Translations under genes and position numbers: made by a program | Assembly: GCA_001510275.1 (NCBI GenBank) | Contig: LFEY01000007.1 | Location: 1 to 64,000, forward strand | DNA length: 64,000 nt | From: Thaumarchaeota archaeon casp-thauma3 | Lineage (GTDB): Archaea > Thermoproteota > Nitrososphaeria > Nitrososphaerales > Nitrosopumilaceae | Reading direction: 5' to 3' | Shown: piece after piece, positions 1 to 64,000 of the stretch | Layout of the letters: each line of letters starts with the position of its first letter | Numbering within the stretch: the stretch's first letter is position 1 | Notes under the pieces: generated by a model | What the model was told of the DNA's origin: nothing | The model's database searches: none | Seen by the model: the letters and a program-made list of their open reading frames with translations, nothing else

Positions 1-148
1 ATTTCCACTCTATATTTTTTTTATTTTTTTTTAAAATCTAAATTTAATTAATAATAATTCATTACAAACTAAACTAGAGTTATTATTCTATTCTATACTC
101 TCTTAATTTAGATATGGTTATGATATTATTGATAGGAAACAAAGGTGT
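1..148. promoter_or_regulatory. AT-rich region upstream of cdc6, possible origin-proximal DNA
   Basis: This noncoding stretch is extremely AT-rich, with long T runs at about 13-33 and many short A/T tracts. It must hold the promoter of the cdc6 gene that follows. Archaeal origins often lie beside orc1/cdc6, so an origin here is possible. I could not find convincing paired origin-recognition-box repeats, and the region is cut by the window edge, so the origin role is inference only. Confidence 0.3.
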
Positions 149-1357
149 GTGAGTATGACTGACCCGATAGATAGATTACTTGATGCAGCAGAATCTGGGA
201 AATCTATCATTAAAAATAGAGACATTCTTCATTTTACCCACATACCAAACACAATTCTACATAGAAATTCTGAACAAGAACAAATCACTCAATCATTATT
301 ACCAATACTAAAACAATCTAGACCATCCAACCTTTTGGTATATGGGAAACCTGGAACCGGTAAAACATTAGTTGTTAAAAAAGTAATTTCAAAAATACAA
401 AAAAGAGTTGAAGAATCCAACTTCCCAATTAAACTTATATATTCTAACTCTAAAGACGAAACAACTCTTTATGGATTATTAGTTAGTCTAGGTAGACAAT
501 TGAGCCTAGATGAGAAAGAATTACCTACAACTGGCCTGGCGACAAGTGAGGTTTTCAAAAGACTTCTCAATAAGATTGATGAAGGAAAACTTAATGCAAT
601 TTTTGTAATTGATGAGATTGACTATCTTGCTCAACTAATATCAAAAACAGGCAAGGATATCTTATATCAATTTACAAGAGCGAACGAGCGATTAAAACAA
701 GGTTCTCTAACTTTGGTAGGAATTTCAAATGATCTGACATTCAAAGAAAAACTTGATCCTAGAGTTATTAGCAGCCTTGGTGAGGAAGAGATTGTCTTTA
801 CAAATTATAATAAAGACCAAATTCAAAAAATTCTTGAAGAAAGAATCAATGAAGCATTTATCGAAAACTCTGTTGATGAATCCGCTCTTTCTCTATGTGC
901 AGCACTAGCAGCACAAGAACATGGTGATGCTCGTAGGGCAATTGATCTGATTCGTGTTGCAGGTGAGATTGCTGAACGAGAACAAGCAGAAATGGTTACC
1001 GATAAACATGTTAGATTAGCCTCCCAAAAAATTGAAGAAAATAAAGAAGAAACATCTCTCAAATCATTTCCACTCCATGAAAAACTAGTACTTCTTGCAA
1101 TTATGAAGGCAAATGGCCCTTCTACTGGTGAGATTTACTCATCGTACAAAAACCTCTGTAAGGTAGTTGGGAGAGATGAGCTTACCCAAAGAAGGGTAAC
1201 ACAAATGCTAAGCGAAATTGAACTATCTGGGATTATCATTGGAAGACTAATCCATCAAGGAATTCATGGTAGGACAAAAAAATACAAACTTTCAATCACA
1301 ACTGAAATGGTTAAAAAATCCTTTAAAGACGATCTAACTTTGCAAGATATTATCTGA
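149..1357 (+). CDS. cdc6: Orc1/Cdc6 replication initiator (AAA+ ATPase)
   Basis: This protein binds the replication origin and is expected to load the MCM helicase. The 402-residue length fits archaeal Orc1/Cdc6. Walker A (GKPGTGKT) is at residues 66-73 and Walker B (VIDEID) at about 153-158, followed by sensor-type AAA+ sequence and a C-terminal winged-helix region (about residues 310-400) that would contact DNA. The GTG at 149 is used here, but an in-frame ATG at 155 is an equally good start. The 3' end overlaps the convergent polymerase D small subunit gene by 24 bp, so two replication genes sit tail to tail. Confidence 0.95.
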   Translation: MSMTDPIDRLLDAAESGKSIIKNRDILHFTHIPNTILHRNSEQEQITQSLLPILKQSRPSNLLVYGKPGTGKTLVVKKVISKIQKRVEESNFPIKLIYSNSKDETTLYGLLVSLGRQLSLDEKELPTTGLATSEVFKRLLNKIDEGKLNAIFVIDEIDYLAQLISKTGKDILYQFTRANERLKQGSLTLVGISNDLTFKEKLDPRVISSLGEEEIVFTNYNKDQIQKILEERINEAFIENSVDESALSLCAALAAQEHGDARRAIDLIRVAGEIAEREQAEMVTDKHVRLASQKIEENKEETSLKSFPLHEKLVLLAIMKANGPSTGEIYSSYKNLCKVVGRDELTQRRVTQMLSEIELSGIIIGRLIHQGIHGRTKKYKLSITTEMVKKSFKDDLTLQDII

Positions 1358-2794
1358 ATTTGAATTGTAATTTTCATGGAAGACTTGGAAAGTCTTTAAA
1401 TTTACCATGATTGCTATTCCTGGGTTTGGGGTCATTCCAACACTAGCTTGAAAAGGTGTTTGTTTTTGCCATGAACCAGAATTCACCAATAAAATTCCCT
1501 TATACATATCCAATTGAGCCTTGTGAACATGACCCACATGAAAGATATCTGGAACATCCTCAATTACTAAAAGATCCTCCATTTCAGGTGCTATAGGCGT
1601 CTGACTCCCATAAATTGGACTTAGATGCCTTGCTCTGAGAAGATGCTTCATCACGTTTGTTGGTTTATCATAATTCATCCCTGGTGTGGTCTTTACAATA
1701 TCATCTATACTCTGTCCATGAAACATCAACACCTTTACACCATTTAACGAAACTACGGCTGGGTTTCCAACCATAACTACATTTTCTCTTTCCCACAAAC
1801 TTAAATTATATTTTTTTGGTATAGCTGGTTGTGGAAGAGCTCTTCTTCCAGGATCATGATTTCCAGGCATTATTATAATCTTTATATTTTTTGGAATCTT
1901 GTCAATCAAACCATCTATTTTTTCTAATTGCTCTTCAATGGTTTGACAAACCAATTCTTTATCCTGATTTGGATATATCCCAACCCCATCTACTATATCT
2001 CCCCCAATTAGGATAAATCGAATTTTTCTTGCAGTTGGATCTGGGCTTGACAACCATGAAACGAACTCTGTAAATTCCTCTTCCATGAAGTATTTACTTC
2101 CAATATGCAAATCAGAAAGAAAGACAGCATACACTTCACTTTCTGATTTATTAATGGGTTGGTCTGGAATATCTGGTAGAATTATATCCTTAATGATAAA
2201 TCCAGAACTCTTTCCCAAACTTACCCTTACCATAATGAACTGATCTGTTAGAAGAGTACCTGCAGTCTTTTGCAACTCATCATCAAAAATAATACCCTCA
2301 AATGAGCCTGATGGATCCTCAAGGATCAACTTTGTGATATTTCTCTCAATATTTCTTGTAGTGAGAAGTCCGCACACAAACATATCCTCTTCTAATTTTA
2401 CAGTTTTTACAGATGCTATAGATTTGAGCATTTTTGATTCTGGCCTATCTGAAATTATTCGTTTGAGTTTGTTAAAACGACTTGAAAATAAGGCATTGTA
2501 ACCTTTAACCCCCTCACCTGTTGTTATCTTACTAGTGGGGTCAAACAATACTTTGATTTCACTTTGTAGTGTTGGGTCCTCTTTAATTCCAAGATATGTC
2601 TCTAAATCATTTTGATTAATCTGAAATAATTTCTGTCTGGTCTTTTCTCTAACTATTTCTTTTATTACCTTCTCTAATTTTTTAACATCTACATTTTCTA
2701 AGATTTTAAAAGCACCTGGATGAATTTGGAATCCTTTATTTAATGCATAATTTAGTGCAAAGGTAAGCTCCTTTTTCATATCAAAAAATATCAT
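1334..2794 (-). CDS. polB: DNA polymerase D small subunit (DP1, 3'-5' exonuclease)
   Basis: DP1 is the proofreading subunit of the archaeal replicative polymerase D and partners with the large DP2 subunit, which is not in this window. The 486-residue protein has an N-terminal helical region, a central OB-fold segment (about 135-215) and a calcineurin/Mre11-like phosphoesterase domain. All metal-binding motifs are visible: DLH at 228-230, GDIVD at 265-269, GNHD at 311-314 and GHVH at 421-424, so the exonuclease looks active. ATG codons at 2794 and 2779 are both possible starts. The gene converges on cdc6 and diverges from the next membrane-protein gene across only 42 bp. Confidence 0.93.
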   Translation of the reverse strand: MIFFDMKKELTFALNYALNKGFQIHPGAFKILENVDVKKLEKVIKEIVREKTRQKLFQINQNDLETYLGIKEDPTLQSEIKVLFDPTSKITTGEGVKGYNALFSSRFNKLKRIISDRPESKMLKSIASVKTVKLEEDMFVCGLLTTRNIERNITKLILEDPSGSFEGIIFDDELQKTAGTLLTDQFIMVRVSLGKSSGFIIKDIILPDIPDQPINKSESEVYAVFLSDLHIGSKYFMEEEFTEFVSWLSSPDPTARKIRFILIGGDIVDGVGIYPNQDKELVCQTIEEQLEKIDGLIDKIPKNIKIIIMPGNHDPGRRALPQPAIPKKYNLSLWERENVVMVGNPAVVSLNGVKVLMFHGQSIDDIVKTTPGMNYDKPTNVMKHLLRARHLSPIYGSQTPIAPEMEDLLVIEDVPDIFHVGHVHKAQLDMYKGILLVNSGSWQKQTPFQASVGMTPNPGIAIMVNLKTFQVFHENYNSNSDNILQS

Positions 2795-2836
2795 CTGGTT
2801 TAATTAAATCTGCGCCTACCACCGAACCCTCAAATA

Positions 2837-3391
2837 TTGTTCAAATCGAAAGGCAATGTGGATAAAATCAGAATAATCACATTTTTTATATTTTTAGGAA
2901 TTTTTGCTGCAGCGTATCAGATTGGCTCAATGTCTTCTGTAAGTGAAGAAGAAGCAAATGCCTTCATGGAGGAATTTAAAGATCTTGTTTTAGATATTGA
3001 TGCATTTGGAATATTTGTACACAACACAACTATTGCACTACCAATGTTTATTCCTGGATTTGGAGTTGGGTGGGGAATTTTCTCTGCTTGGTCTACAGGA
3101 TTTGCTTTTGCTTCAATAGCCTCTATTACTCCTGAAATAGCAGATATTCCACCACTTTCAATTCTTTTTTTATCCCCATTTGGGTTGATAGAAATTGCAG
3201 CATACTCTTTAGGCATTTCTAGAAGTTTCATTCTAATCCAAGCAATAAGTAAAAAAATCAACCTTGTTTCATTTATCAAGTCCACAGTTATAGAAATTGG
3301 AATTGTGGTAGGCCTTCTTTTGGTAGGAGGATATCTTGAATTTTACATGATAGAATTAATTCAAGAAGGCCTTAAGATGCCTGGTTTCTAA
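2837..3391 (+). CDS. SpoIIM-like (DUF95) integral membrane protein
   Basis: The 184-residue protein has four or so hydrophobic segments (near residues 12-31, 58-85, 100-125 and 150-170) and resembles the stage II sporulation protein M / DUF95 family, which is widespread in non-sporulating archaea and bacteria and has no settled archaeal role. The Gly/Pro-rich stretch PMFIPGFGVGWG followed by a helix is typical of the family. Translation begins at TTG 2837. It is transcribed away from the polymerase D gene, so the two promoters must share the short gap or lie inside coding DNA. The family call rests on pattern recognition. Confidence 0.7.
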   Translation: MFKSKGNVDKIRIITFFIFLGIFAAAYQIGSMSSVSEEEANAFMEEFKDLVLDIDAFGIFVHNTTIALPMFIPGFGVGWGIFSAWSTGFAFASIASITPEIADIPPLSILFLSPFGLIEIAAYSLGISRSFILIQAISKKINLVSFIKSTVIEIGIVVGLLLVGGYLEFYMIELIQEGLKMPGF

Positions 3392-3467
3392 TTATCTGTG
3401 AATTTGCTTAATCAGTCTAAAATAATTTAGTAGTAAATTATAAACCAAATTAGAAGAGAAATCTACT

Positions 3468-4307
3468 GTGAAGCTAGCTATAACACTATTAGCATTACTT
3501 GTTATATCATCAGGATATTTTATTAATGAATCATTTGCCGAAATTTCTGAGAATCAAGCATTTCTTTTAGAAGGCTCTGGGTTTGCAGTAACTGAAGAAT
3601 TAATTAAAATTTCAGAAATTAATCTAGGTTTGTCATCCCAACAACAACATGGAAGTACAATTGACTTTCTAACAGAAGACGGCTTCATTACATTAGGTGA
3701 TGAGGAATTTCTTATCTCTAACTTAGAAGGAAAATTTTTGCGTGAAGGTCGTTACATTAGAATTAATGGAGATGTAGAAAGCTCAAATGGATTTGATACC
3801 TCAATTAACTTCTTTGGAAGACTAGTTGAAGAAAGTAAAGACGCAGCAGTTTATGGTTTTACTGGTAGAATTACAACTCCTGATGATACTTACAAAATAA
3901 TATACACAACTAAATTATCTACACTCTCAAAAATTGACATAACACCAACATCTTCTAAAAAATCAAATGATCTCATAATTCACATTCTTCAAGGCTCATC
4001 TTCAAATAGTGTCACAAAATATTTTTCACAGAATATTATTTCAATAAAACCTGGTACTACCATTACAATAGTAAATGATGATGTAACATCTCATAATATT
4101 ATTAGTGGTTTAGAGCATCGAAGTCGTGATAATCCATTTACTCCTGATGGCAGAATTTCAACTGGAGATATCGCACCAGGTGAATCAATCAACATAACAT
4201 TTGATGATGCAGGATTTTACAGACTATATGATCCTAATTATACATGGATGAGAATTATAACATACGTCTTTTCAGATACTGGTAGTTTGACTTTTAATAA
4301 TAAATAA
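3468..4307 (+). CDS. Secreted protein with a degenerate cupredoxin-like domain
   Basis: The 279-residue protein starts (GTG) with a clear signal peptide ending near FAE at residues 23-25. A beta-rich N-terminal region (about 25-165) is followed by a plastocyanin-like domain (about 170-275) with the usual SxxIKPGTTITIVNDD and SHN segments. In active cupredoxins the last loop carries Cys, His and Met copper ligands; here it reads LYDPNYTWM, so the Cys and the second His positions hold other residues while the Met remains. Blue-copper function is therefore doubtful. Thaumarchaeota secrete many cupredoxins linked to their copper-based electron transport, and this may be a non-copper member. Confidence 0.7.
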   Translation: MKLAITLLALLVISSGYFINESFAEISENQAFLLEGSGFAVTEELIKISEINLGLSSQQQHGSTIDFLTEDGFITLGDEEFLISNLEGKFLREGRYIRINGDVESSNGFDTSINFFGRLVEESKDAAVYGFTGRITTPDDTYKIIYTTKLSTLSKIDITPTSSKKSNDLIIHILQGSSSNSVTKYFSQNIISIKPGTTITIVNDDVTSHNIISGLEHRSRDNPFTPDGRISTGDIAPGESINITFDDAGFYRLYDPNYTWMRIITYVFSDTGSLTFNNK

Positions 4308-4318
4308 AATTGAGGTGA

Positions 4319-5035
4319 CTAATCTTCCCATTGCCATTTGTAGTTCATATATGAATCCAAATTTGTCTGGTTAAACACCATTACTGATAAATTAGAAAAC
4401 TCTTTTCCTTCCAAATCACTTACAAATCCTTCAAAACTAGTTTCATTTTCAGTAGTTATTGCCTCAAAGACATGAACTTTCATTTTATCAGTAGGAAATT
4501 TATGCTCTTGAAGATAGATAGCTATCTCTGATGGCATAAAGTGGTTTTCAGGTATTTTGGGCCATGGGCGAGGGACTAAAATCACACTAAACCCATCAAT
4601 CAACGCCTTTTGTAATTCTAATTTCTTATCTTCAATTGATGTTGTAACATGCATTGTAATTATTTTAGATTTATCAAGAGGAACTTGGGCTCTTGATGCA
4701 GCAACCTGAATTGAACTAATACCTGGAATAATTTCAACTTCACCGAAAATTTCTATTAATCTATCCACAACTTCTGATTCAGAAAAATTCACATCTCCAG
4801 TAAATGGAATTACCAATATTCTATCTCCAAGATTAGGAAGAATTTTTTGATAAGATTCTTCTTGATCTTTCATGGTAATTTCATGAATCTCTTTTCCTTT
4901 AGTCAAATCCTCTATTGTTTTTAATGTGTATTTGTAACCAATCACAATATCACAATTCTGAATGATCTCTTTTACAATATCAGTTACATATTTTGGTGAA
5001 CCTGGTCCAACACCGACAGCGAAAACTTTTCCCAA
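4319..5035 (-). CDS. cbiE: Precorrin-7 C5-methyltransferase CbiE
   Basis: This tetrapyrrole methylase adds the SAM-derived methyl group at C-5 of the corrin ring in cobalamin synthesis, acting with the CbiT decarboxylating C-15 methylase encoded at 41219. The 238-residue protein opens with the family glycine motif (VGVGPGSPKYVT, residues 7-18) and keeps the central PGISS motif (about residue 104). It is separated from the other cobalamin genes of this window. The upstream gene on the same strand ends 2 bp before this start, so the two are probably co-transcribed. Confidence 0.88.
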   Translation of the reverse strand: MGKVFAVGVGPGSPKYVTDIVKEIIQNCDIVIGYKYTLKTIEDLTKGKEIHEITMKDQEESYQKILPNLGDRILVIPFTGDVNFSESEVVDRLIEIFGEVEIIPGISSIQVAASRAQVPLDKSKIITMHVTTSIEDKKLELQKALIDGFSVILVPRPWPKIPENHFMPSEIAIYLQEHKFPTDKMKVHVFEAITTENETSFEGFVSDLEGKEFSNLSVMVFNQTNLDSYMNYKWQWED

Positions 5036-5037
5036 TT

Positions 5038-5529
5038 TTACTTCGTAAATCTTTGTCTGTCTTTAATATATTGCACAAAAGGCTTCCAATCTACTTTCAT
5101 GTATTTTGTAGGCTCTTTTACAGGATATTTTACCCAATCTTGTGCTATTGCATATCGAAACTTTTCTTGTTTTCCATTTTTTTCATATTCTAGTAGTAAT
5201 GCACTTCCCCAAACCTTTTCTTCAAAACTAATACTAGAAATATCATCAAATGCTAATTCAACATTTCTATTATCTTCTACATCATTTAGGAGTTCTTTTT
5301 CATCATAACCATCATGACAGATCATTGTATTTTTTGATTTAATAAAATTAATCACCTGTCTTTGAGTAATAGCCTTCCACCACTTCATCTTGGCTTCTGT
5401 TTTATGTATAAACATCAAATGTTTGTCAGTTAATACTAGCATGCCCTCTCTTCCACCAATTGAAAAAAACTTTTGAGATTCTCTCCATATTGAAACTATA
5501 TGTGCCTGAATCTTCTCATCAGATTGCAT
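5038..5529 (-). CDS. Conserved hypothetical protein, possible PH/GRAM-like fold
   Basis: The 163-residue soluble protein has no signal peptide or membrane segment. The pattern of alternating beta strands, with GREGMLVLTDKHLMFIHK at residues 26-43 and a later strand pair around SSISFEEKVWG and LLLEYEKNGKQEKFRYA, followed by a C-terminal helix rich in aromatic residues, is reminiscent of bacterial PH or GRAM domains, where a lipid- or protein-binding role is usual. That is a guess from strand layout. It sits immediately upstream of cbiE on the same strand with a 2-bp gap, which does not by itself imply a cobalamin role. Confidence 0.6.
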   Translation of the reverse strand: MQSDEKIQAHIVSIWRESQKFFSIGGREGMLVLTDKHLMFIHKTEAKMKWWKAITQRQVINFIKSKNTMICHDGYDEKELLNDVEDNRNVELAFDDISSISFEEKVWGSALLLEYEKNGKQEKFRYAIAQDWVKYPVKEPTKYMKVDWKPFVQYIKDRQRFTK

Positions 5530-5579
5530 ATCGGTTGATTTACTTGGCTTTGTTAAAAACTAATACAATTAGCTTTTAA

Positions 5580-7136
5580 GTGAGATATTTTTCAAAAAAA
5601 TTGTTGAATAAAATATTTTTAATGATTGCAGTTTCACTACTTTTAATTAGTTTAGGACACCAAACATTTGCTCAATCTAATGATAAACTAGTTGTCTTGG
5701 AGACAAATCTTGGAATTATCACAATAGAATTTTTTCCTGATGACGCACCAAATCATGTTGATAATTTCATTGAACTAACTGAATCAGGATTTTATGATGG
5801 AACAATTTTTCATAGAATAATTCCTGACTTTATGATTCAAGGTGGTGATCCAAATACAATTGATGGTGATCCCACTACATGGGGAATTGGTGGTCCAGAA
5901 AAAAGAGTAGATGCTGAATTTAACACAATCAAACATAATCGTGGGATTGTTTCGATGGCAAGATCAACTGATCCAGACAGTGCAGGCTCACAATTTTTCA
6001 TAGTTCACAAAGATTCCAACGTCCTTGATGAACAATATACAGTATTTGGTAGAATTGTAACTGAAGAAAGTTTTCAAACACTTGATAAAATTGCAGCAGT
6101 TCAAACAGGTGATAAAGACATTCCAATAGACACAGAATCAGTCAAAATTATAAAGGCTACAACTGTTAGCCGTTCTGACATTTCTAATCTTCTTGAATTA
6201 CCAGAACCTGAACGTACACAATCTACTATAACTCAACCAACTGGTAATCAAAAATTTGAAAGTACTAAACATAACGTAGCATTTAGCGTACCTGAAGGCT
6301 GGCTCTTACAACAACCTGAGAAAACACAAGAAAATGCTCCTGATGTAGCTGCAATAGGGCCAAAAGTAGGAGTGATTAATCCTATAATCTCATTAACAGT
6401 AAGTCAAACTAATCAAAGAACATTTGATGAGATTATTTCTGAAAAGACTGAAGCACTAAAACCATCTGAAGAGTCAGGAAGTTTGTATATTGTTTCACGT
6501 CAACTGACAACTGTAGATGAAAAAAATGCATATGTGATTATTGCAGAAGGATACTTTTCCTCTAATGGTAAAGATTTGGATATAAAATTTAAAGAAGTAA
6601 CGGTTTATGATACTGAAAAATATTATACACTTGCATACACTAATGGTGCAGACGACTTTGATTCCCAACTTCACAGATTTGAAGAAACAATTAATTCTTT
6701 TGAAATATTATCCACAGAGGAATCTATGGATGAATCTATTACACCTACTGAGAATAAAGAAAATGGTGGGTGTTTAATTGCTACTGCAACTTATGGCTCA
6801 GAACTAGCCCTACAAGTACAACAGTTAAGAGAATTGCGTGATAATTCATTACTTCAAACAGAATCTGGAACTGCGTTTATGACAGGATTCAACCAACTCT
6901 ATTACTCATTTTCACCATCAATTGCTGATTTGGAACGTGAATACCCTGTTTTCAAAGAAGTTGTAAAACTATCCATTACTCCAATGATCTCATCACTTAT
7001 GATTCTAAACTATGTAGATATGGATTCAGAAGAATCAGTATTGGGTTATGGAATTTCATTAATTTTACTAAACACTGGAATATACTTTGTAGTTCCTGCA
7101 ATAATAATTCATAAAATTCGAAAATTCTATTTCTAG
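5580..7136 (+). CDS. Secreted cyclophilin (peptidyl-prolyl isomerase) with CFI-box C-terminal domain
   Basis: This 518-residue exported protein has a signal peptide (cleavage near residue 31, after TFA), then a cyclophilin domain (about 35-195) with the characteristic FHRIIPDFMIQGGDP and GSQFFIVH motifs, so it should catalyse proline isomerisation on secreted proteins outside the membrane. A middle beta-rich domain (about 220-375) follows. Near residue 397 begins CLIATATYGSELA, the CFI-box type C-terminal module seen in many archaeal exported proteins, followed by a hydrophobic C-terminal region with about two membrane segments that would anchor it. Start is GTG at 5580. The fusion of a foldase to an anchor module suggests a cell-surface chaperone. 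Confidence 0.85.
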   Translation: MRYFSKKLLNKIFLMIAVSLLLISLGHQTFAQSNDKLVVLETNLGIITIEFFPDDAPNHVDNFIELTESGFYDGTIFHRIIPDFMIQGGDPNTIDGDPTTWGIGGPEKRVDAEFNTIKHNRGIVSMARSTDPDSAGSQFFIVHKDSNVLDEQYTVFGRIVTEESFQTLDKIAAVQTGDKDIPIDTESVKIIKATTVSRSDISNLLELPEPERTQSTITQPTGNQKFESTKHNVAFSVPEGWLLQQPEKTQENAPDVAAIGPKVGVINPIISLTVSQTNQRTFDEIISEKTEALKPSEESGSLYIVSRQLTTVDEKNAYVIIAEGYFSSNGKDLDIKFKEVTVYDTEKYYTLAYTNGADDFDSQLHRFEETINSFEILSTEESMDESITPTENKENGGCLIATATYGSELALQVQQLRELRDNSLLQTESGTAFMTGFNQLYYSFSPSIADLEREYPVFKEVVKLSITPMISSLMILNYVDMDSEESVLGYGISLILLNTGIYFVVPAIIIHKIRKFYF

Positions 7137-7178
7137 ATAACCGTCTGTTTCTATGCGTAAAAGGGGGGCAGTCTCTTT

Positions 7179-8537
7179 TTACCAAACATCATCTACTTCA
7201 TCAAGAAGTTTGTATTCTTTCTCAGTTTCACGTTTCATTAGTTTTAGTCTAGAAATGTCTCTATCAAAGAACAGATCTATTTCCCAATCAAGTAACACTC
7301 TAATTTTTTTATCAAGAGTTGGAATTTTTGAGAGATAGACATTTCTCCAAAGTAACCATGCCCAAAATCCAGAAATATTCATTCCCAAAAATGTAGCAAT
7401 TCCTGACCTCTTTCCAATAATTGCCATTTGTCCTTTGGAATGATATACAAATTTTTCTTTTTGTGAATTTTTAATTAATGCTTTCAAATTCTTTACTGCT
7501 GTTTTTGCTTGAGCTTCAGCAATTTGTGCAGTTGGAGGAAATGGTCTTTGTGTTTCAGGATTTAAAAATAATGCACAATCACCGATTGCAAAAACTCCAG
7601 GAAAATCTGGAACCTCAAGATGGTCATTAACAATAACTTTACCCTTATCAGTCTTGAACATTGATCTCTTGATTGTGTTAACAGGAGTTATTCCTGCAGT
7701 CCAAATCATAGTCTTTGTTATGATTGCATGAATCTCTGATTCATCTATTGAATTTCTTGTGTTTTCATCTAATGATTTTGTGGTAATTTCATTTCCATCA
7801 AAACTAGTTACTGCTGTTTTTAATCTAATATCAATTCCTCTTTCTTCCATCTTCTTTTTTGCAAATTCTGCTAGTTTTTGATCGAATCCTGGCAAGATCA
7901 TTGGTAATGCTTCTAACACGATAACTTTGAGGTCTTCTTTGTGAATAGTAGGATAGTGTTTTCGTGCATCTAAAAGTAGATCCATTAATTCACCAGCAGT
8001 TTCAATTCCTGCAAAACCACCTCCTACCACAACAAAATTCAAAAAACTTTTTCTAAGTATTGGGTTAGTCTCATTTTCTGCCTGTTCAAGCATATCGATA
8101 ACTCTATTTCTTAACATCACAGCATCATTGAGTGTCTTCATGGTGTAGGCATTTTTTTCTACATCTACCATTCCAAAAAAATTCGTCTCACTACCAAGTG
8201 CAATTATCAGAAAATCATAATGAATTGATATACTTCTTTTATCACCTGTTCCCCATAGAGTTACTAATTTTCCATAAGGGTCAACATTTTTGATTCTACC
8301 TTCATAGAATTTTGTTTTTTTGCAGATAATTCTAATAGGCAAAACTATGTGCCTAGTTTCAATCATTCCTGATGCTACTTGTGGTAACATGGGTGTAAAC
8401 AACAAAAAATTGTCTTCACTTATCATTACTAGTTCTATTTCAGGATCATTTCCAAATTCAGATTCTAATTGTCTAGCACATTTTACTCCTGCAAAACCAC
8501 CCCCTAAAATCACAACTTTCTTCTTACTTCTGGCCAA
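7179..8537 (-). CDS. Type II NADH dehydrogenase (FAD-dependent NDH-2)
   Basis: The 452-residue flavoprotein should oxidise NADH and pass electrons to the quinone pool without pumping protons. It has an FAD-binding Rossmann motif near the N-terminus (ILGGGFAG, residues 10-17), a second nucleotide-binding motif (VVVGGGFAGIETAGEL, about 168-183), the FAIGDCA motif that contacts FAD, and the C-terminal hydrophobic/amphipathic segment (FWAWLLWR and onward) that ties NDH-2 enzymes to the membrane. Related oxidoreductases such as sulfide:quinone reductase are less likely, since the redox cysteines of that family are not obvious. Confidence 0.85.
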   Translation of the reverse strand: MARSKKKVVILGGGFAGVKCARQLESEFGNDPEIELVMISEDNFLLFTPMLPQVASGMIETRHIVLPIRIICKKTKFYEGRIKNVDPYGKLVTLWGTGDKRSISIHYDFLIIALGSETNFFGMVDVEKNAYTMKTLNDAVMLRNRVIDMLEQAENETNPILRKSFLNFVVVGGGFAGIETAGELMDLLLDARKHYPTIHKEDLKVIVLEALPMILPGFDQKLAEFAKKKMEERGIDIRLKTAVTSFDGNEITTKSLDENTRNSIDESEIHAIITKTMIWTAGITPVNTIKRSMFKTDKGKVIVNDHLEVPDFPGVFAIGDCALFLNPETQRPFPPTAQIAEAQAKTAVKNLKALIKNSQKEKFVYHSKGQMAIIGKRSGIATFLGMNISGFWAWLLWRNVYLSKIPTLDKKIRVLLDWEIDLFFDRDISRLKLMKRETEKEYKLLDEVDDVW

Positions 8538-8605
8538 TTATGACCTTCCCACAAATTGGGTGAATATATGCTATAACAATATTTTTTACTAAAACCACAG
8601 GATTG

Positions 8606-9271
8606 TTAGGTTCTCATAATATCTGAATGTAATATGTCATATGCTCTTGATGAATCCTTTTCATTTAGAATAATTGTGATGTTATCTTGACTGAAAAATG
8701 CATTTACTAGCTCAACTCCATTAGCGTGTAATACCTCAGCTACATAAGAAACCACATCTGATTGATTCTGAGATGTAGGTATTGAGATTCTAATCTTTGC
8801 AAGACCAGTGCTAAACATATTGTCTCTGTGTGAGACATTACTGAAGATCTCCCTAATACCTTCCATATCCTCAGCAAGGAATCTAAAAGAATCAGAAAGC
8901 CTAAAAAATTCATAATTGTTAGTCACCTTGGAGAATTTATCTAAAATTGTCGTAGGATCCATCTCATTTGATTCCTTTACTGAAAATTTAATATCCATAA
9001 TTCCATCAGTTAAAGCTAATCTAGCATTCTTCAAAACTGATTCTTCTTTAACCCCTTCTTTGATTTCAAATGAATCTGCATATCGTTTTATTGCAACTAC
9101 CACTGTATTGAGATTAACCGAATTTCCTAAAATTCTTTCAATCTCTGGTTGAATCTTTACGGCCAAGGCTGTGTAATTAATCAAATCCATCTTCATACAA
9201 TCATTAATTGAACGATTTCTGGTAATGATTTCTCTTACAACTTCAGGTATAGATACACTCGAAACTCTCAT
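8606..9271 (-). CDS. ACT-domain regulatory protein
   Basis: The 221-residue protein begins with a helical segment that looks like a small DNA-binding or dimerisation region (PEVVREIITRN, then a helix through NLNTVVVAIKRYA), and continues with two ACT-like beta-alpha-beta repeats (about 85-145 and 150-215), the second containing GLAKIRISIPTSQ and VLHANGVELVNAFFSQDNITIIL. ACT repeats usually bind amino acids and control enzymes or transcription, and this layout is shared by a thaumarchaeal family related to the aspartokinase ACT module. ATG at 9271 was chosen over a TTG one codon upstream. It is transcribed divergently from the small heat-shock gene. Confidence 0.7.
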   Translation of the reverse strand: MRVSSVSIPEVVREIITRNRSINDCMKMDLINYTALAVKIQPEIERILGNSVNLNTVVVAIKRYADSFEIKEGVKEESVLKNARLALTDGIMDIKFSVKESNEMDPTTILDKFSKVTNNYEFFRLSDSFRFLAEDMEGIREIFSNVSHRDNMFSTGLAKIRISIPTSQNQSDVVSYVAEVLHANGVELVNAFFSQDNITIILNEKDSSRAYDILHSDIMRT

Positions 9272-9336
9272 CAAGATTATTATATTATGTCAGTTATAAT
9301 AGGATTATGTAAGAAATCAAAGAAATACAAGTAATC

Positions 9337-9363
9337 TTTATATAATGTCATATATATTACATT
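9337..9363 (+). promoter_or_regulatory. Promoter and palindromic operator candidate of the small heat-shock gene
   Basis: A TATA box (TTTATATA) lies at 9337-9344. It runs directly into an almost perfect palindrome at 9344-9363 (AATGT and ACATT arms around an AT core, 18 of 20 positions symmetric). The palindrome covers the region between the TATA box and the expected transcription start, the usual place for an archaeal repressor site, and the ATG follows at 9376. Confidence 0.6.
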
Positions 9364-9375
9364 TAGTAGATAAAT

Positions 9376-9876
9376 ATGACAATATTCTTTGATAGCGAAT
9401 TTGATAGAATCTTCAAAAAAATGTCAAACTCTTTTTTTGACATAGATGACATTTTTAAGGAATTCAAGGAAAATGGCTCTGCATCTGATCCATATTATTA
9501 CGGTTATACAATGACTGTTGGTCCAGACGGAAAACCTGTTGTACAAGAGTATGGAAACATCAAACCAGACCAACTTCCAGATTCTGATACACGAGAACCA
9601 CTCGTTGACACAATTGTCGATGAAAAAGAAAAAGTAGTAAAACTCATAGTTGAGATGCCAGGAGTTGAAAAAACTGATGTGAAAATTGTTGTTGAAAATA
9701 AAACAGTTATTCTTTCAGCAGAACACGACAAGAAGAAATATCACGTAAAAGTTCCAGTTCAACAAAAAATTGATGAGAACTCTGCAAAGGCTTCTTACAA
9801 AAATGGAGTTTTAGAAATAGTCTTCAAGTTAATTGAAGAAGAAAAACCAAAAGGCAAAACGGTGGAGGTTGAATAA
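9376..9876 (+). CDS. hsp20: Small heat-shock protein, Hsp20/alpha-crystallin family
   Basis: This ATP-independent holdase binds unfolding proteins. The 166-residue length fits. The N-terminal arm (1-75) is rich in Phe and Asp, with several FxDIDDIFKEF-like stretches; the alpha-crystallin domain runs from about 76 to 160, including VELIVEMPGVEKTDVKI-type strands and the end motif SYKNGVLEIVFKL. No IXI tail is obvious beyond EIVFKLIEE. The CDC48 ATPase gene begins 26 bp downstream, so a holdase and an unfoldase probably share a transcript, consistent with a protein quality-control unit. Confidence 0.93.
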   Translation: MTIFFDSEFDRIFKKMSNSFFDIDDIFKEFKENGSASDPYYYGYTMTVGPDGKPVVQEYGNIKPDQLPDSDTREPLVDTIVDEKEKVVKLIVEMPGVEKTDVKIVVENKTVILSAEHDKKKYHVKVPVQQKIDENSAKASYKNGVLEIVFKLIEEEKPKGKTVEVE

Positions 9877-9902
9877 ACCCCTCATTTTTTTGAGGAAATG
9901 AT

Positions 9903-12044
9903 ATGAGTGAAATTGTTTTAAAAATTGAAGAGATGCCTCAGAGCCATGTTGGTCATGGCGTAGCTATTGTTGACCCTCAAATCATTGAAGAAAACAATTG
10001 GCAGACAGGCCAAATTTTAGAATTATCTGCAAATAAAAAAAGTCATGTTAAATTATGGTCAGGATTTCCAGAGGATCGTAACAGTGGAATTATTCGCATT
10101 GATGGTCTTACAAGATATAATATTGGAGCAAGTATTGGAGAAAAAGTTTCCATTAATGCTGTTGAAGGAGTAGACGCAGAACAAATTGTTTTATCTCCTA
10201 CTGAAAAAATTCACGCTGAAGGATTACATGAGTATATGATTTCTCTTTATCAAGATCATATCTTTACAACAGGAGATACTGTTATTGTTAGTACACAAAT
10301 GGGAAGCAAGATTCAATTAATTGTAACTAGTACAAAGCCATCAAAACCAGTTATTGTTACTGAAAGTACAATATTCAAGCTAGGTGAAGTAACAAAATCA
10401 ATTGATGCATCAATTCCTAGATTTACTTATGATGATTTGGGTGGATTAAAAAATGAAATCCAAAAGATTCGTGAGATGGTTGAGTTACCCATGAGACATC
10501 CTGAATTGTTTGAGAAAATTGGTATAGAATCTCCAAAAGGAGTATTATTGTATGGACCACCTGGAACTGGTAAAACATTATTGGCAAAAGCAGTTGCAGG
10601 GGAAACAAATTCTCATTTTACCTCACTTAGTGGTCCTGAAATTATGGCAAAACATTATGGAGAAAGTGAGGAAAAACTACGAGATATTTTCAAACAGGCA
10701 GAAGAAAATGCTCCAAGTATTATTTTCATTGATGAGATTGATTCTATTGCTCCTAAAAGAGAAGAGGTTTCAGGAGAATTGGAAAAACGGATTGTATCTC
10801 AATTACTAACCTTAATGGATGGAATGAAATCTAGGGGAAAAGTTGTAGTTATTGCAGCTACCAACAGACCAGACTCTATCGATCCTGCACTTCGAAGACC
10901 AGGCAGATTTGATAGAGAGATTGAAATTGGAATTCCAGATGAAGAAGGGCGATTACAAGTTCTAAATATTCACACACGTGGAATGCCATTAGACAAAAAG
11001 GTAGACCTTAAAAAAATATCCAAAACGACACATGGATTTGTTGGAGCAGACTTGGAAGTACTTTGTAAAGAGGCTGCAATGAGATCTCTGAGACGAATTT
11101 TACCTGAAATTAATTTAGATGAAGAAAAAGTTTCAAAAGAGATATTACAAAAAATAAAGATAACCAGTGAAGATTTCACAGATGCATTAAAAGAAGTTAG
11201 GCCTTCTGCCCTTAGAGAAGTTCTAGTTCAAATTCCAAATATTAGTTGGGATGATGTAGGTGGTCTAGACAAATTAAAAGAAGAACTGCGTGAGGCAATT
11301 GAATGGCCATTAAAACACAAAGATGCTTTTGAATATGCTCACGTAAAGCCCCCAAAAGGAGTATTACTCTATGGTCCTCCTGGAACTGGTAAAACATTGA
11401 TTGCAAAGGCAATTGCAACTACAACAGAATCCAACTTTATCAGCATTAAGGGCCCTGAATTACTCTCAAAGTGGGTTGGTGAATCTGAAAAAGGAGTTAG
11501 AGAAATTTTCAGAAAAGCACGTATGGCAGCTCCATGCATTATTTTCTTTGATGAAATAGATGCACTTGTTCCACGAAGAGGCAGTGGTGGTTCTGACTCA
11601 CATGTTACCGAAAATGTTGTATCTCAAATTCTAACTGAGATTGATGGACTAGAAGAATTAAACAATGTTTTGATAATTGGTGCAACCAATAGACTAGACA
11701 TAGTAGATCCTGCTTTACTTAGACCTGGTAGATTTGATAGAATAATAGAAGTTCCAAATCCTGATGCTGCTGGAATAGAAATGATTTTCAAAATTCATAC
11801 TAAAGATAAACCACTTGCTGAGGATATTGATCTAAAAAAGATATCTGAAATGGCAAATGGATTCAATGGGGCTGAAATTGAAGAGGTATGTAATCGTGCA
11901 GCTCTTCAAGGGATCAAAAGATTTGTAGAAAAAAATGAGAAATCAGTAAAAACAATTAAAATTACTCAACAAGATCTGATTGATGCAGTTGATAAGGTAA
12001 GGCCTCGAAAAAAAGAGGCTCCACTATCTCAATCCATAAAATAG
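9903..12044 (+). CDS. cdc48: CDC48/VCP-type AAA+ ATPase (VAT)
   Basis: This hexameric unfoldase extracts and unfolds proteins, probably feeding the archaeal proteasome. The 713-residue protein has the double-psi-barrel N domain (1-185), then two AAA+ domains, each with GPPGTGKT Walker A (about 217-224 and 491-498) and a FIDEID or FFDEID Walker B; both carry the GRFDREI/GRFDRII second-region motifs, so both rings look active. The C-terminus is short and lacks a clear HbYX proteasome-docking motif, ending in QSIK. It lies 26 bp behind the small heat-shock gene and is probably co-expressed with it. Confidence 0.96.
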
Positions 12045-12074
12045 TCTAAATAGTAAGGAAAATGACGTAAAATA

Positions 12075-12293
12075 ATGAAACTCTACCTTGATTTTGACCC
12101 TTGCCAAGAATGCAATACTATGATGACTGAACTGAGCAGCCCTGAGATGTTATTTGCTGATGAAAAGAAAAGAGCAGACGAATCTGCAAAATTTCTTAGA
12201 CATCTAACATATAATCACAACGAAGTTGTTCAAGCTGTTATGGAAGATCTTCCAAAACAGAAAAAAGATCAAGAACCTGGCTTTTACAAATAA
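12075..12293 (+). CDS. Small conserved hypothetical protein
   Basis: A 72-residue soluble protein with an N-terminal CQEC pair (residues 10-13), then a helical segment rich in charged residues with one HLTYNHN stretch. Two Cys plus His residues could bind a metal, but no known motif is recognised. It follows cdc48 by 30 bp on the same strand and could be part of that transcript. Confidence 0.6.
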   Translation: MKLYLDFDPCQECNTMMTELSSPEMLFADEKKRADESAKFLRHLTYNHNEVVQAVMEDLPKQKKDQEPGFYK

Positions 12294-12369
12294 TCTTCTT
12301 TTCCATTCTTAGAAATTTGTAATCATATTCATATACAATATTGTTCTAATATTTCTGTGAAATTATAAA

Positions 12370-12807
12370 ATGGAAACTAGTTTTATCTTTAGTTTAGCTG
12401 TTATACTTCTTTCAGCTAGTTTTCTGCAATTTACATTAGCATTTGAAACTGAGCAGGAGCCAAGACCCCCAGAAATTCCAGAACCTTCTCCAGGACCAGA
12501 GCCAATTCAATTACCTGATCCTGAACCAACTCCTGAACCATTTCCTGGAGACACTGAATCAGAAAAAATTCAACGGCTAACTGAAGAAAATGACAAACTA
12601 AAACAACAGAACACTAACCTTCAAGGACAGATATCAACTCTAAAAAATGAAAGGTTAGGATTACAAACTGAAATATCAGAACTTAATAATGCCATCAAAA
12701 ATCTTAAAGAAATAACAATGGAGCAAGTTCGAGTAATAATGGATTTAGTAAATAGACTTAAAGATGTGTTATTTGAAAAAATATTTTCTCCTACAACTAC
12801 TTTTTAA
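12370..12807 (+). CDS. Secreted proline-rich coiled-coil protein
   Basis: The 145-residue protein has a signal peptide (about 1-25, ending FTLAFE), a proline/glutamate-rich linker (about 26-62, PEPxP-like repeats) and then a long coiled coil (about 65-130) with heptads such as IQRLTEENDKLKQQNTNLQ. The layout suggests an extracellular spacer or oligomerising stalk. No enzymatic domain is visible. Its last 11 bp overlap the end of the convergent DUF1059-like gene. Confidence 0.7.
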   Translation: METSFIFSLAVILLSASFLQFTLAFETEQEPRPPEIPEPSPGPEPIQLPDPEPTPEPFPGDTESEKIQRLTEENDKLKQQNTNLQGQISTLKNERLGLQTEISELNNAIKNLKEITMEQVRVIMDLVNRLKDVLFEKIFSPTTTF

Positions 12808-12988
12808 TTGATTCTAAAGAATGTCCACGATTTGTAATCATTTGGGTAACTGCTTCTATTGTATATTCAATCCCATGTTCCTCTTCAAAATGTTCTCTTA
12901 ATTTTCTGATCAGTTCTATAGATTTTTCTTCGTCTAAAGCAAATTCACACTCAAAACCATAATCTTCACATCTAAGTTTAAGATTCAT
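12797..12988 (-). CDS. DUF1059-like small protein
   Basis: The 63-residue protein matches the pattern of the DUF1059 family of predicted small metal-binding proteins: KLRCEDYGFECEF at the N-terminus, then a helix with a conserved HFEEEHGI segment. Cys7, Cys14 and the His residues are candidate ligands. Function is unknown. It overlaps the convergent coiled-coil gene by 11 bp. Confidence 0.75.
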   Translation of the reverse strand: MNLKLRCEDYGFECEFALDEEKSIELIRKLREHFEEEHGIEYTIEAVTQMITNRGHSLESIKK

Positions 12989-13116
12989 TTAATCTGGAAG
13001 CAATGTTGAACCTATAAAAATCAGACTTTTTCTTTGGTTATAATAAAATTAGGTACATGTTAAACCTCAATCCTTCTAAATAGCACTAATAACGTCTGTT
13101 GATGTGTAAGATATAG

Positions 13117-13497
13117 ATGAAAGGTTTAGAATTTGTTTTTCTTGCAGTAGGCTCTGTACTTGGGGCATTTCTAAGGTACAAAGTTACTGAATCCCCATTA
13201 CTTTTCAATACATTACCTGTTAATGTTTTAATAGTCAATGTTATTGGCGCCTTTATTCTTGGCGCATTTGTAATAGTGTCACAACAATGGAATCTTGATG
13301 GGAGATATTCTCTTTTTACTGCTGTAGGATTCTGCGGTTCACTTACCACAATGTCTGCATTTGCACTTGATTCAAGTAATCTTCTTGAAAACAATCACTA
13401 TGGACCACTTGTAATCAATATTGTTGCAAATATTGGATTATCTATTGCAGCGCTAATTGGAGGAAAATCCTTAATGAGTGCAATTATTAACAATTAA
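13117..13497 (+). CDS. crcB: CrcB/Fluc fluoride channel
   Basis: Fluc channels export fluoride passively as antiparallel dimers. The 126-residue protein has four membrane helices and the family motifs GSVLGAFLRY (residues 12-21), VNVIGAFILG (about 41-50) and GFCGSLTTMSAFA (about 71-83), the last being the signature helix break that binds the central sodium. Only one crcB copy is seen, which would form a homodimer. I looked upstream for the fluoride riboswitch consensus and did not find it. The next small gene starts 6 bp downstream. Confidence 0.9.
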   Translation: MKGLEFVFLAVGSVLGAFLRYKVTESPLLFNTLPVNVLIVNVIGAFILGAFVIVSQQWNLDGRYSLFTAVGFCGSLTTMSAFALDSSNLLENNHYGPLVINIVANIGLSIAALIGGKSLMSAIINN

Positions 13498-13503
13498 TTA
13501 GAA

Positions 13504-13734
13504 ATGGTCTATTCATATCAAGTTGTAAAGTTTCAAACAATTTCCTTTGTACAAGGAACTTACTGGTCTCAGTCAGTAGGTGATAAAGGAATTCTTTACA
13601 AATCACTCAAAGATCCATTTTCAAAACTTATCGTTCAATCTTCTAATGGTTCAAAAAAACTATACCAAGTTCCAAAAGATAGAACAGTCATTGTAACTAA
13701 TGATATTGTTCATTTTCTAGGAGAATTAGCCTAA
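13504..13734 (+). CDS. Small hypothetical protein
   Basis: A 76-residue soluble protein of mostly predicted beta strands (MVYSYQVVKFQTISF, then QSVGDKGILYKSL and a C-terminal VIVTNDIVHFLGEL). It starts 6 bp after crcB and is probably translated from the same transcript. Its stop codon is immediately followed by the stop of the convergent gene. No family is recognised. Confidence 0.55.
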   Translation: MVYSYQVVKFQTISFVQGTYWSQSVGDKGILYKSLKDPFSKLIVQSSNGSKKLYQVPKDRTVIVTNDIVHFLGELA

Positions 13735-14007
13735 CTATTTGAAAAACTGGTCAACCTGATCTCTATACTTAAGAGCAATCCCCCCAAACTCTGTAAAATC
13801 TTCTACCGTTGGGTTTTGCATCCTAGATGCATATTGATTGACAAATACAGACAATGCACTACCAATAATTAAATTGTAAACCACATCAGCTATATTTTTT
13901 GAGTAAGGAAATGCAACTTTGATAAAAGGCATGTATGTCTCAGTCTGAGAAATCATTAACTTGATATGTTTTTCAACAAATTCTTCAACTTCAACTGGGA
14001 TTGCCAT
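13735..14007 (-). CDS. Small hypothetical helical protein
   Basis: This 90-residue protein is predicted to be all-helical, with an acidic N-terminus (MAIPVEVEEFVEKHIK) and a moderately hydrophobic middle (VVYNLIIGSALSVFVNQYA, about 42-60) that could be a buried helix or a weak membrane segment. Its C-terminus overlaps nothing but abuts the stop codon of the preceding plus-strand gene. No known family is recognised. Confidence 0.6.
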   Translation of the reverse strand: MAIPVEVEEFVEKHIKLMISQTETYMPFIKVAFPYSKNIADVVYNLIIGSALSVFVNQYASRMQNPTVEDFTEFGGIALKYRDQVDQFFK

Positions 14008-14100
14008 AATTTTACTAACATTGATTTCTTATAAGTAAGAGTTTAATTCTTAAGCCTGTTACAGTTATTTTAACAGATTTTCAAAAAAACAAAATCATTT

Positions 14101-14310
14101 TTATCTTATAATTTGAGCCAGATACTTTTCTTTTCCCTTTCTGCTTCTAGGTAGACATCTTAATTGCCTATTACAACAAGGACAAATTATTCCATCATAG
14201 TCTAAAAATATCTCACAATAATTACATCTTTTTTGTCCAGCTGCATATCTACCGATCTGTGTTGGTTTTAGAGCCTTGTGTTTTTTGCACACACCCATAC
14301 AATAAGTCAT
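14101..14310 (-). CDS. Zinc-ribbon small protein
   Basis: The 69-residue basic protein carries several Cys pairs: Cys4 and Cys8 near the start with KKHK, then CNYC and CPCC with a later Cys (NRQLRC), a pattern fitting one or two small zinc ribbons. The high Lys/Arg content suggests RNA or DNA contact. ATG at 14310 was preferred to a TTG just upstream, and another ATG lies four codons inside. Confidence 0.6.
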   Translation of the reverse strand: MTYCMGVCKKHKALKPTQIGRYAAGQKRCNYCEIFLDYDGIICPCCNRQLRCLPRSRKGKEKYLAQIIR

Positions 14311-14420
14311 CAAAGAACAGTAAAATTATCAAAAGATAAAACGTTTGATTGCACTGCACTACTTTTGTAATTTCCTTCCTAATGAAATTGAATTTATAAC
14401 CCCAGTTTCACTTTCTACTA

Positions 14421-14720
14421 TTGTTAGAGTTAGACAAAAAAGTGTTTGGTAAAATCACAACTAAAGAAATCATCGGTGCTGATCCCCCTGAAATTCCTGA
14501 CACAAAAAATAATCTTGAAAAAGAACTTGCAATTTTACTTGTAGAACTAGAATCACAACCAAAAAAGAATCTTGAAAAGATCTTAGAACAACAAAAAATT
14601 ACTGAAAAACATGTGAATAGTAGACCTGGTGCTATGGCTTTGGCTCAAAACAAAATTAAACTATTCAATGAATACAATAAAAAATATATTCAAACAATTA
14701 AAGAAAAACTAGAATCTTAA
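14421..14720 (+). CDS. Hypothetical helical protein preceding a TFB remnant
   Basis: The 99-residue reading frame starts at TTG 14421 and is mostly charged helix (NNLEKELAILLVELESQPKKNLEKILEQQ and a Lys-rich C-terminal helix). No family is recognised. Its TAA stop is followed, in the same frame and with no gap, by 27 codons that match the C-terminal helix-turn-helix of transcription factor B. The frame may therefore be a real small gene fused by rearrangement to a TFB fragment, or a leftover of the same decayed locus. Confidence 0.45.
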   Translation: MLELDKKVFGKITTKEIIGADPPEIPDTKNNLEKELAILLVELESQPKKNLEKILEQQKITEKHVNSRPGAMALAQNKIKLFNEYNKKYIQTIKEKLES

Positions 14721-14804
14721 CGTGATATTGCCGAAGCTGCAAATGTTACTGAAGTAACTATCCGAAATAGATACAAAGGCCTTAAAGATACACTTGATCT
14801 ATAA
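14721..14804 (+). pseudogene. Remnant of a transcription initiation factor B (TFB) gene, C-terminal end only
   Basis: Reading in the frame of the preceding gene, the 27 codons after its TAA encode RDIAEAANVTEVTIRNRYKG followed by seven more residues and a stop. This is the end of the second cyclin-like repeat of archaeal TFB, including its helix-turn-helix (VTEVTIRNRYK). The zinc ribbon, B-finger and first cyclin repeat are absent, so it cannot work as TFB. Thaumarchaeota carry many TFB paralogues, giving ample donors for such a fragment. Confidence 0.75.
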
Positions 14805-14818
14805 TTAAAAAAAAATCT

Positions 14819-14840
14819 AACTTACGCTTGTGCGTAAGTT
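14819..14840 (-). terminator. Hairpin followed by a T run
   Basis: A perfect 9-bp inverted repeat (AACTTACGC / GCGTAAGTT) with a 4-nt loop spans the last codons and stop of the minus-strand gene ending at 14822. On that strand it is followed by AGA and a run of nine T residues, the classic intrinsic-terminator layout. Archaea normally need only the T run, so the hairpin is a bonus signal. Confidence 0.6.
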
Positions 14841-15025
14841 GAAAATTTATCATTTAATTCAAAACTATTTTCTTCTAATGTCCAGCTTAATCCTTGAATA
14901 TCTCTCCAAGATAGTTCTGCTTCACAAGAAGACTTTTCTTTTTTTGAAATTGATGTAATTTCTACCATAAAATTAATAACAAAATTTTGCATATAAGGCG
15001 CGCGTAGAACTGATAAATTATCCAT
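14822..15025 (-). CDS. Small hypothetical protein downstream of the antiporter gene
   Basis: A 67-residue soluble protein with a strand-rich centre (MQNFVINFMVEITSI) and an acidic C-terminus. Its ATG begins directly after the stop of the antiporter gene, so the two are almost certainly co-transcribed. No family is recognised. The last codons fall inside a terminator-like hairpin. Confidence 0.55.
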   Translation of the reverse strand: MDNLSVLRAPYMQNFVINFMVEITSISKKEKSSCEAELSWRDIQGLSWTLEENSFELNDKFSTYAQA

Positions 15026-16411
15026 CTATTCTCTTTGAGAACCCTCAGGTGGTTTTTTGACAAATCCACCTTCAACTGATTCAGGTGGAGGAATCTTTTT
15101 TGATTTTCCTAACCCAATTGTTGTGATAATTACTGATGATAAAATGATAAAGAATATGATTTGTGGATATGCATCTGCATTTGGTAAACCCATGGTAATC
15201 GGATATGTGGCAAGTACTGCAGCAGCTAACCCTCTAGGGATCATCGAATTTGTTACTGCTCTATCTAATTTAGAGAATCTCTTTGTTAGTGTTATCTTAC
15301 CAACAAATATTCTTCCAAAGTAAACAGCAACTGTGATCAAAATTCCAAATACAACATATTCTATTTGTCCAAAGCTTGCCATTAATCCAACAAACACAAA
15401 GAAAAATGATCTTACCAAAAATGTAAGTTGATTATGTGTTGGATCATCTAACTCAATCTTTGGCAGTTTAAATTTGAGTATTCGTGAGAGGTGTTGTTTG
15501 TTTCCAAGCATTAAACCAAATACCAGTGCTGTCAAAGCTCCTGATTCTCCAAATGAGTTTGCTAAGAAGAATAGAACAAACAAGATTCCTAATGTAAGCA
15601 TGTATGCGTGTTGAGCATTTCCAAGCTTTGTTGAAATAAACATCCAAGGAATTCCTACCCCAAACCCAAGAACTAAACCTACAATAATTGCTCTTCCAAG
15701 CGTTTCTTCCAATGTTTGTAGATCAAAATGTCCTACAAGTACTGCTTCAAATAATATGAATGCAACAATCATGGCTAAAATATCAGTTAATGCAGATTCA
15801 AAACTTAGCATTGATTTGGTTTCTTCTGAAATTTTGATATTTCTGACAAGGCCAAAAACAATTGCTGAACTACTTCCACCTACAATTGAAGCTAACAATA
15901 TGCTCTCTAACCACATCCATCCCAATGCAAAATGAGCTGCAAGTGTAATGATAACAACTGATAAAATAAAACCAAGAACAGCTAGTGTTACTGAAAAGTG
16001 TGCAGTTTTTACAATATGTTTGATGTCTAGATGTAATCCACCATCAAACATGATAATTATCAATGCAAGTGCTGCAAAATATGGCACTACTTTGATAACA
16101 GCTTCTGGTTGAATAATACCAAAGACTGGTCCTACAATTACTCCAAAAACCATCAAAAATGCTACATCTGGTATCCCTGTTTTTTTGAAGAATGCTTCTC
16201 CTGCAACTCCCAGAAAAATTACTACTCCTGCTGCAAGTAATATTACATGAGCTGAAGCAATTGGTCCATCTTGAATAGATAATGTTCCTATAGAATTTTG
16301 CAACTCTGTAATTTTATCTAAAATTAAACTTGGATCAAAATCAGATAATGTAAACGCCTCACCAAATTGCCCTCTAATCAAATTCAAAATAGATAAAATT
16401 ATGGGACTCAT
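15026..16411 (-). CDS. Cation:proton antiporter (CPA superfamily)
   Basis: A 461-residue membrane protein with about twelve hydrophobic segments starting near residue 54. It probably exchanges Na+ or K+ for H+. Family motifs include FDGGLHLD in the fourth or fifth helix, SFESALTDILAMI (the acidic ion-binding region, with TD where NhaP-type carriers often have ND) and PRGLAAAVLATYP near the C-terminus. A 50-residue N-terminal extension precedes the first helix and a charged Pro-rich tail follows the last one. There is no C-terminal TrkA domain. A 67-residue gene follows with no gap. Salt and pH balance would suit a marine organism. Confidence 0.85.
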   Translation of the reverse strand: MSPIILSILNLIRGQFGEAFTLSDFDPSLILDKITELQNSIGTLSIQDGPIASAHVILLAAGVVIFLGVAGEAFFKKTGIPDVAFLMVFGVIVGPVFGIIQPEAVIKVVPYFAALALIIIMFDGGLHLDIKHIVKTAHFSVTLAVLGFILSVVIITLAAHFALGWMWLESILLASIVGGSSSAIVFGLVRNIKISEETKSMLSFESALTDILAMIVAFILFEAVLVGHFDLQTLEETLGRAIIVGLVLGFGVGIPWMFISTKLGNAQHAYMLTLGILFVLFFLANSFGESGALTALVFGLMLGNKQHLSRILKFKLPKIELDDPTHNQLTFLVRSFFFVFVGLMASFGQIEYVVFGILITVAVYFGRIFVGKITLTKRFSKLDRAVTNSMIPRGLAAAVLATYPITMGLPNADAYPQIIFFIILSSVIITTIGLGKSKKIPPPESVEGGFVKKPPEGSQRE

Positions 16412-16529
16412 TAATGACTGAATGTAAATATGTGTGGATAAAAGTTAAACTAGATCTGTTTGATTATTTTAGGCTCTATAGTTAATTTTTAGATACACAT
16501 TAAATCAACCTTGATAATACTTTTCTTAC

Positions 16530-17072
16530 TTGAGTGGAACAGAAGCATTACGTGAAGATCACAAGCAGATTAAACGCTTGGAGAAGGTGATCATAAAATG
16601 TTATACCGAACTTTATGCAGGAAAAAATATTCCTTTATCTGATATAGGTAAAATTACATTGATTATAGAGGAATTCTTAGACTCTATTCACTATTCAAGA
16701 GAAGAAGATTCCTATTTTCCTTGCGTTGCCACTTATGATCATCTTAAACAAGAAATTAGAGCCTTGTTAATAGAACATGAATTTTCTAGAAGAATTGCAC
16801 TACAAATTAAAAAACATCTTAAAAGATGGAAAGAAGGAGAAGATGCAAGAGAACCTGTTGCTAGATTTCTTAAAACATATTCCATATATCTAATGGATCA
16901 TATGACAAAAGAAGAAAACTTTTTTGATAAAGCTGAATCAGAAGTTCTCTCAAAAGAAGAAGAATATGATATGTATGAGCAATTTAAATCAGTTATGACA
17001 ATTTCAAAAAAAATGGAAGATATGATTAAAGAAATCAAGTATCTAGAAGATCAATCTTGGTTTCAAAATTAA
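16530..17072 (+). CDS. Hemerythrin-like HHE-domain protein
   Basis: The 180-residue helical protein shows the HHE pattern of di-iron hemerythrin-like domains: EDHKQIKRLE (His11), SIHYSREED (His54 with following Glu), LIEHEFSRR (His83) and LMDHMTKEENFF near residue 122. Such proteins bind a di-iron centre and are tied to oxygen, nitric oxide or oxidative-stress handling, which fits an ammonia oxidiser that produces reactive nitrogen. A C-terminal charged helix (about 140-180) is extra. Start is TTG at 16530. Confidence 0.8.
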   Translation: MSGTEALREDHKQIKRLEKVIIKCYTELYAGKNIPLSDIGKITLIIEEFLDSIHYSREEDSYFPCVATYDHLKQEIRALLIEHEFSRRIALQIKKHLKRWKEGEDAREPVARFLKTYSIYLMDHMTKEENFFDKAESEVLSKEEEYDMYEQFKSVMTISKKMEDMIKEIKYLEDQSWFQN

Positions 17073-17110
17073 CGTAAGCTCTTTATGTGCTATTTAAATA
17101 ATTTTTTTCT

Positions 17111-17626
17111 ATGAAACCTTTTGTTCTTTGGATGACTGGTCTTCCTTGTTCAGGAAAGACTACCATTGTAAAAGATTTACAAAAAGATATACCAAATTTG
17201 GCAATGCTTGATGGTGATGAACTAAGAGAATGGTTCTCCCCAAAAGACTTTTCAAAAGCAGGACGAGATGAACACAACAAAAAAGTTGCTCATTTGGCAA
17301 AGCTTTTGCTGAATCATGGTGTTCCAAGTGTAGTATCTCTTGTATCTCCATATGTTGAGAACAGAGAAAATGCTAGAGAGATTGTTGGTGCAGGTGATCA
17401 GTTTGCAGAATGTTATGTAAAATGTTCACTTGAAAAATGTGAGGAAAGAGATGTCAAAGGCATGTATGCCAAGGCAAGAAAAGGAGAAATCAAAGGATTT
17501 ACAGGAATTGATGATCCTTATGAAGCTCCAGAAAAAGCAGATTTAGTAATTGATACAGAACATGAACCACTTTCAGAGAGTGCAAACAAAGTAAAGGACT
17601 TTCTTAAAGGAAGAAACCTACTCTAA
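17111..17626 (+). CDS. cysC: Adenylylsulfate (APS) kinase
   Basis: CysC phosphorylates APS to PAPS in sulfate activation. The 171-residue length is normal for the single-domain enzyme. Walker A is at residues 11-18 (LPCSGKTT), followed by LDGDELREWF (about 34-43) and the conserved FTGIDDPYEAPEKADLVIDT near the C-terminus that closes the active site. It converges on and overlaps the cysQ-like phosphatase gene by 9 bp. That pairing is meaningful, because the phosphatase removes the PAP left when PAPS is used. Confidence 0.93.
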   Translation: MKPFVLWMTGLPCSGKTTIVKDLQKDIPNLAMLDGDELREWFSPKDFSKAGRDEHNKKVAHLAKLLLNHGVPSVVSLVSPYVENRENAREIVGAGDQFAECYVKCSLEKCEERDVKGMYAKARKGEIKGFTGIDDPYEAPEKADLVIDTEHEPLSESANKVKDFLKGRNLL

Positions 17627-18433
17627 TTTTTTAAATTCTTCTACAATTTTATCATGAATTAATCCATTTGTTACTAGAATTCCATTTTGATGGTGAACTT
17701 CTTTGTTATTGTATGTGATATCATTTCCTAACATATCAGTCATTTTTCCTCCGGCTTCTGAAATAATACAATATGATGCAGCCGAGTCCCACTCCTTCAT
17801 TTTATTTGTAGTTGTGATATATGCTTCAGCTTCTCCTGAGCTAATCTTTCCAACCTTTAATGAACTTCCAATACTTGTAAAATCCTCAATACCTAATTTT
17901 TTGATAAATGCTTTCTCTTTCTCTGATAGATGATGTCTTGAGCCAACTGTTCTGCATTTTGGAAGTTCTGTTACTGTAGTTACAGATATTTTCTTCCATT
18001 CACCATTTGAATATCTAAACGCCCCACTTCCTTTTTGTGCAACAAAGAATGTTTTTTCTGTAGGCCAACCAATAACTCCAAGAATTGGTTTTCTGTTTTT
18101 TATTAATGCAATCATAACTGTAAATTCACCTGTTTTATCAATAAAATCAGAAGTTCCATCTAATGGATCTACTATCCATATCATATCCTTTGATAATCTA
18201 CTTTGATCATCATGGTCTTCTTCAGATAATATTGTATATTCAGTTTGTGAGAGAATCCCTTTGATGATTTCATTACTCTTAAGATCTGCATCCGTAATTG
18301 GAGAATCATCACTTTTTTTAGATGTTTTAAAATCTCCTTGATAGATCTCCAAAATTGCATTTCCTGCCTCATTTACAGCCTTGATAGCAATATCTAATTC
18401 AGGAATCTTATCAACTATGGGGATATCTTGCAA
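17618..18433 (-). CDS. cysQ: 3'(2'),5'-bisphosphate nucleotidase / inositol monophosphatase family
   Basis: The 271-residue enzyme has the family metal motifs: EED at about 71-73, DPLDGTSDF (about 89-97) and EWDSAASY (about 214-221). CysQ-type members hydrolyse PAP and PAPS; other members act on inositol phosphate or fructose 1,6-bisphosphate. Its tail-to-tail overlap with cysC favours the CysQ role. The small membrane-protein gene behind it on the same strand (18444-18653) ends 10 bp before its start. Confidence 0.85.
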   Translation of the reverse strand: MQDIPIVDKIPELDIAIKAVNEAGNAILEIYQGDFKTSKKSDDSPITDADLKSNEIIKGILSQTEYTILSEEDHDDQSRLSKDMIWIVDPLDGTSDFIDKTGEFTVMIALIKNRKPILGVIGWPTEKTFFVAQKGSGAFRYSNGEWKKISVTTVTELPKCRTVGSRHHLSEKEKAFIKKLGIEDFTSIGSSLKVGKISSGEAEAYITTTNKMKEWDSAASYCIISEAGGKMTDMLGNDITYNNKEVHHQNGILVTNGLIHDKIVEEFKKLE

Positions 18434-18443
18434 TTAAAATTAC

Positions 18444-18653
18444 CTAAGTTGTAAGTTCTGGCTTTAATGTCCATACAACTCCTAGAACAATAAATGGAAT
18501 TGACAAAACTCCTATGATGCTAAGTATTGTGTTAAACTGTGTTTCTGAAACCAGTGGATTATTTACTATCCATGGTAGTGGTAATGTAATAATTATCCAA
18601 ATAATTCCTAAAAGTATTATCAACTTTGCCTTTGCCTTTCTATCTTTCATCAT
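18444..18653 (-). CDS. Small two-helix membrane protein
   Basis: A 69-residue protein with a basic N-terminus (MMKDRKAKAK) and two predicted transmembrane helices (about 12-28 and 42-62), joined by a short loop containing a Pro and charged residues. Such proteins are common in this phylum and have no known role. It lies directly upstream of the cysQ-like gene on the same strand and may share its transcript. Confidence 0.6.
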   Translation of the reverse strand: MMKDRKAKAKLIILLGIIWIIITLPLPWIVNNPLVSETQFNTILSIIGVLSIPFIVLGVVWTLKPELTT

Positions 18654-18690
18654 ATTTTGTGCTCCTGAGTTCTATTAAATTCATGTGAAT

Positions 18691-19434
18691 TCATTTTATT
18701 GATTCTCCTCCATCTACTGCAAGTATTGCACCAGTAGTCCAAGATGCATCATCTGATGCAAAATACATTACTGCTTTTGCTACTTCCTCAGGTTGACCAA
18801 TTCTACCTAGTGGGTGCTCACTATCCATGAATTCTCTATCTTTCCGAGTTTCCAAAAATGGCTTTGTCATATCTGTATCTACTACCCCAGGACAAATACA
18901 GTTAACCCTAATCTTGTCTTTAGCATATTCAAGTGCCCAACATTTTGTTAGCAGAATCAGTGCCGCTTTTGAAGCAGAATATGCATCAGCATTAAAGCCT
19001 TGATATGCCTTTAATCCTGCATCAGATGAAATGTTAATTATTGAACCATTTGTTTTTTTCAAATGAGGAATTGCTTCCTTAGTAAATCTAAACTGTCCTG
19101 TAAGATTTACATCTAATACTTCATTCCATTCATCCTCATCAATCTCATGCAATTGTTTGATCTTTGGAAATATTCCTGCATTATTTACAAGAATATCTAA
19201 TTTACCAAATTTCTCAATTGTTTTGTTTACAACATTTTTTACATCATTTGTATTTCTAATGTCAGCTGCAATACCAATTGCATTATGAATCTCTAATGTT
19301 GATTTTTCCAATCTTTCTTGGTTCTTTGCTGTTATTACTACTGTTGCTCCATTTTCTGATAAAATTTTAGCTGTGGCAAATCCTATTCCACGACTTCCAC
19401 CAGTTACTAATGCAACTTTTCCAGATAATCTCAA
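18691..19434 (-). CDS. Short-chain dehydrogenase/reductase
   Basis: A 247-residue classical SDR with the cofactor motif TGGSRGIGFA (residues 11-20), NNAG at about 85-88, the catalytic Ser in IINISSDAG and the YSASK motif (Tyr about 152, Lys 156). The sequence is closest in pattern to FabG-like 3-oxoacyl reductases and glucose dehydrogenases, but substrate cannot be read from it. The C-terminus ends with the usual TGAILAVDGG segment. NADP(H) or NAD(H) preference is not clear. Confidence 0.85.
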   Translation of the reverse strand: MRLSGKVALVTGGSRGIGFATAKILSENGATVVITAKNQERLEKSTLEIHNAIGIAADIRNTNDVKNVVNKTIEKFGKLDILVNNAGIFPKIKQLHEIDEDEWNEVLDVNLTGQFRFTKEAIPHLKKTNGSIINISSDAGLKAYQGFNADAYSASKAALILLTKCWALEYAKDKIRVNCICPGVVDTDMTKPFLETRKDREFMDSEHPLGRIGQPEEVAKAVMYFASDDASWTTGAILAVDGGESIK

Positions 19435-19538
19435 TATCTTTTACATTAAAATTCGTAATTTATAGCTCAATTATCACTCTAAATAGGCACAAAATATATC
19501 ATAAAATATCATTAAATTTTATAATTTTTTATATGAAA

Positions 19539-19570
19539 TTTTAAATAGTTAAAGTTACTATAGTAATTAA
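19539..19570 (+). promoter_or_regulatory. Promoter candidate of the GC-rich RNA
   Basis: A TATA-like box (TTTTAAATAG, 19539-19548) stands about 25-30 bp before the point where composition switches from nearly pure A/T to GC-rich at 19571. The spacing is right for archaeal transcription starting at the edge of the structured segment. Confidence 0.4.
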
Positions 19571-19700
19571 TGCCGAAGGATATAATTCCTATCGACTGAA
19601 ACTGCGAAGCCCCGCAGAACGAAAAAGGCAATCAGACGTTATGACGTACTGACAACGAGAGGAAATCTCTCAAAGTTCTGCAGTAAAGGGGTTCCGCCTC
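19571..19700 (+). ncRNA. Candidate structured noncoding RNA
   Basis: This 130-nt intergenic stretch is about 48% G+C, far above its surroundings, and no reading frame covers it. It folds into a branched structure: a long helix pairs 19608-19620 (AGCCCC then GCAGAAC) with 19688-19693 and 19675-19681, interrupted only by an AGTAAA bulge, and can extend through GCG/CGC (19604-19606 with 19695-19697). Inside it are two hairpins, 19633-19651 (CAG-ACGT stem, TATG loop) and 19657-19671 (GAGAG/CTCTC with a GAAAT loop). It does not match 5S rRNA, tRNA or other RNAs I recognise. Strand is inferred from the upstream TATA box. Its 3' end meets the stop of the minus-strand gene at 19701. Confidence 0.6.
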
Positions 19701-20129
19701 TTAATTTTCTAAAATATCCACAGATACTGAACCCAATATGTTTCCATTTGGATTAATAATTATTGAAACTTGTTGCATCTCAGAAATCAGAATGATTTTC
19801 TGTCCATTATATTCCCATGTAAAATACTCAGAGATTCCAGTTTGATGTGACGTACTTTTAAGCTCAAAATCCTCAGAAAAATCAAAATTTTCTCCATTTA
19901 ACATTATTGATAAGATATTTGGACTACTTCCATTTGGAACAAATCTAAAAGAATATTCTCCCTTATCAACAGTAAATGTATCAGTATAGACTCCATTAGT
20001 GTATAAATTAGGATCTGCAAGAGTTGCATGAAATACTAAACTTTCTTCTTCAGATGAATCAAATGAAAAATTTACTACAAAAACTGTAATTATCACAACT
20101 ATGGGAATTACTACTATTTTTTTATTCAT
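19701..20129 (-). CDS. Membrane-anchored or secreted hypothetical protein
   Basis: The 142-residue protein has one N-terminal hydrophobic helix (residues 5-22) followed by an extracellular beta-rich domain with TFTVDKGEYSFRFVPNG and a C-terminal ISIIINPNGNILGSVSVDI-like strand pair. The pattern is like the emp24/GOLD or jelly-roll type domains seen in thaumarchaeal exported proteins that bind small polar ligands, but the match is loose. Its stop codon borders the candidate RNA. Confidence 0.6.
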   Translation of the reverse strand: MNKKIVVIPIVVIITVFVVNFSFDSSEEESLVFHATLADPNLYTNGVYTDTFTVDKGEYSFRFVPNGSSPNILSIMLNGENFDFSEDFELKSTSHQTGISEYFTWEYNGQKIILISEMQQVSIIINPNGNILGSVSVDILEN

Positions 20130-20209
20130 TTAAACGAGTTCTAAATTCCTTACTAAAATATCCACTTTGTGGAGAATTATTGTATAATGAATTATCTCTA
20201 GTGCCTAGT

Positions 20210-20253
20210 TTTGTTAGCTAAATTTTACGTACTGTTAACCAATCTTTACACCT
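20210..20253 (+). promoter_or_regulatory. cdvB promoter block (copy 1)
   Basis: The block consists of TTTGTTAGCTAAATTT (20210-20225) and TTTACACCT (20245-20253), with start points 35 bp apart. Both words recur at exactly the same spacing before the second cdvB gene. The first word includes a likely BRE/TATA element (GCTAAATTT), the second falls where transcription should begin, leaving a leader of about 35 nt before the ATG at 20285. Confidence 0.65.
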
Positions 20254-20284
20254 GAAATTAAGTACATATTCTAAGATCAAATTC

Positions 20285-20926
20285 ATGCCTAATTTACATA
20301 GTAAATGGTCAAAACAACCACAACCAAGTATTACTGAAAAAATTAATGATACTATCAAGCCTAAAGGCCCACTAAAACCAAGGGTTCAGGATGGAATTAA
20401 GAAACTACAATTACAAATTAAAAAATTAGATTCAATGTTAACAAACTTACAAGAACGTGATGCAAAATTATTTCAAAGAATTGTAACTGCAACACAAAAA
20501 CATGATACTCAAACTAGTAAAGTTCTTGGTAATGAGTTAGCAGAAGTAAGAAAAGTTACAAAAATTTTGAGTAGTGCTAGAATAGCATTAGAACAAATCG
20601 AATTACGATTAACTACCTGTAGTGATCTTGGGGATACTGTAGTAGCAATTATGCCAACTATGGGACTGATGAAGAATCTAAAATCATCACTTGGAAAAAT
20701 AATGCCTGGGGCTGAACAAGAAATTAGTCAAATGGCAGAAATGCTTGGAGGATTTATGACAGAAAGTTTCTCAGGGGATGCAGCATTTGGAATGAATGAA
20801 ACAACTAATGCCGAATCTGAAAGTATTCTAAAAGAAGCTGCTGCTGTAGCAGAAAGTTCTGCAGGTCAAATGTTCCCTTCAGTTCCATCAAATATTCAAG
20901 AGGCAACTACTTCTAAATTCTTTTAA
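20285..20926 (+). CDS. cdvB: CdvB, ESCRT-III-like cell division protein (paralogue 1)
   Basis: CdvB proteins polymerise at mid-cell and drive membrane constriction in archaea with the Cdv system. The 213-residue protein has the basic N-terminal helix and the long helical hairpin of the Snf7 core (KPRVQDGIKKLQLQIKKLDSMLTNLQERDAKLFQRIV, about residues 35-70), then an acidic C-terminal part with helices likely to be autoinhibitory. It closely parallels the protein encoded at 44182 (shared LKPR, RDAxLFQR, SNELAE/GNELAE and FPSVPS segments). No MIT-interacting motif is certain. CdvC/Vps4 and CdvA are not recognised in this window. Confidence 0.93.
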   Translation: MPNLHSKWSKQPQPSITEKINDTIKPKGPLKPRVQDGIKKLQLQIKKLDSMLTNLQERDAKLFQRIVTATQKHDTQTSKVLGNELAEVRKVTKILSSARIALEQIELRLTTCSDLGDTVVAIMPTMGLMKNLKSSLGKIMPGAEQEISQMAEMLGGFMTESFSGDAAFGMNETTNAESESILKEAAAVAESSAGQMFPSVPSNIQEATTSKFF

Positions 20927-20934
20927 TTCTAAAT

Positions 20935-21417
20935 TTAATCATCTAGAGAATGATCTCTTGATTCTTTAATTCTCTTAACTCTGCTACCTTCATCATCAAT
21001 AATTCTGTCAACTCCTGCAAGTCTGTCTCTTAAAGTATTGATAATTGAGCCAACCTCATCAGCTTCACTTTCTACCCGCCTTCTCTTATTTGCAAGCTCG
21101 TTAATTCCTCTATTTTCCTCTTCTATGTATTCACTAACTTTCTGTAATTTTTCTTTGAGATTCTTAATATCTACTGATTCATCTTCAATATCTTTCTCAA
21201 GCGAAGTTCTCTTGTCTTTGAGATTCTTAATCATTAAACCCACATAATCAATTGCCTCTTCTAATTTTGCCCGTTTTCCCATCAATTCTACAATTCCAAT
21301 CTCACTTGCAGATTCAATTGTTGAAGTGGATTCTACAGATTCTTCTGTATTAGCATTTTCTTCATTTCTTTCTTCTACCATCTCTTCTACCTCTTCTTTT
21401 CTGAATTTATCAAACAT
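20935..21417 (-). CDS. Coiled-coil protein convergent with cdvB
   Basis: The 160-residue protein has an acidic N-terminal tail (MFDKFRKEEVEEMVEERNEENAN) and then almost continuous coiled coil (about 45-150), with repeating units of the type LxxKRxxLExxIDxVGxxIxxLKDK spaced about 35 residues apart. It lacks the PRC-barrel expected of CdvA, so that name is not given. It ends 8 bp from the stop of cdvB, facing it. The internal repeats suggest a rod that self-assembles. Confidence 0.65.
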   Translation of the reverse strand: MFDKFRKEEVEEMVEERNEENANTEESVESTSTIESASEIGIVELMGKRAKLEEAIDYVGLMIKNLKDKRTSLEKDIEDESVDIKNLKEKLQKVSEYIEEENRGINELANKRRRVESEADEVGSIINTLRDRLAGVDRIIDDEGSRVKRIKESRDHSLDD

Positions 21418-21516
21418 TTTATGATTTTCTTTCCAATCTAGGAATAAAAAGTTACTATAAATCTCAAAGCTGACCTTGTGAATGATTTTTAGTCAATTAA
21501 AGAAAAAAAGTAGTGA

Positions 21517-21918
21517 TTATATCACCAATATTGAATTTCTGAATTCTTGGTTACATTCATCTGGTTTTTCTGAATTAATCACTAATTCTTCAATCTGCAG
21601 AAATTTGATGTTTTTACCCATTTCAGGATTTAGACTATAATTCATAAAGGAAATGTATTTGTCGTTTCCTTCATCATCATCTGAAAAATCAGCTACCAAA
21701 GCATAATGTAGAACTTGCAACCTCCCATTAACTAGTTTTTCAGTAATAATTATTCTCAGTTTACTATTTGGAATATCTTTTGTAGCATCTTGATTGTTGT
21801 CCTTCTCATCTTGATAATCAATAAGATCTGCAAATGAATCGGTTATGGATAATGCTGAAGTACTAAGCATCAATAGGATTACAATTATCCCAATAGATCT
21901 ATCTTGTAATCTTATCAT
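21517..21918 (-). CDS. Secreted hypothetical protein
   Basis: A 133-residue protein with a signal peptide (about 1-30, IGIIVILLMLSTSALSITDSFAD) and a small mature domain of strands, with a KLRIIITEKLVNGRLQVLHYALVADF stretch and a single late Cys. ATG at 21918 is preferred to a TTG two codons earlier. It is transcribed away from the inverted-repeat region next to it. No family is recognised. Confidence 0.55.
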   Translation of the reverse strand: MIRLQDRSIGIIVILLMLSTSALSITDSFADLIDYQDEKDNNQDATKDIPNSKLRIIITEKLVNGRLQVLHYALVADFSDDDEGNDKYISFMNYSLNPEMGKNIKFLQIEELVINSEKPDECNQEFRNSILVI

Positions 21919-22023
21919 GCACAAGATCTGTCTAAATGATAGATTAGGGACGGCGAGGAATCATCCTGTTCCTTATATGCTAAATTTCTTGAAAATGATA
22001 AAAAAACGCCTATGATTAAGTTG

Positions 22024-22062
22024 TTTTTATAAAAATATCCAGAATAGATATTTTTATAAAAA
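22024..22062. repeat. Perfect 16-bp inverted repeat
   Basis: Arms TTTTTATAAAAATATC (22024-22039) and its exact reverse complement (22047-22062) flank a 7-nt spacer. The arms are AT-rich but the match is perfect over 16 bp, well beyond chance even at this base composition. It lies in a divergent promoter region, so an operator or a cruciform-prone site is more likely than a terminator. Confidence 0.75.
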
Positions 22063-22163
22063 ATATTTTTTTCTAGCTAAATTTTTAGGCACAACTTTTC
22101 TTGAGATTTCTCCCCTGCATCAATTTTATGAAAAATCATGGTATTTTTTTAGCTACAACATCT

Positions 22164-22185
22164 GTTCCGCTTTGCGTTCCGCTTT
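22164..22185 (+). repeat. Tandem direct repeat GTTCCGCTTT
   Basis: Two identical 10-mers (22164-22173 and 22176-22185) are separated by GC, giving a 12-bp period, close to one DNA turn. They are GC-richer than their surroundings and lie about 50-70 bp before the regulator start codon, a position suited to activator binding. Confidence 0.6.
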
Positions 22186-22232
22186 AGTGTTTCAAAATGT
22201 TCCTCATAAACTAAGTAGTTGTATACTATAGC

Positions 22233-22520
22233 ATGTCAAAACAACAATACAGGTCCGAAATGGGCATAATGGGTGATATCTTAGACGTTACCGCCGATGG
22301 CGGTCGTGATGGAATCATTGTATCTGCAATCTCTCGCAAAGCTAACTTGTCTCACTATGCAGTATTAGACAAATGTGAAAAACTGGTAGAAGCAGGCTTA
22401 GTCGAGTCCGTCAAAAATGATAGGAATAGAGTCTTTCAAATTACTGAAAAAGGACTTCAATTTTTTCAGGAATTTAAAAAATTTCAGGGATTAGTAGAAA
22501 GCATGAATCTAAGGTATTGA
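22233..22520 (+). CDS. Winged-helix transcriptional regulator
   Basis: The 95-residue protein is a single winged helix-turn-helix domain: a first helix (MGIMGDILDVTA), the HTH with ISRKANLSHYAVLDKCEKLVEAGLV and a wing ending in FQITEKGLQFFQEFKKFQ. The pattern matches the ArnR1-like/HTH_45 group common in Thaumarchaeota. It is the first gene of a tight operon, the next ATG being 4 bp after its stop. The promoter region upstream is long and repeat-rich, so it probably regulates itself and the operon. Confidence 0.85.
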   Translation: MSKQQYRSEMGIMGDILDVTADGGRDGIIVSAISRKANLSHYAVLDKCEKLVEAGLVESVKNDRNRVFQITEKGLQFFQEFKKFQGLVESMNLRY

Positions 22521-22524
22521 GCCA

Positions 22525-23541
22525 ATGAACCAACAAATCGTACCAATTCATAGGAAAGAGTCTCTTGGAGAAGATGGAATGCTTTTTGTAAGGACTGATA
22601 GTATCTTCGATACAATGGTCAAAATACCTCTCTTGGTAGCTAGCATGATTATTGTAGCAGCTGTAATGCCAATTCAGTCCTCATTCAGTTCTCCTAGAGT
22701 ACTAGATCTAATTATTTATCCAGATGGATCTACTCATGTTTCTACAGAAATTGATGTAGATCCACTTGCTACTGATTATGAACTTGATCTATTTGGAAGT
22801 ACTATTGATAATTTTGTTGCCGTAGGTGAAAATGGATTTTTACTTACTACTGATGTTATAGGTAATTCTGCATTAATCGAAACTTTTGGGTCATCTGCTA
22901 TTACTGTAGAATATGATATACATGATTTAGTATCTAAACAAGGTAGAGTTTGGACATTTTCTTTAGACGCTCCTTCAGATTTTACATTACTTTTACCAAA
23001 AAATTCTGCAATAGTTGGTATGACAAAACTCCCAATTAATATGGAAATAATCAATGATCAAGATCAATTAACTCTATCTAGTGGCGATACTGAAATTGAT
23101 TATCTTTTCAGTACAATTACTAATCCTATAATTCCAGTTGATCCTACACCTCAATCTGATTATCTTATGTATGCAACAATTGGTGGGGTTGTAGCAGCTG
23201 CTGTAACAGGGGCAATAATTATTCGTGCAAAACAAAAAACTGTCAAACCAATACAAGATCAACAACTAACTCAAACAATACAAAAAAATGAAACAATTGA
23301 TGCTGAAACAATTTTCAAACTAAAGCCAGATATCCGCGAAGATGATAAAGAGATAGTGAAGTTTATCTCTGATAATGGAGGACAAGCACTTGAAAGTGAA
23401 TTGCGTAAGAAATTCCTACAACCAAGAACTACTATGTGGCGTGCAGTAAAGAGATTGGAGCGTACTGGTATTATAGAAATTCAAAAGAAAGATTTGCAAA
23501 ACCTGGTAAAACTACGAAAGAATATGGAGGAAGAGGAATGA
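22525..23541 (+). CDS. Membrane-anchored sensor with C-terminal winged-helix domain
   Basis: A 338-residue protein with a cytoplasmic N-terminal stretch or long signal (1-33), a hydrophobic helix (about 34-55), an extracellular beta-rich domain (about 56-205), a second membrane helix (about 211-235, YATIGGVVAAAVTGAIIIRA) and a C-terminal cytoplasmic part whose last 75 residues form a winged helix (FISDNGGQALESELRKKFLQPRTTMWRAVKRLERTGIIEIQKK-like). It looks like a one-component membrane regulator that senses outside and binds DNA inside. It overlaps the next gene by 4 bp (ATGA). The start may lie later than 22525, since ATG codons at 22579 and 22615 are also in frame. Confidence 0.75.
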   Translation: MNQQIVPIHRKESLGEDGMLFVRTDSIFDTMVKIPLLVASMIIVAAVMPIQSSFSSPRVLDLIIYPDGSTHVSTEIDVDPLATDYELDLFGSTIDNFVAVGENGFLLTTDVIGNSALIETFGSSAITVEYDIHDLVSKQGRVWTFSLDAPSDFTLLLPKNSAIVGMTKLPINMEIINDQDQLTLSSGDTEIDYLFSTITNPIIPVDPTPQSDYLMYATIGGVVAAAVTGAIIIRAKQKTVKPIQDQQLTQTIQKNETIDAETIFKLKPDIREDDKEIVKFISDNGGQALESELRKKFLQPRTTMWRAVKRLERTGIIEIQKKDLQNLVKLRKNMEEEE

Positions 23542-24356
23542 AAACACTAGCATTATTTACAATATTTGTATTAATTTTTGGAACAGTATCTACATCGTTA
23601 GTTAATGATGCATACGCACAAAAAGATCCTAATATTTTATTACATATTGCTACACAAGCAGACAAACAAATCCTAAATCAATTAGATAGAGCTTATGGTG
23701 ATTCAGTACCTTCTGATATACAAGCTCTATATGAGAAAGGACATACAGCAGTAGAATCATTAGAAAGTTCTCTACCTGACGATATGGAACAAGCAAGAGA
23801 AAATTTCCTTACAGCAATGAAATCATTTAAACAAATTACTAGAATGATTTCTGAACCTATAACAGAAGCAAGATTAACTACATCATCTGATGTATCTGAT
23901 AGAGATCTCAAAAGTGAATTAAACAGATTACACAAATATTTCCAGAGCTTAAAGACAGTATCTGATAACCATAATACCGGAATTGACTTTTCTGAAATTA
24001 AAGAACTATTTGCTCAAGCACGTGAACAGATAAACTCTGGTGAAATTGAAACAGCAACTGAAACAATTCAACAATTAGAATCTCTTATTGATACAACCAA
24101 AAATAATATCCGTGAACATTCATCTAATTCTGCATCAGATAGAATTATAGAATTTGCTTTAAAACAATTAAACAAAATTAAAGATATTCTAGATAAAGCT
24201 ACATCTGTAGACCCTGATATGCCTGAACTTGAAGAGGCAAATTCCATAATTCAAGAAATTGAAACTTTGATCTCAGAAGATAATATTTCTGATGTAAAGA
24301 AAAAATTTGGAGAATTGAACAAAATAGTGAAAATGATCAAAAAATCAATCCGTTAG
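23538..24356 (+). CDS. Secreted helical protein of the regulator operon
   Basis: The 272-residue protein starts at ATG 23538, overlapping the stop of the membrane regulator (ATGA). A signal peptide (1-24, ending in YAQ) is followed by all-helical sequence with repeated acidic/amphipathic helices (for example about 60-100, 150-190 and 220-265). A longer frame opening upstream at 23436 lies inside the previous gene and is not used. No known domain is recognised. Because it is exported and co-transcribed with a membrane sensor, it could be its ligand-binding or signalling partner, or its target. Confidence 0.7.
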   Translation: MKTLALFTIFVLIFGTVSTSLVNDAYAQKDPNILLHIATQADKQILNQLDRAYGDSVPSDIQALYEKGHTAVESLESSLPDDMEQARENFLTAMKSFKQITRMISEPITEARLTTSSDVSDRDLKSELNRLHKYFQSLKTVSDNHNTGIDFSEIKELFAQAREQINSGEIETATETIQQLESLIDTTKNNIREHSSNSASDRIIEFALKQLNKIKDILDKATSVDPDMPELEEANSIIQEIETLISEDNISDVKKKFGELNKIVKMIKKSIR

Positions 24357-24397
24357 ATAGGATAAACTTCATATACATTTTCTAAACAGAACTGAGC

Positions 24398-24592
24398 ATG
24401 ACCTCTAAAGCAATTACAGTTGGGGTAGGAATTCCAATGATTGTAGTTGGTGCTTTGATGGCATGGTTATGGGCCCCAATGGAAAGTTATTTTCAAAATC
24501 AAATAGAACTTGTTGGAAGCACTATTGGAATCTTGGGAATAGTGTTCTTTATCTCTGGATTGTTCTATTCAAAAGAGCCTGTAATGCATTAG
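24398..24592 (+). CDS. Small two-helix membrane protein
   Basis: A 64-residue protein with two hydrophobic helices (about 6-24 and 38-56) around a short loop with a WAPMESYFQNQIE stretch. The start is ATG 24398, 41 bp after the operon above. Its Gly-Val-Pro-rich first helix is common to many small thaumarchaeal membrane proteins of unknown function. Confidence 0.6.
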   Translation: MTSKAITVGVGIPMIVVGALMAWLWAPMESYFQNQIELVGSTIGILGIVFFISGLFYSKEPVMH

Positions 24593-24636
24593 TGAAAACT
24601 CATTGAATAAATAATGAAAAAAATTACCATTATTAC

Positions 24637-25350
24637 TTGAAAGTAAGACTATTTGAGATATTTACATCAGTTGAAGGTGAAGGTATTCTTTATGGAACAA
24701 AGACTCTCTTTGTGAGACTCGCAGGATGCCCTTTTACCTGTTTTTATTGTGACACTATAGAATCACTTCCACTTGATTCTGGCACAGAATATACAATTGA
24801 AGAGGCAAATCAACTAATTGATTCTAATCTTAAAAACCAAACTTACAAAGTAAATTTTACTGGTGGTGATCCGTTAATTCAGCATGAAGCTGTAGCATTA
24901 CTTGCAAAGCACATCCAGGACAAAAAAATTCCTACATATCTTGAATCATCATGTTTTGATATTGATAGGTTCAATCATGTTTTACCCTTTATTGATATTG
25001 TCAAAATTGAATTCAAAACAAAAGACTCTGATTTTGTTGACTCTAAACATTATGGAAAATTAATTGTTCATGCAATGAAATGTCTTGAATCCTCTGTAAA
25101 GGCAAAAAAAACAACTTACATCAAAATTGTAGTTAGCTCCAAAACTCAGTTAAATGAATTTGAAGAACTAACAAATCAAATTTTTAATGTTATTTCAAAA
25201 GATGATATTGATGGATTTATCATTCAACCTACTTATGGTATTTCTGAACCATCATTAGATCTTTTATTGAATTTGTACGATATAGTATATCCTTACTATA
25301 TTGATGTCAAGGTAGTTCCTCAGTTACACAAATTCATTGGAGCCCCATAA
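24637..25350 (+). CDS. queE: 7-carboxy-7-deazaguanine synthase (radical SAM)
   Basis: QueE contracts the ring of 6-carboxytetrahydropterin to give 7-carboxy-7-deazaguanine on the path to preQ0 and archaeosine. The 237-residue protein has the CX3CX2C cluster motif (GCPFTCFYCDT, Cys 31, 35 and 38) near the N-terminus and the GGDPL segment that helps bind SAM. Start is TTG at 24637. It is followed by folE, and queC lies convergent downstream, so three enzymes of the pathway are clustered. Confidence 0.92.
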   Translation: MKVRLFEIFTSVEGEGILYGTKTLFVRLAGCPFTCFYCDTIESLPLDSGTEYTIEEANQLIDSNLKNQTYKVNFTGGDPLIQHEAVALLAKHIQDKKIPTYLESSCFDIDRFNHVLPFIDIVKIEFKTKDSDFVDSKHYGKLIVHAMKCLESSVKAKKTTYIKIVVSSKTQLNEFEELTNQIFNVISKDDIDGFIIQPTYGISEPSLDLLLNLYDIVYPYYIDVKVVPQLHKFIGAP

Positions 25351-25414
25351 CATTAACACCTGCCTAAAAATCCGATTAGGTTCAAATACTAGAAAAATTC
25401 TGTGAGAATATCAA

Positions 25415-25972
25415 ATGGATAAAGAACGTGTAAAAAAACTCATTAGAGAATTAATCATTGAAATTGGTGAGGATCCTACTCGTGAAGGATTACGAGAGAC
25501 CCCTGAAAGAATTGCAAATATGTACAAAGAAATCTTTTCTGGGTATGATTCTGATTCAGAATTATCTGTACAATTCTCAGAAGACTCTGATGCAGTTATT
25601 GCACGTAATATTCAATTTTATTCAATGTGTGAACACCATATGTTGCCATTTTTTGGGAAAATCCACATTGCTTACTCACCAAATGGCAGGGTTTTTGGAA
25701 TATCAAAACTTGTCAGATTAGTTGAAAAATATTCAAAGAGACTGCAAATTCAGGAACGCCTAACCAAAAATATTGCTGATGAGCTATATGCTCAAGGCGT
25801 TAAAGGCGTTGTAGTTTTTGCTGATGCAGAACATCTCTGTATGAAAATGCGTGGTGTTAAAAATGACGTAATGCTTTCGTCATCAGCATTTAGAGGTATT
25901 TACGAAAATAAAGAAGAAAAAGAGAGCATAATTACACTCATTAAGAAACGTTCCTCAGATCCATCTTTTTAG
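25415..25972 (+). CDS. folE: GTP cyclohydrolase I
   Basis: FolE opens GTP to dihydroneopterin triphosphate, the first precursor of 7-deazaguanines. The 185-residue enzyme is of the canonical IA type: [10 protein letters not shown] (about 69-78) supplies the zinc Cys and catalytic His, [15 protein letters not shown] is the conserved helix, and the second zinc Cys is in EHLCMKMRG near residue 147. The gene follows queE by 64 bp on the same strand. Most archaea use unrelated GTP cyclohydrolases (MptA or ArfA), so a FolE of bacterial type is a notable but known trait of this phylum. Confidence 0.95.
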
Positions 25973-26014
25973 GAATACTGAAAAATTAAATAATCTACAT
26001 TTTTGATTACTACC

Positions 26015-26266
26015 ATGGGAGTTCATCCAAATATTCACATTCCAAAGGAATCATGGCCTCACTGGACATGGTATGCAATAGAATGTGTAATTGTTATTGT
26101 GCTCTCTATGGTGGCATCAAGCAAAATCACTGACTCTATTGAAGGACTTTCACCAGAAATACAAAACTATGTGTTTATGGGAATTGTTGGAATAATCTTT
26201 TTAGTTTGGTATATTGGAATTAGAGGTTTTATTCTCAAAAAGAAAATTCTTCGAAATAGATACTAG
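26015..26266 (+). CDS. Small membrane protein between folE and queC
   Basis: An 83-residue protein with two predicted membrane helices (about 18-36 and 51-71), a His/Pro-rich N-terminus (MGVHPNIHIPKESWPHWTWY) and a basic C-terminal tail. ATG 26015 is preferred over TTG 26003. Its stop is 2 bp from the end of the convergent queC gene. No function is recognised. Confidence 0.6.
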   Translation: MGVHPNIHIPKESWPHWTWYAIECVIVIVLSMVASSKITDSIEGLSPEIQNYVFMGIVGIIFLVWYIGIRGFILKKKILRNRY

Positions 26267-26268
26267 AA

Positions 26269-26943
26269 TTATTTAAGATATTTTGTTTTATCTACAATAC
26301 CCGCTTTCTGAAATGCTATTTTTCTGTTATTACAAGATTCACAAACTCCACAATGATATTTTTTATTTGCATAACAACTCCAAGTTTTAAAGATAGAATC
26401 CCCCAAAACCTTTACACCAGCTTTTAGTAAATCACTTTTTGATAATCCTTCACGATAAGGTGACCAAATCTCAATATTTTTTCGCAGTCCTGAATTAATT
26501 CCATCTATCTCTCCTTGATTAAATGCAGATTCTAGTTTTTTTGTAAAAACTGGTCTACAATCAGGGTAATGGTTATCTCCAGTATGAGCACCATATACAA
26601 CTAGTGAGGCATTAAGTGTAAAAGCCCATGCTGATGCAACTGATAGAAATACTGCATTTCTAATTGGAACTACAATTGAATATTCAAATTTACTAGGAAT
26701 CTTTCTTTTTGTACTTGTTAAAACGTTAGAATCCCCATACAACTCTTTCATAAAACCAATATCAATTATTTTATGCTGTTTTAATCCTAGTTTCTTTGCA
26801 AATACTTTTGCTGCTGTAATCTCATTGTTTGCTTTTTGTCCATATGAAAATGTAATACCATACAACTCATATTTTGATTTTAAAAATGAAACAGCACAAA
26901 CAGAGTCAACTCCTCCACTAAAGACAATAACTGCTTTTTTCAT
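26269..26943 (-). CDS. queC: 7-cyano-7-deazaguanine synthase
   Basis: QueC makes preQ0 from 7-carboxy-7-deazaguanine and ammonia with ATP. It has the PP-loop SGGVDS at residues 8-13 from the ATG at 26943 (a GTG at 26952 is also possible) and the C-terminal zinc site (CYANKKYHCGVCESCNNRK). The enzyme works downstream of QueE and FolE encoded just upstream on the opposite strand. It is the third gene of a minus-strand run with the GPN GTPase and thrB, so its expression is tied to that unit. preQ0 is probably used to make archaeosine in tRNA; the inserting TGT enzyme is not in this window. Confidence 0.93.
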   Translation of the reverse strand: MKKAVIVFSGGVDSVCAVSFLKSKYELYGITFSYGQKANNEITAAKVFAKKLGLKQHKIIDIGFMKELYGDSNVLTSTKRKIPSKFEYSIVVPIRNAVFLSVASAWAFTLNASLVVYGAHTGDNHYPDCRPVFTKKLESAFNQGEIDGINSGLRKNIEIWSPYREGLSKSDLLKAGVKVLGDSIFKTWSCYANKKYHCGVCESCNNRKIAFQKAGIVDKTKYLK

Positions 26944-26958
26944 AAAACTCACTTTAAA

Positions 26959-27882
26959 TTATTTTCTCTTATCAGCAGCACCTTTACTAGGTTTACAGAT
27001 TATTGTTTGGCATTTTATTTTTTTAGATGCAAATCCTCTTGACATGGCTTGACTAATCTTTTTTAAATTAGCAGAACTTTTTGAAAATGCAATCACAGAA
27101 GGTCCTGCACCACTTATTGTAACACCTAATGCACCAGATTTTAGGGCATTTTGTTTGACTTTAGCAAATCCTGGTATCAGGTGTTGTCTTGCAGGTTCAA
27201 CTATTACATCTTTAATTGAATTCCCAATTAACTCCGAGTCTTTTCTCATAAACCCTGCAACAATTGCTGATGCATTTGATATATTCAAAACACTATCAGT
27301 TAGATTGATCTTCTTTGGAATTACACCTCTTGATACTTTGGTCTTCTTTTTTGGAACTTTAATACTTGGAACAGCAATACACATCCTAAGATTTGTTGGA
27401 GGCTCTATTCTAATTACCTCTAAAGGATTTGTTTTTACAATTACAAATCCTCCCAAAACAGAAGCTGCAACATTATCATAATGAACTGAGCCTGCACTTG
27501 CTTTTTCTCCAAAACCTGCAAATTCTACTAAAGAGTTTCCATCAAGCTTGAGTGAAAATAGTTTATCAAATGCTACTGCAGCTGCAGCGGCTGATGCTGC
27601 ACTACTTCCCATTCCAAATCCAGCAGGAACTCCTTTTTTAATTTTAATTTCAATACCATTTTTAATTTTAAATCTTTTTTTCATATTTTTTACAACTAAT
27701 CCTGCAGTGTTGTTTTCAGGATTTGTTGGAATATTATCATCTGTAATTATAGTGATTCCACTTTTTGTTTTAGTTAGTGTCACTTTGTCATAAAATGCAT
27801 CTATTGCTAATCCAAATACGTCAAATCCTGGTCCTAGATTTGCAGTAGATGATGGTGCCTTTATGGTAATACTTGATGTCAA
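26959..27882 (-). CDS. thrB: Homoserine kinase (GHMP family)
   Basis: ThrB phosphorylates homoserine for threonine synthesis. The 307-residue enzyme has the N-terminal SSTANLGPGFDVFGLA segment, the GHMP ATP-binding motif PAGFGMGSSAASAAAAA (about 86-102) and the C-terminal GVTISGAGPSVIAF motif. The start immediately follows the stop of the GPN GTPase gene with no gap. The other threonine genes are not here. Confidence 0.93.
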   Translation of the reverse strand: MTSSITIKAPSSTANLGPGFDVFGLAIDAFYDKVTLTKTKSGITIITDDNIPTNPENNTAGLVVKNMKKRFKIKNGIEIKIKKGVPAGFGMGSSAASAAAAAVAFDKLFSLKLDGNSLVEFAGFGEKASAGSVHYDNVAASVLGGFVIVKTNPLEVIRIEPPTNLRMCIAVPSIKVPKKKTKVSRGVIPKKINLTDSVLNISNASAIVAGFMRKDSELIGNSIKDVIVEPARQHLIPGFAKVKQNALKSGALGVTISGAGPSVIAFSKSSANLKKISQAMSRGFASKKIKCQTIICKPSKGAADKRK

Positions 27883-28641
27883 CTAGTCTCCTATCTCTTC
27901 ACCCAAGTTAAGAATTCTACTAAGCGCCCCATCAAGATTTACTAAACCCTCTCCTGTAACATTTGAAATTGGAATCAATCCTTGTGCAAATCCACCACGA
28001 TTCAAACCTCGTAAAATATTTGTAGTTAACGTATAGGTATCTCCATCTGCTTCTTTGGCAATTGCATCTTCTAATGTACTCAAACTAGTTGTCCATTGTA
28101 GTATGTCTTTTAATTTAGCACCAATAAGATCTGTTTTTGTTAATACATTAACTGTTGGTACATTCAAACGTAATCTTATTGATGTTGCAAGAAGTGCAAT
28201 TGAAACAAAATTTACTGGTGAAGTTATTAAAGCACCATCAAAAAGAAAGATATTTGTTTTTTCTTCTGATGAAATATTTTCTACAAGAAAACGTCCACTA
28301 GAACGATATGCAAACAACTCAATTTGGCCAGGCGTATCAATAATTAGATAATCTGGATTTACTCTGTTTACTTCATTTCTAATATCATCAATTTTTGAAG
28401 CAATCAAATCATTTGCCATTATCATAGCACCATTTGGACCAAGATCATACTGTCGCATTATAGATACAATATCAACATAATCTCTAACATCTACATCACA
28501 AGTGTATGGTAGATTCTCAACACCTGGATCTAAATTCAAGACAGCAGTAAATACTCCATTTTTTGTGTAAGATTCGTATAATCTTGATGTAAGTAGTGTT
28601 TTTCCTGAACCAGCTGTACCTGAAATAAAAATTGATTTCAA
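27883..28641 (-). CDS. GPN-loop GTPase
   Basis: The 252-residue protein is an archaeal homologue of eukaryotic GPN GTPases (XAB1/Npa3), which assist assembly of RNA polymerase II. Walker A (GTAGSGKT) is at residues 8-15, the Gly-Pro-Asn insertion at 68-70, the DTPGQIELF switch region follows, and NVLTKTDLIGAK is the guanine-specificity motif. It is first in a run with thrB (0 bp gap) and queC. In archaea it may help RNA polymerase assembly, though the neighbours give no support for this. Confidence 0.9.
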   Translation of the reverse strand: MKSIFISGTAGSGKTLLTSRLYESYTKNGVFTAVLNLDPGVENLPYTCDVDVRDYVDIVSIMRQYDLGPNGAMIMANDLIASKIDDIRNEVNRVNPDYLIIDTPGQIELFAYRSSGRFLVENISSEEKTNIFLFDGALITSPVNFVSIALLATSIRLRLNVPTVNVLTKTDLIGAKLKDILQWTTSLSTLEDAIAKEADGDTYTLTTNILRGLNRGGFAQGLIPISNVTGEGLVNLDGALSRILNLGEEIGD

Positions 28642-28723
28642 TCCTGTCTAATTTTTCTTTGCTTATATTTCAAATTAGCTTTACCATCAACTTTCATATT
28701 TGATTTATCAATGAAATTATCAA

Positions 28724-29740
28724 ATGAACTGGAGACTCGCAGTAATACCTGTAACCTTAATTCCTATTTTCATTATTGCTATTCAATTTGATATCAAAAT
28801 AGAAGATGTGTTGGCAATCGGATTCTTTCCGTTTGTTGGCGCAATTCTTGCAATGATGATCAAATTAGGTATTCAAGGAGTCAAATTTGCATACATTGCA
28901 AAAAAATATCTTGGAAATTTTGATTCTTTGTGGAAATTAATAGGTGTGAGAGTCGGTAGTGAATTTATCAAATTTACAACTCCTATGTTTGTTGGAGCAG
29001 AATTTGTTATAGTTTATTATTTGCACAAAAAAGGAGTAAAACTTTCAAAATCTACATGGATTGCAATTATGGATATTGTAACTGAAGTGTTTGCAGCAGG
29101 TTTGTTATCTATAATGGCTGGGATTATTGCATTACTAAATGGAGCATATGTAGTTGCAGCAATTATTTTAGGTACTAGCATTACTGTAACATCTTTGTGG
29201 TTGGTGATGTTCTTTTTATCTTCTGTACATATGTTCCAAGTTCCAAAAGCACTAGCAAATCTTGTTAAAAAACTTGGAAAGGAAAAAGGTGTCAAATACA
29301 TTAACAAAACAAACACTTGGATGGAAGAAGTATGTATTATGAGTAAAGAAAACCTAAAAACTTCTGAATCTAAAAAAATCTTTACAGTATCTTTTCTATT
29401 CTCACTTGTGTCTTGGTTATTTTTTGGAATATCATTTATGATTATTTCAATGGGAACAGGATATGTGATTAATGCATTTGATTCTATTATGGCAGTTATG
29501 GGTGCAAATGCAATTGGAAACTTGCCAATTACTGTTGGTGGGTCTGGTTTAGCGGAATTTGGAATCGTAGCATATCTTAATAATCTAAATCCATTTGACT
29601 TTAGTATCCCTGAGGGGGCAGTTGCTTGGGATACAGTTATTGGCTGGAGAATTGCAACTTATTATGTTCCAATTTTGATTACTTGGCTACTTTTAGTAAA
29701 ATTGGCCCTGAATAAAATATCAAAACCACAAGCTACATAG
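28724..29740 (+). CDS. Flippase-like integral membrane protein (LPG synthase TM family)
   Basis: The 338-residue protein has about eight membrane helices and resembles the YbhN/AglD-like flippase group (lysylphosphatidylglycerol synthase transmembrane region without the enzymatic domain). Typical elements are VRVGSEFIKFTTPMFVGAEFVIVYYLHKKG near residue 75-105 and GNLPITVGGSGLAEFG toward the end. A role in lipid-linked sugar handling is plausible but not shown. An SDR gene follows 35 bp downstream. Confidence 0.75.
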   Translation: MNWRLAVIPVTLIPIFIIAIQFDIKIEDVLAIGFFPFVGAILAMMIKLGIQGVKFAYIAKKYLGNFDSLWKLIGVRVGSEFIKFTTPMFVGAEFVIVYYLHKKGVKLSKSTWIAIMDIVTEVFAAGLLSIMAGIIALLNGAYVVAAIILGTSITVTSLWLVMFFLSSVHMFQVPKALANLVKKLGKEKGVKYINKTNTWMEEVCIMSKENLKTSESKKIFTVSFLFSLVSWLFFGISFMIISMGTGYVINAFDSIMAVMGANAIGNLPITVGGSGLAEFGIVAYLNNLNPFDFSIPEGAVAWDTVIGWRIATYYVPILITWLLLVKLALNKISKPQAT

Positions 29741-29775
29741 AAACCACTTTATCTTTATATGATTTTTTTTGATAT

Positions 29776-30573
29776 GTGGATTTCAAAAATAAGGTAGTTC
29801 TAATTACTGGCGCATCATCTGGAATTGGTAGAGAAACTGCAATAGAATTTGCAAAACTAGGTGCTAACATCATTTTGGTTGCAAGAAGAAAAGACAAACT
29901 TGAACTAGTTGCAAATGAATTAAAACAATTTGATATATCTACACTAGTATGTCAGTGTGATGTTTCAAAAAAAGATCAGGTAAAAGAAATGTCAAAAACA
30001 GTTTTAGAAAAATTTGATTCAGTTGATATCTTGGTAAATAATGCTGGTTTTGCAATCTATGGGTCTGTGTCTGATCTTAGTATTGATGAAATAGAATCAC
30101 AGATGGAAACAAATTACTTTGGCATGATTTACTGCATCAAAAATTTTCTTCCATCAATGCTTGAGAAGAAATCTGGCCATATAGTAAATGTTGCATCAGT
30201 AGCTGCAAGCTTTGGTTTACCTGGAATCGCTTCATATTGTGCATCTAAATTTGCAATGTTAGGATTCTCAGAGGGTCTTAAACATGAGCTAAAAAATACT
30301 GGAGTTGGAATTACAGTTGTTAGTCCAATTATGGTTAGAACAGACTTTTTTGATCACCACTCATTTGAAAAAATGCCAAAATACTCACCAACATCACTTA
30401 GTTCAAAAACTGTAGCTAAAGCAATTCTCAAGGCAGCAAATTCTCCAAGACTGGAAATTATAGTTCCATCTATAGTACGTGTTGCAGTATGGATGAAAAA
30501 CACATTTCCTTACTTTATCAATCCAATACTGGGGAAATCTTTCAAAAAGCAGTTAGATTCTACAAAAGACTAA
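29776..30573 (+). CDS. Short-chain dehydrogenase/reductase
   Basis: A 265-residue SDR with TGASSGIGRET (residues 11-21), NNAGFA at about 89-94, VNVASVAASFG with catalytic Ser and YCASK (Tyr about 154, Lys 158). It has an extra C-terminal hydrophobic/basic tail (about 225-265, including VAVWMKNTFPYFI), as in SDRs that act on lipids or membrane-bound substrates. The start is GTG at 29776. It overlaps the convergent gene by 4 bp. The substrate is unknown. Confidence 0.83.
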   Translation: MDFKNKVVLITGASSGIGRETAIEFAKLGANIILVARRKDKLELVANELKQFDISTLVCQCDVSKKDQVKEMSKTVLEKFDSVDILVNNAGFAIYGSVSDLSIDEIESQMETNYFGMIYCIKNFLPSMLEKKSGHIVNVASVAASFGLPGIASYCASKFAMLGFSEGLKHELKNTGVGITVVSPIMVRTDFFDHHSFEKMPKYSPTSLSSKTVAKAILKAANSPRLEIIVPSIVRVAVWMKNTFPYFINPILGKSFKKQLDSTKD

Positions 30574-30962
30574 ATTTCTTCTGCTGCATCATCATTAGAA
30601 CCTTCAACTAACAATTCTAATGATTTTAATTCAAATTGGTAAATTGCATCCATATTCATATCCATTTCTTTTTCTAGATATTCTGAAACTTTTTTGCTTA
30701 GTGGGGCTTTGTGTTGATCAAAAACAAACTCATAAACGGTTCCTTTCTCTAAATCTCCAATCTTGATCTTTTTTGGCAAGTCCATTGTAACTATGTGTCT
30801 TCCATCTTCAACAGGATCATACAACTGTGCATCTATTTTGTTATCTGTATCATAAAATTCAAGAATGTATCCAGTTTTTTTCGTTTCTTCTGGTTTGTTA
30901 AATTTTGCATTTTGAATTTCATCAGAAACCCAATCTGGAATCCCATCTTTCTTTTTGACCAT
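30570..30962 (-). CDS. Conserved hypothetical protein
   Basis: The 130-residue soluble protein has an N-terminal charged segment and a beta-rich core (TGYILEFYDTDNKIDAQLYDPVEDGRHIVTM) with an acidic helical tail. No known domain is recognised. It lies 12 bp after the zinc-ribbon gene on the same strand, so both are probably co-transcribed. Confidence 0.6.
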   Translation of the reverse strand: MVKKKDGIPDWVSDEIQNAKFNKPEETKKTGYILEFYDTDNKIDAQLYDPVEDGRHIVTMDLPKKIKIGDLEKGTVYEFVFDQHKAPLSKKVSEYLEKEMDMNMDAIYQFELKSLELLVEGSNDDAAEEI

Positions 30963-30974
30963 ACTAAATTCACT

Positions 30975-31283
30975 CTAGTTTTCTGCTTTTTCTTTTTTAC
31001 TTTTTGACCACCAATCAAGATAGTCATCATGTTTATCTTCACGTGTTTTTTCTCTTTGATTTAGTTTGTATCTAATATCTGATACTTGTTCTCTTGTTGC
31101 GTATAATCCACATCTCTTACAAATGAAATGCTTTGTGGCAGAGTCCATTTTCATTGGGATCTCGATCTCATCAAATAATTTGAATAAATCGTCTCTGCCT
31201 CTGTCTTCTTCTGCAGTATCTGCTTCATATTTTGTTTGAATCTTCTTTTTCTCTCTTGATGTACATTCTGGGCAGTTAGGCAC
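30975..31283 (-). CDS. Zinc-ribbon protein, possibly 5'-truncated by a frameshift
   Basis: A 102-residue protein with CPEC near the start (residues 4-7) and CKRC at about 55-58, enough for one zinc ribbon, then a highly charged C-terminal helix (TREDKHDDYLDWWSKSKKEK). The start is GTG 31283, with no ribosome-binding site seen. A second frame upstream (31284-31393) encodes another zinc-finger half, CKECGNAF and HQC, that would join this one if one base had been lost near 31280. The real start is therefore uncertain. Confidence 0.6.
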   Translation of the reverse strand: MPNCPECTSREKKKIQTKYEADTAEEDRGRDDLFKLFDEIEIPMKMDSATKHFICKRCGLYATREQVSDIRYKLNQREKTREDKHDDYLDWWSKSKKEKAEN

Positions 31284-31393
31284 TGATGATTTGGCTTAAT
31301 TTTTTCCATAAAAGCGTTCCCACATTCTTTACAGATCGATATTTTATCTGACACGCGGATTTTTTCATCATCCCTTGCGGTCCGTTCGCCCAT
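31284..31393 (-). other. Possible frameshifted 5' extension of the zinc-ribbon gene
   Basis: Starting at ATG 31393 the minus strand encodes MGERTARDDEKIRVSDKISI followed by CKECGNAFMEKIKPNHQC, then runs out of frame into the gene at 31283. Adding one C in the CC of TGCCTAAC would give HQCPNCPEC and a continuous protein with three Cys pairs. Whether this is an authentic mutation, an assembly error or a chance frame cannot be told here. Confidence 0.35.
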
Positions 31394-31413
31394 CGAAATC
31401 CCGCGTGCCAGAT
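31346..31413 (-). ncRNA. GC-rich long hairpin, RNA-like element
   Basis: Arms 31346-31362 and 31396-31413 form a 16-bp helix with a single bulge: ATCTG/CAGAT, one wobble, CACGCGG/CCGCGTG and ATTT/AAAT. The wobble position is G-U only in minus-strand RNA and would be a mismatch in plus-strand RNA, which points to minus-strand transcription. The 33-nt loop is GC-rich and contains an ATGATGA word like a box C. It lies in the leader between two minus-strand genes and overlaps the possible frameshifted frame. Confidence 0.4.
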
Positions 31414-31437
31414 GAGCAAAATTCTCAAAATATTGTA

Positions 31438-32673
31438 TTATCTCTTTTCTTCTAAAGTCTGAGCCGCAATCTTTGCTGAGTTTTCTGCTCCATTAGGAAC
31501 AAAATTCTGTGAAAACTCACTCAAATTTTCTTCAAATTTCTCATAATTCTCTTTAATTTGGGATATTGCTTTAGTTACTTGCTTTGTTTTTGTAGCTAAT
31601 ACACCTAGATTCTTCTCTTGGGCCCATCTGATGTTATTTGTATGCTCATCGTAAATTGGAATTCCAACTATTGGCTTTGATTTTCCACCCATTATTTCCC
31701 CCATTACTGTATGAGAACCATTTACAACTGCATATTTGCATAAATTCAGTACTGTATCTTTTTCTTGTTCTGAAAGAAACCCAATATCAATTTGTATCCA
31801 ATCTATCTTTTTATCCAAAGCCTCTGAGATTGAATATTTCTTACCGTCTTTTCCTATTACAGAATCTATGTTAGATTCGTTTCTTGCATGTGAAATAATT
31901 CTTTTTTCATTATTCATCTCGTCTTGATGAAATACCTCTTCAAATCTTTGACCAGTTCCATCATTAGTTGATTTATTTCCAGTTCTCATCCAGTATCCAA
32001 ATTCATTATTTTTAACTAATTTTTCAAGATCTGTGGTATCTTCTTTTTTGAATCCTTTATTGTTACTAAAATGTCCAACATATGTTACTTTTTCTTCTGC
32101 CTCTTTTATGAAATTTAGATTATATTCACACATTGTATATGGTGGCGGTGAATCTGCAACAAGAATTTTTGATGCTTTAACAATTTGTTTTGCAACAAAG
32201 ATTAATGATGGATAAAGATACGATCTCGAACTGTACAGTCTAGGCCTAAACTGATTTGTTATAAACAAACTTGGAATGTTTCGATTTTTTGCTAAAATAT
32301 TTGAACCCATGTCTCCATCATTAATTACAAGATCAAATTTTTCTTTGTCGTAGAGTTTTCTTTCTTCTCTTAAATAATTTACAATCTGTCTTACTAATGG
32401 GGGATTTTTTGAAATTGGTAATAACAAATTCATCAATGACATTGAAACACTTGGTCCAAATTTTCCATCAATTGGTGTTGGCATTAAGATCTCATGAATT
32501 TTTTCTTTTTGGTCGGGAAATTTTTTTAATAATTTTTCATAAACATGATCTTTGCTTGAAAAATGAACCTCAAAGTCTTCTTTTATGTAGTCACCTAACA
32601 CTTCATTTAGCCTCATCATTCGAGAATAATGGCCACTTCCCCATGGATAGATGAATTCTCCTATTTTGAGCAC
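31438..32673 (-). CDS. Glycosyltransferase (GT-B, MurG/UGT-like)
   Basis: A 411-residue protein with the two-domain GT-B pattern. The N-terminal domain opens with FIYPWGSGHYSRMMRLNEVL, the usual GxGHxxR segment, and the C-terminal domain holds the donor-binding stretch YAVVNGSHTVMGEIMGGKSKPIVGIPIYDEHTNNIRW (about 312-350), as in UDP-glycosyltransferases. An unusual middle region (about 220-270) contains HSNN-like and GTGQRFEEVFHQDE segments. Substrate is unknown; surface or lipid glycosylation is likely given aglB and a GT2 gene in this window. Confidence 0.75.
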   Translation of the reverse strand: MLKIGEFIYPWGSGHYSRMMRLNEVLGDYIKEDFEVHFSSKDHVYEKLLKKFPDQKEKIHEILMPTPIDGKFGPSVSMSLMNLLLPISKNPPLVRQIVNYLREERKLYDKEKFDLVINDGDMGSNILAKNRNIPSLFITNQFRPRLYSSRSYLYPSLIFVAKQIVKASKILVADSPPPYTMCEYNLNFIKEAEEKVTYVGHFSNNKGFKKEDTTDLEKLVKNNEFGYWMRTGNKSTNDGTGQRFEEVFHQDEMNNEKRIISHARNESNIDSVIGKDGKKYSISEALDKKIDWIQIDIGFLSEQEKDTVLNLCKYAVVNGSHTVMGEIMGGKSKPIVGIPIYDEHTNNIRWAQEKNLGVLATKTKQVTKAISQIKENYEKFEENLSEFSQNFVPNGAENSAKIAAQTLEEKR

Positions 32674-32703
32674 AATATGAAACCAAATATGCCGTTTAAA
32701 TTC

Positions 32704-33816
32704 TCAGTGATTCTCTAGCGAATCTAAAATATCATGAACATTGTTTGGTCCTACCTGAACTGAAATCTTTTTCTTTGTTTTAAGAGCATACTCTACTTCT
32801 TTTTTTGAAAAAACAGGAATTTCATTTGAACTAATCATGACTAATTTTTCTAATATTTTGATATTTCTTTCCAAGCCGATCTCTTTTGCTTCATTAAACA
32901 AATTATCATCTACTCCTGCAAGTGGAATTATTGGAATCTTCTTTTTTTCAAATACTTTTCTTAATGAATTATCAATAAAGTTTGTAGAAAATATCAATGG
33001 CGATAAAGCTAGTGATACATGATTATTTGAATGTCTTAACATTATTTCTAGTATAGAATTTACATAGATCAAATAATTTTTAATTCCATTTGGTTTTATT
33101 TTTAACTCAAAGAATTCTAATTCAATCTTATCTTGTACTAGTCTTGGAATTATCTGATTAATTATTTTAGCTAGATTCATCAATTCTGATTTTTGTCTAT
33201 AACAAACGATAATCTTTGTGTCATACCCTTGTTTTATTGTCTCAAAACAAGAAACTGCAGATATTTCATCATATACTGCACAAATCGTTTTCTGACTTTG
33301 TGATTGATTTGGAATACCGCCATTACCTTCATCTGAGAAAATACAGATGTATGCATTGTTTTTTGTTAGATATGTATACAATAATTTATCGTAATCTTCT
33401 TCTGTTCCAGGATGAGCTCCAAGATTTGATTTTTTTTCTATTATACTTGATGTTGCTGCAATCTCTACATCTTTTGTGAGAAATCCTTTTGACTCTCCTT
33501 CAACTCTTACTAGAAATTTTTCTCCCTTTAAGAGTAGATTGCCACCTACAGAGGTAATCTCTGAAACAACATCTTGAAAATTATTTTTTATATGCCTTGC
33601 AATTGCAATTTTTTTAATCCCAAAAAGTAAATTAATAGCAGAAGATGCAAACACAGGATCATTTGCATCAACTAAAACTATATCACCGTCACGTTTTACA
33701 GATTTGAATTGCTGATCTTTTAGTTTGAGAATTTTTTTGATATTTGTAATTAATTGCGGAATTTTATTTTTTGTAAATATAGTTGGAAAAACTACAACAT
33801 ATGATATTTCATCCAT
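32704..33816 (-). CDS. ThiI-like THUMP protein with a degenerate PP-loop
   Basis: The 370-residue protein aligns in order with ThiI, the tRNA 4-thiouridine synthase: an N-terminal ferredoxin-like and THUMP domain (about 60-140, SVGGNLLLKGEKFLVRVEGESKG) and a C-terminal Rossmann-like domain ending in IPIIPLAGVDDNLFNEAKEIGLERN, which corresponds to the PLIGMDK segment of ThiI. The ATP-binding SGGxDS motif is missing, replaced by VYDEISAV near residue 190, and the C-terminal part has no conserved Cys pair. It is thus probably inactive as a sulfurtransferase. ATG 33816 was chosen because a longer start at 33906 would overlap the divergent cysH gene. Confidence 0.6.
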   Translation of the reverse strand: MDEISYVVVFPTIFTKNKIPQLITNIKKILKLKDQQFKSVKRDGDIVLVDANDPVFASSAINLLFGIKKIAIARHIKNNFQDVVSEITSVGGNLLLKGEKFLVRVEGESKGFLTKDVEIAATSSIIEKKSNLGAHPGTEEDYDKLLYTYLTKNNAYICIFSDEGNGGIPNQSQSQKTICAVYDEISAVSCFETIKQGYDTKIIVCYRQKSELMNLAKIINQIIPRLVQDKIELEFFELKIKPNGIKNYLIYVNSILEIMLRHSNNHVSLALSPLIFSTNFIDNSLRKVFEKKKIPIIPLAGVDDNLFNEAKEIGLERNIKILEKLVMISSNEIPVFSKKEVEYALKTKKKISVQVGPNNVHDILDSLENH

Positions 33817-33899
33817 ATTTTCTATTCTGAAATCTACTTGTTTATAATTTAGGACAAAACTCGCGTAATCAATATAAAACAAATATTTCAAATCAATAT

Positions 33900-34616
33900 G
33901 TGACAAAATTCACACAAGAGCAAGTAGATGATCTAAACTCAAAAATAAAGACTGCTGAGGAGGCACTTCAATGGGCATCAGATAACCTTCATCCTAAAGT
34001 TGCAAAAGCATCAAGCTTTGGTGCTGAAGATTCAGTAATTATGGATATTATGCTAAAGATTAACCCAAAATTTAGATTCTTTACATTAGATACAGGACGA
34101 CTACCACAAGAAACCTATGACATTATGGATGTTGTGCGAAAAAAATACAATATTTCAATTGAAGTACTATTTCCTGATGCCAAAGAAGTTGAAGATATGG
34201 TTAGAGAAAAAGGAATGAATCTCTTCTATGATAGTGTTGAGAATAGAAAACTTTGTTGTGAAATTCGCAAAGTAAATCCAATGAATAAAATATTGAGTAC
34301 TTTGGATGGTTGGATTACTGGATTAAGACGTGATCAAACTAAAACTCGAGAAAACGCTACAATCTTCCAACTAGACCATGGACATGATGAAATTCTAAAG
34401 ATTAATCCAATTATTAATTGGACTTGGGAACAAATTCAAGAATATATCAAAAAGAATAATCTACCACAGAATAGTCTCCTTGAGAAAGGCTATCCAAGTG
34501 TAGGATGTGAACCATGTACTAGACCAATAAAGCCTGGAGAAGATCTTCGAGCAGGAAGATGGTGGTGGGAAGAAAATGGCAACAAAGAGTGTGGCCTTCA
34601 TATAGACCATAAGTAG
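33900..34616 (+). CDS. cysH: APS/PAPS reductase
   Basis: CysH reduces activated sulfate to sulfite with thioredoxin or similar. The 238-residue protein has the PP-loop-like [10 protein letters not shown] (about 37-46), then RKLCCEIRK (about 116-124), GCEPCTRP and the C-terminal KECGLH. The CC...CxxC set is the 4Fe-4S site of plant/bacterial APS reductases, suggesting APS rather than PAPS as substrate. A sulfate adenylyltransferase gene follows 11 bp downstream. Start is GTG at 33900. Confidence 0.92.
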
Positions 34617-34627
34617 AGGATTTTTAC

Positions 34628-35770
34628 ATGTCAGAAAATGATTCAATTAAACCACACGGTGGAGTATTAATTAATAGAATTACTACAATTGATCCTACTG
34701 GATTATTCTCAATTACAATTAGTGAAGATCTTGCAAATGATGTTGAAAATATAGCAGACGGAATTTTCAGCCCTCTTGAAGGGTTCTTGGGAGAAAAAGA
34801 CTTTCAAAGCGTTGTTTTACGAGGAAGATTGTCAAATAATTTAGCTTGGACCATTCCAATTGTACTTGATGTTGATGAGCAGACTGCCTCTAAAATGAAA
34901 GAAGCAGGTGATGTGTTACTACAAAATCCTCAAGGAACAGGTGTTGCAGTATTGCATGTTTCAGAAACATATTCTTTTGATAAAGAAAAGACTGCACAAG
35001 GAGTCTATGGAACTACTGATTCTACTCATCCAGGTGTTGCAAAGACAATGTCAATGAAGGATTATCTGGTAGGTGGAAAGATTGACTATATCCAAAGACC
35101 AGAAGAGAGTGAAATCAGAAGATATAGACTAACTCCTACACAAACAAGAGAAGCATTTGCACAAGCTGGATGGAAGACAATCTGTGCATTTCAAACCAGA
35201 AATCCTCCACATGTAGCACACGAAATGCTACAAAAGACATCAATTACAACACGTGATGGAGTATTTGTTAATCCAATTATTGGAACAAAAAAATCTGGTG
35301 ACTTTGTTGATGAAGTTATTGTAAAATGCTATGAAACCATGATAAAGTTGTACTATCCAGAAAATAGGTGTCGTCTAGGAACTCTACACACTGAGATGAA
35401 GTATGCTGGTCCAAAAGAGGCAATTCATCATGCAATTATGAGACAAAACTATGGCTGCACACACATAATCATTGGACGAGACCATGCAGGAGTGGGAAAG
35501 TTTTATGATCCGTTTGCTGCACAAAAAATCTTTGATGATTATCCAGAACTAGAGATCTCTCCAATATTTTTTCCGGCATTCTTCTATTGCAAAAAATGCC
35601 TTACATATACAACTCCAAAGGCATGTCCACATGGAGATGATGCAAAAGAGCAAATCAGTGGAACTGCACTAAGAGAGATGATTCAAAATGGTCAATCCCC
35701 TTCTGAATTTATTTTACGACCAGAAGTTGCCAAAGTAATTTTAGAGCATCCAAAGCCTTTTGTTGATTAG
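34628..35770 (+). CDS. sat: Sulfate adenylyltransferase (ATP sulfurylase)
   Basis: Sat makes APS from sulfate and ATP. The 380-residue length fits the single-domain family. Motifs are [12 protein letters not shown] (about 194-205), the ATP-binding HxxH region, [14 protein letters not shown] (about 285-298), and a zinc-like set CKKCLTY...CPHG (about 320-336). It is paired with cysH 11 bp upstream. The product can go to CysH directly or to CysC, encoded at 17111, so both branches exist in this window. Confidence 0.95.
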
Positions 35771-35800
35771 ATATTTATTCAATCAAATTTGTTCTAGCTT

Positions 35801-36469
35801 GTGAAGTATATTTTTACAATAATTTTACTTGCAGTATTTTTTATCACTCCTGCATTTGCTCAAGAAATGAAAAATCCCTCAGTAATTATTGATACTCTAG
35901 AAATTCCTGCAGAGGAATTTAATGTAGTTTTACGCGATGCACCAATTATACCACTTGATGATATTCATGGTATTAGCTGGCAAGTAACAATTGATAACAA
36001 TTTACTTTATGCAAATCCTAATGGAAATGCTGTACTTCGAATATATGATCAGGAATCTTCTGATGAATTTATTGAAATTGGAATGGGATCAAAACCTGAC
36101 AACAAATTATGGGTTGCAGTTAAAACTCCAAAAGAAGGATACATTGTAATTTTTAGAGATTTAGAAAGAGGTTGGTACCCAGAAGCAAAATTAGCAATGT
36201 CTTACACTGATAGAGCAGGGCTAACTGTAAATAATGGAGCAAGAATTGTTGTTACCAATTTAGACATTGATGTATTTGCAATTAATTCTTATTCAGTTTA
36301 TGGCATGGAGGGCTCTACTGATCCACCTGCAGTAAATTCTGGAAGTATGGTTGTAGAGTTTCTATCCGGGGATCCTGCAAAAAATGTTATTGCTTTGTAT
36401 CCGTTTTTTCTTGCAGCAGCCATTGGAGGTATAGTTGTGGTGTTATTTCTAACTAAGAAGCGTTCTTAG
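35801..36469 (+). CDS. Secreted, C-terminally anchored hypothetical protein
   Basis: A 222-residue protein with a signal peptide (1-20, ending AFA), a beta-rich extracellular domain (about 25-190) and a C-terminal hydrophobic helix (about 195-216) with a KKR tail, so it would be surface-bound by its C-terminus. No known family. Start is GTG at 35801. Its last 17 bp overlap the end of the convergent nth gene. Confidence 0.6.
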   Translation: MKYIFTIILLAVFFITPAFAQEMKNPSVIIDTLEIPAEEFNVVLRDAPIIPLDDIHGISWQVTIDNNLLYANPNGNAVLRIYDQESSDEFIEIGMGSKPDNKLWVAVKTPKEGYIVIFRDLERGWYPEAKLAMSYTDRAGLTVNNGARIVVTNLDIDVFAINSYSVYGMEGSTDPPAVNSGSMVVEFLSGDPAKNVIALYPFFLAAAIGGIVVVLFLTKKRS

Positions 36470-37109
36470 ACTTGTAATATTTGCAACTTTTCTTAATCTT
36501 ACACACATTACACATTGGTGAAATTGGCTTGCAAATGTTTTGACCATACATAACAAAAGTATCATTTATCTCTAGCCAATATTTTTTTTGAATTTTCTTC
36601 ATTAATTCTTGTTCTGTTTCTTCTGGATTTTTTGTATTCACTAGTCCTAGTCTATTTGAGATTCTATGAACATGAATATCAACTGGAATTGCTGGCTTTT
36701 CATATGCATACACTAAAACACAATTAGCTGTTTTTCTTCCTACTCCAGGTAGCTTAACTAAAGTATCCAAGTCATCTGGAACTTTACCTTTGTATTTTTT
36801 ATCAATAATTTTTGCAACCTCAATAATTCTTTTAGATTTTACATGATAGAAACCAATTGATCTTATTATTTTTTCTACATCTTTTACTTTGGCATTAGCA
36901 AGTTCTCTTGGAGTTTTGTATGTTGAAAACAACGCTTTGACTATTTTTGTTGTAGTTTCATCTTTAGTTCTTGCAGAAAGTATAGTTCCAATTAGAATAC
37001 TAAATGGACCTGTTTCAGCATCATGAAGTTCTTGAAGTGCTGTTATTCTAGGTGGTTTTACAGAATTCAATGTACTAATCATTCCAGAAAGAATTTTTTT
37101 CATGTCCAT
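36453..37109 (-). CDS. nth: Endonuclease III (DNA glycosylase/AP lyase)
   Basis: Nth removes oxidised pyrimidines and nicks abasic sites. The 218-residue protein (ATG 37109; TTG 37127 and ATG 37103 are alternatives) has the helix-hairpin-helix LPGVGRKTANCVL (Lys nucleophile in GRKTA, about 120) and the HhH-following Asp in IPVDIHVHRISNRL. The C-terminal cluster motif CKPISPMCNVCKIKKSC gives four Cys spaced 6-2-5, which holds the 4Fe-4S cluster. The convergent neighbour overlaps by 17 bp. Confidence 0.93.
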   Translation of the reverse strand: MDMKKILSGMISTLNSVKPPRITALQELHDAETGPFSILIGTILSARTKDETTTKIVKALFSTYKTPRELANAKVKDVEKIIRSIGFYHVKSKRIIEVAKIIDKKYKGKVPDDLDTLVKLPGVGRKTANCVLVYAYEKPAIPVDIHVHRISNRLGLVNTKNPEETEQELMKKIQKKYWLEINDTFVMYGQNICKPISPMCNVCKIKKSCKYYKSKNAS

Positions 37110-37158
37110 CTGAAAAACTACGTACAAGTATTATAACTGTAATAACTAAGAAGTCTCA

Positions 37159-38313
37159 ATGGAGCTAACAAGAGAAGAAGAATCTGCATTAAAAGGTGAA
37201 CAAGGAGAAGTTATGCAGACGGCATACAGGATTTTAGTTGCAACTGGTGAAGCAACAGATGCTGAGAAATTAATACCAATAGAATGGGCACATCTTGCTG
37301 GTGTAAACTATAACACTATTGGTGATGCAGGAGAAGAGCTTCTATCTGGCATTAGTAAAGATGCTAGAGTTAAAGTAAAAACAACTCTAAACCCAATGGG
37401 ATTTGATATTGATAATGTATCAAAGTATGGACTAGATGAGAATTTTATCTCAAAGCAACTATCAATTAAAAATTCATACGAAACTATGGGTGTTATTCCT
37501 TCATTCTCATGTATACCATATGAAATCTTTGATATCCCAAAAGATGGAACACAAGTTGCATTTGCAGAAAGTAATGCTGCAATTCATGTAAATTCATATG
37601 ATAACCTAAAGACAAACAAGGAAAGTGCATTTAGTGCACTAGCTAGTGCACTTACTGGAAAAAGTCCTTATTCTTCCTTACGAAAAGAAGATACTCCTAA
37701 TGTAACAATTAGAATGAAAGTAAAAGATCCAAATGAATTGACATATGGAATGCTTGGATTTTTTGCTGGTAAAGTTGGAGATACTTCTGTAAATATTTTT
37801 GGTCTTGGAGATATGGACAAACGTCAATGCAAAGCAATGTGTGGTGGAATGGGAACATCAGGAACTTGTGCAAAGTTTCTTTTTGGAGAAGGAGATTCTG
37901 ATTGTGAAAAAGTAGATTTTGATGAAAAAGAGATGCAAACTGTACATGATGAGCTAAATACTGCTGAGAAAGGCGATATCATTACACTTGGTAGTCCTCA
38001 ATTAGGATTAGAAGAGATCTCTGATCTTGCTGGTAAACTAAAGGGAAGATCTTTTAAAAAGAGATGTATGATATTTACTCCTAGAACTATTAAAGAACAA
38101 GCAAAAAAAATTGGGTACACCAATGAACTTGAACGTGCAGGATGTGAAATCCTTTCTGACTGTTGTACTTGTCTTACTCCGTTGATTAACAAAGATGATG
38201 TTGATGCAGTTACTACAAATAGTATCAAGGGTGCATTTTATCTTAAAAATTCTACGGGTGTAGATGTAAACCTAAAATCACTATCACAGATAATTGAAGA
38301 CGAGACAAGATGA
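37159..38313 (+). CDS. Phosphomevalonate dehydratase large subunit (aconitase X)
   Basis: The 384-residue aconitase X catalytic subunit matches the DUF521 family, which in archaea dehydrates 5-phosphomevalonate to trans-anhydromevalonate phosphate in the archaeal mevalonate pathway for isoprenoid lipids. It has several conserved Cys (QCKAMCGGMG, then CDCCTC-like SDCCTCLTPL) that hold an iron-sulfur cluster. The start of the small subunit overlaps the end of this gene by 4 bp (ATGA), so the two subunits are made together. The following decarboxylase is not in this window. Confidence 0.9.
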   Translation: MELTREEESALKGEQGEVMQTAYRILVATGEATDAEKLIPIEWAHLAGVNYNTIGDAGEELLSGISKDARVKVKTTLNPMGFDIDNVSKYGLDENFISKQLSIKNSYETMGVIPSFSCIPYEIFDIPKDGTQVAFAESNAAIHVNSYDNLKTNKESAFSALASALTGKSPYSSLRKEDTPNVTIRMKVKDPNELTYGMLGFFAGKVGDTSVNIFGLGDMDKRQCKAMCGGMGTSGTCAKFLFGEGDSDCEKVDFDEKEMQTVHDELNTAEKGDIITLGSPQLGLEEISDLAGKLKGRSFKKRCMIFTPRTIKEQAKKIGYTNELERAGCEILSDCCTCLTPLINKDDVDAVTTNSIKGAFYLKNSTGVDVNLKSLSQIIEDETR

Positions 38314-38699
38314 AAAAAATTCTAGTTTCAGGAAAAGTGCAAGGTATTGTTTTAAAATCTGAAAAATCAATCAATTTTTTAGGTACAGTTGATAAAAAAA
38401 CTGGAATTATCAGCGATAAGAACCATGATCTATTTGAAAAGTCAATCAAAGATACTATATTTGTTTTTCCTTCAGGTGTTGGTAGTAGTGTTGGAGCATA
38501 TACGATTTATTCAATAAAATCAAACAACACTGCACCTCTTGCAATGATTTGTAAAAAAGCAGATCTTACAGTTGCTACTGGTTGTGCATTAGCAAACATT
38601 CCATTAATTACTATTTCTGATGAGGAATTCTCTTCTATTAAAAATGGAATGAATCTCTCACTTGATACAGATTCTTCTAATCTAATTCATTATCAGTAA
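38310..38699 (+). CDS. Phosphomevalonate dehydratase small subunit (DUF126, swivel domain)
   Basis: The 129-residue subunit forms the swivelling domain of aconitase X. It has GKVQGIVLKSEKSINFLGTVDKKTG at the start and VFPSGVGSSVGAYTIYSIKSNNTAP in the middle, both typical of DUF126. It overlaps the large subunit by 4 bp and overlaps the convergent NFACT gene by 23 bp. A C-terminal tail after TISDEEF is normal for the family. Confidence 0.9.
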   Translation: MKKILVSGKVQGIVLKSEKSINFLGTVDKKTGIISDKNHDLFEKSIKDTIFVFPSGVGSSVGAYTIYSIKSNNTAPLAMICKKADLTVATGCALANIPLITISDEEFSSIKNGMNLSLDTDSSNLIHYQ

Positions 38700-40623
38700 A
38701 GTCTTCTTTTTGTGAATCCCCAACACCAACTTCTTTAATCTGACTTTTCCCAGCAGGTAAAACACGAACAAAGTCATCTATGCTTATTTTTCTTGTAATA
38801 TTTTCAAAAAGTTTTGAAAATTCTATTCTAATTTTTTTAGCAGCATCTACCATCTCTATTCCTTGTGGTTCAATTATTGCATAACAAATAGAATTTTTCT
38901 TAATTGTTTCTGTTGGACCACATGTCAAAACATAATCATCTTCTTGAGGAATTATTCCTACAGCTAATTTGAGATTTTCAGTTTTGATAAAATTTCGTTG
39001 TCCTAATATTGTAAAAGAACCCTTTGGCAGAAATTCTCCACTTGGTGCTGATTTTTTTACTTGCTCTGGATTTACCCAATAAGCACTAACACCATACATC
39101 CCTTCTCTCCATGCACGACTAAAACAAGCTGTAGCATGTGCAACTTCATTCATACTTGCATCTGGTGCATTTTGTGCATCTTTTAAAATAAAAAATGGTG
39201 ATCCAAAAATATCACCATGAAATATTTTGTCATCTTTTTCTAAATGTTTTCTAACTACAGCTGAATTTGATGCTGCATCTCTTCCACCAATTGCAAGTAA
39301 TCCATCAGATGTAAAGAACCATCTGTATCTTTCATACCAATTTTTCTTTCTAATCTCTGAAACCACAATCAAATCTTTTTCAGATTCTGTTTTACTTTGA
39401 AATTTTTCTAGTTTTTTCTCAGTTTTAGATTTTATTTCTTGAATTGATCTTATTGCACCTGATTGTTTTTTTGCTTCATTAAATAATACTGATGCAATTG
39501 ATTGAAGTGGAGCTTTAATGTTTATTTTTATTTTTTCATCTTGAACTATAATTAATGAAATTCCTTTCTCACTAGTTAATTTTGCATTATGGCTAGCCAA
39601 AATCTCTTGTGCTGATGTATCTTCTATTGATACTATTCCACGGGATACCATCTCAAAAAGGGAATTTGCAACATTTGTAACATTTTTTGATCTCTCTTTG
39701 ACTGTTTCAATTGCCTTTTCTTGCTCAGAAATCTGAGTTTGTAGATCATGGATTTTTTTATCAGAACCACTAGACTGAATTGATTTTCCTTTTGCAACTA
39801 TGTTTTCTGTAAATACAGTATCTAATCCTTCAATGAAACTATTAGCACTGGCTATTTCCCCTTCCATTTTTCCTAATTTTAGTGGAAGAACTTCTGTTTT
39901 TTCATTTCTAACTATTATTACTTCGTGGTTTCCAGAAATCACATTTGACACAATCTTTTTTGTAGTTTCAAAAATCTTCTTTATTTCTTCACTAGTTAAC
40001 AGATTTCCAATTTTTTTTGGATCAATATCTGCAATCTCAAAAATTCCCTCAACATATTTTTTTGGTAATCCCAAAGTACGACCAAACCACTTTGCAGAAA
40101 CTAGATCTGTTGTTTTAAGGTCATCAAAATCTGATTCTGATATGTTAAAAATATCTAATTCATTATTTGGAGGCTGAACATATTCTAATCCTACACCTAG
40201 CTTTCTATGCCTAACTTCTATAGAATGCTGTAATGCAAGAATCTTCATCTCTTTACTGCAGAGTAAAATATTTCCATCTCCAAAAAATTCCCCTACTAAG
40301 ACAAACTCTTTTCCAAATCCTTCAAAAGTAAAATATGCAATTCTTTCTGCACCAATTTGTTCTATTTTTTTTAATTTTAATCTAAGGAGATCACTACGTA
40401 ATCTCTTGAGTAACCTGTTTGGCTCCATTTGATCAATTTTTACTGCAGTTAACCAAACACCCGATGTTGAAATCATCATGAAGAGATCACTTTTTTCAGT
40501 ATGATGAAGTTTGAAGAGAATACTGTCTTTTGTAATTCCGTAAATGTTGCTGATATAGTAGTCTTGAACTTGTTTTGAAATTTGATCTACTAAATATCGT
40601 AATTCTATTCCTGCTAAAGCCAT
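38677..40623 (-). CDS. rqcH: NFACT protein (Rqc2/NEMF/RqcH homologue)
   Basis: NFACT proteins bind the 50S subunit carrying a stalled peptidyl-tRNA and add C-terminal tails in ribosome quality control. The 648-residue protein (ATG 40623) has the NFACT-N domain (1-190, with EVRHRKLGVG), a HhH-like middle, a long coiled-coil (about 290-320 and 375-430) and the NFACT-R domain with RYRWFFTSDGLLAIGGRDAASN and HGDIFGSPFFILKD. The NFACT-C region is short. The N-terminal DR motif typical of tailing-active forms is not obvious. Confidence 0.92.
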   Translation of the reverse strand: MALAGIELRYLVDQISKQVQDYYISNIYGITKDSILFKLHHTEKSDLFMMISTSGVWLTAVKIDQMEPNRLLKRLRSDLLRLKLKKIEQIGAERIAYFTFEGFGKEFVLVGEFFGDGNILLCSKEMKILALQHSIEVRHRKLGVGLEYVQPPNNELDIFNISESDFDDLKTTDLVSAKWFGRTLGLPKKYVEGIFEIADIDPKKIGNLLTSEEIKKIFETTKKIVSNVISGNHEVIIVRNEKTEVLPLKLGKMEGEIASANSFIEGLDTVFTENIVAKGKSIQSSGSDKKIHDLQTQISEQEKAIETVKERSKNVTNVANSLFEMVSRGIVSIEDTSAQEILASHNAKLTSEKGISLIIVQDEKIKINIKAPLQSIASVLFNEAKKQSGAIRSIQEIKSKTEKKLEKFQSKTESEKDLIVVSEIRKKNWYERYRWFFTSDGLLAIGGRDAASNSAVVRKHLEKDDKIFHGDIFGSPFFILKDAQNAPDASMNEVAHATACFSRAWREGMYGVSAYWVNPEQVKKSAPSGEFLPKGSFTILGQRNFIKTENLKLAVGIIPQEDDYVLTCGPTETIKKNSICYAIIEPQGIEMVDAAKKIRIEFSKLFENITRKISIDDFVRVLPAGKSQIKEVGVGDSQKEDFTDNELD

Positions 40624-40726
40624 AACCATATGTTTTTGTGTCTAAAATTATACTCTTGCTATAATATGCTCAATCTTTGACCAAAGGTATTAAACATGGT
40701 TTGCTTGAGACACGCTAGAAATTTAC

Positions 40727-41197
40727 TTGGCAAAATTCAAAAAGAAAAAATCCGAGCCTACCATTGAACCTGGTGATTTAAAAGAAAACTCAGTTGATAT
40801 TCCTGAAATAGAAAAATCTGAGCCTGTTCCAGAAAATCCAGCAGATCCACCAGTAAATACAACTGAAAAGAGTGAAAAAGATAGAAAATTAAATAAATTA
40901 TTTTGGATGCGAGTTGGTTTAGCTATCATTGCAGGTACTGCAGCAACTTTCATCTTTGAAGACATTGAAGGTGAAGAAAGAAGATGGTCTTCTATTGCAT
41001 TTATGATAATAGTATTTTTTGGAACAATTATAGTAGCAAAAGGAATGAAAATGCAATTACCATCATCAGATAGAAAGAAAATTGTTACACAGGCTATTGG
41101 AAGTTATATCTTCATGTACTTGTTTACTTGGATTCTAACTTATACAATTATTCATTCAGGAAGTGTATCAAGTGGAATACCAACCCCATTTTCCTAA
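40727..41197 (+). CDS. Membrane protein with acidic N-terminal tail
   Basis: A 156-residue protein with a Lys/Pro/Glu-rich N-terminal segment (1-58) and three predicted membrane helices (about 60-79, 88-104, 122-143). The RVGLAIIAGTAATFIFEDIEGEERR segment is reminiscent of archaeal EMC6-like proteins, which are related to membrane insertases; this is a weak resemblance. Start is TTG at 40727. It precedes the cobalamin genes by 21 bp and could be co-transcribed. Confidence 0.55.
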   Translation: MAKFKKKKSEPTIEPGDLKENSVDIPEIEKSEPVPENPADPPVNTTEKSEKDRKLNKLFWMRVGLAIIAGTAATFIFEDIEGEERRWSSIAFMIIVFFGTIIVAKGMKMQLPSSDRKKIVTQAIGSYIFMYLFTWILTYTIIHSGSVSSGIPTPFS

Positions 41198-41218
41198 TTT
41201 AGTTGAGGAAAAAATGTA

Positions 41219-41809
41219 ATGTGGAACTACAAAACACCTGGAATTCCTGATGAATATTTTGAACGAACAGAAAACGTTCCAATTACAAAAGAAGAAGTAA
41301 GAACTATTCAAATTAGCAAAGCAAGGCTAAAACCAGGACAAATTGTTTATGATATTGGCTGTGGAAGTGGTTCAATTTCCATTGAGGCGGCATTTCAAGT
41401 TGAATCATCAGGTAAAGTATTGGCTGTTGATTATGATGAAAATGCTATAGAATTAACCAAAAAAAATGCAGAAAAATTTCAGATCTCAAACATTACAACT
41501 ATTTTTGGTAATGCTAAAGAAAAAATTTTAGAATTAGACCAAGCTGATGCAATTTTCATTGGAGGAACTGGGGGAGACACAAAAGAAATAGTTGAACTAT
41601 CTCAAAATAAACTAAAATCCGGAGGTAGAATTGTTATTGGCACCATACTTATTGAAACACTCTCATCAGTATTGGAAATTTTAGATAAGTTACAGTTTGA
41701 ATCTGTTGATATTACTCAAGTGACCATATCTAAGAGTAGAAAAACAAGCACAGGAACAATGATGCTTGCAAGAAATCCTGTAACTATAATTTCTGCGACC
41801 AAAATCTAA
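41219..41809 (+). CDS. cbiT: Precorrin-6Y C15-methyltransferase (decarboxylating) CbiT
   Basis: CbiT adds the C-15 methyl group and removes the acetate carboxyl at C-12. The 196-residue protein is a class I methyltransferase with YDIGCGSGSISIEAA (about 43-57) and FIGGTGGD near residue 117. It works with CbiE, encoded far away at 4319, which is split from it here. The next cobalamin gene starts 36 bp downstream. Confidence 0.92.
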   Translation: MWNYKTPGIPDEYFERTENVPITKEEVRTIQISKARLKPGQIVYDIGCGSGSISIEAAFQVESSGKVLAVDYDENAIELTKKNAEKFQISNITTIFGNAKEKILELDQADAIFIGGTGGDTKEIVELSQNKLKSGGRIVIGTILIETLSSVLEILDKLQFESVDITQVTISKSRKTSTGTMMLARNPVTIISATKI

Positions 41810-41845
41810 TCTAGATTTTTAATTGGGAGAAAAAGCATACATTTT

Positions 41846-42568
41846 ATGCCTGGATTAATTGGAATTGGAGTAGGTCCTGGGGATCCTGATTTACTTACAG
41901 TCAAGGCAGTAAAAGCAATCCAAAATGCCGATATCATAATGTGTCCTGCTTCTAATGAAGATAGACCAAGTATTGCTCTATCTGTAATAGAATCTATAAT
42001 TGATAAATCAAAAAATCAAGAAATCATAAAGTTAATTTTTCCAATGACTAAAGATAAAGATATTCTAGAAGCATCTTGGAAAAGAAATGCCATAATAATG
42101 GCTGAAACTGTTTTGAAGGGGAAAAATGTTGTGTATATTACAATAGGTGATCCATATCTCTATAGTACTTGGATATACATGCACAGAGATTTAAAAGAAA
42201 AATATCCTGATATGGATATTAGTGTAGTTCCAGGAATTGTTTCAATATTTTCCTTTGCTTCAAAAGTTGGTATTAGTGTTGCAGAGGGTGCAGAAAAAGT
42301 TGCAATTATTCCATCATGTTACGATCTATCTAGTGTAAAAGAGATTGCAAAGCATGCCGAATCAATGATATTTCTTAAAGATGGTAGATACTTTGATCAA
42401 GTAATTAAAGTTCTAAAAGAATCTGGATTTCCTGATAATTCTCTTTTTGCAATTGGACAAGACTTAGGGACAGAAAATGAAATTATACGAACAATGACTT
42501 TGGGCGAAGTAAATGATTCATCATTAACTACAAAATATTTCTCAATCTTGGTGGTAAAACGTGTCTGA
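41846..42568 (+). CDS. cbiL: Precorrin-2 C20-methyltransferase CbiL
   Basis: CbiL methylates C-20 of precorrin-2 (or its cobalt form), the first committed corrin step. The 240-residue protein has the family VGVGPGDPDLLTVKA motif (residues 7-21) and the central VVPGIVSIFSFASKVG and YITIGDPYLYSTW segments. It overlaps the next gene, cbiF, by 8 bp. Confidence 0.9.
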   Translation: MPGLIGIGVGPGDPDLLTVKAVKAIQNADIIMCPASNEDRPSIALSVIESIIDKSKNQEIIKLIFPMTKDKDILEASWKRNAIIMAETVLKGKNVVYITIGDPYLYSTWIYMHRDLKEKYPDMDISVVPGIVSIFSFASKVGISVAEGAEKVAIIPSCYDLSSVKEIAKHAESMIFLKDGRYFDQVIKVLKESGFPDNSLFAIGQDLGTENEIIRTMTLGEVNDSSLTTKYFSILVVKRV

Positions 42569-43331
42569 TGTATTTTTTGTAGGATGCGGTCCAGGAGATC
42601 CCGAACTAATTACAATTAAAGCTAAAAAACTAATTCAAAAAGCAGATGTTATAGTTTATTCAGGTTCTTTAATTCCTGAACCAATTTTGAAGCTTTGTAA
42701 AAAAGGAAAACTCTATGATGCATCAAAGCTAGTTAGAGAGGAAATTTTTGATTTACTATACAAAAATGCAAAAAAAGACAAACTAGTAGTTAGACTTCAT
42801 GATGGCGATCCTTCAATTTATGGTGCTATCAAAGAGCAGATTGATAATCTTGAGAAAAAAGGAATAAAATCTACTGTTGTGCCTGGAGTTACTGCATTTC
42901 TAGCCTCAGCTGCTGCACTTGGAACTCAATTAACACTTCCAGGAGTTACACAAACAATTATCATAACTAGAGCAGAATCAAGAACCAAAGTTCCAAAACG
43001 TGAAAAAATTTCTGAACTAGCTAAACATAAAGCAACTTTGATTTTTTATCTTAGCATTCATTTAATATCTAATCTAGTAACTGAGGCAATTGCAGGTGGA
43101 TACAAAAAATCAACACCAGTAGCTGTAGTTTATAGAGCAAGTTGGAAAGACCAAAAAATCATCAAGGGAACACTTGGAGATATTGCAAAAAAAATCAAAG
43201 AGGAAAAAATTACTAGAACTGCAATTGTAATAATTAGTGATGTAATTAATCCTAAATCATATGAATACTCTAAACTATATGATAAAAAATTTAGTCATGG
43301 TTATAGAAAAGCTAAATCGACAAAAAACTAA
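42561..43331 (+). CDS. cbiF: Precorrin-4 C11-methyltransferase CbiF
   Basis: CbiF adds the C-11 methyl group. The 256-residue protein has FVGCGPGDPELITIKA (residues 6-21), the YSGSLIP stretch and the central VVPGVTAFLASAAALG motif with LHDGDPSIYG, all typical of CobM/CbiF. It starts with GTG 42561, overlapping cbiL by 8 bp, and its 3' end overlaps the convergent racemase-like gene by 20 bp. Confidence 0.92.
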   Translation: MSDVFFVGCGPGDPELITIKAKKLIQKADVIVYSGSLIPEPILKLCKKGKLYDASKLVREEIFDLLYKNAKKDKLVVRLHDGDPSIYGAIKEQIDNLEKKGIKSTVVPGVTAFLASAAALGTQLTLPGVTQTIIITRAESRTKVPKREKISELAKHKATLIFYLSIHLISNLVTEAIAGGYKKSTPVAVVYRASWKDQKIIKGTLGDIAKKIKEEKITRTAIVIISDVINPKSYEYSKLYDKKFSHGYRKAKSTKN

Positions 43332-44076
43332 CTTTATTCTTAATACCTATACTATTCAACTTTTTTTGAAATTTATCTACATCCCCTGATGCAAAAATCT
43401 TTAATGAATTTCTTTTTGATTGTTTATTTTTAATTTTTGTATAAATCTTTTGTGCAACTGTATCTCCTGAATCAATGAATTGTATATGTGGATATTCTCT
43501 TTCTAATAGTGATTTTAAAAATGGCAAGTGTGTACTAGAAAGCATAATTGTATCAATAGATTGTTGGGATAAAATTTTCTGAAAAGTTTTTTTTATAATT
43601 TTTTTGCAATATGTTTTATTTGTAAGAAATTTTCCTGACTCTACTAATTCTACAAGATTAGATCCATTAATCTTAAAAATTTTAAAAGATTTTGGAAAAT
43701 TATTTTTTTTAATAAATTGTGTTAAGCCTTTGCTCTTTATTGCAGATTTTGTTGCTAGAATGACGATTTGTTTTGACTTTGAAATTTTTTGAGCATGTTT
43801 TAATGGCGGTTTTACATCAATTATTTTTCTTGTTGCTAAATTTAACATAAGACTAGGAGTGTTAGATGCAACAACTATGATGTCAGGTGAAAACTTTTCT
43901 TGTAATAATTTGATTGATTTTTGTATAATTATGCGTAGTTGAGCCTGTGATTTTTTTCCATATGGATAGTTTTGCAGATCTGCAAAATAGATTATCTCAG
44001 CCTTGGATATCTTTTGAATTGCACGAATTATAGATAATGAGCCTAATCCAGAATCAAAAACTACAATTCTTGCCAC
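43312..44076 (-). CDS. Glutamate racemase-like protein lacking both catalytic cysteines
   Basis: The 254-residue protein has the Asp/Glu racemase fold pattern: FDSGLGSLSIIRAI at residues 7-20 and VVASNTPS at 68-75, then MLSSTHLPFL at 178-187. In active MurI these last two motifs read CNTA and GCTHxP, with one catalytic Cys in each; here both positions are Ser (Ser71 and Ser181). The usual racemase reaction is therefore unlikely. Archaea of this phylum have no peptidoglycan, so a murein role is not expected anyway. It overlaps cbiF by 20 bp tail to tail. Confidence 0.8.
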   Translation of the reverse strand: MARIVVFDSGLGSLSIIRAIQKISKAEIIYFADLQNYPYGKKSQAQLRIIIQKSIKLLQEKFSPDIIVVASNTPSLMLNLATRKIIDVKPPLKHAQKISKSKQIVILATKSAIKSKGLTQFIKKNNFPKSFKIFKINGSNLVELVESGKFLTNKTYCKKIIKKTFQKILSQQSIDTIMLSSTHLPFLKSLLEREYPHIQFIDSGDTVAQKIYTKIKNKQSKRNSLKIFASGDVDKFQKKLNSIGIKNKVSFLSI

Positions 44077-44105
44077 AAATTACAGGTCAAATTCAGCAAT
44101 AATAG

Positions 44106-44149
44106 TTTGTTAGCTAAATTTAGTCAAAAGCCGATCTAAATTTACACCT
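44106..44149 (+). promoter_or_regulatory. cdvB promoter block (copy 2)
   Basis: Here too TTTGTTAGCTAAATTT (44106-44121) is followed 35 bp later (start to start) by TTTACACCT (44141-44149), with 32 bp from there to the ATG at 44182. The same words and spacing occur before the first cdvB gene (20210-20253), while the DNA between them differs, so the two words are likely the functional parts of the promoter. Confidence 0.65.
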
Positions 44150-44181
44150 CTCATTAAGAGCCAATTCCAAAAGTAGCAGGC

Positions 44182-44832
44182 ATGCCAAACTTCGACAGTA
44201 CATGGGCTCGACAAGAGACCCAAAGTGTAACTGGCAAACTACGAGATGCAGTAAAACCTCAAGGTGCATTAAAACCACGAATTCAAACTGCAGTAAACAA
44301 ACTACAAGTCCAAATCTCAAAAATGGACTCTATGTTAGGTAAACTGCACGAAAGAGACGCGCAACTCTTTCAGAGAGTCGTGACTGCAATGCAGCAACAT
44401 GATACTAGCACAAGTAGAGTTTTGTCCAACGAATTAGCTGAAATTCGTAAAGTTACAAAGATGCTCGGCAACGCAAGAATGTCATTAGAACAAGTTCAAC
44501 TAAGACTGACAACTATTCATGATCTTGGTGATGCTATGGTAGCAATTGGACCAGCGATGTCTACAATGAAGGGATTGAAGTCATCACTTGGAAGATTTAT
44601 GCCAGAAGCAGACGCAGAATTGAATAGCATGACCCAGACACTTAATGGACTTATGATGGATTCACTTGCAGGAGACTCATTTAACATGGAGTCTGATGTT
44701 TCAAGTGAAGAAACCGAAAAGATTCTTCAAGAAGCATCTGCAGTAGCTGAGCAACAGATAGGAGACAAATTCCCATCTGTACCATCCTCAATTGGACTTT
44801 CGTCTGGAACCTCTACTTCTACTTTTGAGTAG
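44182..44832 (+). CDS. cdvB: CdvB, ESCRT-III-like cell division protein (paralogue 2)
   Basis: A 216-residue Snf7-family protein, paralogous to that at 20285, with the same N-terminal basic segment, helical hairpin (LKPRIQTAVNKLQVQISKMDSMLGKLHERDAQLFQRVV) and acidic C-terminal helices ending in FPSVPSSIGLS. Codon use is richer in G/C than in paralogue 1 (for example GAC, CAG, CGA), which suggests higher expression. It would take part in the membrane-constricting polymer with other Cdv proteins. No MIT-binding motif is certain. Confidence 0.93.
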   Translation: MPNFDSTWARQETQSVTGKLRDAVKPQGALKPRIQTAVNKLQVQISKMDSMLGKLHERDAQLFQRVVTAMQQHDTSTSRVLSNELAEIRKVTKMLGNARMSLEQVQLRLTTIHDLGDAMVAIGPAMSTMKGLKSSLGRFMPEADAELNSMTQTLNGLMMDSLAGDSFNMESDVSSEETEKILQEASAVAEQQIGDKFPSVPSSIGLSSGTSTSTFE

Positions 44833-44882
44833 CTAGTTGGGAAAAGACGTTAGCCATTATTTTTATTTTAATTTTAAAAAAA

Positions 44883-46043
44883 CTATCCCAATAATTTTTC
44901 TTTAAAGGTCCATTTCTTGTTTAAAACAAAGTTTCCAAATGCTGCAGTCATTACAGCTAGAATTAGTGCTATAGGATACGATACCTCATTACTATCTACT
45001 AGGAAATAAACCATTCCTAGCTGTACTAAGGCACCTAATGAACTAAACATTGCAAACTTTCCATACTGGGAAATTGTCTTTTTTACTCTGAAATCACTAT
45101 CTTCAAACGTCCATGTTTTGTTTAAAATAAAATTAGTAGTAATTGATGCAATTATTCCTATAACGTTTGCATGTAAATACCACATATCAGATATTCCTCC
45201 AGTAAATAATAATGAAATCATATAATTTACAATAAATCCTGAAGCACCTACTGTGTAAAATCTTCCAGCCTTGGAAAGGAATTTTACTGATGAGCGTTTT
45301 TCTTGTTTTTCTAGTGGCTTACCATAACGATATAATTTCCAAACTGATCTGTAATAATCAAAAATAGTTTTGATACTTAGTTTACTAGAACCAAACTCTC
45401 TATTCTGAAAAGTATATGGAATCTCTTTGATTGTAACATCTTTTGTTTTTACTAGAATTTCTAAAAGAAACTTGTAACCTATTGCATCAATGTTTAATTC
45501 TTTGATAATACTTCGTTTGAATGCAAAAAATCCTGACATTGGATCCTTTGTATTAATTCCTAATCCTTTTTTTGCAATTAAAGTTGCAAATTTGCTCATG
45601 AGTTTTCTTTTTAATGACCACCCTTGAATTTTTCCACCTTTAATGTATCGTGATGCCACTGCAATATCATATTGATATTTTTTTATTGTTTCAATTAGTT
45701 TTGGAATAATTTGTGGTGGATGAGAGAAATCACTATCCATCACTACAATTGTATCACCTTTTGCTTGCTGAATTCCTTTAAGAATTGCAGAACCTAGACC
45801 ATCTTTGGCTTTTCTATGAATTATTTCTATTGTGTAATCAGCTATTTTTTTAACACTTTTCAAATAATCTTCTACTAACCTTCCAGTTCCATCTGGAGAA
45901 TTATCATCTACTACAATAGCTTCTGTAAGAATATTTTTTGGTAAATTCCGTGAAATTGTCTCTAAAACTCTGATGATATTTTTAGATTCATTGTATGTTG
46001 GAATAATTATAGAAACTTGACTAGTAGAATTATTTACTCTCAT
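44883..46043 (-). CDS. GT2 polyprenyl-phosphate sugar transferase fused to GtrA-like domain
   Basis: The 386-residue protein has an N-terminal GT2 domain (about 8-235) like dolichol-phosphate mannosyltransferase, with IPTYNESKNI, VDDNSPDGT (DDN at 43-45) and MDSDFSHPP, and a C-terminal four-helix GtrA-like membrane domain (about 258-380). Together they probably make and flip a polyprenyl-phosphate-linked sugar at the membrane, a donor for N-glycosylation by AglB, encoded at 59257. Conserved FILNKTWTFED and FVLNKKWTFKE segments show two repeats within the GtrA part. Confidence 0.88.
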   Translation of the reverse strand: MRVNNSTSQVSIIIPTYNESKNIIRVLETISRNLPKNILTEAIVVDDNSPDGTGRLVEDYLKSVKKIADYTIEIIHRKAKDGLGSAILKGIQQAKGDTIVVMDSDFSHPPQIIPKLIETIKKYQYDIAVASRYIKGGKIQGWSLKRKLMSKFATLIAKKGLGINTKDPMSGFFAFKRSIIKELNIDAIGYKFLLEILVKTKDVTIKEIPYTFQNREFGSSKLSIKTIFDYYRSVWKLYRYGKPLEKQEKRSSVKFLSKAGRFYTVGASGFIVNYMISLLFTGGISDMWYLHANVIGIIASITTNFILNKTWTFEDSDFRVKKTISQYGKFAMFSSLGALVQLGMVYFLVDSNEVSYPIALILAVMTAAFGNFVLNKKWTFKEKLLG

Positions 46044-46169
46044 TTACTGACCAACAAATTCAGTCTATATTAAAATTTTAATTCAATTAATCGTTCAAAC
46101 ATAGTTGATACATTTTGACCATTTAAAACAGGCATTTATACCTCATATTCGTTTTTAATCAACTAACGA

Positions 46170-46844
46170 TCAATATCTTGAAAAACCAATTTTTCTTGTT
46201 ATTCCAACCACTGAAATCAATAATACTGATAAAATTACTAGTGGTACAGGCATTTCTGGTATAGATCTATCTGGTGAAATAACATCACCCCATTTTGATG
46301 GACTTGGAATAATGTTTGGGTTTTCAAAATTAATACTAGGCCATGAATAAACTGTTTCAGAATTATAATCAAACACTGATGCATAAAATCCATAATTATC
46401 AGATCTTCCAATTAATTCAGTTGGAATTTTAAACTCATAGCTTGCATGAGGTATGTCACTGTATCTATCATTTTCATCTGAAAATCCACCAATTGCAATC
46501 ATGTCTTGATGATTTTTAATATTTTTTAAATAATTGTTTCTTGGTATCTTAGAATCACCTTGTAAAGTAATTCCAGTTTGTTTTCCTACTGCTGCAATGA
46601 AACAATAGTCATCAACATCTGGAATTTCTGATTTATTATTTTTAGTATCAAAACATATAATTGCTTTATCAACAATTCTTTCCATTTGTTTATCAGGTAA
46701 TACATCAAGAAATATAAATACAAATTCATCTTGGTGGGAAATTCTAAGATAAACATTATCTTCTTCTGTGTGAATTTCTTTTAAACTTGATTGCTTCCAT
46801 TCTCTTTCAAAAGTCCACTTGCCATCGAAAATTATATTATTCAT
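46170..46844 (-). CDS. Exported-type protein with C-terminal sorting-like signal, no signal peptide seen
   Basis: A 224-residue protein (ATG 46844) with a beta-rich domain that resembles thaumarchaeal CBM9/DOMON-like extracellular modules (FDGKWTFEREWK at the start, then EFVFIFLDVLPD and ICFDTKNN), and a C-terminal IPEMPVPLVILSVLLISVVG followed by a basic tail, like the PEF/PEFG-CTERM sorting signals of archaeal surface proteins. Such proteins should have a signal peptide, but none is seen here or in an upstream extension to 47006. The 5' end meets another gene head to head 16 bp away, so it may have lost its N-terminus. Confidence 0.55.
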   Translation of the reverse strand: MNNIIFDGKWTFEREWKQSSLKEIHTEEDNVYLRISHQDEFVFIFLDVLPDKQMERIVDKAIICFDTKNNKSEIPDVDDYCFIAAVGKQTGITLQGDSKIPRNNYLKNIKNHQDMIAIGGFSDENDRYSDIPHASYEFKIPTELIGRSDNYGFYASVFDYNSETVYSWPSINFENPNIIPSPSKWGDVISPDRSIPEMPVPLVILSVLLISVVGITRKIGFSRY

Positions 46845-46860
46845 TTCATTACTTTGGGTA

Positions 46861-47151
46861 ATGAATATTGGTTCTGGAGAAGAGTGTTCAGTACAAGACA
46901 GTACCAAATTAGGTAGAGGTGGATTATCAAGTGTACAGTATGATGACCAAACATTAAGAATCAAGTATAGCGGTCCTGATAGTTCATTTGAAAGATTCTC
47001 TATCACCTCAATTGATCCAATTGTAGGTAATTGGATAGTTACATTAGAGACTGAAGAAGGATTTATCCCAATGGCTCAAGCAGTTAAGGACTTGACTGTT
47101 AAAGTTAAACATAGAATAAACTCTGAGACAATAACTGTCTATTCAGATTAA
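46861..47151 (+). CDS. Hypothetical protein, possibly 5'-truncated
   Basis: The 96-residue frame from ATG 46861 encodes a beta-rich protein (LRIKYSGPDSSFERFSITSIDPIVGNWIVTLETEEGFIPM) with an amphipathic VKDLTVKVKHRINSETITVYSD end. A TTG at 46819 would add a short hydrophobic stretch like a signal peptide, but that part is antisense to the start of the neighbouring gene. No family is recognised. It overlaps the convergent glyS gene by 4 bp. Confidence 0.45.
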   Translation: MNIGSGEECSVQDSTKLGRGGLSSVQYDDQTLRIKYSGPDSSFERFSITSIDPIVGNWIVTLETEEGFIPMAQAVKDLTVKVKHRINSETITVYSD

Positions 47152-48605
47152 GGAAAAGCAACAGATTCAGAAAGAACTGAATCTATTTCAGATATACTAA
47201 TTCTAGTCTGTTCCATGGAATCTCTTTTTCTAATTGTTACAGTATTATCTTCTAATGTCTGATGATCAACTGTAACTGCAAATGGGGCACCAATCTCATC
47301 TAGTCTACGATATCTTCTACCTATTGCACCTGAATGATCCAAAAATGCATCAAACTTTCTTTTAATGTTTAGAAATATCTCATCTGTTTTTTCTTTTAAT
47401 CCATCCTTTTTGACTAGTGAAAGAATTCCTACATGAATTGGTGACAAATATGGCTTTAATGATAAAACTATTCTTTCATGCTCTTTGTCATTTTTTAATG
47501 AATGCTCCAAAATTGTATAAAGACTCCTATCAATTCCCATTGAAATCTCAAATACGTGTGGTAAAACCTTCTCATCATTATCCATTACTTCAAATTTTTC
47601 TTTACTCTTGTCTGCGTGACTAGATAAATCATAGTCTGCTCTATAGTTACATGCTACTAGCTCTAGCCATCCAATTGTAGTCTCTACTTCAAAATCAAAT
47701 GCAACTTTTGCATAAAATGCCCTTTCTTTATCTCCAAGCTTTCTGAATCTACTTTTTGAAATATCAATTCCTGTCTTTTCATAAAATTCAGTTAATATCC
47801 CCAAATAATATGCCACAAACTTGTTTGGAATAACTCCAGACTCTACTGCCTCTTTGCAAGTCATAGCAACTAGTTGAGAATCGGTTTGTACTCTAATTAC
47901 AGTATCTGCAATTTCTGCAAATTTTTCAACCTCATCTAGTTTTGAAGGATTGCAAAATACCTCAATTTCTGCTTGGTAAAATTCACGTAGTCTAAGAAGA
48001 CTCTGTCTTGGTGAAATTTCATTTCTAAAACTCTTTCCAACTTGACCGATTCCCAAAGGAAGTTTTCCTCGCATGGTCTTGTAGAGTCTAGGAAAATCTA
48101 CAAAGATTGATTGACATGTCTCTGGCCTAAGGTATGCTTCTTCTTCTTCAGGTCCAATACCAACTTTAAACATCATGTTGAATTTCTTTGTCTTTTCAAA
48201 GTCTCCTTTACACTTTGGACACTTTATGTTATTTTGTGAAATAGCATTATCAAATTCATCTAAACCTGCACTTTCAGGAATCTCAATTTGTGCAATCTCT
48301 GCAATTGTTTTATCTGCTCTAAATGTTGAATTACATTTTGTACATTTTATTATTGGATCAGCAAAGTTACTCAAGTGACCTGATGCCTCAAAAACTGATT
48401 TGGACATTATTTGAGAGCCATCAATCTCAAGCATCCCATCTCTTCTGATAAGCTCCCTTCTCCATAATTCAAGGAATTTATTTTTCAAACTAACTCCAGA
48501 TGGGCCATACTCCCAAAATCCAGCTTGCGCATCTCCGTAAACCTCACAGCTAGGAAAGTAAAATCCACGCTCAAGTGCTAATTTCATAACTGTTTCATAG
48601 TCCAT
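47148..48605 (-). CDS. glyS: Glycyl-tRNA synthetase (class II, dimeric)
   Basis: The 485-residue enzyme charges tRNA-Gly. It has the class II motif 1 region near residues 30-60, a zinc insert (IIKCTKCNST and KCPKCKGD, about 85-130), the motif 2 segment FRNEISPRQSLLRLREFYQAEIEVF (about 193-217) and motif 3 GIDRSLYTILEH near residue 370, then the anticodon-binding C-terminal domain. This is the eukaryote/archaeal-type GlyRS. A tRNA-Gly(CCC) gene lies about 7.5 kb away. Confidence 0.95.
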   Translation of the reverse strand: MDYETVMKLALERGFYFPSCEVYGDAQAGFWEYGPSGVSLKNKFLELWRRELIRRDGMLEIDGSQIMSKSVFEASGHLSNFADPIIKCTKCNSTFRADKTIAEIAQIEIPESAGLDEFDNAISQNNIKCPKCKGDFEKTKKFNMMFKVGIGPEEEEAYLRPETCQSIFVDFPRLYKTMRGKLPLGIGQVGKSFRNEISPRQSLLRLREFYQAEIEVFCNPSKLDEVEKFAEIADTVIRVQTDSQLVAMTCKEAVESGVIPNKFVAYYLGILTEFYEKTGIDISKSRFRKLGDKERAFYAKVAFDFEVETTIGWLELVACNYRADYDLSSHADKSKEKFEVMDNDEKVLPHVFEISMGIDRSLYTILEHSLKNDKEHERIVLSLKPYLSPIHVGILSLVKKDGLKEKTDEIFLNIKRKFDAFLDHSGAIGRRYRRLDEIGAPFAVTVDHQTLEDNTVTIRKRDSMEQTRISISEIDSVLSESVAFP

Positions 48606-48636
48606 TGTTATATTCCCTTAATCATTGCATAAATTT

Positions 48637-49476
48637 CTACGCAAATTCCTTTGCCTTTTTAACATTCTCAAAGTCATCTCTGTCATCATCAATTGGAGTC
48701 TCTAAAATTATAGGAATTTTCTGCTTGTTGGCAAACTTTACAATAGATGCAATGCCTTTTTCTCCAATCCCTCCTAATCCTAAATGATAGTGTCTATCAA
48801 GATTACATCCAATATCCCCTCGGGCATCATTTAGGTGAAGAATTTTTAAATTTTTTATTCCTACGTATTTATCAAATTCCTTAAAAGTCTCCTTTACTTT
48901 TGCTTCAGTTCTCAAATCATATCCTGCAACAAATGCATGACATGAATCAATACATATACCAAATTTTTTTGCAGGTTTTAATTGATTAAAAATTTCTCCC
49001 AACTGTTTGAAATTAGAACCAACAGAGTTTTTCTGACCTGCAGTATTCTCTAATAGAATTATTACATCATTTTTTGTTTGTGCAGCTTTTGTCAAACCTT
49101 CTATTAGTTTCTTAATTCCAGCTTCATCACCTGTTCCCAAATGACTGCCAAGATGTGTTACAAGGTATGGTATTCCTAACTGTGCACATCTTTTAGTTTC
49201 ATCAATCAAAGTCTTTACAGATTTTTCAAATCCTTCTTCTTTTGGAGTAGCAAGGTTTGGCAAATATGGCATATGTGCACAAGTTGCAAGTCTATCAATT
49301 TTACTTGCTTTTAGTTTTAATTTAAAATTAGAAATATCATCTTTATTGAGTTCTTTTGCATGCCAACCTCTTGGATTTCTTGTAAATATCTGAAATGCAG
49401 AGCATTTTCTTTCAACAGCATTATCTACTGCTTTATCAATTGATCCTGCTATTGAGACATGACAGCCGATCTGCAT
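48637..49476 (-). CDS. nfo: Endonuclease IV (AP endonuclease)
   Basis: Nfo cuts abasic sites in base-excision repair. The 279-residue TIM-barrel enzyme starts at ATG 49476 (MQIGCHVSIAGS); a longer frame to 49518 is not used, as homologues begin with this segment. Zinc ligands are visible: HLGSHLG, LENTAGQ with Glu, CIDSCHAFVAGYD, HLNDARGD and HYHLGLGGIG. Together with nth in this window it makes a basic repair pair. It diverges from the primase genes. Confidence 0.93.
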   Translation of the reverse strand: MQIGCHVSIAGSIDKAVDNAVERKCSAFQIFTRNPRGWHAKELNKDDISNFKLKLKASKIDRLATCAHMPYLPNLATPKEEGFEKSVKTLIDETKRCAQLGIPYLVTHLGSHLGTGDEAGIKKLIEGLTKAAQTKNDVIILLENTAGQKNSVGSNFKQLGEIFNQLKPAKKFGICIDSCHAFVAGYDLRTEAKVKETFKEFDKYVGIKNLKILHLNDARGDIGCNLDRHYHLGLGGIGEKGIASIVKFANKQKIPIILETPIDDDRDDFENVKKAKEFA

Positions 49477-49561
49477 ATTTGTCCATTTTCTTAAAACATA
49501 ATTTAAACCAGCGTCCAAACTTCAAAACCAGATTTTTAAGTAAATTATGTGAACCACTATT

Positions 49562-50587
49562 ATGCTTGAACTTGGACAAGACGAAATTGCAAAGTATCCA
49601 TTCTTAGCAGATGCTGGTCAATACCTCAAAGATAAGGGATTCACGCTTGAACAGTTTGGAGTAGATCCTGATCTAAAACAGCTAGTTGAGAAGGCATTTG
49701 AGAGAATTCAGGTTGCAGCAGATGGAAAAATATACAAATCTGATCTAATTGGAGACCAAGTCTCAAAAGAGGCAGCGCTTCCCAGAGAAGTTTTCTCGTT
49801 TCTTTTGGCAATAGTATTATTGAAACTAAGTGGTATGCATACTCTAATCAAACGATTTGCACTTGCAGAGGCAAGGCGTGCAGAAAAATATCTTGAAAAA
49901 GATCTGGCAAACATTTCAGATGTGTCAAAAAAAGAATTAGCAATTAAAGTAATTAATGATCTCTTTTCAGTTCAAGTTGAGAAACTTGATGACTACTTTG
50001 TTATTTCTATATCTGATTATCTAAAACATTCAATTAATTTTCATGAAAGAGAATGGAAACTAATCAACAGACATGTAGAAAATGGACAAGTCTTTCTTAC
50101 TCCACACGAAACAGTTCGATTGATAAGAAAAGAATTGGGAACATACATCAATTCAAAAATTATTAATGCAAAAACACCTACAATGATTCCTGGTTTTGAA
50201 GATTCTGTAAACAAACTTGTTTCACTGTCAAAAAAATTTGTAACTTTTACTGTAACTACTGGAGAATATCCACCATGTATTAAACATGCAATTGAAGTAC
50301 TTGAAAAAGGTGAAAACCTTCCACATTCTGGAAGATTCATGTTAGCCACATTTCTGCTCTCACGGGGCCAATCCGTAGAACAAGTTGCACCATTGTTTAA
50401 AAATGCCCCTGATTATAACGAACGAGTTACACTTTATCAACTAAATCACTTGGATGGAACTTCTGGAAGTGGTATAAAATACTCTTGTCCTTCTTGTGAG
50501 AAATTAAAAACACAAGATCTATGTTTTGCTATACCAGAATGTGATAACATCATTAACCCACTACAATTTGGAAAGAAGAGAAAGTAA
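49562..50587 (+). CDS. priL: DNA primase large subunit PriL
   Basis: PriL partners PriS in primer synthesis. The 341-residue protein has the helical N-terminal part and the C-terminal Fe-S domain, with candidate Cys ligands at CIKHA (about 238), CPSCEKLKTQDLCFAIPEC (about 306-324). The last nucleotide of its stop is the first of the priS ATG (TAATG), so the subunits are translationally coupled. Confidence 0.93.
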   Translation: MLELGQDEIAKYPFLADAGQYLKDKGFTLEQFGVDPDLKQLVEKAFERIQVAADGKIYKSDLIGDQVSKEAALPREVFSFLLAIVLLKLSGMHTLIKRFALAEARRAEKYLEKDLANISDVSKKELAIKVINDLFSVQVEKLDDYFVISISDYLKHSINFHEREWKLINRHVENGQVFLTPHETVRLIRKELGTYINSKIINAKTPTMIPGFEDSVNKLVSLSKKFVTFTVTTGEYPPCIKHAIEVLEKGENLPHSGRFMLATFLLSRGQSVEQVAPLFKNAPDYNERVTLYQLNHLDGTSGSGIKYSCPSCEKLKTQDLCFAIPECDNIINPLQFGKKRK

Positions 50588-51708
50588 TGCAAGAAGCTGA
50601 CATTAAATTCCTAGAGGATTCATTCAAAAAATATTATTTTGAGCATTTTGATCTAATTAAAGTGCCTGAACGTACTTTTGAAAGAGAATTTGGTTATCAA
50701 AAATTCAATTCTGGAATGACTCGCCATATCTCAGTAAAAGATGACAAGGAATTACATCTATTATTAATGAAAAATGTTCCCTCTGATGTCTATTGTTCCA
50801 ATGCATATTATTCATTTCCTAATTTACCAATGAACGAAAAAGACTGGAAAGAAGCAGATTTAATTTTTGATATAGATGCAAAAGATCTTAATTTATCCTG
50901 CAGAGAAAGTCATACAGTATCAATATGTAGTGAATGCAATCAAGTTTCCAAGAATTCTAAACATTGTTTAAAATGTAATTCTACAAAAATAGAAAAAAAA
51001 TCACTACCCTGCAAAAATTGCATTGACTCCTCAAAAACTGAAGTATCTAAACTATCTGAGATTTTAATTAATGATCTAGCAGTATCTCAAGAAAACATTC
51101 ATGTCTATTTTTCTGGCAATGAAGGATTTCATGTTTATGTGTATGATTCACAATTCCAACAAATTGGTTCTAGAGAAAGATCAGAACTTACAGATTATAT
51201 TATGTTTAATGGAATTATTCCTGAAACATTTGGAATGAAAAAATTCAAACCAAATCGTTCATCTTTTCCAGATTTTAATGAAAAGGGATGGAGAGGAAGA
51301 TTCTCTAAACAAGTATTTGGTTCTAAATCAAAACGCCCAAAAATTATCTCAGAATTATTTGCAAATGGTTATCCTTCTTTCCAAAAAACTCTTGATGATG
51401 TCTCAGAAAAAATTGGGGTAAAAATTGATCCTAATGTAACTATGGATATTCATAGAATTTTTAGATTACCTGGTTCTATTAACAGTAAAAGTGGTCTGAC
51501 AAAAATTCTCTGTAAAAATTTAACTAAATTTGATCCATATTCTGAAGCATCTTTTCTTAGTGATGAATCTGTAGAAGTTTTTGCAAACTGTCCAATAGAA
51601 TTTTCTCTTAAAAACAAAAAATTTGGTCCATTTATCAACGAAAAAGTGACTCTTCCAACATTTGCAGCAGTCTATATGATTTGTAAAAAACTAGCAATAA
51701 TAGCTTGA
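50587..51708 (+). CDS. priS: DNA primase catalytic subunit PriS
   Basis: The 373-residue catalytic subunit has the metal-binding DID at residues 95-97 and SGNEGFHVYVYD (about 173-184) with the catalytic His. A zinc-binding insert with six Cys (CRESHTVSICSECNQVS, HCLKC and LPCKNC, about 105-145) is longer than the usual zinc knuckle of archaeal primases. The gene is coupled to priL by a TAATG overlap. Confidence 0.93.
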   Translation: MQEADIKFLEDSFKKYYFEHFDLIKVPERTFEREFGYQKFNSGMTRHISVKDDKELHLLLMKNVPSDVYCSNAYYSFPNLPMNEKDWKEADLIFDIDAKDLNLSCRESHTVSICSECNQVSKNSKHCLKCNSTKIEKKSLPCKNCIDSSKTEVSKLSEILINDLAVSQENIHVYFSGNEGFHVYVYDSQFQQIGSRERSELTDYIMFNGIIPETFGMKKFKPNRSSFPDFNEKGWRGRFSKQVFGSKSKRPKIISELFANGYPSFQKTLDDVSEKIGVKIDPNVTMDIHRIFRLPGSINSKSGLTKILCKNLTKFDPYSEASFLSDESVEVFANCPIEFSLKNKKFGPFINEKVTLPTFAAVYMICKKLAIIA

Positions 51709-51749
51709 TTTTGCTGGTAAGACATTAATTTACCAAATCACAACGAAAT

Positions 51750-54611
51750 TTGATTTTGTATAGCGCCTCTACTGATAAGCCGACTCCACCTCCTGATACT
51801 GGAAAATTTATCCGGTTAGGCATTGTTGTCATTATAGGAATTGTAATTTTTGCCCTAGTTGGAAATCAGGCAGTAATTTTATCAATGAATTTCACTGAAT
51901 TTGGCGATCAATTCACCAAACCTCTCTATTACACTCTAGTCTCTACATTAATTCTATCTGCAATTGCTCTTGTACGTGTAAATATTGTTGGGAGATCTTC
52001 AATTTTTTGGTATGCCATTAGTACTGCGATTGGATTTCTTGGCAAAGGAGGACAACAACCTCTCGCAAGTGATATCGCAAGTTTTAGAGATTACAAAATA
52101 ACTACTCCACAATTTGTTATCTGGCAAATTACCAAGATTTTGCTTTTTGGAGCATTCTTTGCAAATATCATGTTTGGATTTGCAGCAATATCATTTATTG
52201 ATGGAAATACTCTTGGAATTGAAAACCTACCAAAATTATTCTCTCTGCCATTTGTAACTCCTGAAACTGATCCAAGTTATGCAGTTGAAAATGTTGTTCC
52301 AATGATTCCTGCATTAGTAATATTACTTCCACCACTTCTTGCAGCAATTGGGGTACGTCTAGTTTTGTATGTTGGAATTCATAGAATTATTAATGTTATA
52401 ACTTCATTTATTCAAGACTCTAATAACGGAAAACCTAGATATCTAAATTATGTTTCAACTATTGAAGGAATAATTGGTATTGGTATAATCTGGGTAGGCT
52501 TTAATCTATTCTTTACAGATCAAATTGATTACAATACAAGATATGTGATTGGTGGTATACTTGTCATAGGTTTTGCACTAATTGCATTTTCAGTAGCTGA
52601 TAGAATTCGAGCTCGTGTTTTAACTCATATGTTTAAGAGAGATGTATACATTAGAATTTTAACAATTATTGCAATTGCAATTATTGTAGCAGGGGTTGTT
52701 TCTGTTAACAACAGTATTGCTGATGCAAAGAAGATTGAATATTTGGGACCATACACAGCTCAACAAATTGGAGTAAATCGATATCTTGGCGAATTAAATA
52801 ATATACAAGAAAATATTCATGATGTACAACTAACATCAGTTTCTGCAAATAATATCAAAAACTATGTACAACAAAACAGTGATGTTCTTGATGTAATTCG
52901 CGTTTGGGATTGGGAAGCAGCTTTTGCTAAATTAAAGCCTGAAATTGGACTTATTCCATATGTTGACTTTGAAGATAATGATATTCTTCGCTTTAACAAT
53001 ACTTTGTATTGGACGGCATCTATGAAACCAATTCTACCATCATCTGTTAGCCTTGAAAATAGATGGTATAACGAGCATCTTGTTTATACTCATGTTCCAA
53101 ATGGATTCCTTACTCTTGAAGCAACTGATGGTCAGATTGTTGATAGTGGTGAATTTTTCAAACAACGAGAGATTTACTATGGAGAAGGTGGATTATTTGA
53201 ACAAACCTGGTCTGCTTATCCTAATTCACGAGGTTCAGAAAGTGCTGAACTTGGAGGAGTGTTTTATTCAGGTTCAGGCGGATTAGATATTTCGCCACCA
53301 CTAAGTTGGACCTTTGAGCCAAACTTTTTGCTTTCATTTCCAGCTGAATCAGTCCACATTATGAGATACAAAGACGTTCATGATAGAATGGAAATTCTAT
53401 ATCCTTACTTCCTTTATGATCTATTTGGAAAAGAATTAGATTCACTTCCTGTTACTGATGGAAAAAATTCCTATTGGCTAATTCCATTAATTATTGGATT
53501 TGATACAGGTGATGTTCCTTGGTCTGTTGGAAACCCATACTTACGTTTAGTAGGTTATGCACTTGTAGATTCATACAATGGTGATATTCAATTACTAAAA
53601 ACTGGAGATGATTTCTTTTCAGAAATGTTTGCTAGTCAATATTCTGAACAATTTCAACCAATACCAACTTGGTTAGAAGAACAAATCAGATATCCTGTTG
53701 AGTTATTTAATTGGAAAACAGAGATGTATAATATTTACCATGTAAATAATGTTGAGACATTTATTCAAGCAAATGAATTCTATGAAATTCCACGAGGCCT
53801 TGATACTTATTATGTTCAAGCAAAGCCACCTGGTTTTGAACAAACTGAATTTATAGGATTACTCTCATTGGAATTAAAGGGCTCCCAAGGCAGAAACCTT
53901 GCAGGATACATGATAGTTGAAAATGATCTTGCTAACCTAGGAAATTTGCAGTTCTATGAAGTTCCACTAAATTCTACAACTAAATTGATTGGTCCTACGG
54001 CAGTTAGAGAAGCACTTGATAGAGATCCAGAATTTGCTCAACTCAAGACGCTCTTGAGAAATCCAAGAGTTGGTGATAACATCTTGTATCGTGTAGGTAA
54101 TCATGATGTCTACTTTATTCCAATATACACTGCAGGTGCAGGTGGGGTAGTTGCCCAATTAGGTACTATTGCAGCAGTAGGTGCAGCATTTAATGGAGAA
54201 TATTTTGTTGGACTGGGTGATACTCAAGAAAAAGCATTTGAAGCATACTTGAAGAAAGTTTCTGGTGTAGCCTCAACTGCAACATCTGCTAATGTAGATT
54301 ATATTGAATTAGACAAAATTAATAGAATTGATATTATAAAATCTATTTTTAAAGAAAATAATATTGTAATTGCTGAACCAACATCTGTTCAGGTTCCATT
54401 ATCATTTAATGAAGGAGAACTATTCTTCTTTACTGAAAATGATCGTGCAGACACTGAAGAGTTCTTATCTAAATTCATTGATAACTTTGTAAAGCCACGT
54501 AGTGATAGAGTGTTAATGTGGCAAGAAGAAACAAATCTCAATATTGGAACAATATTAGTTAAAGACGGAATACCTGAGATGCATTATATCTCAATTGAGG
54601 TAGGCAACTAA
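51750..54611 (+). CDS. UPF0182 family membrane protein
   Basis: A very large 953-residue protein with about seven membrane helices in the first third (residues 20-330) and a large extracellular domain (about 330-950), the layout of the UPF0182 family (COG1615) of unknown function. The domain contains motifs like WDWEAAFAKLKPEIGLIPYV and ENRWYNEHLVYTHVPNGF, which are typical of the family. The start is TTG at 51750. The next gene begins on the base after its stop, so they are co-transcribed. Confidence 0.85.
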   Translation: MILYSASTDKPTPPPDTGKFIRLGIVVIIGIVIFALVGNQAVILSMNFTEFGDQFTKPLYYTLVSTLILSAIALVRVNIVGRSSIFWYAISTAIGFLGKGGQQPLASDIASFRDYKITTPQFVIWQITKILLFGAFFANIMFGFAAISFIDGNTLGIENLPKLFSLPFVTPETDPSYAVENVVPMIPALVILLPPLLAAIGVRLVLYVGIHRIINVITSFIQDSNNGKPRYLNYVSTIEGIIGIGIIWVGFNLFFTDQIDYNTRYVIGGILVIGFALIAFSVADRIRARVLTHMFKRDVYIRILTIIAIAIIVAGVVSVNNSIADAKKIEYLGPYTAQQIGVNRYLGELNNIQENIHDVQLTSVSANNIKNYVQQNSDVLDVIRVWDWEAAFAKLKPEIGLIPYVDFEDNDILRFNNTLYWTASMKPILPSSVSLENRWYNEHLVYTHVPNGFLTLEATDGQIVDSGEFFKQREIYYGEGGLFEQTWSAYPNSRGSESAELGGVFYSGSGGLDISPPLSWTFEPNFLLSFPAESVHIMRYKDVHDRMEILYPYFLYDLFGKELDSLPVTDGKNSYWLIPLIIGFDTGDVPWSVGNPYLRLVGYALVDSYNGDIQLLKTGDDFFSEMFASQYSEQFQPIPTWLEEQIRYPVELFNWKTEMYNIYHVNNVETFIQANEFYEIPRGLDTYYVQAKPPGFEQTEFIGLLSLELKGSQGRNLAGYMIVENDLANLGNLQFYEVPLNSTTKLIGPTAVREALDRDPEFAQLKTLLRNPRVGDNILYRVGNHDVYFIPIYTAGAGGVVAQLGTIAAVGAAFNGEYFVGLGDTQEKAFEAYLKKVSGVASTATSANVDYIELDKINRIDIIKSIFKENNIVIAEPTSVQVPLSFNEGELFFFTENDRADTEEFLSKFIDNFVKPRSDRVLMWQEETNLNIGTILVKDGIPEMHYISIEVGN

Positions 54612-55154
54612 TTGCTTCTTGTTGTCGATAATGGTTCTATTTACACAAAAAATTTAACTGATTTTCTAAATGAAAAAAATATTTCATTTAAAAAACAAAC
54701 TCCTCAACTTTTAAACCTAAACTCACTTGAAAATTATGATGGTATAATTTTGTCTGGAAGAAAAAAAAATGAAAAAAAGATTAATGAAATTAACTCCAAA
54801 GTAATAACTTATTCAATTAAAAATAATATAAAATTACTTGGAATTTGTTATGGTGCAGAAATCTTAGCTCTTACTTTAGGAGGAACAATTAGAAAGATTT
54901 CATCACTTCAAAAAGGAAATGAAACAATCAAAATTCTCAAAGAAAATCCAATCTCTGATAATTCTTTAGATGTCTTTGAAAGTCATGGCTTTGAGATATC
55001 TAAATTACCTAGTGTGTTAGTTGCACTGGCAGAGTCAGAGCATTGTCAATACGAAATCATTCAATATGAAAAAAAACCAATTTTTGGAACTCAATTTCAT
55101 CCAGAAATGAGTCAAGATGGTCACGATTTGATTGAAAAATTCTGTTCTCTCTGA
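54612..55154 (+). CDS. Class I glutamine amidotransferase
   Basis: The 180-residue protein is a stand-alone amidotransferase of the GMP-synthase GATase type: LLGICYGAE puts the nucleophile Cys at 79, and FGTQFHPEM gives His163 and Glu165, so the triad is intact. In archaea such subunits can work with a separate GMP synthase ATP-pyrophosphatase subunit, but none is seen nearby. The start is TTG 54612, directly after the UPF0182 stop. A C39-TPR gene follows 34 bp downstream. Confidence 0.85.
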   Translation: MLLVVDNGSIYTKNLTDFLNEKNISFKKQTPQLLNLNSLENYDGIILSGRKKNEKKINEINSKVITYSIKNNIKLLGICYGAEILALTLGGTIRKISSLQKGNETIKILKENPISDNSLDVFESHGFEISKLPSVLVALAESEHCQYEIIQYEKKPIFGTQFHPEMSQDGHDLIEKFCSL

Positions 55155-55188
55155 TTGATTTTAATAACTCTCAAAATTTCTTCAGTTT

Positions 55189-56151
55189 ATGGAACAAGAA
55201 GACCATGAATTGTTTCTACCTCTTGTTGATGAAGAAAATATTTGTCTTCCGTTACCCATTAATGTTGTTTCAAAATATTGGAATATTGAATTACCTATGG
55301 CTGAAGCCATAGAAACTGCAAAAAAATATCCAGAATTTAATGGTAGTATCATAATTGAAGGAATAGAATCAGCAGAAAGACATGGTCTAATATGCAAAAT
55401 AGTAAATTCATCTTTATCTGAGTTAAAAAAAATTATTGATTCTGGAATACCTCCGATTGTTTTTCTTCCAGGGATTCCCGAAATCACACAACATGCATCT
55501 GTAATTACTGGTTATAATGATGAAGAAAAGACAATTCTTCATTATATTCAGAAAGGTAATCAAGAAGGGGAACAACAAGAAGGAGCTATACCACAGGACA
55601 TTTTTGACAAGGAATGGTCAGAAGAAGGAAGATTATTGATAATACTGGCTACATCAGAAGCCTTATCCTCTGTAAGACTCGAAAACGATTCTACTGACAA
55701 ATCAAATCGTCTGTGTTTTATCTCTGAAAGATCAAATATTCTAAAGAATTCTTCTGAAACACTTGAATCATTAAAACAAGCCATAGAACTTGATCCAAAC
55801 AACTCTACTGCTTTACATCTATTGGGGTCTGTAATGAATGAACAAAATTCTCCTGAGTGTATCAAGTTTTATGAAAAATGCTTAGAGATCAACAAAAGAT
55901 CATATCTAACTTACAACGGTTTAGGAAATTTTTATCTTAAAACAAATCAATTTGAAAAGGCAGAGAGTTATTACACTAAAGCTATTGAAACCAATCCAAA
56001 AAGATCTGCTAAAATTTACAAAAACCGTGCTTATCTTAGAGAAAAACAAAACAAAAATTCTGATGCAAAAGAGGATCTCAAAAGTTATTTGAAATATTTT
56101 CCACGTGCTCCAGATAGAGGAGTAATAGAACAAGCAATTAGAGAATTATGA
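55189..56151 (+). CDS. C39-peptidase-like domain fused to TPR repeats
   Basis: The 320-residue protein has an N-terminal part (about 1-160) resembling the C39 cysteine-peptidase fold: Cys19 in NICLPLPINVVSKYWNIEL, then QHASVITGYNDEEKTILHY with His102, in the order of a bacteriocin-processing peptidase. The C-terminal part (about 188-300) has about three TPR units (for example SLKQAIELDPNNSTALHLLG and AESYYTKAIETNPKRSAKIYKNRA). No signal peptide is seen, so it would act inside the cell. Its stop abuts the 3' end of a tRNA gene on the other strand. Catalytic activity is unproven. Confidence 0.65.
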   Translation: MEQEDHELFLPLVDEENICLPLPINVVSKYWNIELPMAEAIETAKKYPEFNGSIIIEGIESAERHGLICKIVNSSLSELKKIIDSGIPPIVFLPGIPEITQHASVITGYNDEEKTILHYIQKGNQEGEQQEGAIPQDIFDKEWSEEGRLLIILATSEALSSVRLENDSTDKSNRLCFISERSNILKNSSETLESLKQAIELDPNNSTALHLLGSVMNEQNSPECIKFYEKCLEINKRSYLTYNGLGNFYLKTNQFEKAESYYTKAIETNPKRSAKIYKNRAYLREKQNKNSDAKEDLKSYLKYFPRAPDRGVIEQAIREL

Positions 56152-56225
56152 TGCGGAGTGCGGGATTTGAACCCGCGGCCTTCAACTTGGGAAGCTGACG
56201 TCATACCAGACTAAACTAACTCCGC
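56152..56225 (-). tRNA. tRNA-Gly (anticodon CCC)
   Basis: A complete cloverleaf on the minus strand: acceptor GCGGAGT with ACTCCGC, anticodon stem TCAGC/GTTGA around the loop TTCCCAA, so anticodon CCC, and T arm GCGGG-TTCAAAT-CCCGC. Discriminator base is A at 56152 and CCA is not encoded. No intron is seen. It lies immediately 3' to the C39-TPR stop codon. It reads GGG codons for glycine. Confidence 0.97.
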
Positions 56226-56277
56226 TTAGGTCATATTCAATAATTATGATTAAATATCTTGATTAGGAAACTAATAC

Positions 56278-56451
56278 ATGGATGCAAAATGTCCAGAGTG
56301 TGAAAAAGTTGCAATTTTAGATGATGAAATTACGAATGTAAAATGTCCTCACTGTAACTTTGAAGCAGACTATGATACCTATCTTGAAATCATGAAAGAT
56401 CAAGCAATCAATATGGCATCTGATTATATTCCAGATAGGTCAGGAATATAA
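56278..56451 (+). CDS. Small zinc-ribbon protein
   Basis: A 57-residue protein with CPEC (residues 5-8) and CPHC (23-26), spaced like a compact zinc ribbon, then an acidic helical tail (DYDTYLEIMKDQAINMASDY). The pattern resembles the LysW-like/lysine carrier or transcription-factor-S zinc ribbon, but neither can be confirmed. It ends one base before the stop of the convergent gene. Confidence 0.65.
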   Translation: MDAKCPECEKVAILDDEITNVKCPHCNFEADYDTYLEIMKDQAINMASDYIPDRSGI

Positions 56452-56580
56452 TTACCAATAATTTCCTTTATCTGAGCAATCTAAATGAGCTCCACAGTTG
56501 GGGCAAAACATATGACATGCTTGCATGTCCACCATCTTGTTATCACACTTTGGACATCTAATGTCTTCTCCCATGACCAT
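56452..56580 (-). CDS. Small double-CxxC zinc protein
   Basis: A 42-residue protein (ATG 56580; ATG 56574 also possible) with CPKC (9-12) and CPNC (26-29), plus HMF and HLDC residues that may complete a zinc site. It is a predicted zinc-binding domain with no further sequence. Its stop is adjacent to the stop of the convergent gene. Confidence 0.65.
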   Translation of the reverse strand: MVMGEDIRCPKCDNKMVDMQACHMFCPNCGAHLDCSDKGNYW

Positions 56581-56648
56581 CTATGTGAATCTTGATTTAA
56601 AAATAATGTCCAAAGGTTAATTAGTCGTTGAACTTTTTTTTCGAATAC

Positions 56649-57059
56649 TTGACAAACTTCAAAGTCACAATTTCAGACATAAAGGGAAAATCTGTCTCAA
56701 AGGAACTCAAAGATAGTGATGCAGCTCCTTTGTTAGGATTACAACTAGGAAACGAAACTGATGCTACAATTGTAGGACTAAGCGGAAAATTAAAACTTAC
56801 TGGAGGAAGTGACAAGTCTGGTGTTCCTATGAGAAATGATATTCATGGTGCAGCAAGAAAACGTGTTCTACTTTCTAAAGGAGTAGGTTTGCAAGATGCA
56901 GAAACTGGACAAAGAGCAAGAAAATTAATGCGTGGAAATACAATATCAGAAGAAATCTATCAAGTAAATTGTAAATTTGATGGAGAATTACCAGTTGAAG
57001 CACCTGCTGAAGATACAGCAGAGTCTACAGAAGAAAAAACTAAAGATAAAAAAGAATAG
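56649..57059 (+). CDS. rps6e: 30S ribosomal protein eS6 (S6e)
   Basis: The 136-residue protein matches eS6 in length and sequence: TNFKVTISDIKGKSVSKELK at the start, then GGSDKSGVPMRNDIHGAARKRVLLSKGVG and a C-terminal acidic tail. Start TTG 56649 is chosen because homologues begin here; a TTG at 56628 would add seven residues. It is followed by the aIF2 gamma gene 31 bp downstream. Confidence 0.9.
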   Translation: MTNFKVTISDIKGKSVSKELKDSDAAPLLGLQLGNETDATIVGLSGKLKLTGGSDKSGVPMRNDIHGAARKRVLLSKGVGLQDAETGQRARKLMRGNTISEEIYQVNCKFDGELPVEAPAEDTAESTEEKTKDKKE

Positions 57060-57090
57060 CTTAACATATACCGATTCTACATTTTGACTC

Positions 57091-58353
57091 ATGCATTGGA
57101 GAGAGACACTTCCTGATTGGTACATTAAAAAATATGGATATCAACCATGTGTTAACATTGGAACTGCTGGTCATGTAGATCATGGAAAAACTACTCTTAT
57201 TCAGGCATTAACTGGTTCATGGACTAGTGTACATAGCCAGGAATTAAAACGTGGAATTACTATTCGTGTAGGCTATTCTGATGCTGCATTCTACAAATGC
57301 AAAAGTTGTGAGGAACCTTTAGGATATTCTACAACTCCAAAATGTAATAATTGTGGAAAAGAAAGTGAATTATCTAGAGTTGTTAGTTTTGTAGATAGCC
57401 CAGGACACGAAAGTTTGATGGCAAATATGCTTTCAGGGTCTGCAGTAATGGATGGTGCATTACTACTAGTTGCTGCAAATGAGAAAGTTCCTAAACCACA
57501 AACAAAAGAACATCTTTTAGCTCTACAAACTCTTGGAATTCAACAAATAGTTGTAGTCCAAAACAAAGTTGATCTACTCTCTTACACAGAAGTCTTAGCA
57601 AACTATAAAGAAATAACAAAATTTGTAAAAGGAACTTATGCTGACAAATCACCTATAATTCCTATTTCTGCACAATCTGGTTTGAATATTGATGCATTAA
57701 TTGGCTCTATAGAATCAACAATCAAAACACCCCAAAGAGATGAAAAAAAAGATACTGTTATGCATGTTTTACGTTCTTTTGATGTAAACAAACCTGGTAC
57801 AAAATTAAAAAATATCAAAGGCGGTGTTATTGGAGGAAGTTTAACTCAAGGAATTTTCAATGTTGGCGATGAAATTGAGATTAAACCTGGTATTATGAAT
57901 GAGAAAAATAAGTTATACGAACCTTTACTAACAGAAATTACTTCTTTAGGAACTGCTGCAGGAATTGTTGAATCAGTAAAGCCTGGTGGTTTGGTTGCTA
58001 TTGGCACAAAATTAGATCCTTCTATGACTAGAAGTGATTCATTTATCGGATCAGTTATTGGAAAACCTGGCACACTTCCTGAAAATTCTACTCAATTAAA
58101 ATTAGAAGTGAATTTGTTTGATTCTGCAGTAGGAATAGTTGAAGATACTAAAGTTCAACCAATTCAATCAGGTGAATTACTTCGACTAAATATTGGAACT
58201 GCTCCTATATTAGGTAAGGTTAGCAAAATTAAATCAAAAAATATTGAGATTGAACTTAGAAGACCCGCATGCATCTTTGAAGGTGGAAATGTAGCAATTA
58301 GTAGAAGAATTACTGAAAGATGGAGACTAATTGGTGCAGGTATAATTGGTTGA
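57091..58353 (+). CDS. eif2g: Translation initiation factor 2 gamma subunit
   Basis: The GTPase core of aIF2 delivers initiator Met-tRNA. The 420-residue protein has GTAGHVDHGKTTL (P-loop, about 24-36), a zinc site (KCKSCEEPLGYSTTPKCNNC, about 70-89), VDSPGHESLMANML (G3), NKVDLL (G4) and three-domain beta-barrel sequence to the end. It overlaps the PIN-domain gene by 8 bp. The alpha subunit is at 61623 on the other strand. Confidence 0.96.
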   Translation: MHWRETLPDWYIKKYGYQPCVNIGTAGHVDHGKTTLIQALTGSWTSVHSQELKRGITIRVGYSDAAFYKCKSCEEPLGYSTTPKCNNCGKESELSRVVSFVDSPGHESLMANMLSGSAVMDGALLLVAANEKVPKPQTKEHLLALQTLGIQQIVVVQNKVDLLSYTEVLANYKEITKFVKGTYADKSPIIPISAQSGLNIDALIGSIESTIKTPQRDEKKDTVMHVLRSFDVNKPGTKLKNIKGGVIGGSLTQGIFNVGDEIEIKPGIMNEKNKLYEPLLTEITSLGTAAGIVESVKPGGLVAIGTKLDPSMTRSDSFIGSVIGKPGTLPENSTQLKLEVNLFDSAVGIVEDTKVQPIQSGELLRLNIGTAPILGKVSKIKSKNIEIELRRPACIFEGGNVAISRRITERWRLIGAGIIG

Positions 58354-58714
58354 AGTAATCTGTGACACAAATTTTCTAATTCATCTAGCAACTAGGAGAA
58401 TCAAAAATATTGATAATCTTAATGTAGAAATTGGTCAAATCACTTTTGTTGTACCTCAAGTTGTAAAAAATGAACTATCTGAATTAGCAAAAAAACCAGA
58501 AAAAACCCAAGATATTCAATCAACTCTTAATTACATAAAAAATTTCAAAACAATTCCTATTATTGGTACATTTGCTGACAAAGAATTACTTGATTATATT
58601 TCAAACAACAAATCTATTGTTGCTACAATGGATAAAGAACTAAAAAAACAGATCAAGAATAATGGAAGTTCTATAATGTCTTTTTCAAATGATAAAATAG
58701 TTCTAGAATCTTAG
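58346..58714 (+). CDS. PIN-domain protein (Fcf1/Utp24-like)
   Basis: The 122-residue PIN nuclease domain has Asp at CDTNFL (residue 7), Glu in KNELSEL, and Asp in ATMDKEL, forming a probable metal-binding site. This type beside aIF2 gamma is often taken as an rRNA-processing endonuclease related to Fcf1. No antitoxin gene is seen, so it is not a VapBC pair. Start is TTG 58346, overlapping the aIF2 gamma stop by 8 bp. Confidence 0.85.
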   Translation: MVEVICDTNFLIHLATRRIKNIDNLNVEIGQITFVVPQVVKNELSELAKKPEKTQDIQSTLNYIKNFKTIPIIGTFADKELLDYISNNKSIVATMDKELKKQIKNNGSSIMSFSNDKIVLES

Positions 58715-58748
58715 AAAAATTTAACTCTGAGTATTTCTAAATTCTGAT

Positions 58749-59204
58749 ATGAGTAATTTTACTTTAGAAAGTAGTGCATTTGATAATGGAGGAGTAATTC
58801 CTAGAAAATATGGCTATAAAAATGGAAATCTAAGTCCTCCTCTAAAGATTAGCGGCGTTCCTGAAAATACATTGTCGCTAGCTCTCATAATGGATGATCC
58901 TGATGCTATGGGTGCTGTTGGAAAAGTTTGGGTACACTGGGTTTTATGGAATATTGAATCTAATGTTGTAGAATTAAAAGAAAATTCTATTCCATCAGAT
59001 TGTCTTGAAGGTGAAACTGATTTTGGAGAAATTGGTTATGGTGGACCAGCTCCTCCAGATAAAGAACATACATACATCTTCAAATTATATGCATTAGATC
59101 AAAAATTAAATGCCAATAAAGGCTCAACTAAAAAGCAAATAGAAGAAGCTATGAAGAATCATATAATTGTAGAAACTAAACTTGAAGGAAAATATTCTCC
59201 GTAA
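58749..59204 (+). CDS. PEBP family protein (YbhB/YbcL, Raf-kinase-inhibitor-like)
   Basis: The 151-residue protein has the phosphatidylethanolamine-binding protein motifs: LSPPLKISGVPENTLSLALIMDDPDA (about 28-53), HWVLWNI and GPAPPDKEHTYIFKLYALD. No signal peptide is seen. A ligand pocket is likely, but its biological role in archaea is unknown. Confidence 0.9.
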   Translation: MSNFTLESSAFDNGGVIPRKYGYKNGNLSPPLKISGVPENTLSLALIMDDPDAMGAVGKVWVHWVLWNIESNVVELKENSIPSDCLEGETDFGEIGYGGPAPPDKEHTYIFKLYALDQKLNANKGSTKKQIEEAMKNHIIVETKLEGKYSP

Positions 59205-59256
59205 ACGTGATTTTTTATACAAAGAGTAATAAGCAAAGTTTTTTGAGAAAAAACAA

Positions 59257-61461
59257 TTGTTAGCAAACACAAAACTTGTTTCTATAGGTAATTTTGATTT
59301 AAAATTAAATCACCTTCTAATAATTTCAATTCTTGCTCTATCATTTACTGTTTCTTTTCTACTTCGTTCACAAGCAGCTGATTTTGGGTTTGAATTAAAC
59401 GAGTTTGATCCTTTTTTTAATTATAGAGCCACTCAGTATGTTGTAGATAATGGAATTGGAGCATATTTTGAATGGAATGATACTCTAAGTTGGTATCCAA
59501 CAGGTAGAGATGTATCTGCAACCTCTCAAGTGATGCTTCATCTAACTGCTGCTGCAACTTATTGGATATTTGGGGGAGGTTCAGACCTTTATGATTTTAC
59601 TATAATGTTTCCAGCAGTTTTTGGTTCTCTATCTGCAATTGTTCTTTTTGCCTTAGTTAGAGTCATAGGTGGTAGTACTGCTGGCTTGTTTTCTGCTCTA
59701 CTATTTTCTATTTCATTACCGATATTAATTCGAGGCCCAATTGGATGGTTCAAATCAGAACCTCTAGGATTATTTTTTGGTCTTTTGGCAGTCTATTTAC
59801 TGTTAAGTGGGATAAATTCTCAAAACAAAAAAGTAGCACTTTTCAAACTTTTAGGGGCAGGAATTTTTACAACATTTTCTATCTCAGCTTGGGGTGGAAA
59901 TCAATTCTTTATTATTCCATTAGGAATTTTTTTCCTTGCACTACCATTTTTGAGAACTGATCATAAATTCATCGTATGGGCTATTCCTCTTTATACCATT
60001 ACTACAGTTTTGACTTCGTTAGGATTTGAACGAGTAAGTTCTAATTTTATTTTTGGATTGGGAGGAATTTCATTAATAGTTCCAAGTATAGTTTTGATAT
60101 GTATTATTTTCATTCAAAAGAGATCAATTCACAAAACAAGAACTGGTCTATTGTTTTTAATGGCATTTTTAATAATTGCCTCATTTTTATTATACATTTA
60201 TTTTAATTCTGAATTAGAACAGCCATTCTATCGATATCTAAATACCTTGAATCCTTTCATGACTACTAACCACCCATTAGTAGATTCTGTATCAGAGCAT
60301 GCAACAACAACACTTGAACAATCATTTTTGTTTCATTCAGTTTTAATGATTTTTTCAGGAATTGGAATATGGCTACTTGTTAAAAATATTCAAAATAAAA
60401 ATTCCAGTTTTGTGAAAAATGACATGTTGTTGTTTGCATTAATTTTAGGAATTGTTGGAGTATACGTAGGTTCTACTTTTGTTAGACTAGAAGTATTTGG
60501 ATCAGTTGCTGTAATTGTTTTAGCGTCTTTAGGCTTGACTGCTTTAACAAAAGAATTTTTTAAAAATAAACCTGAACCCATAAATGTTGTAGAACCTGAA
60601 GAAACTGAATCTATCTCAGAATTTATGCCTATGATAGAACAAAAACCTAAAGTTAAAAAACCAATTAGTAAATTGATTAAACTATCATATGTTACAGGAA
60701 TCATAATTCTATTAATAATTTCTATGATTTTTCCGGTAGGTGCTAATGTATTTTCTGCATCTAAAATCCCACCTACGATTCTTAATGGCGGAAGCACATT
60801 TTCAATAACTACTACTGATTGGCTAGATTCAATGGAGTGGATAAAAAATAATACTTCAGAAGATGCAGTAATTGCTGCTTGGTGGGATTATGGATATTGG
60901 ATTCAAACTAAAGCAGAAAGAGCTTCATTAGCTGACAATTCCACTATTCATACTCATATCATCGAAAATATTGCAAAAATGTTTTCTAGTACTCCTGATG
61001 ATGCATGGGTTTCTCTTAATGAAATGCAGGCTGACTATATTTTGGTATTTGTTACAGGTCAAAAACTAGGAATTGAATCAGAAGAACCATTCTATATTTT
61101 GGAAGGTGGAGGAGATGAATCAAAGAAGCAATGGTTTATGAGAATCGCTGGTGAAGATCTTCCCAAATATCTGCATTCTGATGGTATTAGTGGCACTGAT
61201 TATTTCTGGAATGATACTATACTTGGAAAAATGATCCCATTTACACCTGTAACGTATATTCATTTTGAAACTATGCAAGAATTTCCAACTTATCAGCCTG
61301 GATTAGATCCTGTATATGTAAAGGAAATAAAATACCCATCTGATGGAAATGGACCTTTACGTTTAGTTTATGCATCTCCAAGTTTTACTGAAGAAAAATT
61401 TGGACCTATGATTGGTGTTTTTATTTATGAAGTTAACAAGGAATACAATTCAACTTCCTGA
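59257..61461 (+). CDS. aglB: Oligosaccharyltransferase AglB (STT3)
   Basis: AglB transfers a lipid-linked glycan to Asn of exported proteins. The 734-residue protein has about 13 membrane helices (1-490), an acidic motif in FELNEFDPFFNYRAT (about 45-58) and the catalytic WWDYG at 542-546, then a soluble C-terminal domain. This single-subunit enzyme makes the N-glycosylation of the S-layer possible. The lipid-linked sugar donor may come in part from the GT2-GtrA enzyme at 44883. Confidence 0.95.
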   Translation: MLANTKLVSIGNFDLKLNHLLIISILALSFTVSFLLRSQAADFGFELNEFDPFFNYRATQYVVDNGIGAYFEWNDTLSWYPTGRDVSATSQVMLHLTAAATYWIFGGGSDLYDFTIMFPAVFGSLSAIVLFALVRVIGGSTAGLFSALLFSISLPILIRGPIGWFKSEPLGLFFGLLAVYLLLSGINSQNKKVALFKLLGAGIFTTFSISAWGGNQFFIIPLGIFFLALPFLRTDHKFIVWAIPLYTITTVLTSLGFERVSSNFIFGLGGISLIVPSIVLICIIFIQKRSIHKTRTGLLFLMAFLIIASFLLYIYFNSELEQPFYRYLNTLNPFMTTNHPLVDSVSEHATTTLEQSFLFHSVLMIFSGIGIWLLVKNIQNKNSSFVKNDMLLFALILGIVGVYVGSTFVRLEVFGSVAVIVLASLGLTALTKEFFKNKPEPINVVEPEETESISEFMPMIEQKPKVKKPISKLIKLSYVTGIIILLIISMIFPVGANVFSASKIPPTILNGGSTFSITTTDWLDSMEWIKNNTSEDAVIAAWWDYGYWIQTKAERASLADNSTIHTHIIENIAKMFSSTPDDAWVSLNEMQADYILVFVTGQKLGIESEEPFYILEGGGDESKKQWFMRIAGEDLPKYLHSDGISGTDYFWNDTILGKMIPFTPVTYIHFETMQEFPTYQPGLDPVYVKEIKYPSDGNGPLRLVYASPSFTEEKFGPMIGVFIYEVNKEYNSTS

Positions 61462-61465
61462 AACT

Positions 61466-61621
61466 TTAGTTATATCTTTCAGCTAATCTGTATCTCATGT
61501 ATTTATCATCTGGTGAGAATTTCGCTGGATGTACAGAAATTGTTTCTTCACTACATACGGGACATTTTTCTTTTAATGTATAATGATTACATTTTGAACA
61601 CTTTCTTAGTTGAAACTTCAT
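61466..61621 (-). CDS. nop10: H/ACA RNP component Nop10
   Basis: The 51-residue protein binds Cbf5 in archaeal H/ACA pseudouridylation RNPs. It has the zinc-ribbon Cys set CSKC (8-11) and CPVC (20-23) at the N-terminus and the conserved YMRYRLAERYN tail. It starts 1 bp after the aIF2 alpha stop, the usual archaeal gene pair. It was too short for easy ORF listing, but its sequence match is strong. Confidence 0.95.
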   Translation of the reverse strand: MKFQLRKCSKCNHYTLKEKCPVCSEETISVHPAKFSPDDKYMRYRLAERYN

Positions 61622-61622
61622 C

Positions 61623-62420
61623 TTAATTATCTCTGGTTTTCTTTGATTCTTCTCTAGTAAATTTGAATGATCCTTTTTTCTTTTCTATATTAGTTTGAAT
61701 TTCAACAATGATTGGTTTTAGTAATTTTTCAGCAGACTTGAAATTATCTGAAGTTATTGACAGTCTATATTTTGGTGCTCCTAAATATGTAATATCAAGA
61801 GTAGGATCTTTTTTTAATACATCTAATAACGTTTTTTTAATAATTTCTACACCATCTGATTTTTCATTTATAATTTCCATAATTCCTCTAATTTCAACTG
61901 ATGGGAGTTTTATTTTAGAACAAATTCCTTCAATTACCACTGCAGTTTTTTTTGCAAGTTTAAGTTCCTTTACAGACTCAATTCCATTTCTTCCAATCTC
62001 TATGAATGCATCATAAACTGAATCAAATTTAGAATAAATAGTATCTTCTAATTTTTCAACTTCTTCATCTGATAATTTTGCTTTATCCTTAACATTTTGT
62101 AATAACGTTTTACCTTTTTCAAATTTTTTAACTTCCTTTAGTTTTTGTTTTTTCTGATCTTTTGAGATTTGTTTTAATGACAGATCAATATCTCTTCGGT
62201 TGGAATTTACTTTCTTTACAAGTAGAACTTTTTTCTCTCCATCTTTGACAAATCTACTTACTGATCTAATCCATCCTGGAGCAATCTCTGAAATATGTAA
62301 AAATCCCTGGATATTGTCATATTCATCTAATGTCACATAAGCCCCATGATCCATTACTTTAGTGACCGTAGCAAGAACAATTTCTCCTTGTTCAGGCATC
62401 TCTTGAATTTCAGTAGACAT
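61623..62420 (-). CDS. eif2a: Translation initiation factor 2 alpha subunit
   Basis: The 265-residue aIF2 alpha has an S1 RNA-binding domain (about 10-85, EIVLATVTKVMDHGAYVTLDEYDNIQGFLHISEI), a helical domain (about 90-175) and a C-terminal alpha/beta domain that contacts the gamma subunit. It is in an operon with nop10. The beta subunit is not in this window. Confidence 0.95.
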   Translation of the reverse strand: MSTEIQEMPEQGEIVLATVTKVMDHGAYVTLDEYDNIQGFLHISEIAPGWIRSVSRFVKDGEKKVLLVKKVNSNRRDIDLSLKQISKDQKKQKLKEVKKFEKGKTLLQNVKDKAKLSDEEVEKLEDTIYSKFDSVYDAFIEIGRNGIESVKELKLAKKTAVVIEGICSKIKLPSVEIRGIMEIINEKSDGVEIIKKTLLDVLKKDPTLDITYLGAPKYRLSITSDNFKSAEKLLKPIIVEIQTNIEKKKGSFKFTREESKKTRDN

Positions 62421-62460
62421 TTCTTCTAAAACCTCTAAATGTGTAATTTAATGTTGCTGG

Positions 62461-62994
62461 TTAGAAATCAATCCCTTTCTTAGCTTTAATGCCACGTTGA
62501 AATGGATGTTTTATCTCTTTCATCTCTGTAACTAGATCTGCTACTTCGATAACTTCGTCTCTAGCATAGTTTCCTGTTAATACTAAATCCATTTCTGGTG
62601 GTTTTGATGTGATTAAATTTAGAACATCATCAACTGAAATTAATTCGAGATTTACTGCATAGTTAATTTCATCTAAAATGATGATATCATAGTTTCCTGA
62701 TTGGATTTTTTCGTTACTAATTCTGATTGCCTCTTTAGCAATTTTTTTATGATCTTCTTTTGAACTCTTATCGTCTATAATTCCTACAAATCCTTTACCT
62801 ATAGCAACCATCTCAAATTCAGGCTCAAGTCTTTTTGATGAATCCATTTCACCATAATGCCATGAACCCTTGATGAACTGAATCATACAAATCTTCTTTT
62901 TATAACCTGTAGCTCTTAATGCTATTCCTAACGCTGCTGTTGTCTTTCCTTTACCTTTTCCAGTAAAAACAATGGTTAAACCGTCTTTTTCCAT
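62461..62994 (-). CDS. cobO: Cob(I)yrinic acid a,c-diamide adenosyltransferase
   Basis: CobO attaches the adenosyl group to cobalt. The 177-residue P-loop protein has GKGKGKTTAALG (about 12-23), DIIILDEINYAV (Walker B), and TGNYARDEVIEVADLVTEM near the C-terminus. It is divergent from cbiA, which starts 88 bp away, so the two steps of cobyrinate amidation and adenosylation share a promoter region. Confidence 0.93.
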   Translation of the reverse strand: MEKDGLTIVFTGKGKGKTTAALGIALRATGYKKKICMIQFIKGSWHYGEMDSSKRLEPEFEMVAIGKGFVGIIDDKSSKEDHKKIAKEAIRISNEKIQSGNYDIIILDEINYAVNLELISVDDVLNLITSKPPEMDLVLTGNYARDEVIEVADLVTEMKEIKHPFQRGIKAKKGIDF

Positions 62995-63082
62995 AGATAT
63001 TATTCAAATAATCTTACTAAAAACATTGAGCATTTCTCAAAAATAAACTAATTTAAACAAAAAATGATTCTAATCATGCAAA

Positions 63083-64000
63083 TTGAAAATTCCGAGAATA
63101 ATATTAGCAGGTGCTACAAGTGGTGTTGGAAAAACATCCATAACATGTTCTATTATTCATGCCTTACAAAGTCGAGGTTATTCAGTTCAACCATTTAAGG
63201 TTGGTCCTGATTACATTGACCCTAGTTATCTATCAAGTATTTCAAAACATGAGACATACAACTTGGATGTTTGGTTGATGGGAAAGAATCAACTTTTGAA
63301 TAGTTTTGTCTCTAATTCAAAATCTGATGTATCTGTTATTGAAGGTGTAATGGGCTACTATGATGGTTTTTGTGGAGATTCTAATTATGCAAGCACTCAT
63401 CATGTAGCTTCCATAACAAAATCTCCAGTGCTCTTAGTTTTAGATGCAAGCAAAACTGCTCGCTCTATTGCTGCTACTGCTTTAGGTTTTCAAAAATTTC
63501 ATAGAAATTCTCGAATTTCTGGAATAATTCTTAATAAAATTGGTAGTAAAAAGCATGAAATTTTATGTAAAAATGCATTAAAGAAAATCAAAATACCAAT
63601 TATTGGTGTGATCCCAAAAAATCCACTACTAACTTTAGAATCACGACATCTTGGGTTAATTTCAACATTAGATAATAAAACTCTAAAAAATAAGATTGAA
63701 AAAATTTCAAAAATAATTTCAAAATCTTTAGATATCTATCAAATTATTAAAATTTTAAAAAATACAACTGATCTTCCAAAAAAATCTAAACCTATTCACA
63801 AAAAAACAAAAACTACAATTGCAGTTGCTCTTGATACTTCATTTAATTTTTACTACCAAGATAATCTAGAAGCATTACAACGTGAAGGAGCAACTCTAAA
63901 ATTTTTTAGTCCCATTAAAGATAAAAAAATTCCAAAATGTGATGGACTTTACATTGGTGGCGGCTTTCCAGAAGTTTTAGGCAATTTGCTTGAAAAAAAT
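63083..64000 (+). CDS. cbiA: Cobyrinate a,c-diamide synthase CbiA (5' part, truncated by window end)
   Basis: The 306 codons present encode the N-terminal ATP-binding domain: RIILAGATSGVGKTS with the P-loop, then KVGPDYIDPSYL, NLDVWLM and EGVMGYYDG (catalytic Asp/Glu region), all typical of CbiA/CobB. The last residues, DGLYIGGGFPEVL, are the start of the amidotransferase domain, and the Cys lies beyond the window. CbiA amidates acetate groups a and c. Start is TTG at 63083, because no in-frame ATG lies upstream. It diverges from cobO. Confidence 0.9.
   Translation, partial: MKIPRIILAGATSGVGKTSITCSIIHALQSRGYSVQPFKVGPDYIDPSYLSSISKHETYNLDVWLMGKNQLLNSFVSNSKSDVSVIEGVMGYYDGFCGDSNYASTHHVASITKSPVLLVLDASKTARSIAATALGFQKFHRNSRISGIILNKIGSKKHEILCKNALKKIKIPIIGVIPKNPLLTLESRHLGLISTLDNKTLKNKIEKISKIISKSLDIYQIIKILKNTTDLPKKSKPIHKKTKTTIAVALDTSFNFYYQDNLEALQREGATLKFFSPIKDKKIPKCDGLYIGGGFPEVLGNLLEKN

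Follow-up and report, generated by a model that had tools for sequence, protein, structure and literature searches.

The window analysed here, the whole 64,000-nt stretch of DNA, contains a short GC-rich segment between two minus-strand genes, which a preliminary description made from the letters had taken for a noncoding RNA. This locus raises the question whether the segment is a functional RNA, and whether it is in fact noncoding. Nitrosopumilaceae are among the most abundant marine archaea and are major ammonia oxidisers, and to our knowledge few of their small RNAs have been catalogued.

The locus and its fold

The segment and the features around it are as follows.

19569 to ~19708, plus strand: candidate structured RNA, predicted to start at the purine 19569 and probably ending within a U-rich tract
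19698 to 19709, plus strand: U-rich 3' tract, presumed terminator
18691 to 19434, minus strand: short-chain dehydrogenase gene, the upstream neighbour
19701 to 20129, minus strand: 142-aa gene without a Pfam family, the convergent neighbour, its stop codon abutting the RNA
20285 to 20926, plus strand: Snf7-like (CdvB-type, ESCRT-III) gene, one gene from the RNA, with a Pfam score under the curated cut-off
56152 to 56225, minus strand: tRNA-Gly (ccc), the only hit in the window to a tRNA or to an Rfam family

The G+C fraction was 0.47 across the RNA and 0.18–0.35 for nearly all adjoining 130-nt windows, in agreement with the GC island in AT-rich DNA described before, while the left edge given then (19539) is replaced by a start at about 19569. 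The covariance model match at this locus spanned 19569–19699, and with both ends predicted from sequence the RNA would be about 135–140 nt long. Its U-rich tail (to ~19708) overlaps the final codons of the convergent 142-aa gene.

The plus strand was predicted to fold with −41.9 kcal/mol (z = −4.3; 0 of 200 shuffles as good). The minus strand gave a similar z, again with 0 of 200 shuffles as good, and folding alone therefore leaves the strand undecided. The long closing helix with two inner hairpins, reported in the preliminary description, was present as described among the following helices.

19574 to 19594 (19574–19579 with 19589–19594), plus strand: hairpin P2, inside a short open reading frame (ORF), with compensatory changes at 6 of 6 pairs
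19604 to 19613 with 19688 to 19697, plus strand: closing helix P3a, 97% of cells paired, compensatory changes at 6 of 9 pairs
19614 to 19620 with 19675 to 19681, plus strand: helix P3b, 97% of cells paired, compensatory changes at 7 of 7 pairs
19632 to 19652, plus strand: hairpin P4, variable in sequence, with compensatory changes at all pairs
19657 to 19671, plus strand: hairpin P5, GAGAG-GNAAU-CUCUC, nearly invariant in sequence

Covariation was examined in an alignment of 59 homologs that was not fitted to the structure, and in two model-based alignments (69 and 58 homologs) that were fitted to the structure and hence favour it. In the alignment of 58 homologs, 92% of cells were paired and two-sided changes were found at 30 of the 34 pairs of the branched fold, on each of five measures all 500 shuffles fell short of what was observed, and pairing fell to 36–48% when the partners were shifted by 1 to 3 columns. 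The alignment of 59 homologs led to the same verdict on covariation, and P2, P3a, P3b, P4 and P5 were supported by all three alignments, P2 being the weakest helix with 75% of cells paired. In the structure-fitted alignment, which favours the fold, G-U cells outnumbered A-C cells (121 vs 32), and since they do so the plus strand is favoured as the RNA.

By eye, pairing of AUGCC with GGCAAU suggested a 5' pseudoknot. The signal for it is at best weak, as 57 of 5000 partner-swap permutations scored as well or better and the pairing is disrupted in divergent members, and the pseudoknot is not claimed. The exact P5 motif occurred 0–3 times per genome in 13 genomes of the genus Nitrosopumilus, and P5 as a motif common to other transcripts was rejected because the matches compared were copies of the RNA itself.

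Distribution, neighbours and known families

A DNA search found the RNA in 118 of 200 Nitrosopumilaceae genomes (14 of 22 genera), and across the class Nitrososphaeria the covariance model detected it in 160 of 300 genomes (17 of 69 genera, all in Nitrosopumilaceae), mostly with 1–4 copies per genome and with one in the genome of the window. Conservation and covariation in relatives, which the preliminary description had named as the checks to be made, were thus both observed. A second model was run on another 40 genomes, 34 of them from other families, and in these 34 every match was weak (E ≥ 0.1) and lacked the anatomy of the RNA; the weak matches in G242 and G250, outside the family, and in G007 were inspected and rejected for the same lack. 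Judged from these sequences, the RNA is old within Nitrosopumilaceae, often multicopy and deeply covarying, and as far as searched it is specific to this family. Viral contigs and phages that were searched contained no convincing match, and a viral or phage origin was rejected.

Several copies deserve separate mention. L257 is a divergent member of the family (E = 0.0084) that adjoins the same convergent gene, and at 1501–1621 (minus strand) it retains most of P3a and P5. L116 carries two divergent tandem copies (1192–1310 and 1501–1618) about 190 nt apart. Two copies in G081 (C3:211734–211885 and C6:16434–16585) had equal score and identity to the query, reflecting a duplication or an assembly artefact.

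The gene context was listed in 86 rows, in which some loci were fetched twice. The family of the convergent 142-aa gene follows most fetched copies across many genera, with its stop codon between 8 nt inside and 23 nt beyond the RNA match (95 nt in one case). The 142-aa protein has a hydrophobic stretch at its N-terminus, and at many copies adjoining its gene a Snf7-like (CdvB-type) gene lies within the fetched flank. Other copies adjoin a gene with DUF1246/DUF1297 domains, and further neighbours include a TFB-like gene, a radical-SAM-like gene and others, those lacking a Pfam call being named by eye. The T fraction over the 15 nt past CGCC was 0.51–0.62 for copies at either type of locus. No constant same-strand gene was found downstream among the fetched copies. 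Since the neighbours differ, are mostly convergent and include no constant downstream gene, a cis-acting leader is argued against.

As the preliminary description had supposed, the RNA lies outside known RNA families: 4227 Rfam models gave no match at the window locus up to E = 10, and searches of divergent homologs to E = 1 found none at the RNA, guide families included. Archaeal RNase P RNA (RF00373) was rejected because the only match of this genome lies elsewhere, on contig C1, and tRNA or tmRNA because ARAGORN returned only the tRNA-Gly at 56152 in the window. No description of the RNA was found in the open-licence papers searched, and subscription journals may contain one, for example among marine psRNA surveys. 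The RNA is previously uncatalogued in this sense, and its comparison across genomes strongly supports the view that it is a functional structured RNA of Thaumarchaeota belonging to no known family.

A nine-codon leaderless ORF

The preliminary description had stated that the segment contains no reading frame. Within the 5' end of the RNA, however, a very short ORF was found behind a TATA box.

19540 to 19547, plus strand: TATA box TTTAAATA, 22 nt before the AUG, kept in homologs
19570 to 19599, plus strand: leaderless ORF of 9 codons (MPKDIIPID, stop TGA), shorter than ORF callers list

The gap of 22 nt between TATA box and AUG was kept in 165 of 177 homologs, which bears out the earlier remark on a TATA-like box at a proper distance. 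The TATA box of protein genes in these genomes lies most often 21–22 nt before the ATG (26 of ~46 boxes, 55 nt scanned), and because the spacing is the same, the position of the AUG is that of a leaderless start. Leaderless mRNAs are widespread in archaea (PMC7531240, PMC11698992).

The ORF was noticed only after the homologs had been gathered via the RNA. Using a search anchored on P3, an ORF of 9 (175) or 8 (6) codons was found in 181 of 183 homologs, which are related sequences and not independent events, so that such proportions describe the set and are not probabilities. Its start was ATG in 177 and GTG in 4 of these 181. The stop codon of the window ORF is followed by P3a after 4 nt, and across the 181 homologs with the ORF the distance from stop to P3 was 2–7 nt, with 3–4 nt in 171. 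Some ORF counts chose candidates near the expected start, among them the count over 177 homologs, in which the stop was TAA in 106, TAG in 53 and TGA in 18; TGG was absent at this position. The 8-codon forms differ by whole codons, the frame is kept through 3-nt indels, and nine codons are retained even where P2 differs. In divergent, poorly aligned copies nine codons were read by eye, beginning with ATG in L124 and L132 and with GTG in L127, L133 and L134.

The two exceptions among the 183 were L075, in which the start is lost, and L193, in which the stop is lost. In the latter copy (~7410–7537, minus strand) the stop is replaced by GAA TAT, giving a 12-codon frame. L257, a syntenic copy outside the 183, had no nine-codon ORF on inspection. 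Because L075, L193 and L257 are without the ORF, the RNA may tolerate its loss.

The encoded peptide is free to vary. The 72 distinct ORF sequences gave 70 peptides, 88 peptides were counted across 177 homologs, and pN/pS between near-neighbour ORFs was about 4, a value confounded by the pairing of ORF bases in P2. A conserved peptide product is therefore unsupported, and these numbers indicate that the ORF itself, not its peptide, is kept. Of the earlier reading as a noncoding functional RNA, the functional structured RNA stands by conservation and covariation, while "noncoding" is not supported, since its 5' end includes a nine-codon leaderless ORF. What the comparison of homologous sequences establishes is the RNA with its strand and fold, the geometry of its promoter, and an ORF conserved in start, length and stop.

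Proposed working and alternatives

While the length of the ORF is nearly constant, its peptide shows no conservation; this suggests that what counts is a ribosome moving across the frame rather than the peptide it encodes. We infer transcription and translation of the RNA, as well as a switch and any target, along the following lines. A ribosome would begin at the 5' AUG and melt P2; when at the stop codon, it would have opened part of P3a, with P3b, P4 and P5 remaining folded. The RNA would switch between two folds, one closed and untranslated, the other open and engaged by a ribosome, would work in trans via the exposed P3a strand or via a protein binding the P5 hairpin, and would report translation or initiation capacity. 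The name riboregulator, already suggested in the preliminary description, may thus be plausible. With somewhat less than even confidence, we propose that the RNA is a riboregulator acting in trans, and that a ribosome crossing its length-locked mini-ORF reads and resets its fold. More tentatively still, it may represent a new class of stand-alone regulatory RNA, in which one ribosome sets the fold through a leaderless mini-ORF of free sequence, serving as a translation gauge in trans.

Alternatively, though this is somewhat unlikely, the RNA is a structured RNA acting in an RNA-protein particle or as a base-pairing sRNA, in which the mini-ORF merely loads a ribosome that guards against 5' decay or early termination and the fold itself, rather than translation-driven switching, is the working part. 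Such protection fits an ORF whose start and stop are kept while its peptide is free, a P5 sequence that is nearly invariant like a protein site, and the one syntenic copy that has the fold without the ORF, but it leaves the nine-codon length and the 3–4 nt between stop and P3 unexplained. The ORF-like appearance might even be incidental, with AUG and stop acting as motifs for protein binding or folding in a plain noncoding RNA; this is the least probable of the explanations weighed. The AUG and the U of the stop codon are unpaired and could be protein contacts, and the ORF overlaps P2, whereas GTG replaces ATG in four homologs, three stop types occur there with no TGG, the frame survives 3-nt indels, and nine codons persist where P2 differs.

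The intact ORF and a pN/pS above 1 would also suit a very small mRNA whose nonapeptide product is secreted or acts as a signal and diverges from species to species, the structured 3' region giving stability. We regard this as improbable, because the peptides have no residue pattern beyond that imposed by P2 and no export signal, and conservation lies mostly in the 3' fold. Equally doubtful is a cis attenuator, in which translation of the mini-ORF decides whether the polymerase stops at the P3 helix and U tract, read-through being antisense to the convergent neighbour. The order of short ORF, helix and U tract and the 142-aa convergent gene adjoining most copies speak for it; yet the genes next to the copies vary and are for the most part convergent, P3 and the U tract lie apart in distant copies, and archaeal transcription termination requires no hairpin.

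The trans-acting riboregulator proposed above may be compared with several known systems. Bacterial leader-peptide attenuators (trp, his and erm leaders) are alike in a very short ORF whose translation would set the fold; of the short ORF and competing helices that mark such attenuators, the ORF and a helix were seen here. They differ in that the present RNA is stand-alone and leaderless, with no constant gene downstream: no same-strand operon follows it, as most neighbours are convergent. Its codons are not amino-acid-specific, and neither conserved regulatory codons nor a stalling peptide was found (88 peptides in 177 homologs, with the confounded pN/pS of ~4). tmRNA is likewise a small structured RNA with a short ORF, whereas the present RNA begins with its own AUG and has no tRNA-like end. 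Tan1 (PMC5069720), an abundant ncRNA of marine Euryarchaeota, resembles it as an unassigned structured ncRNA of marine archaea, but is 229 nt long and from another phylum.

Dual-function sRNAs of the SgrS/SgrT type also hold a short ORF in a small RNA, and a promoter of its own, an ORF and a U tract were seen by sequence at the present locus; the difference is that the present ORF is constrained in length but not in peptide sequence. A stand-alone RNA holding an ORF that is kept for its length and not for its peptide is unusual. Small RNAs with ribosome occupancy have been reported in Haloferax (PMC12482152), and these ribosome-bound small RNAs are taken here as an analogy to the present RNA.
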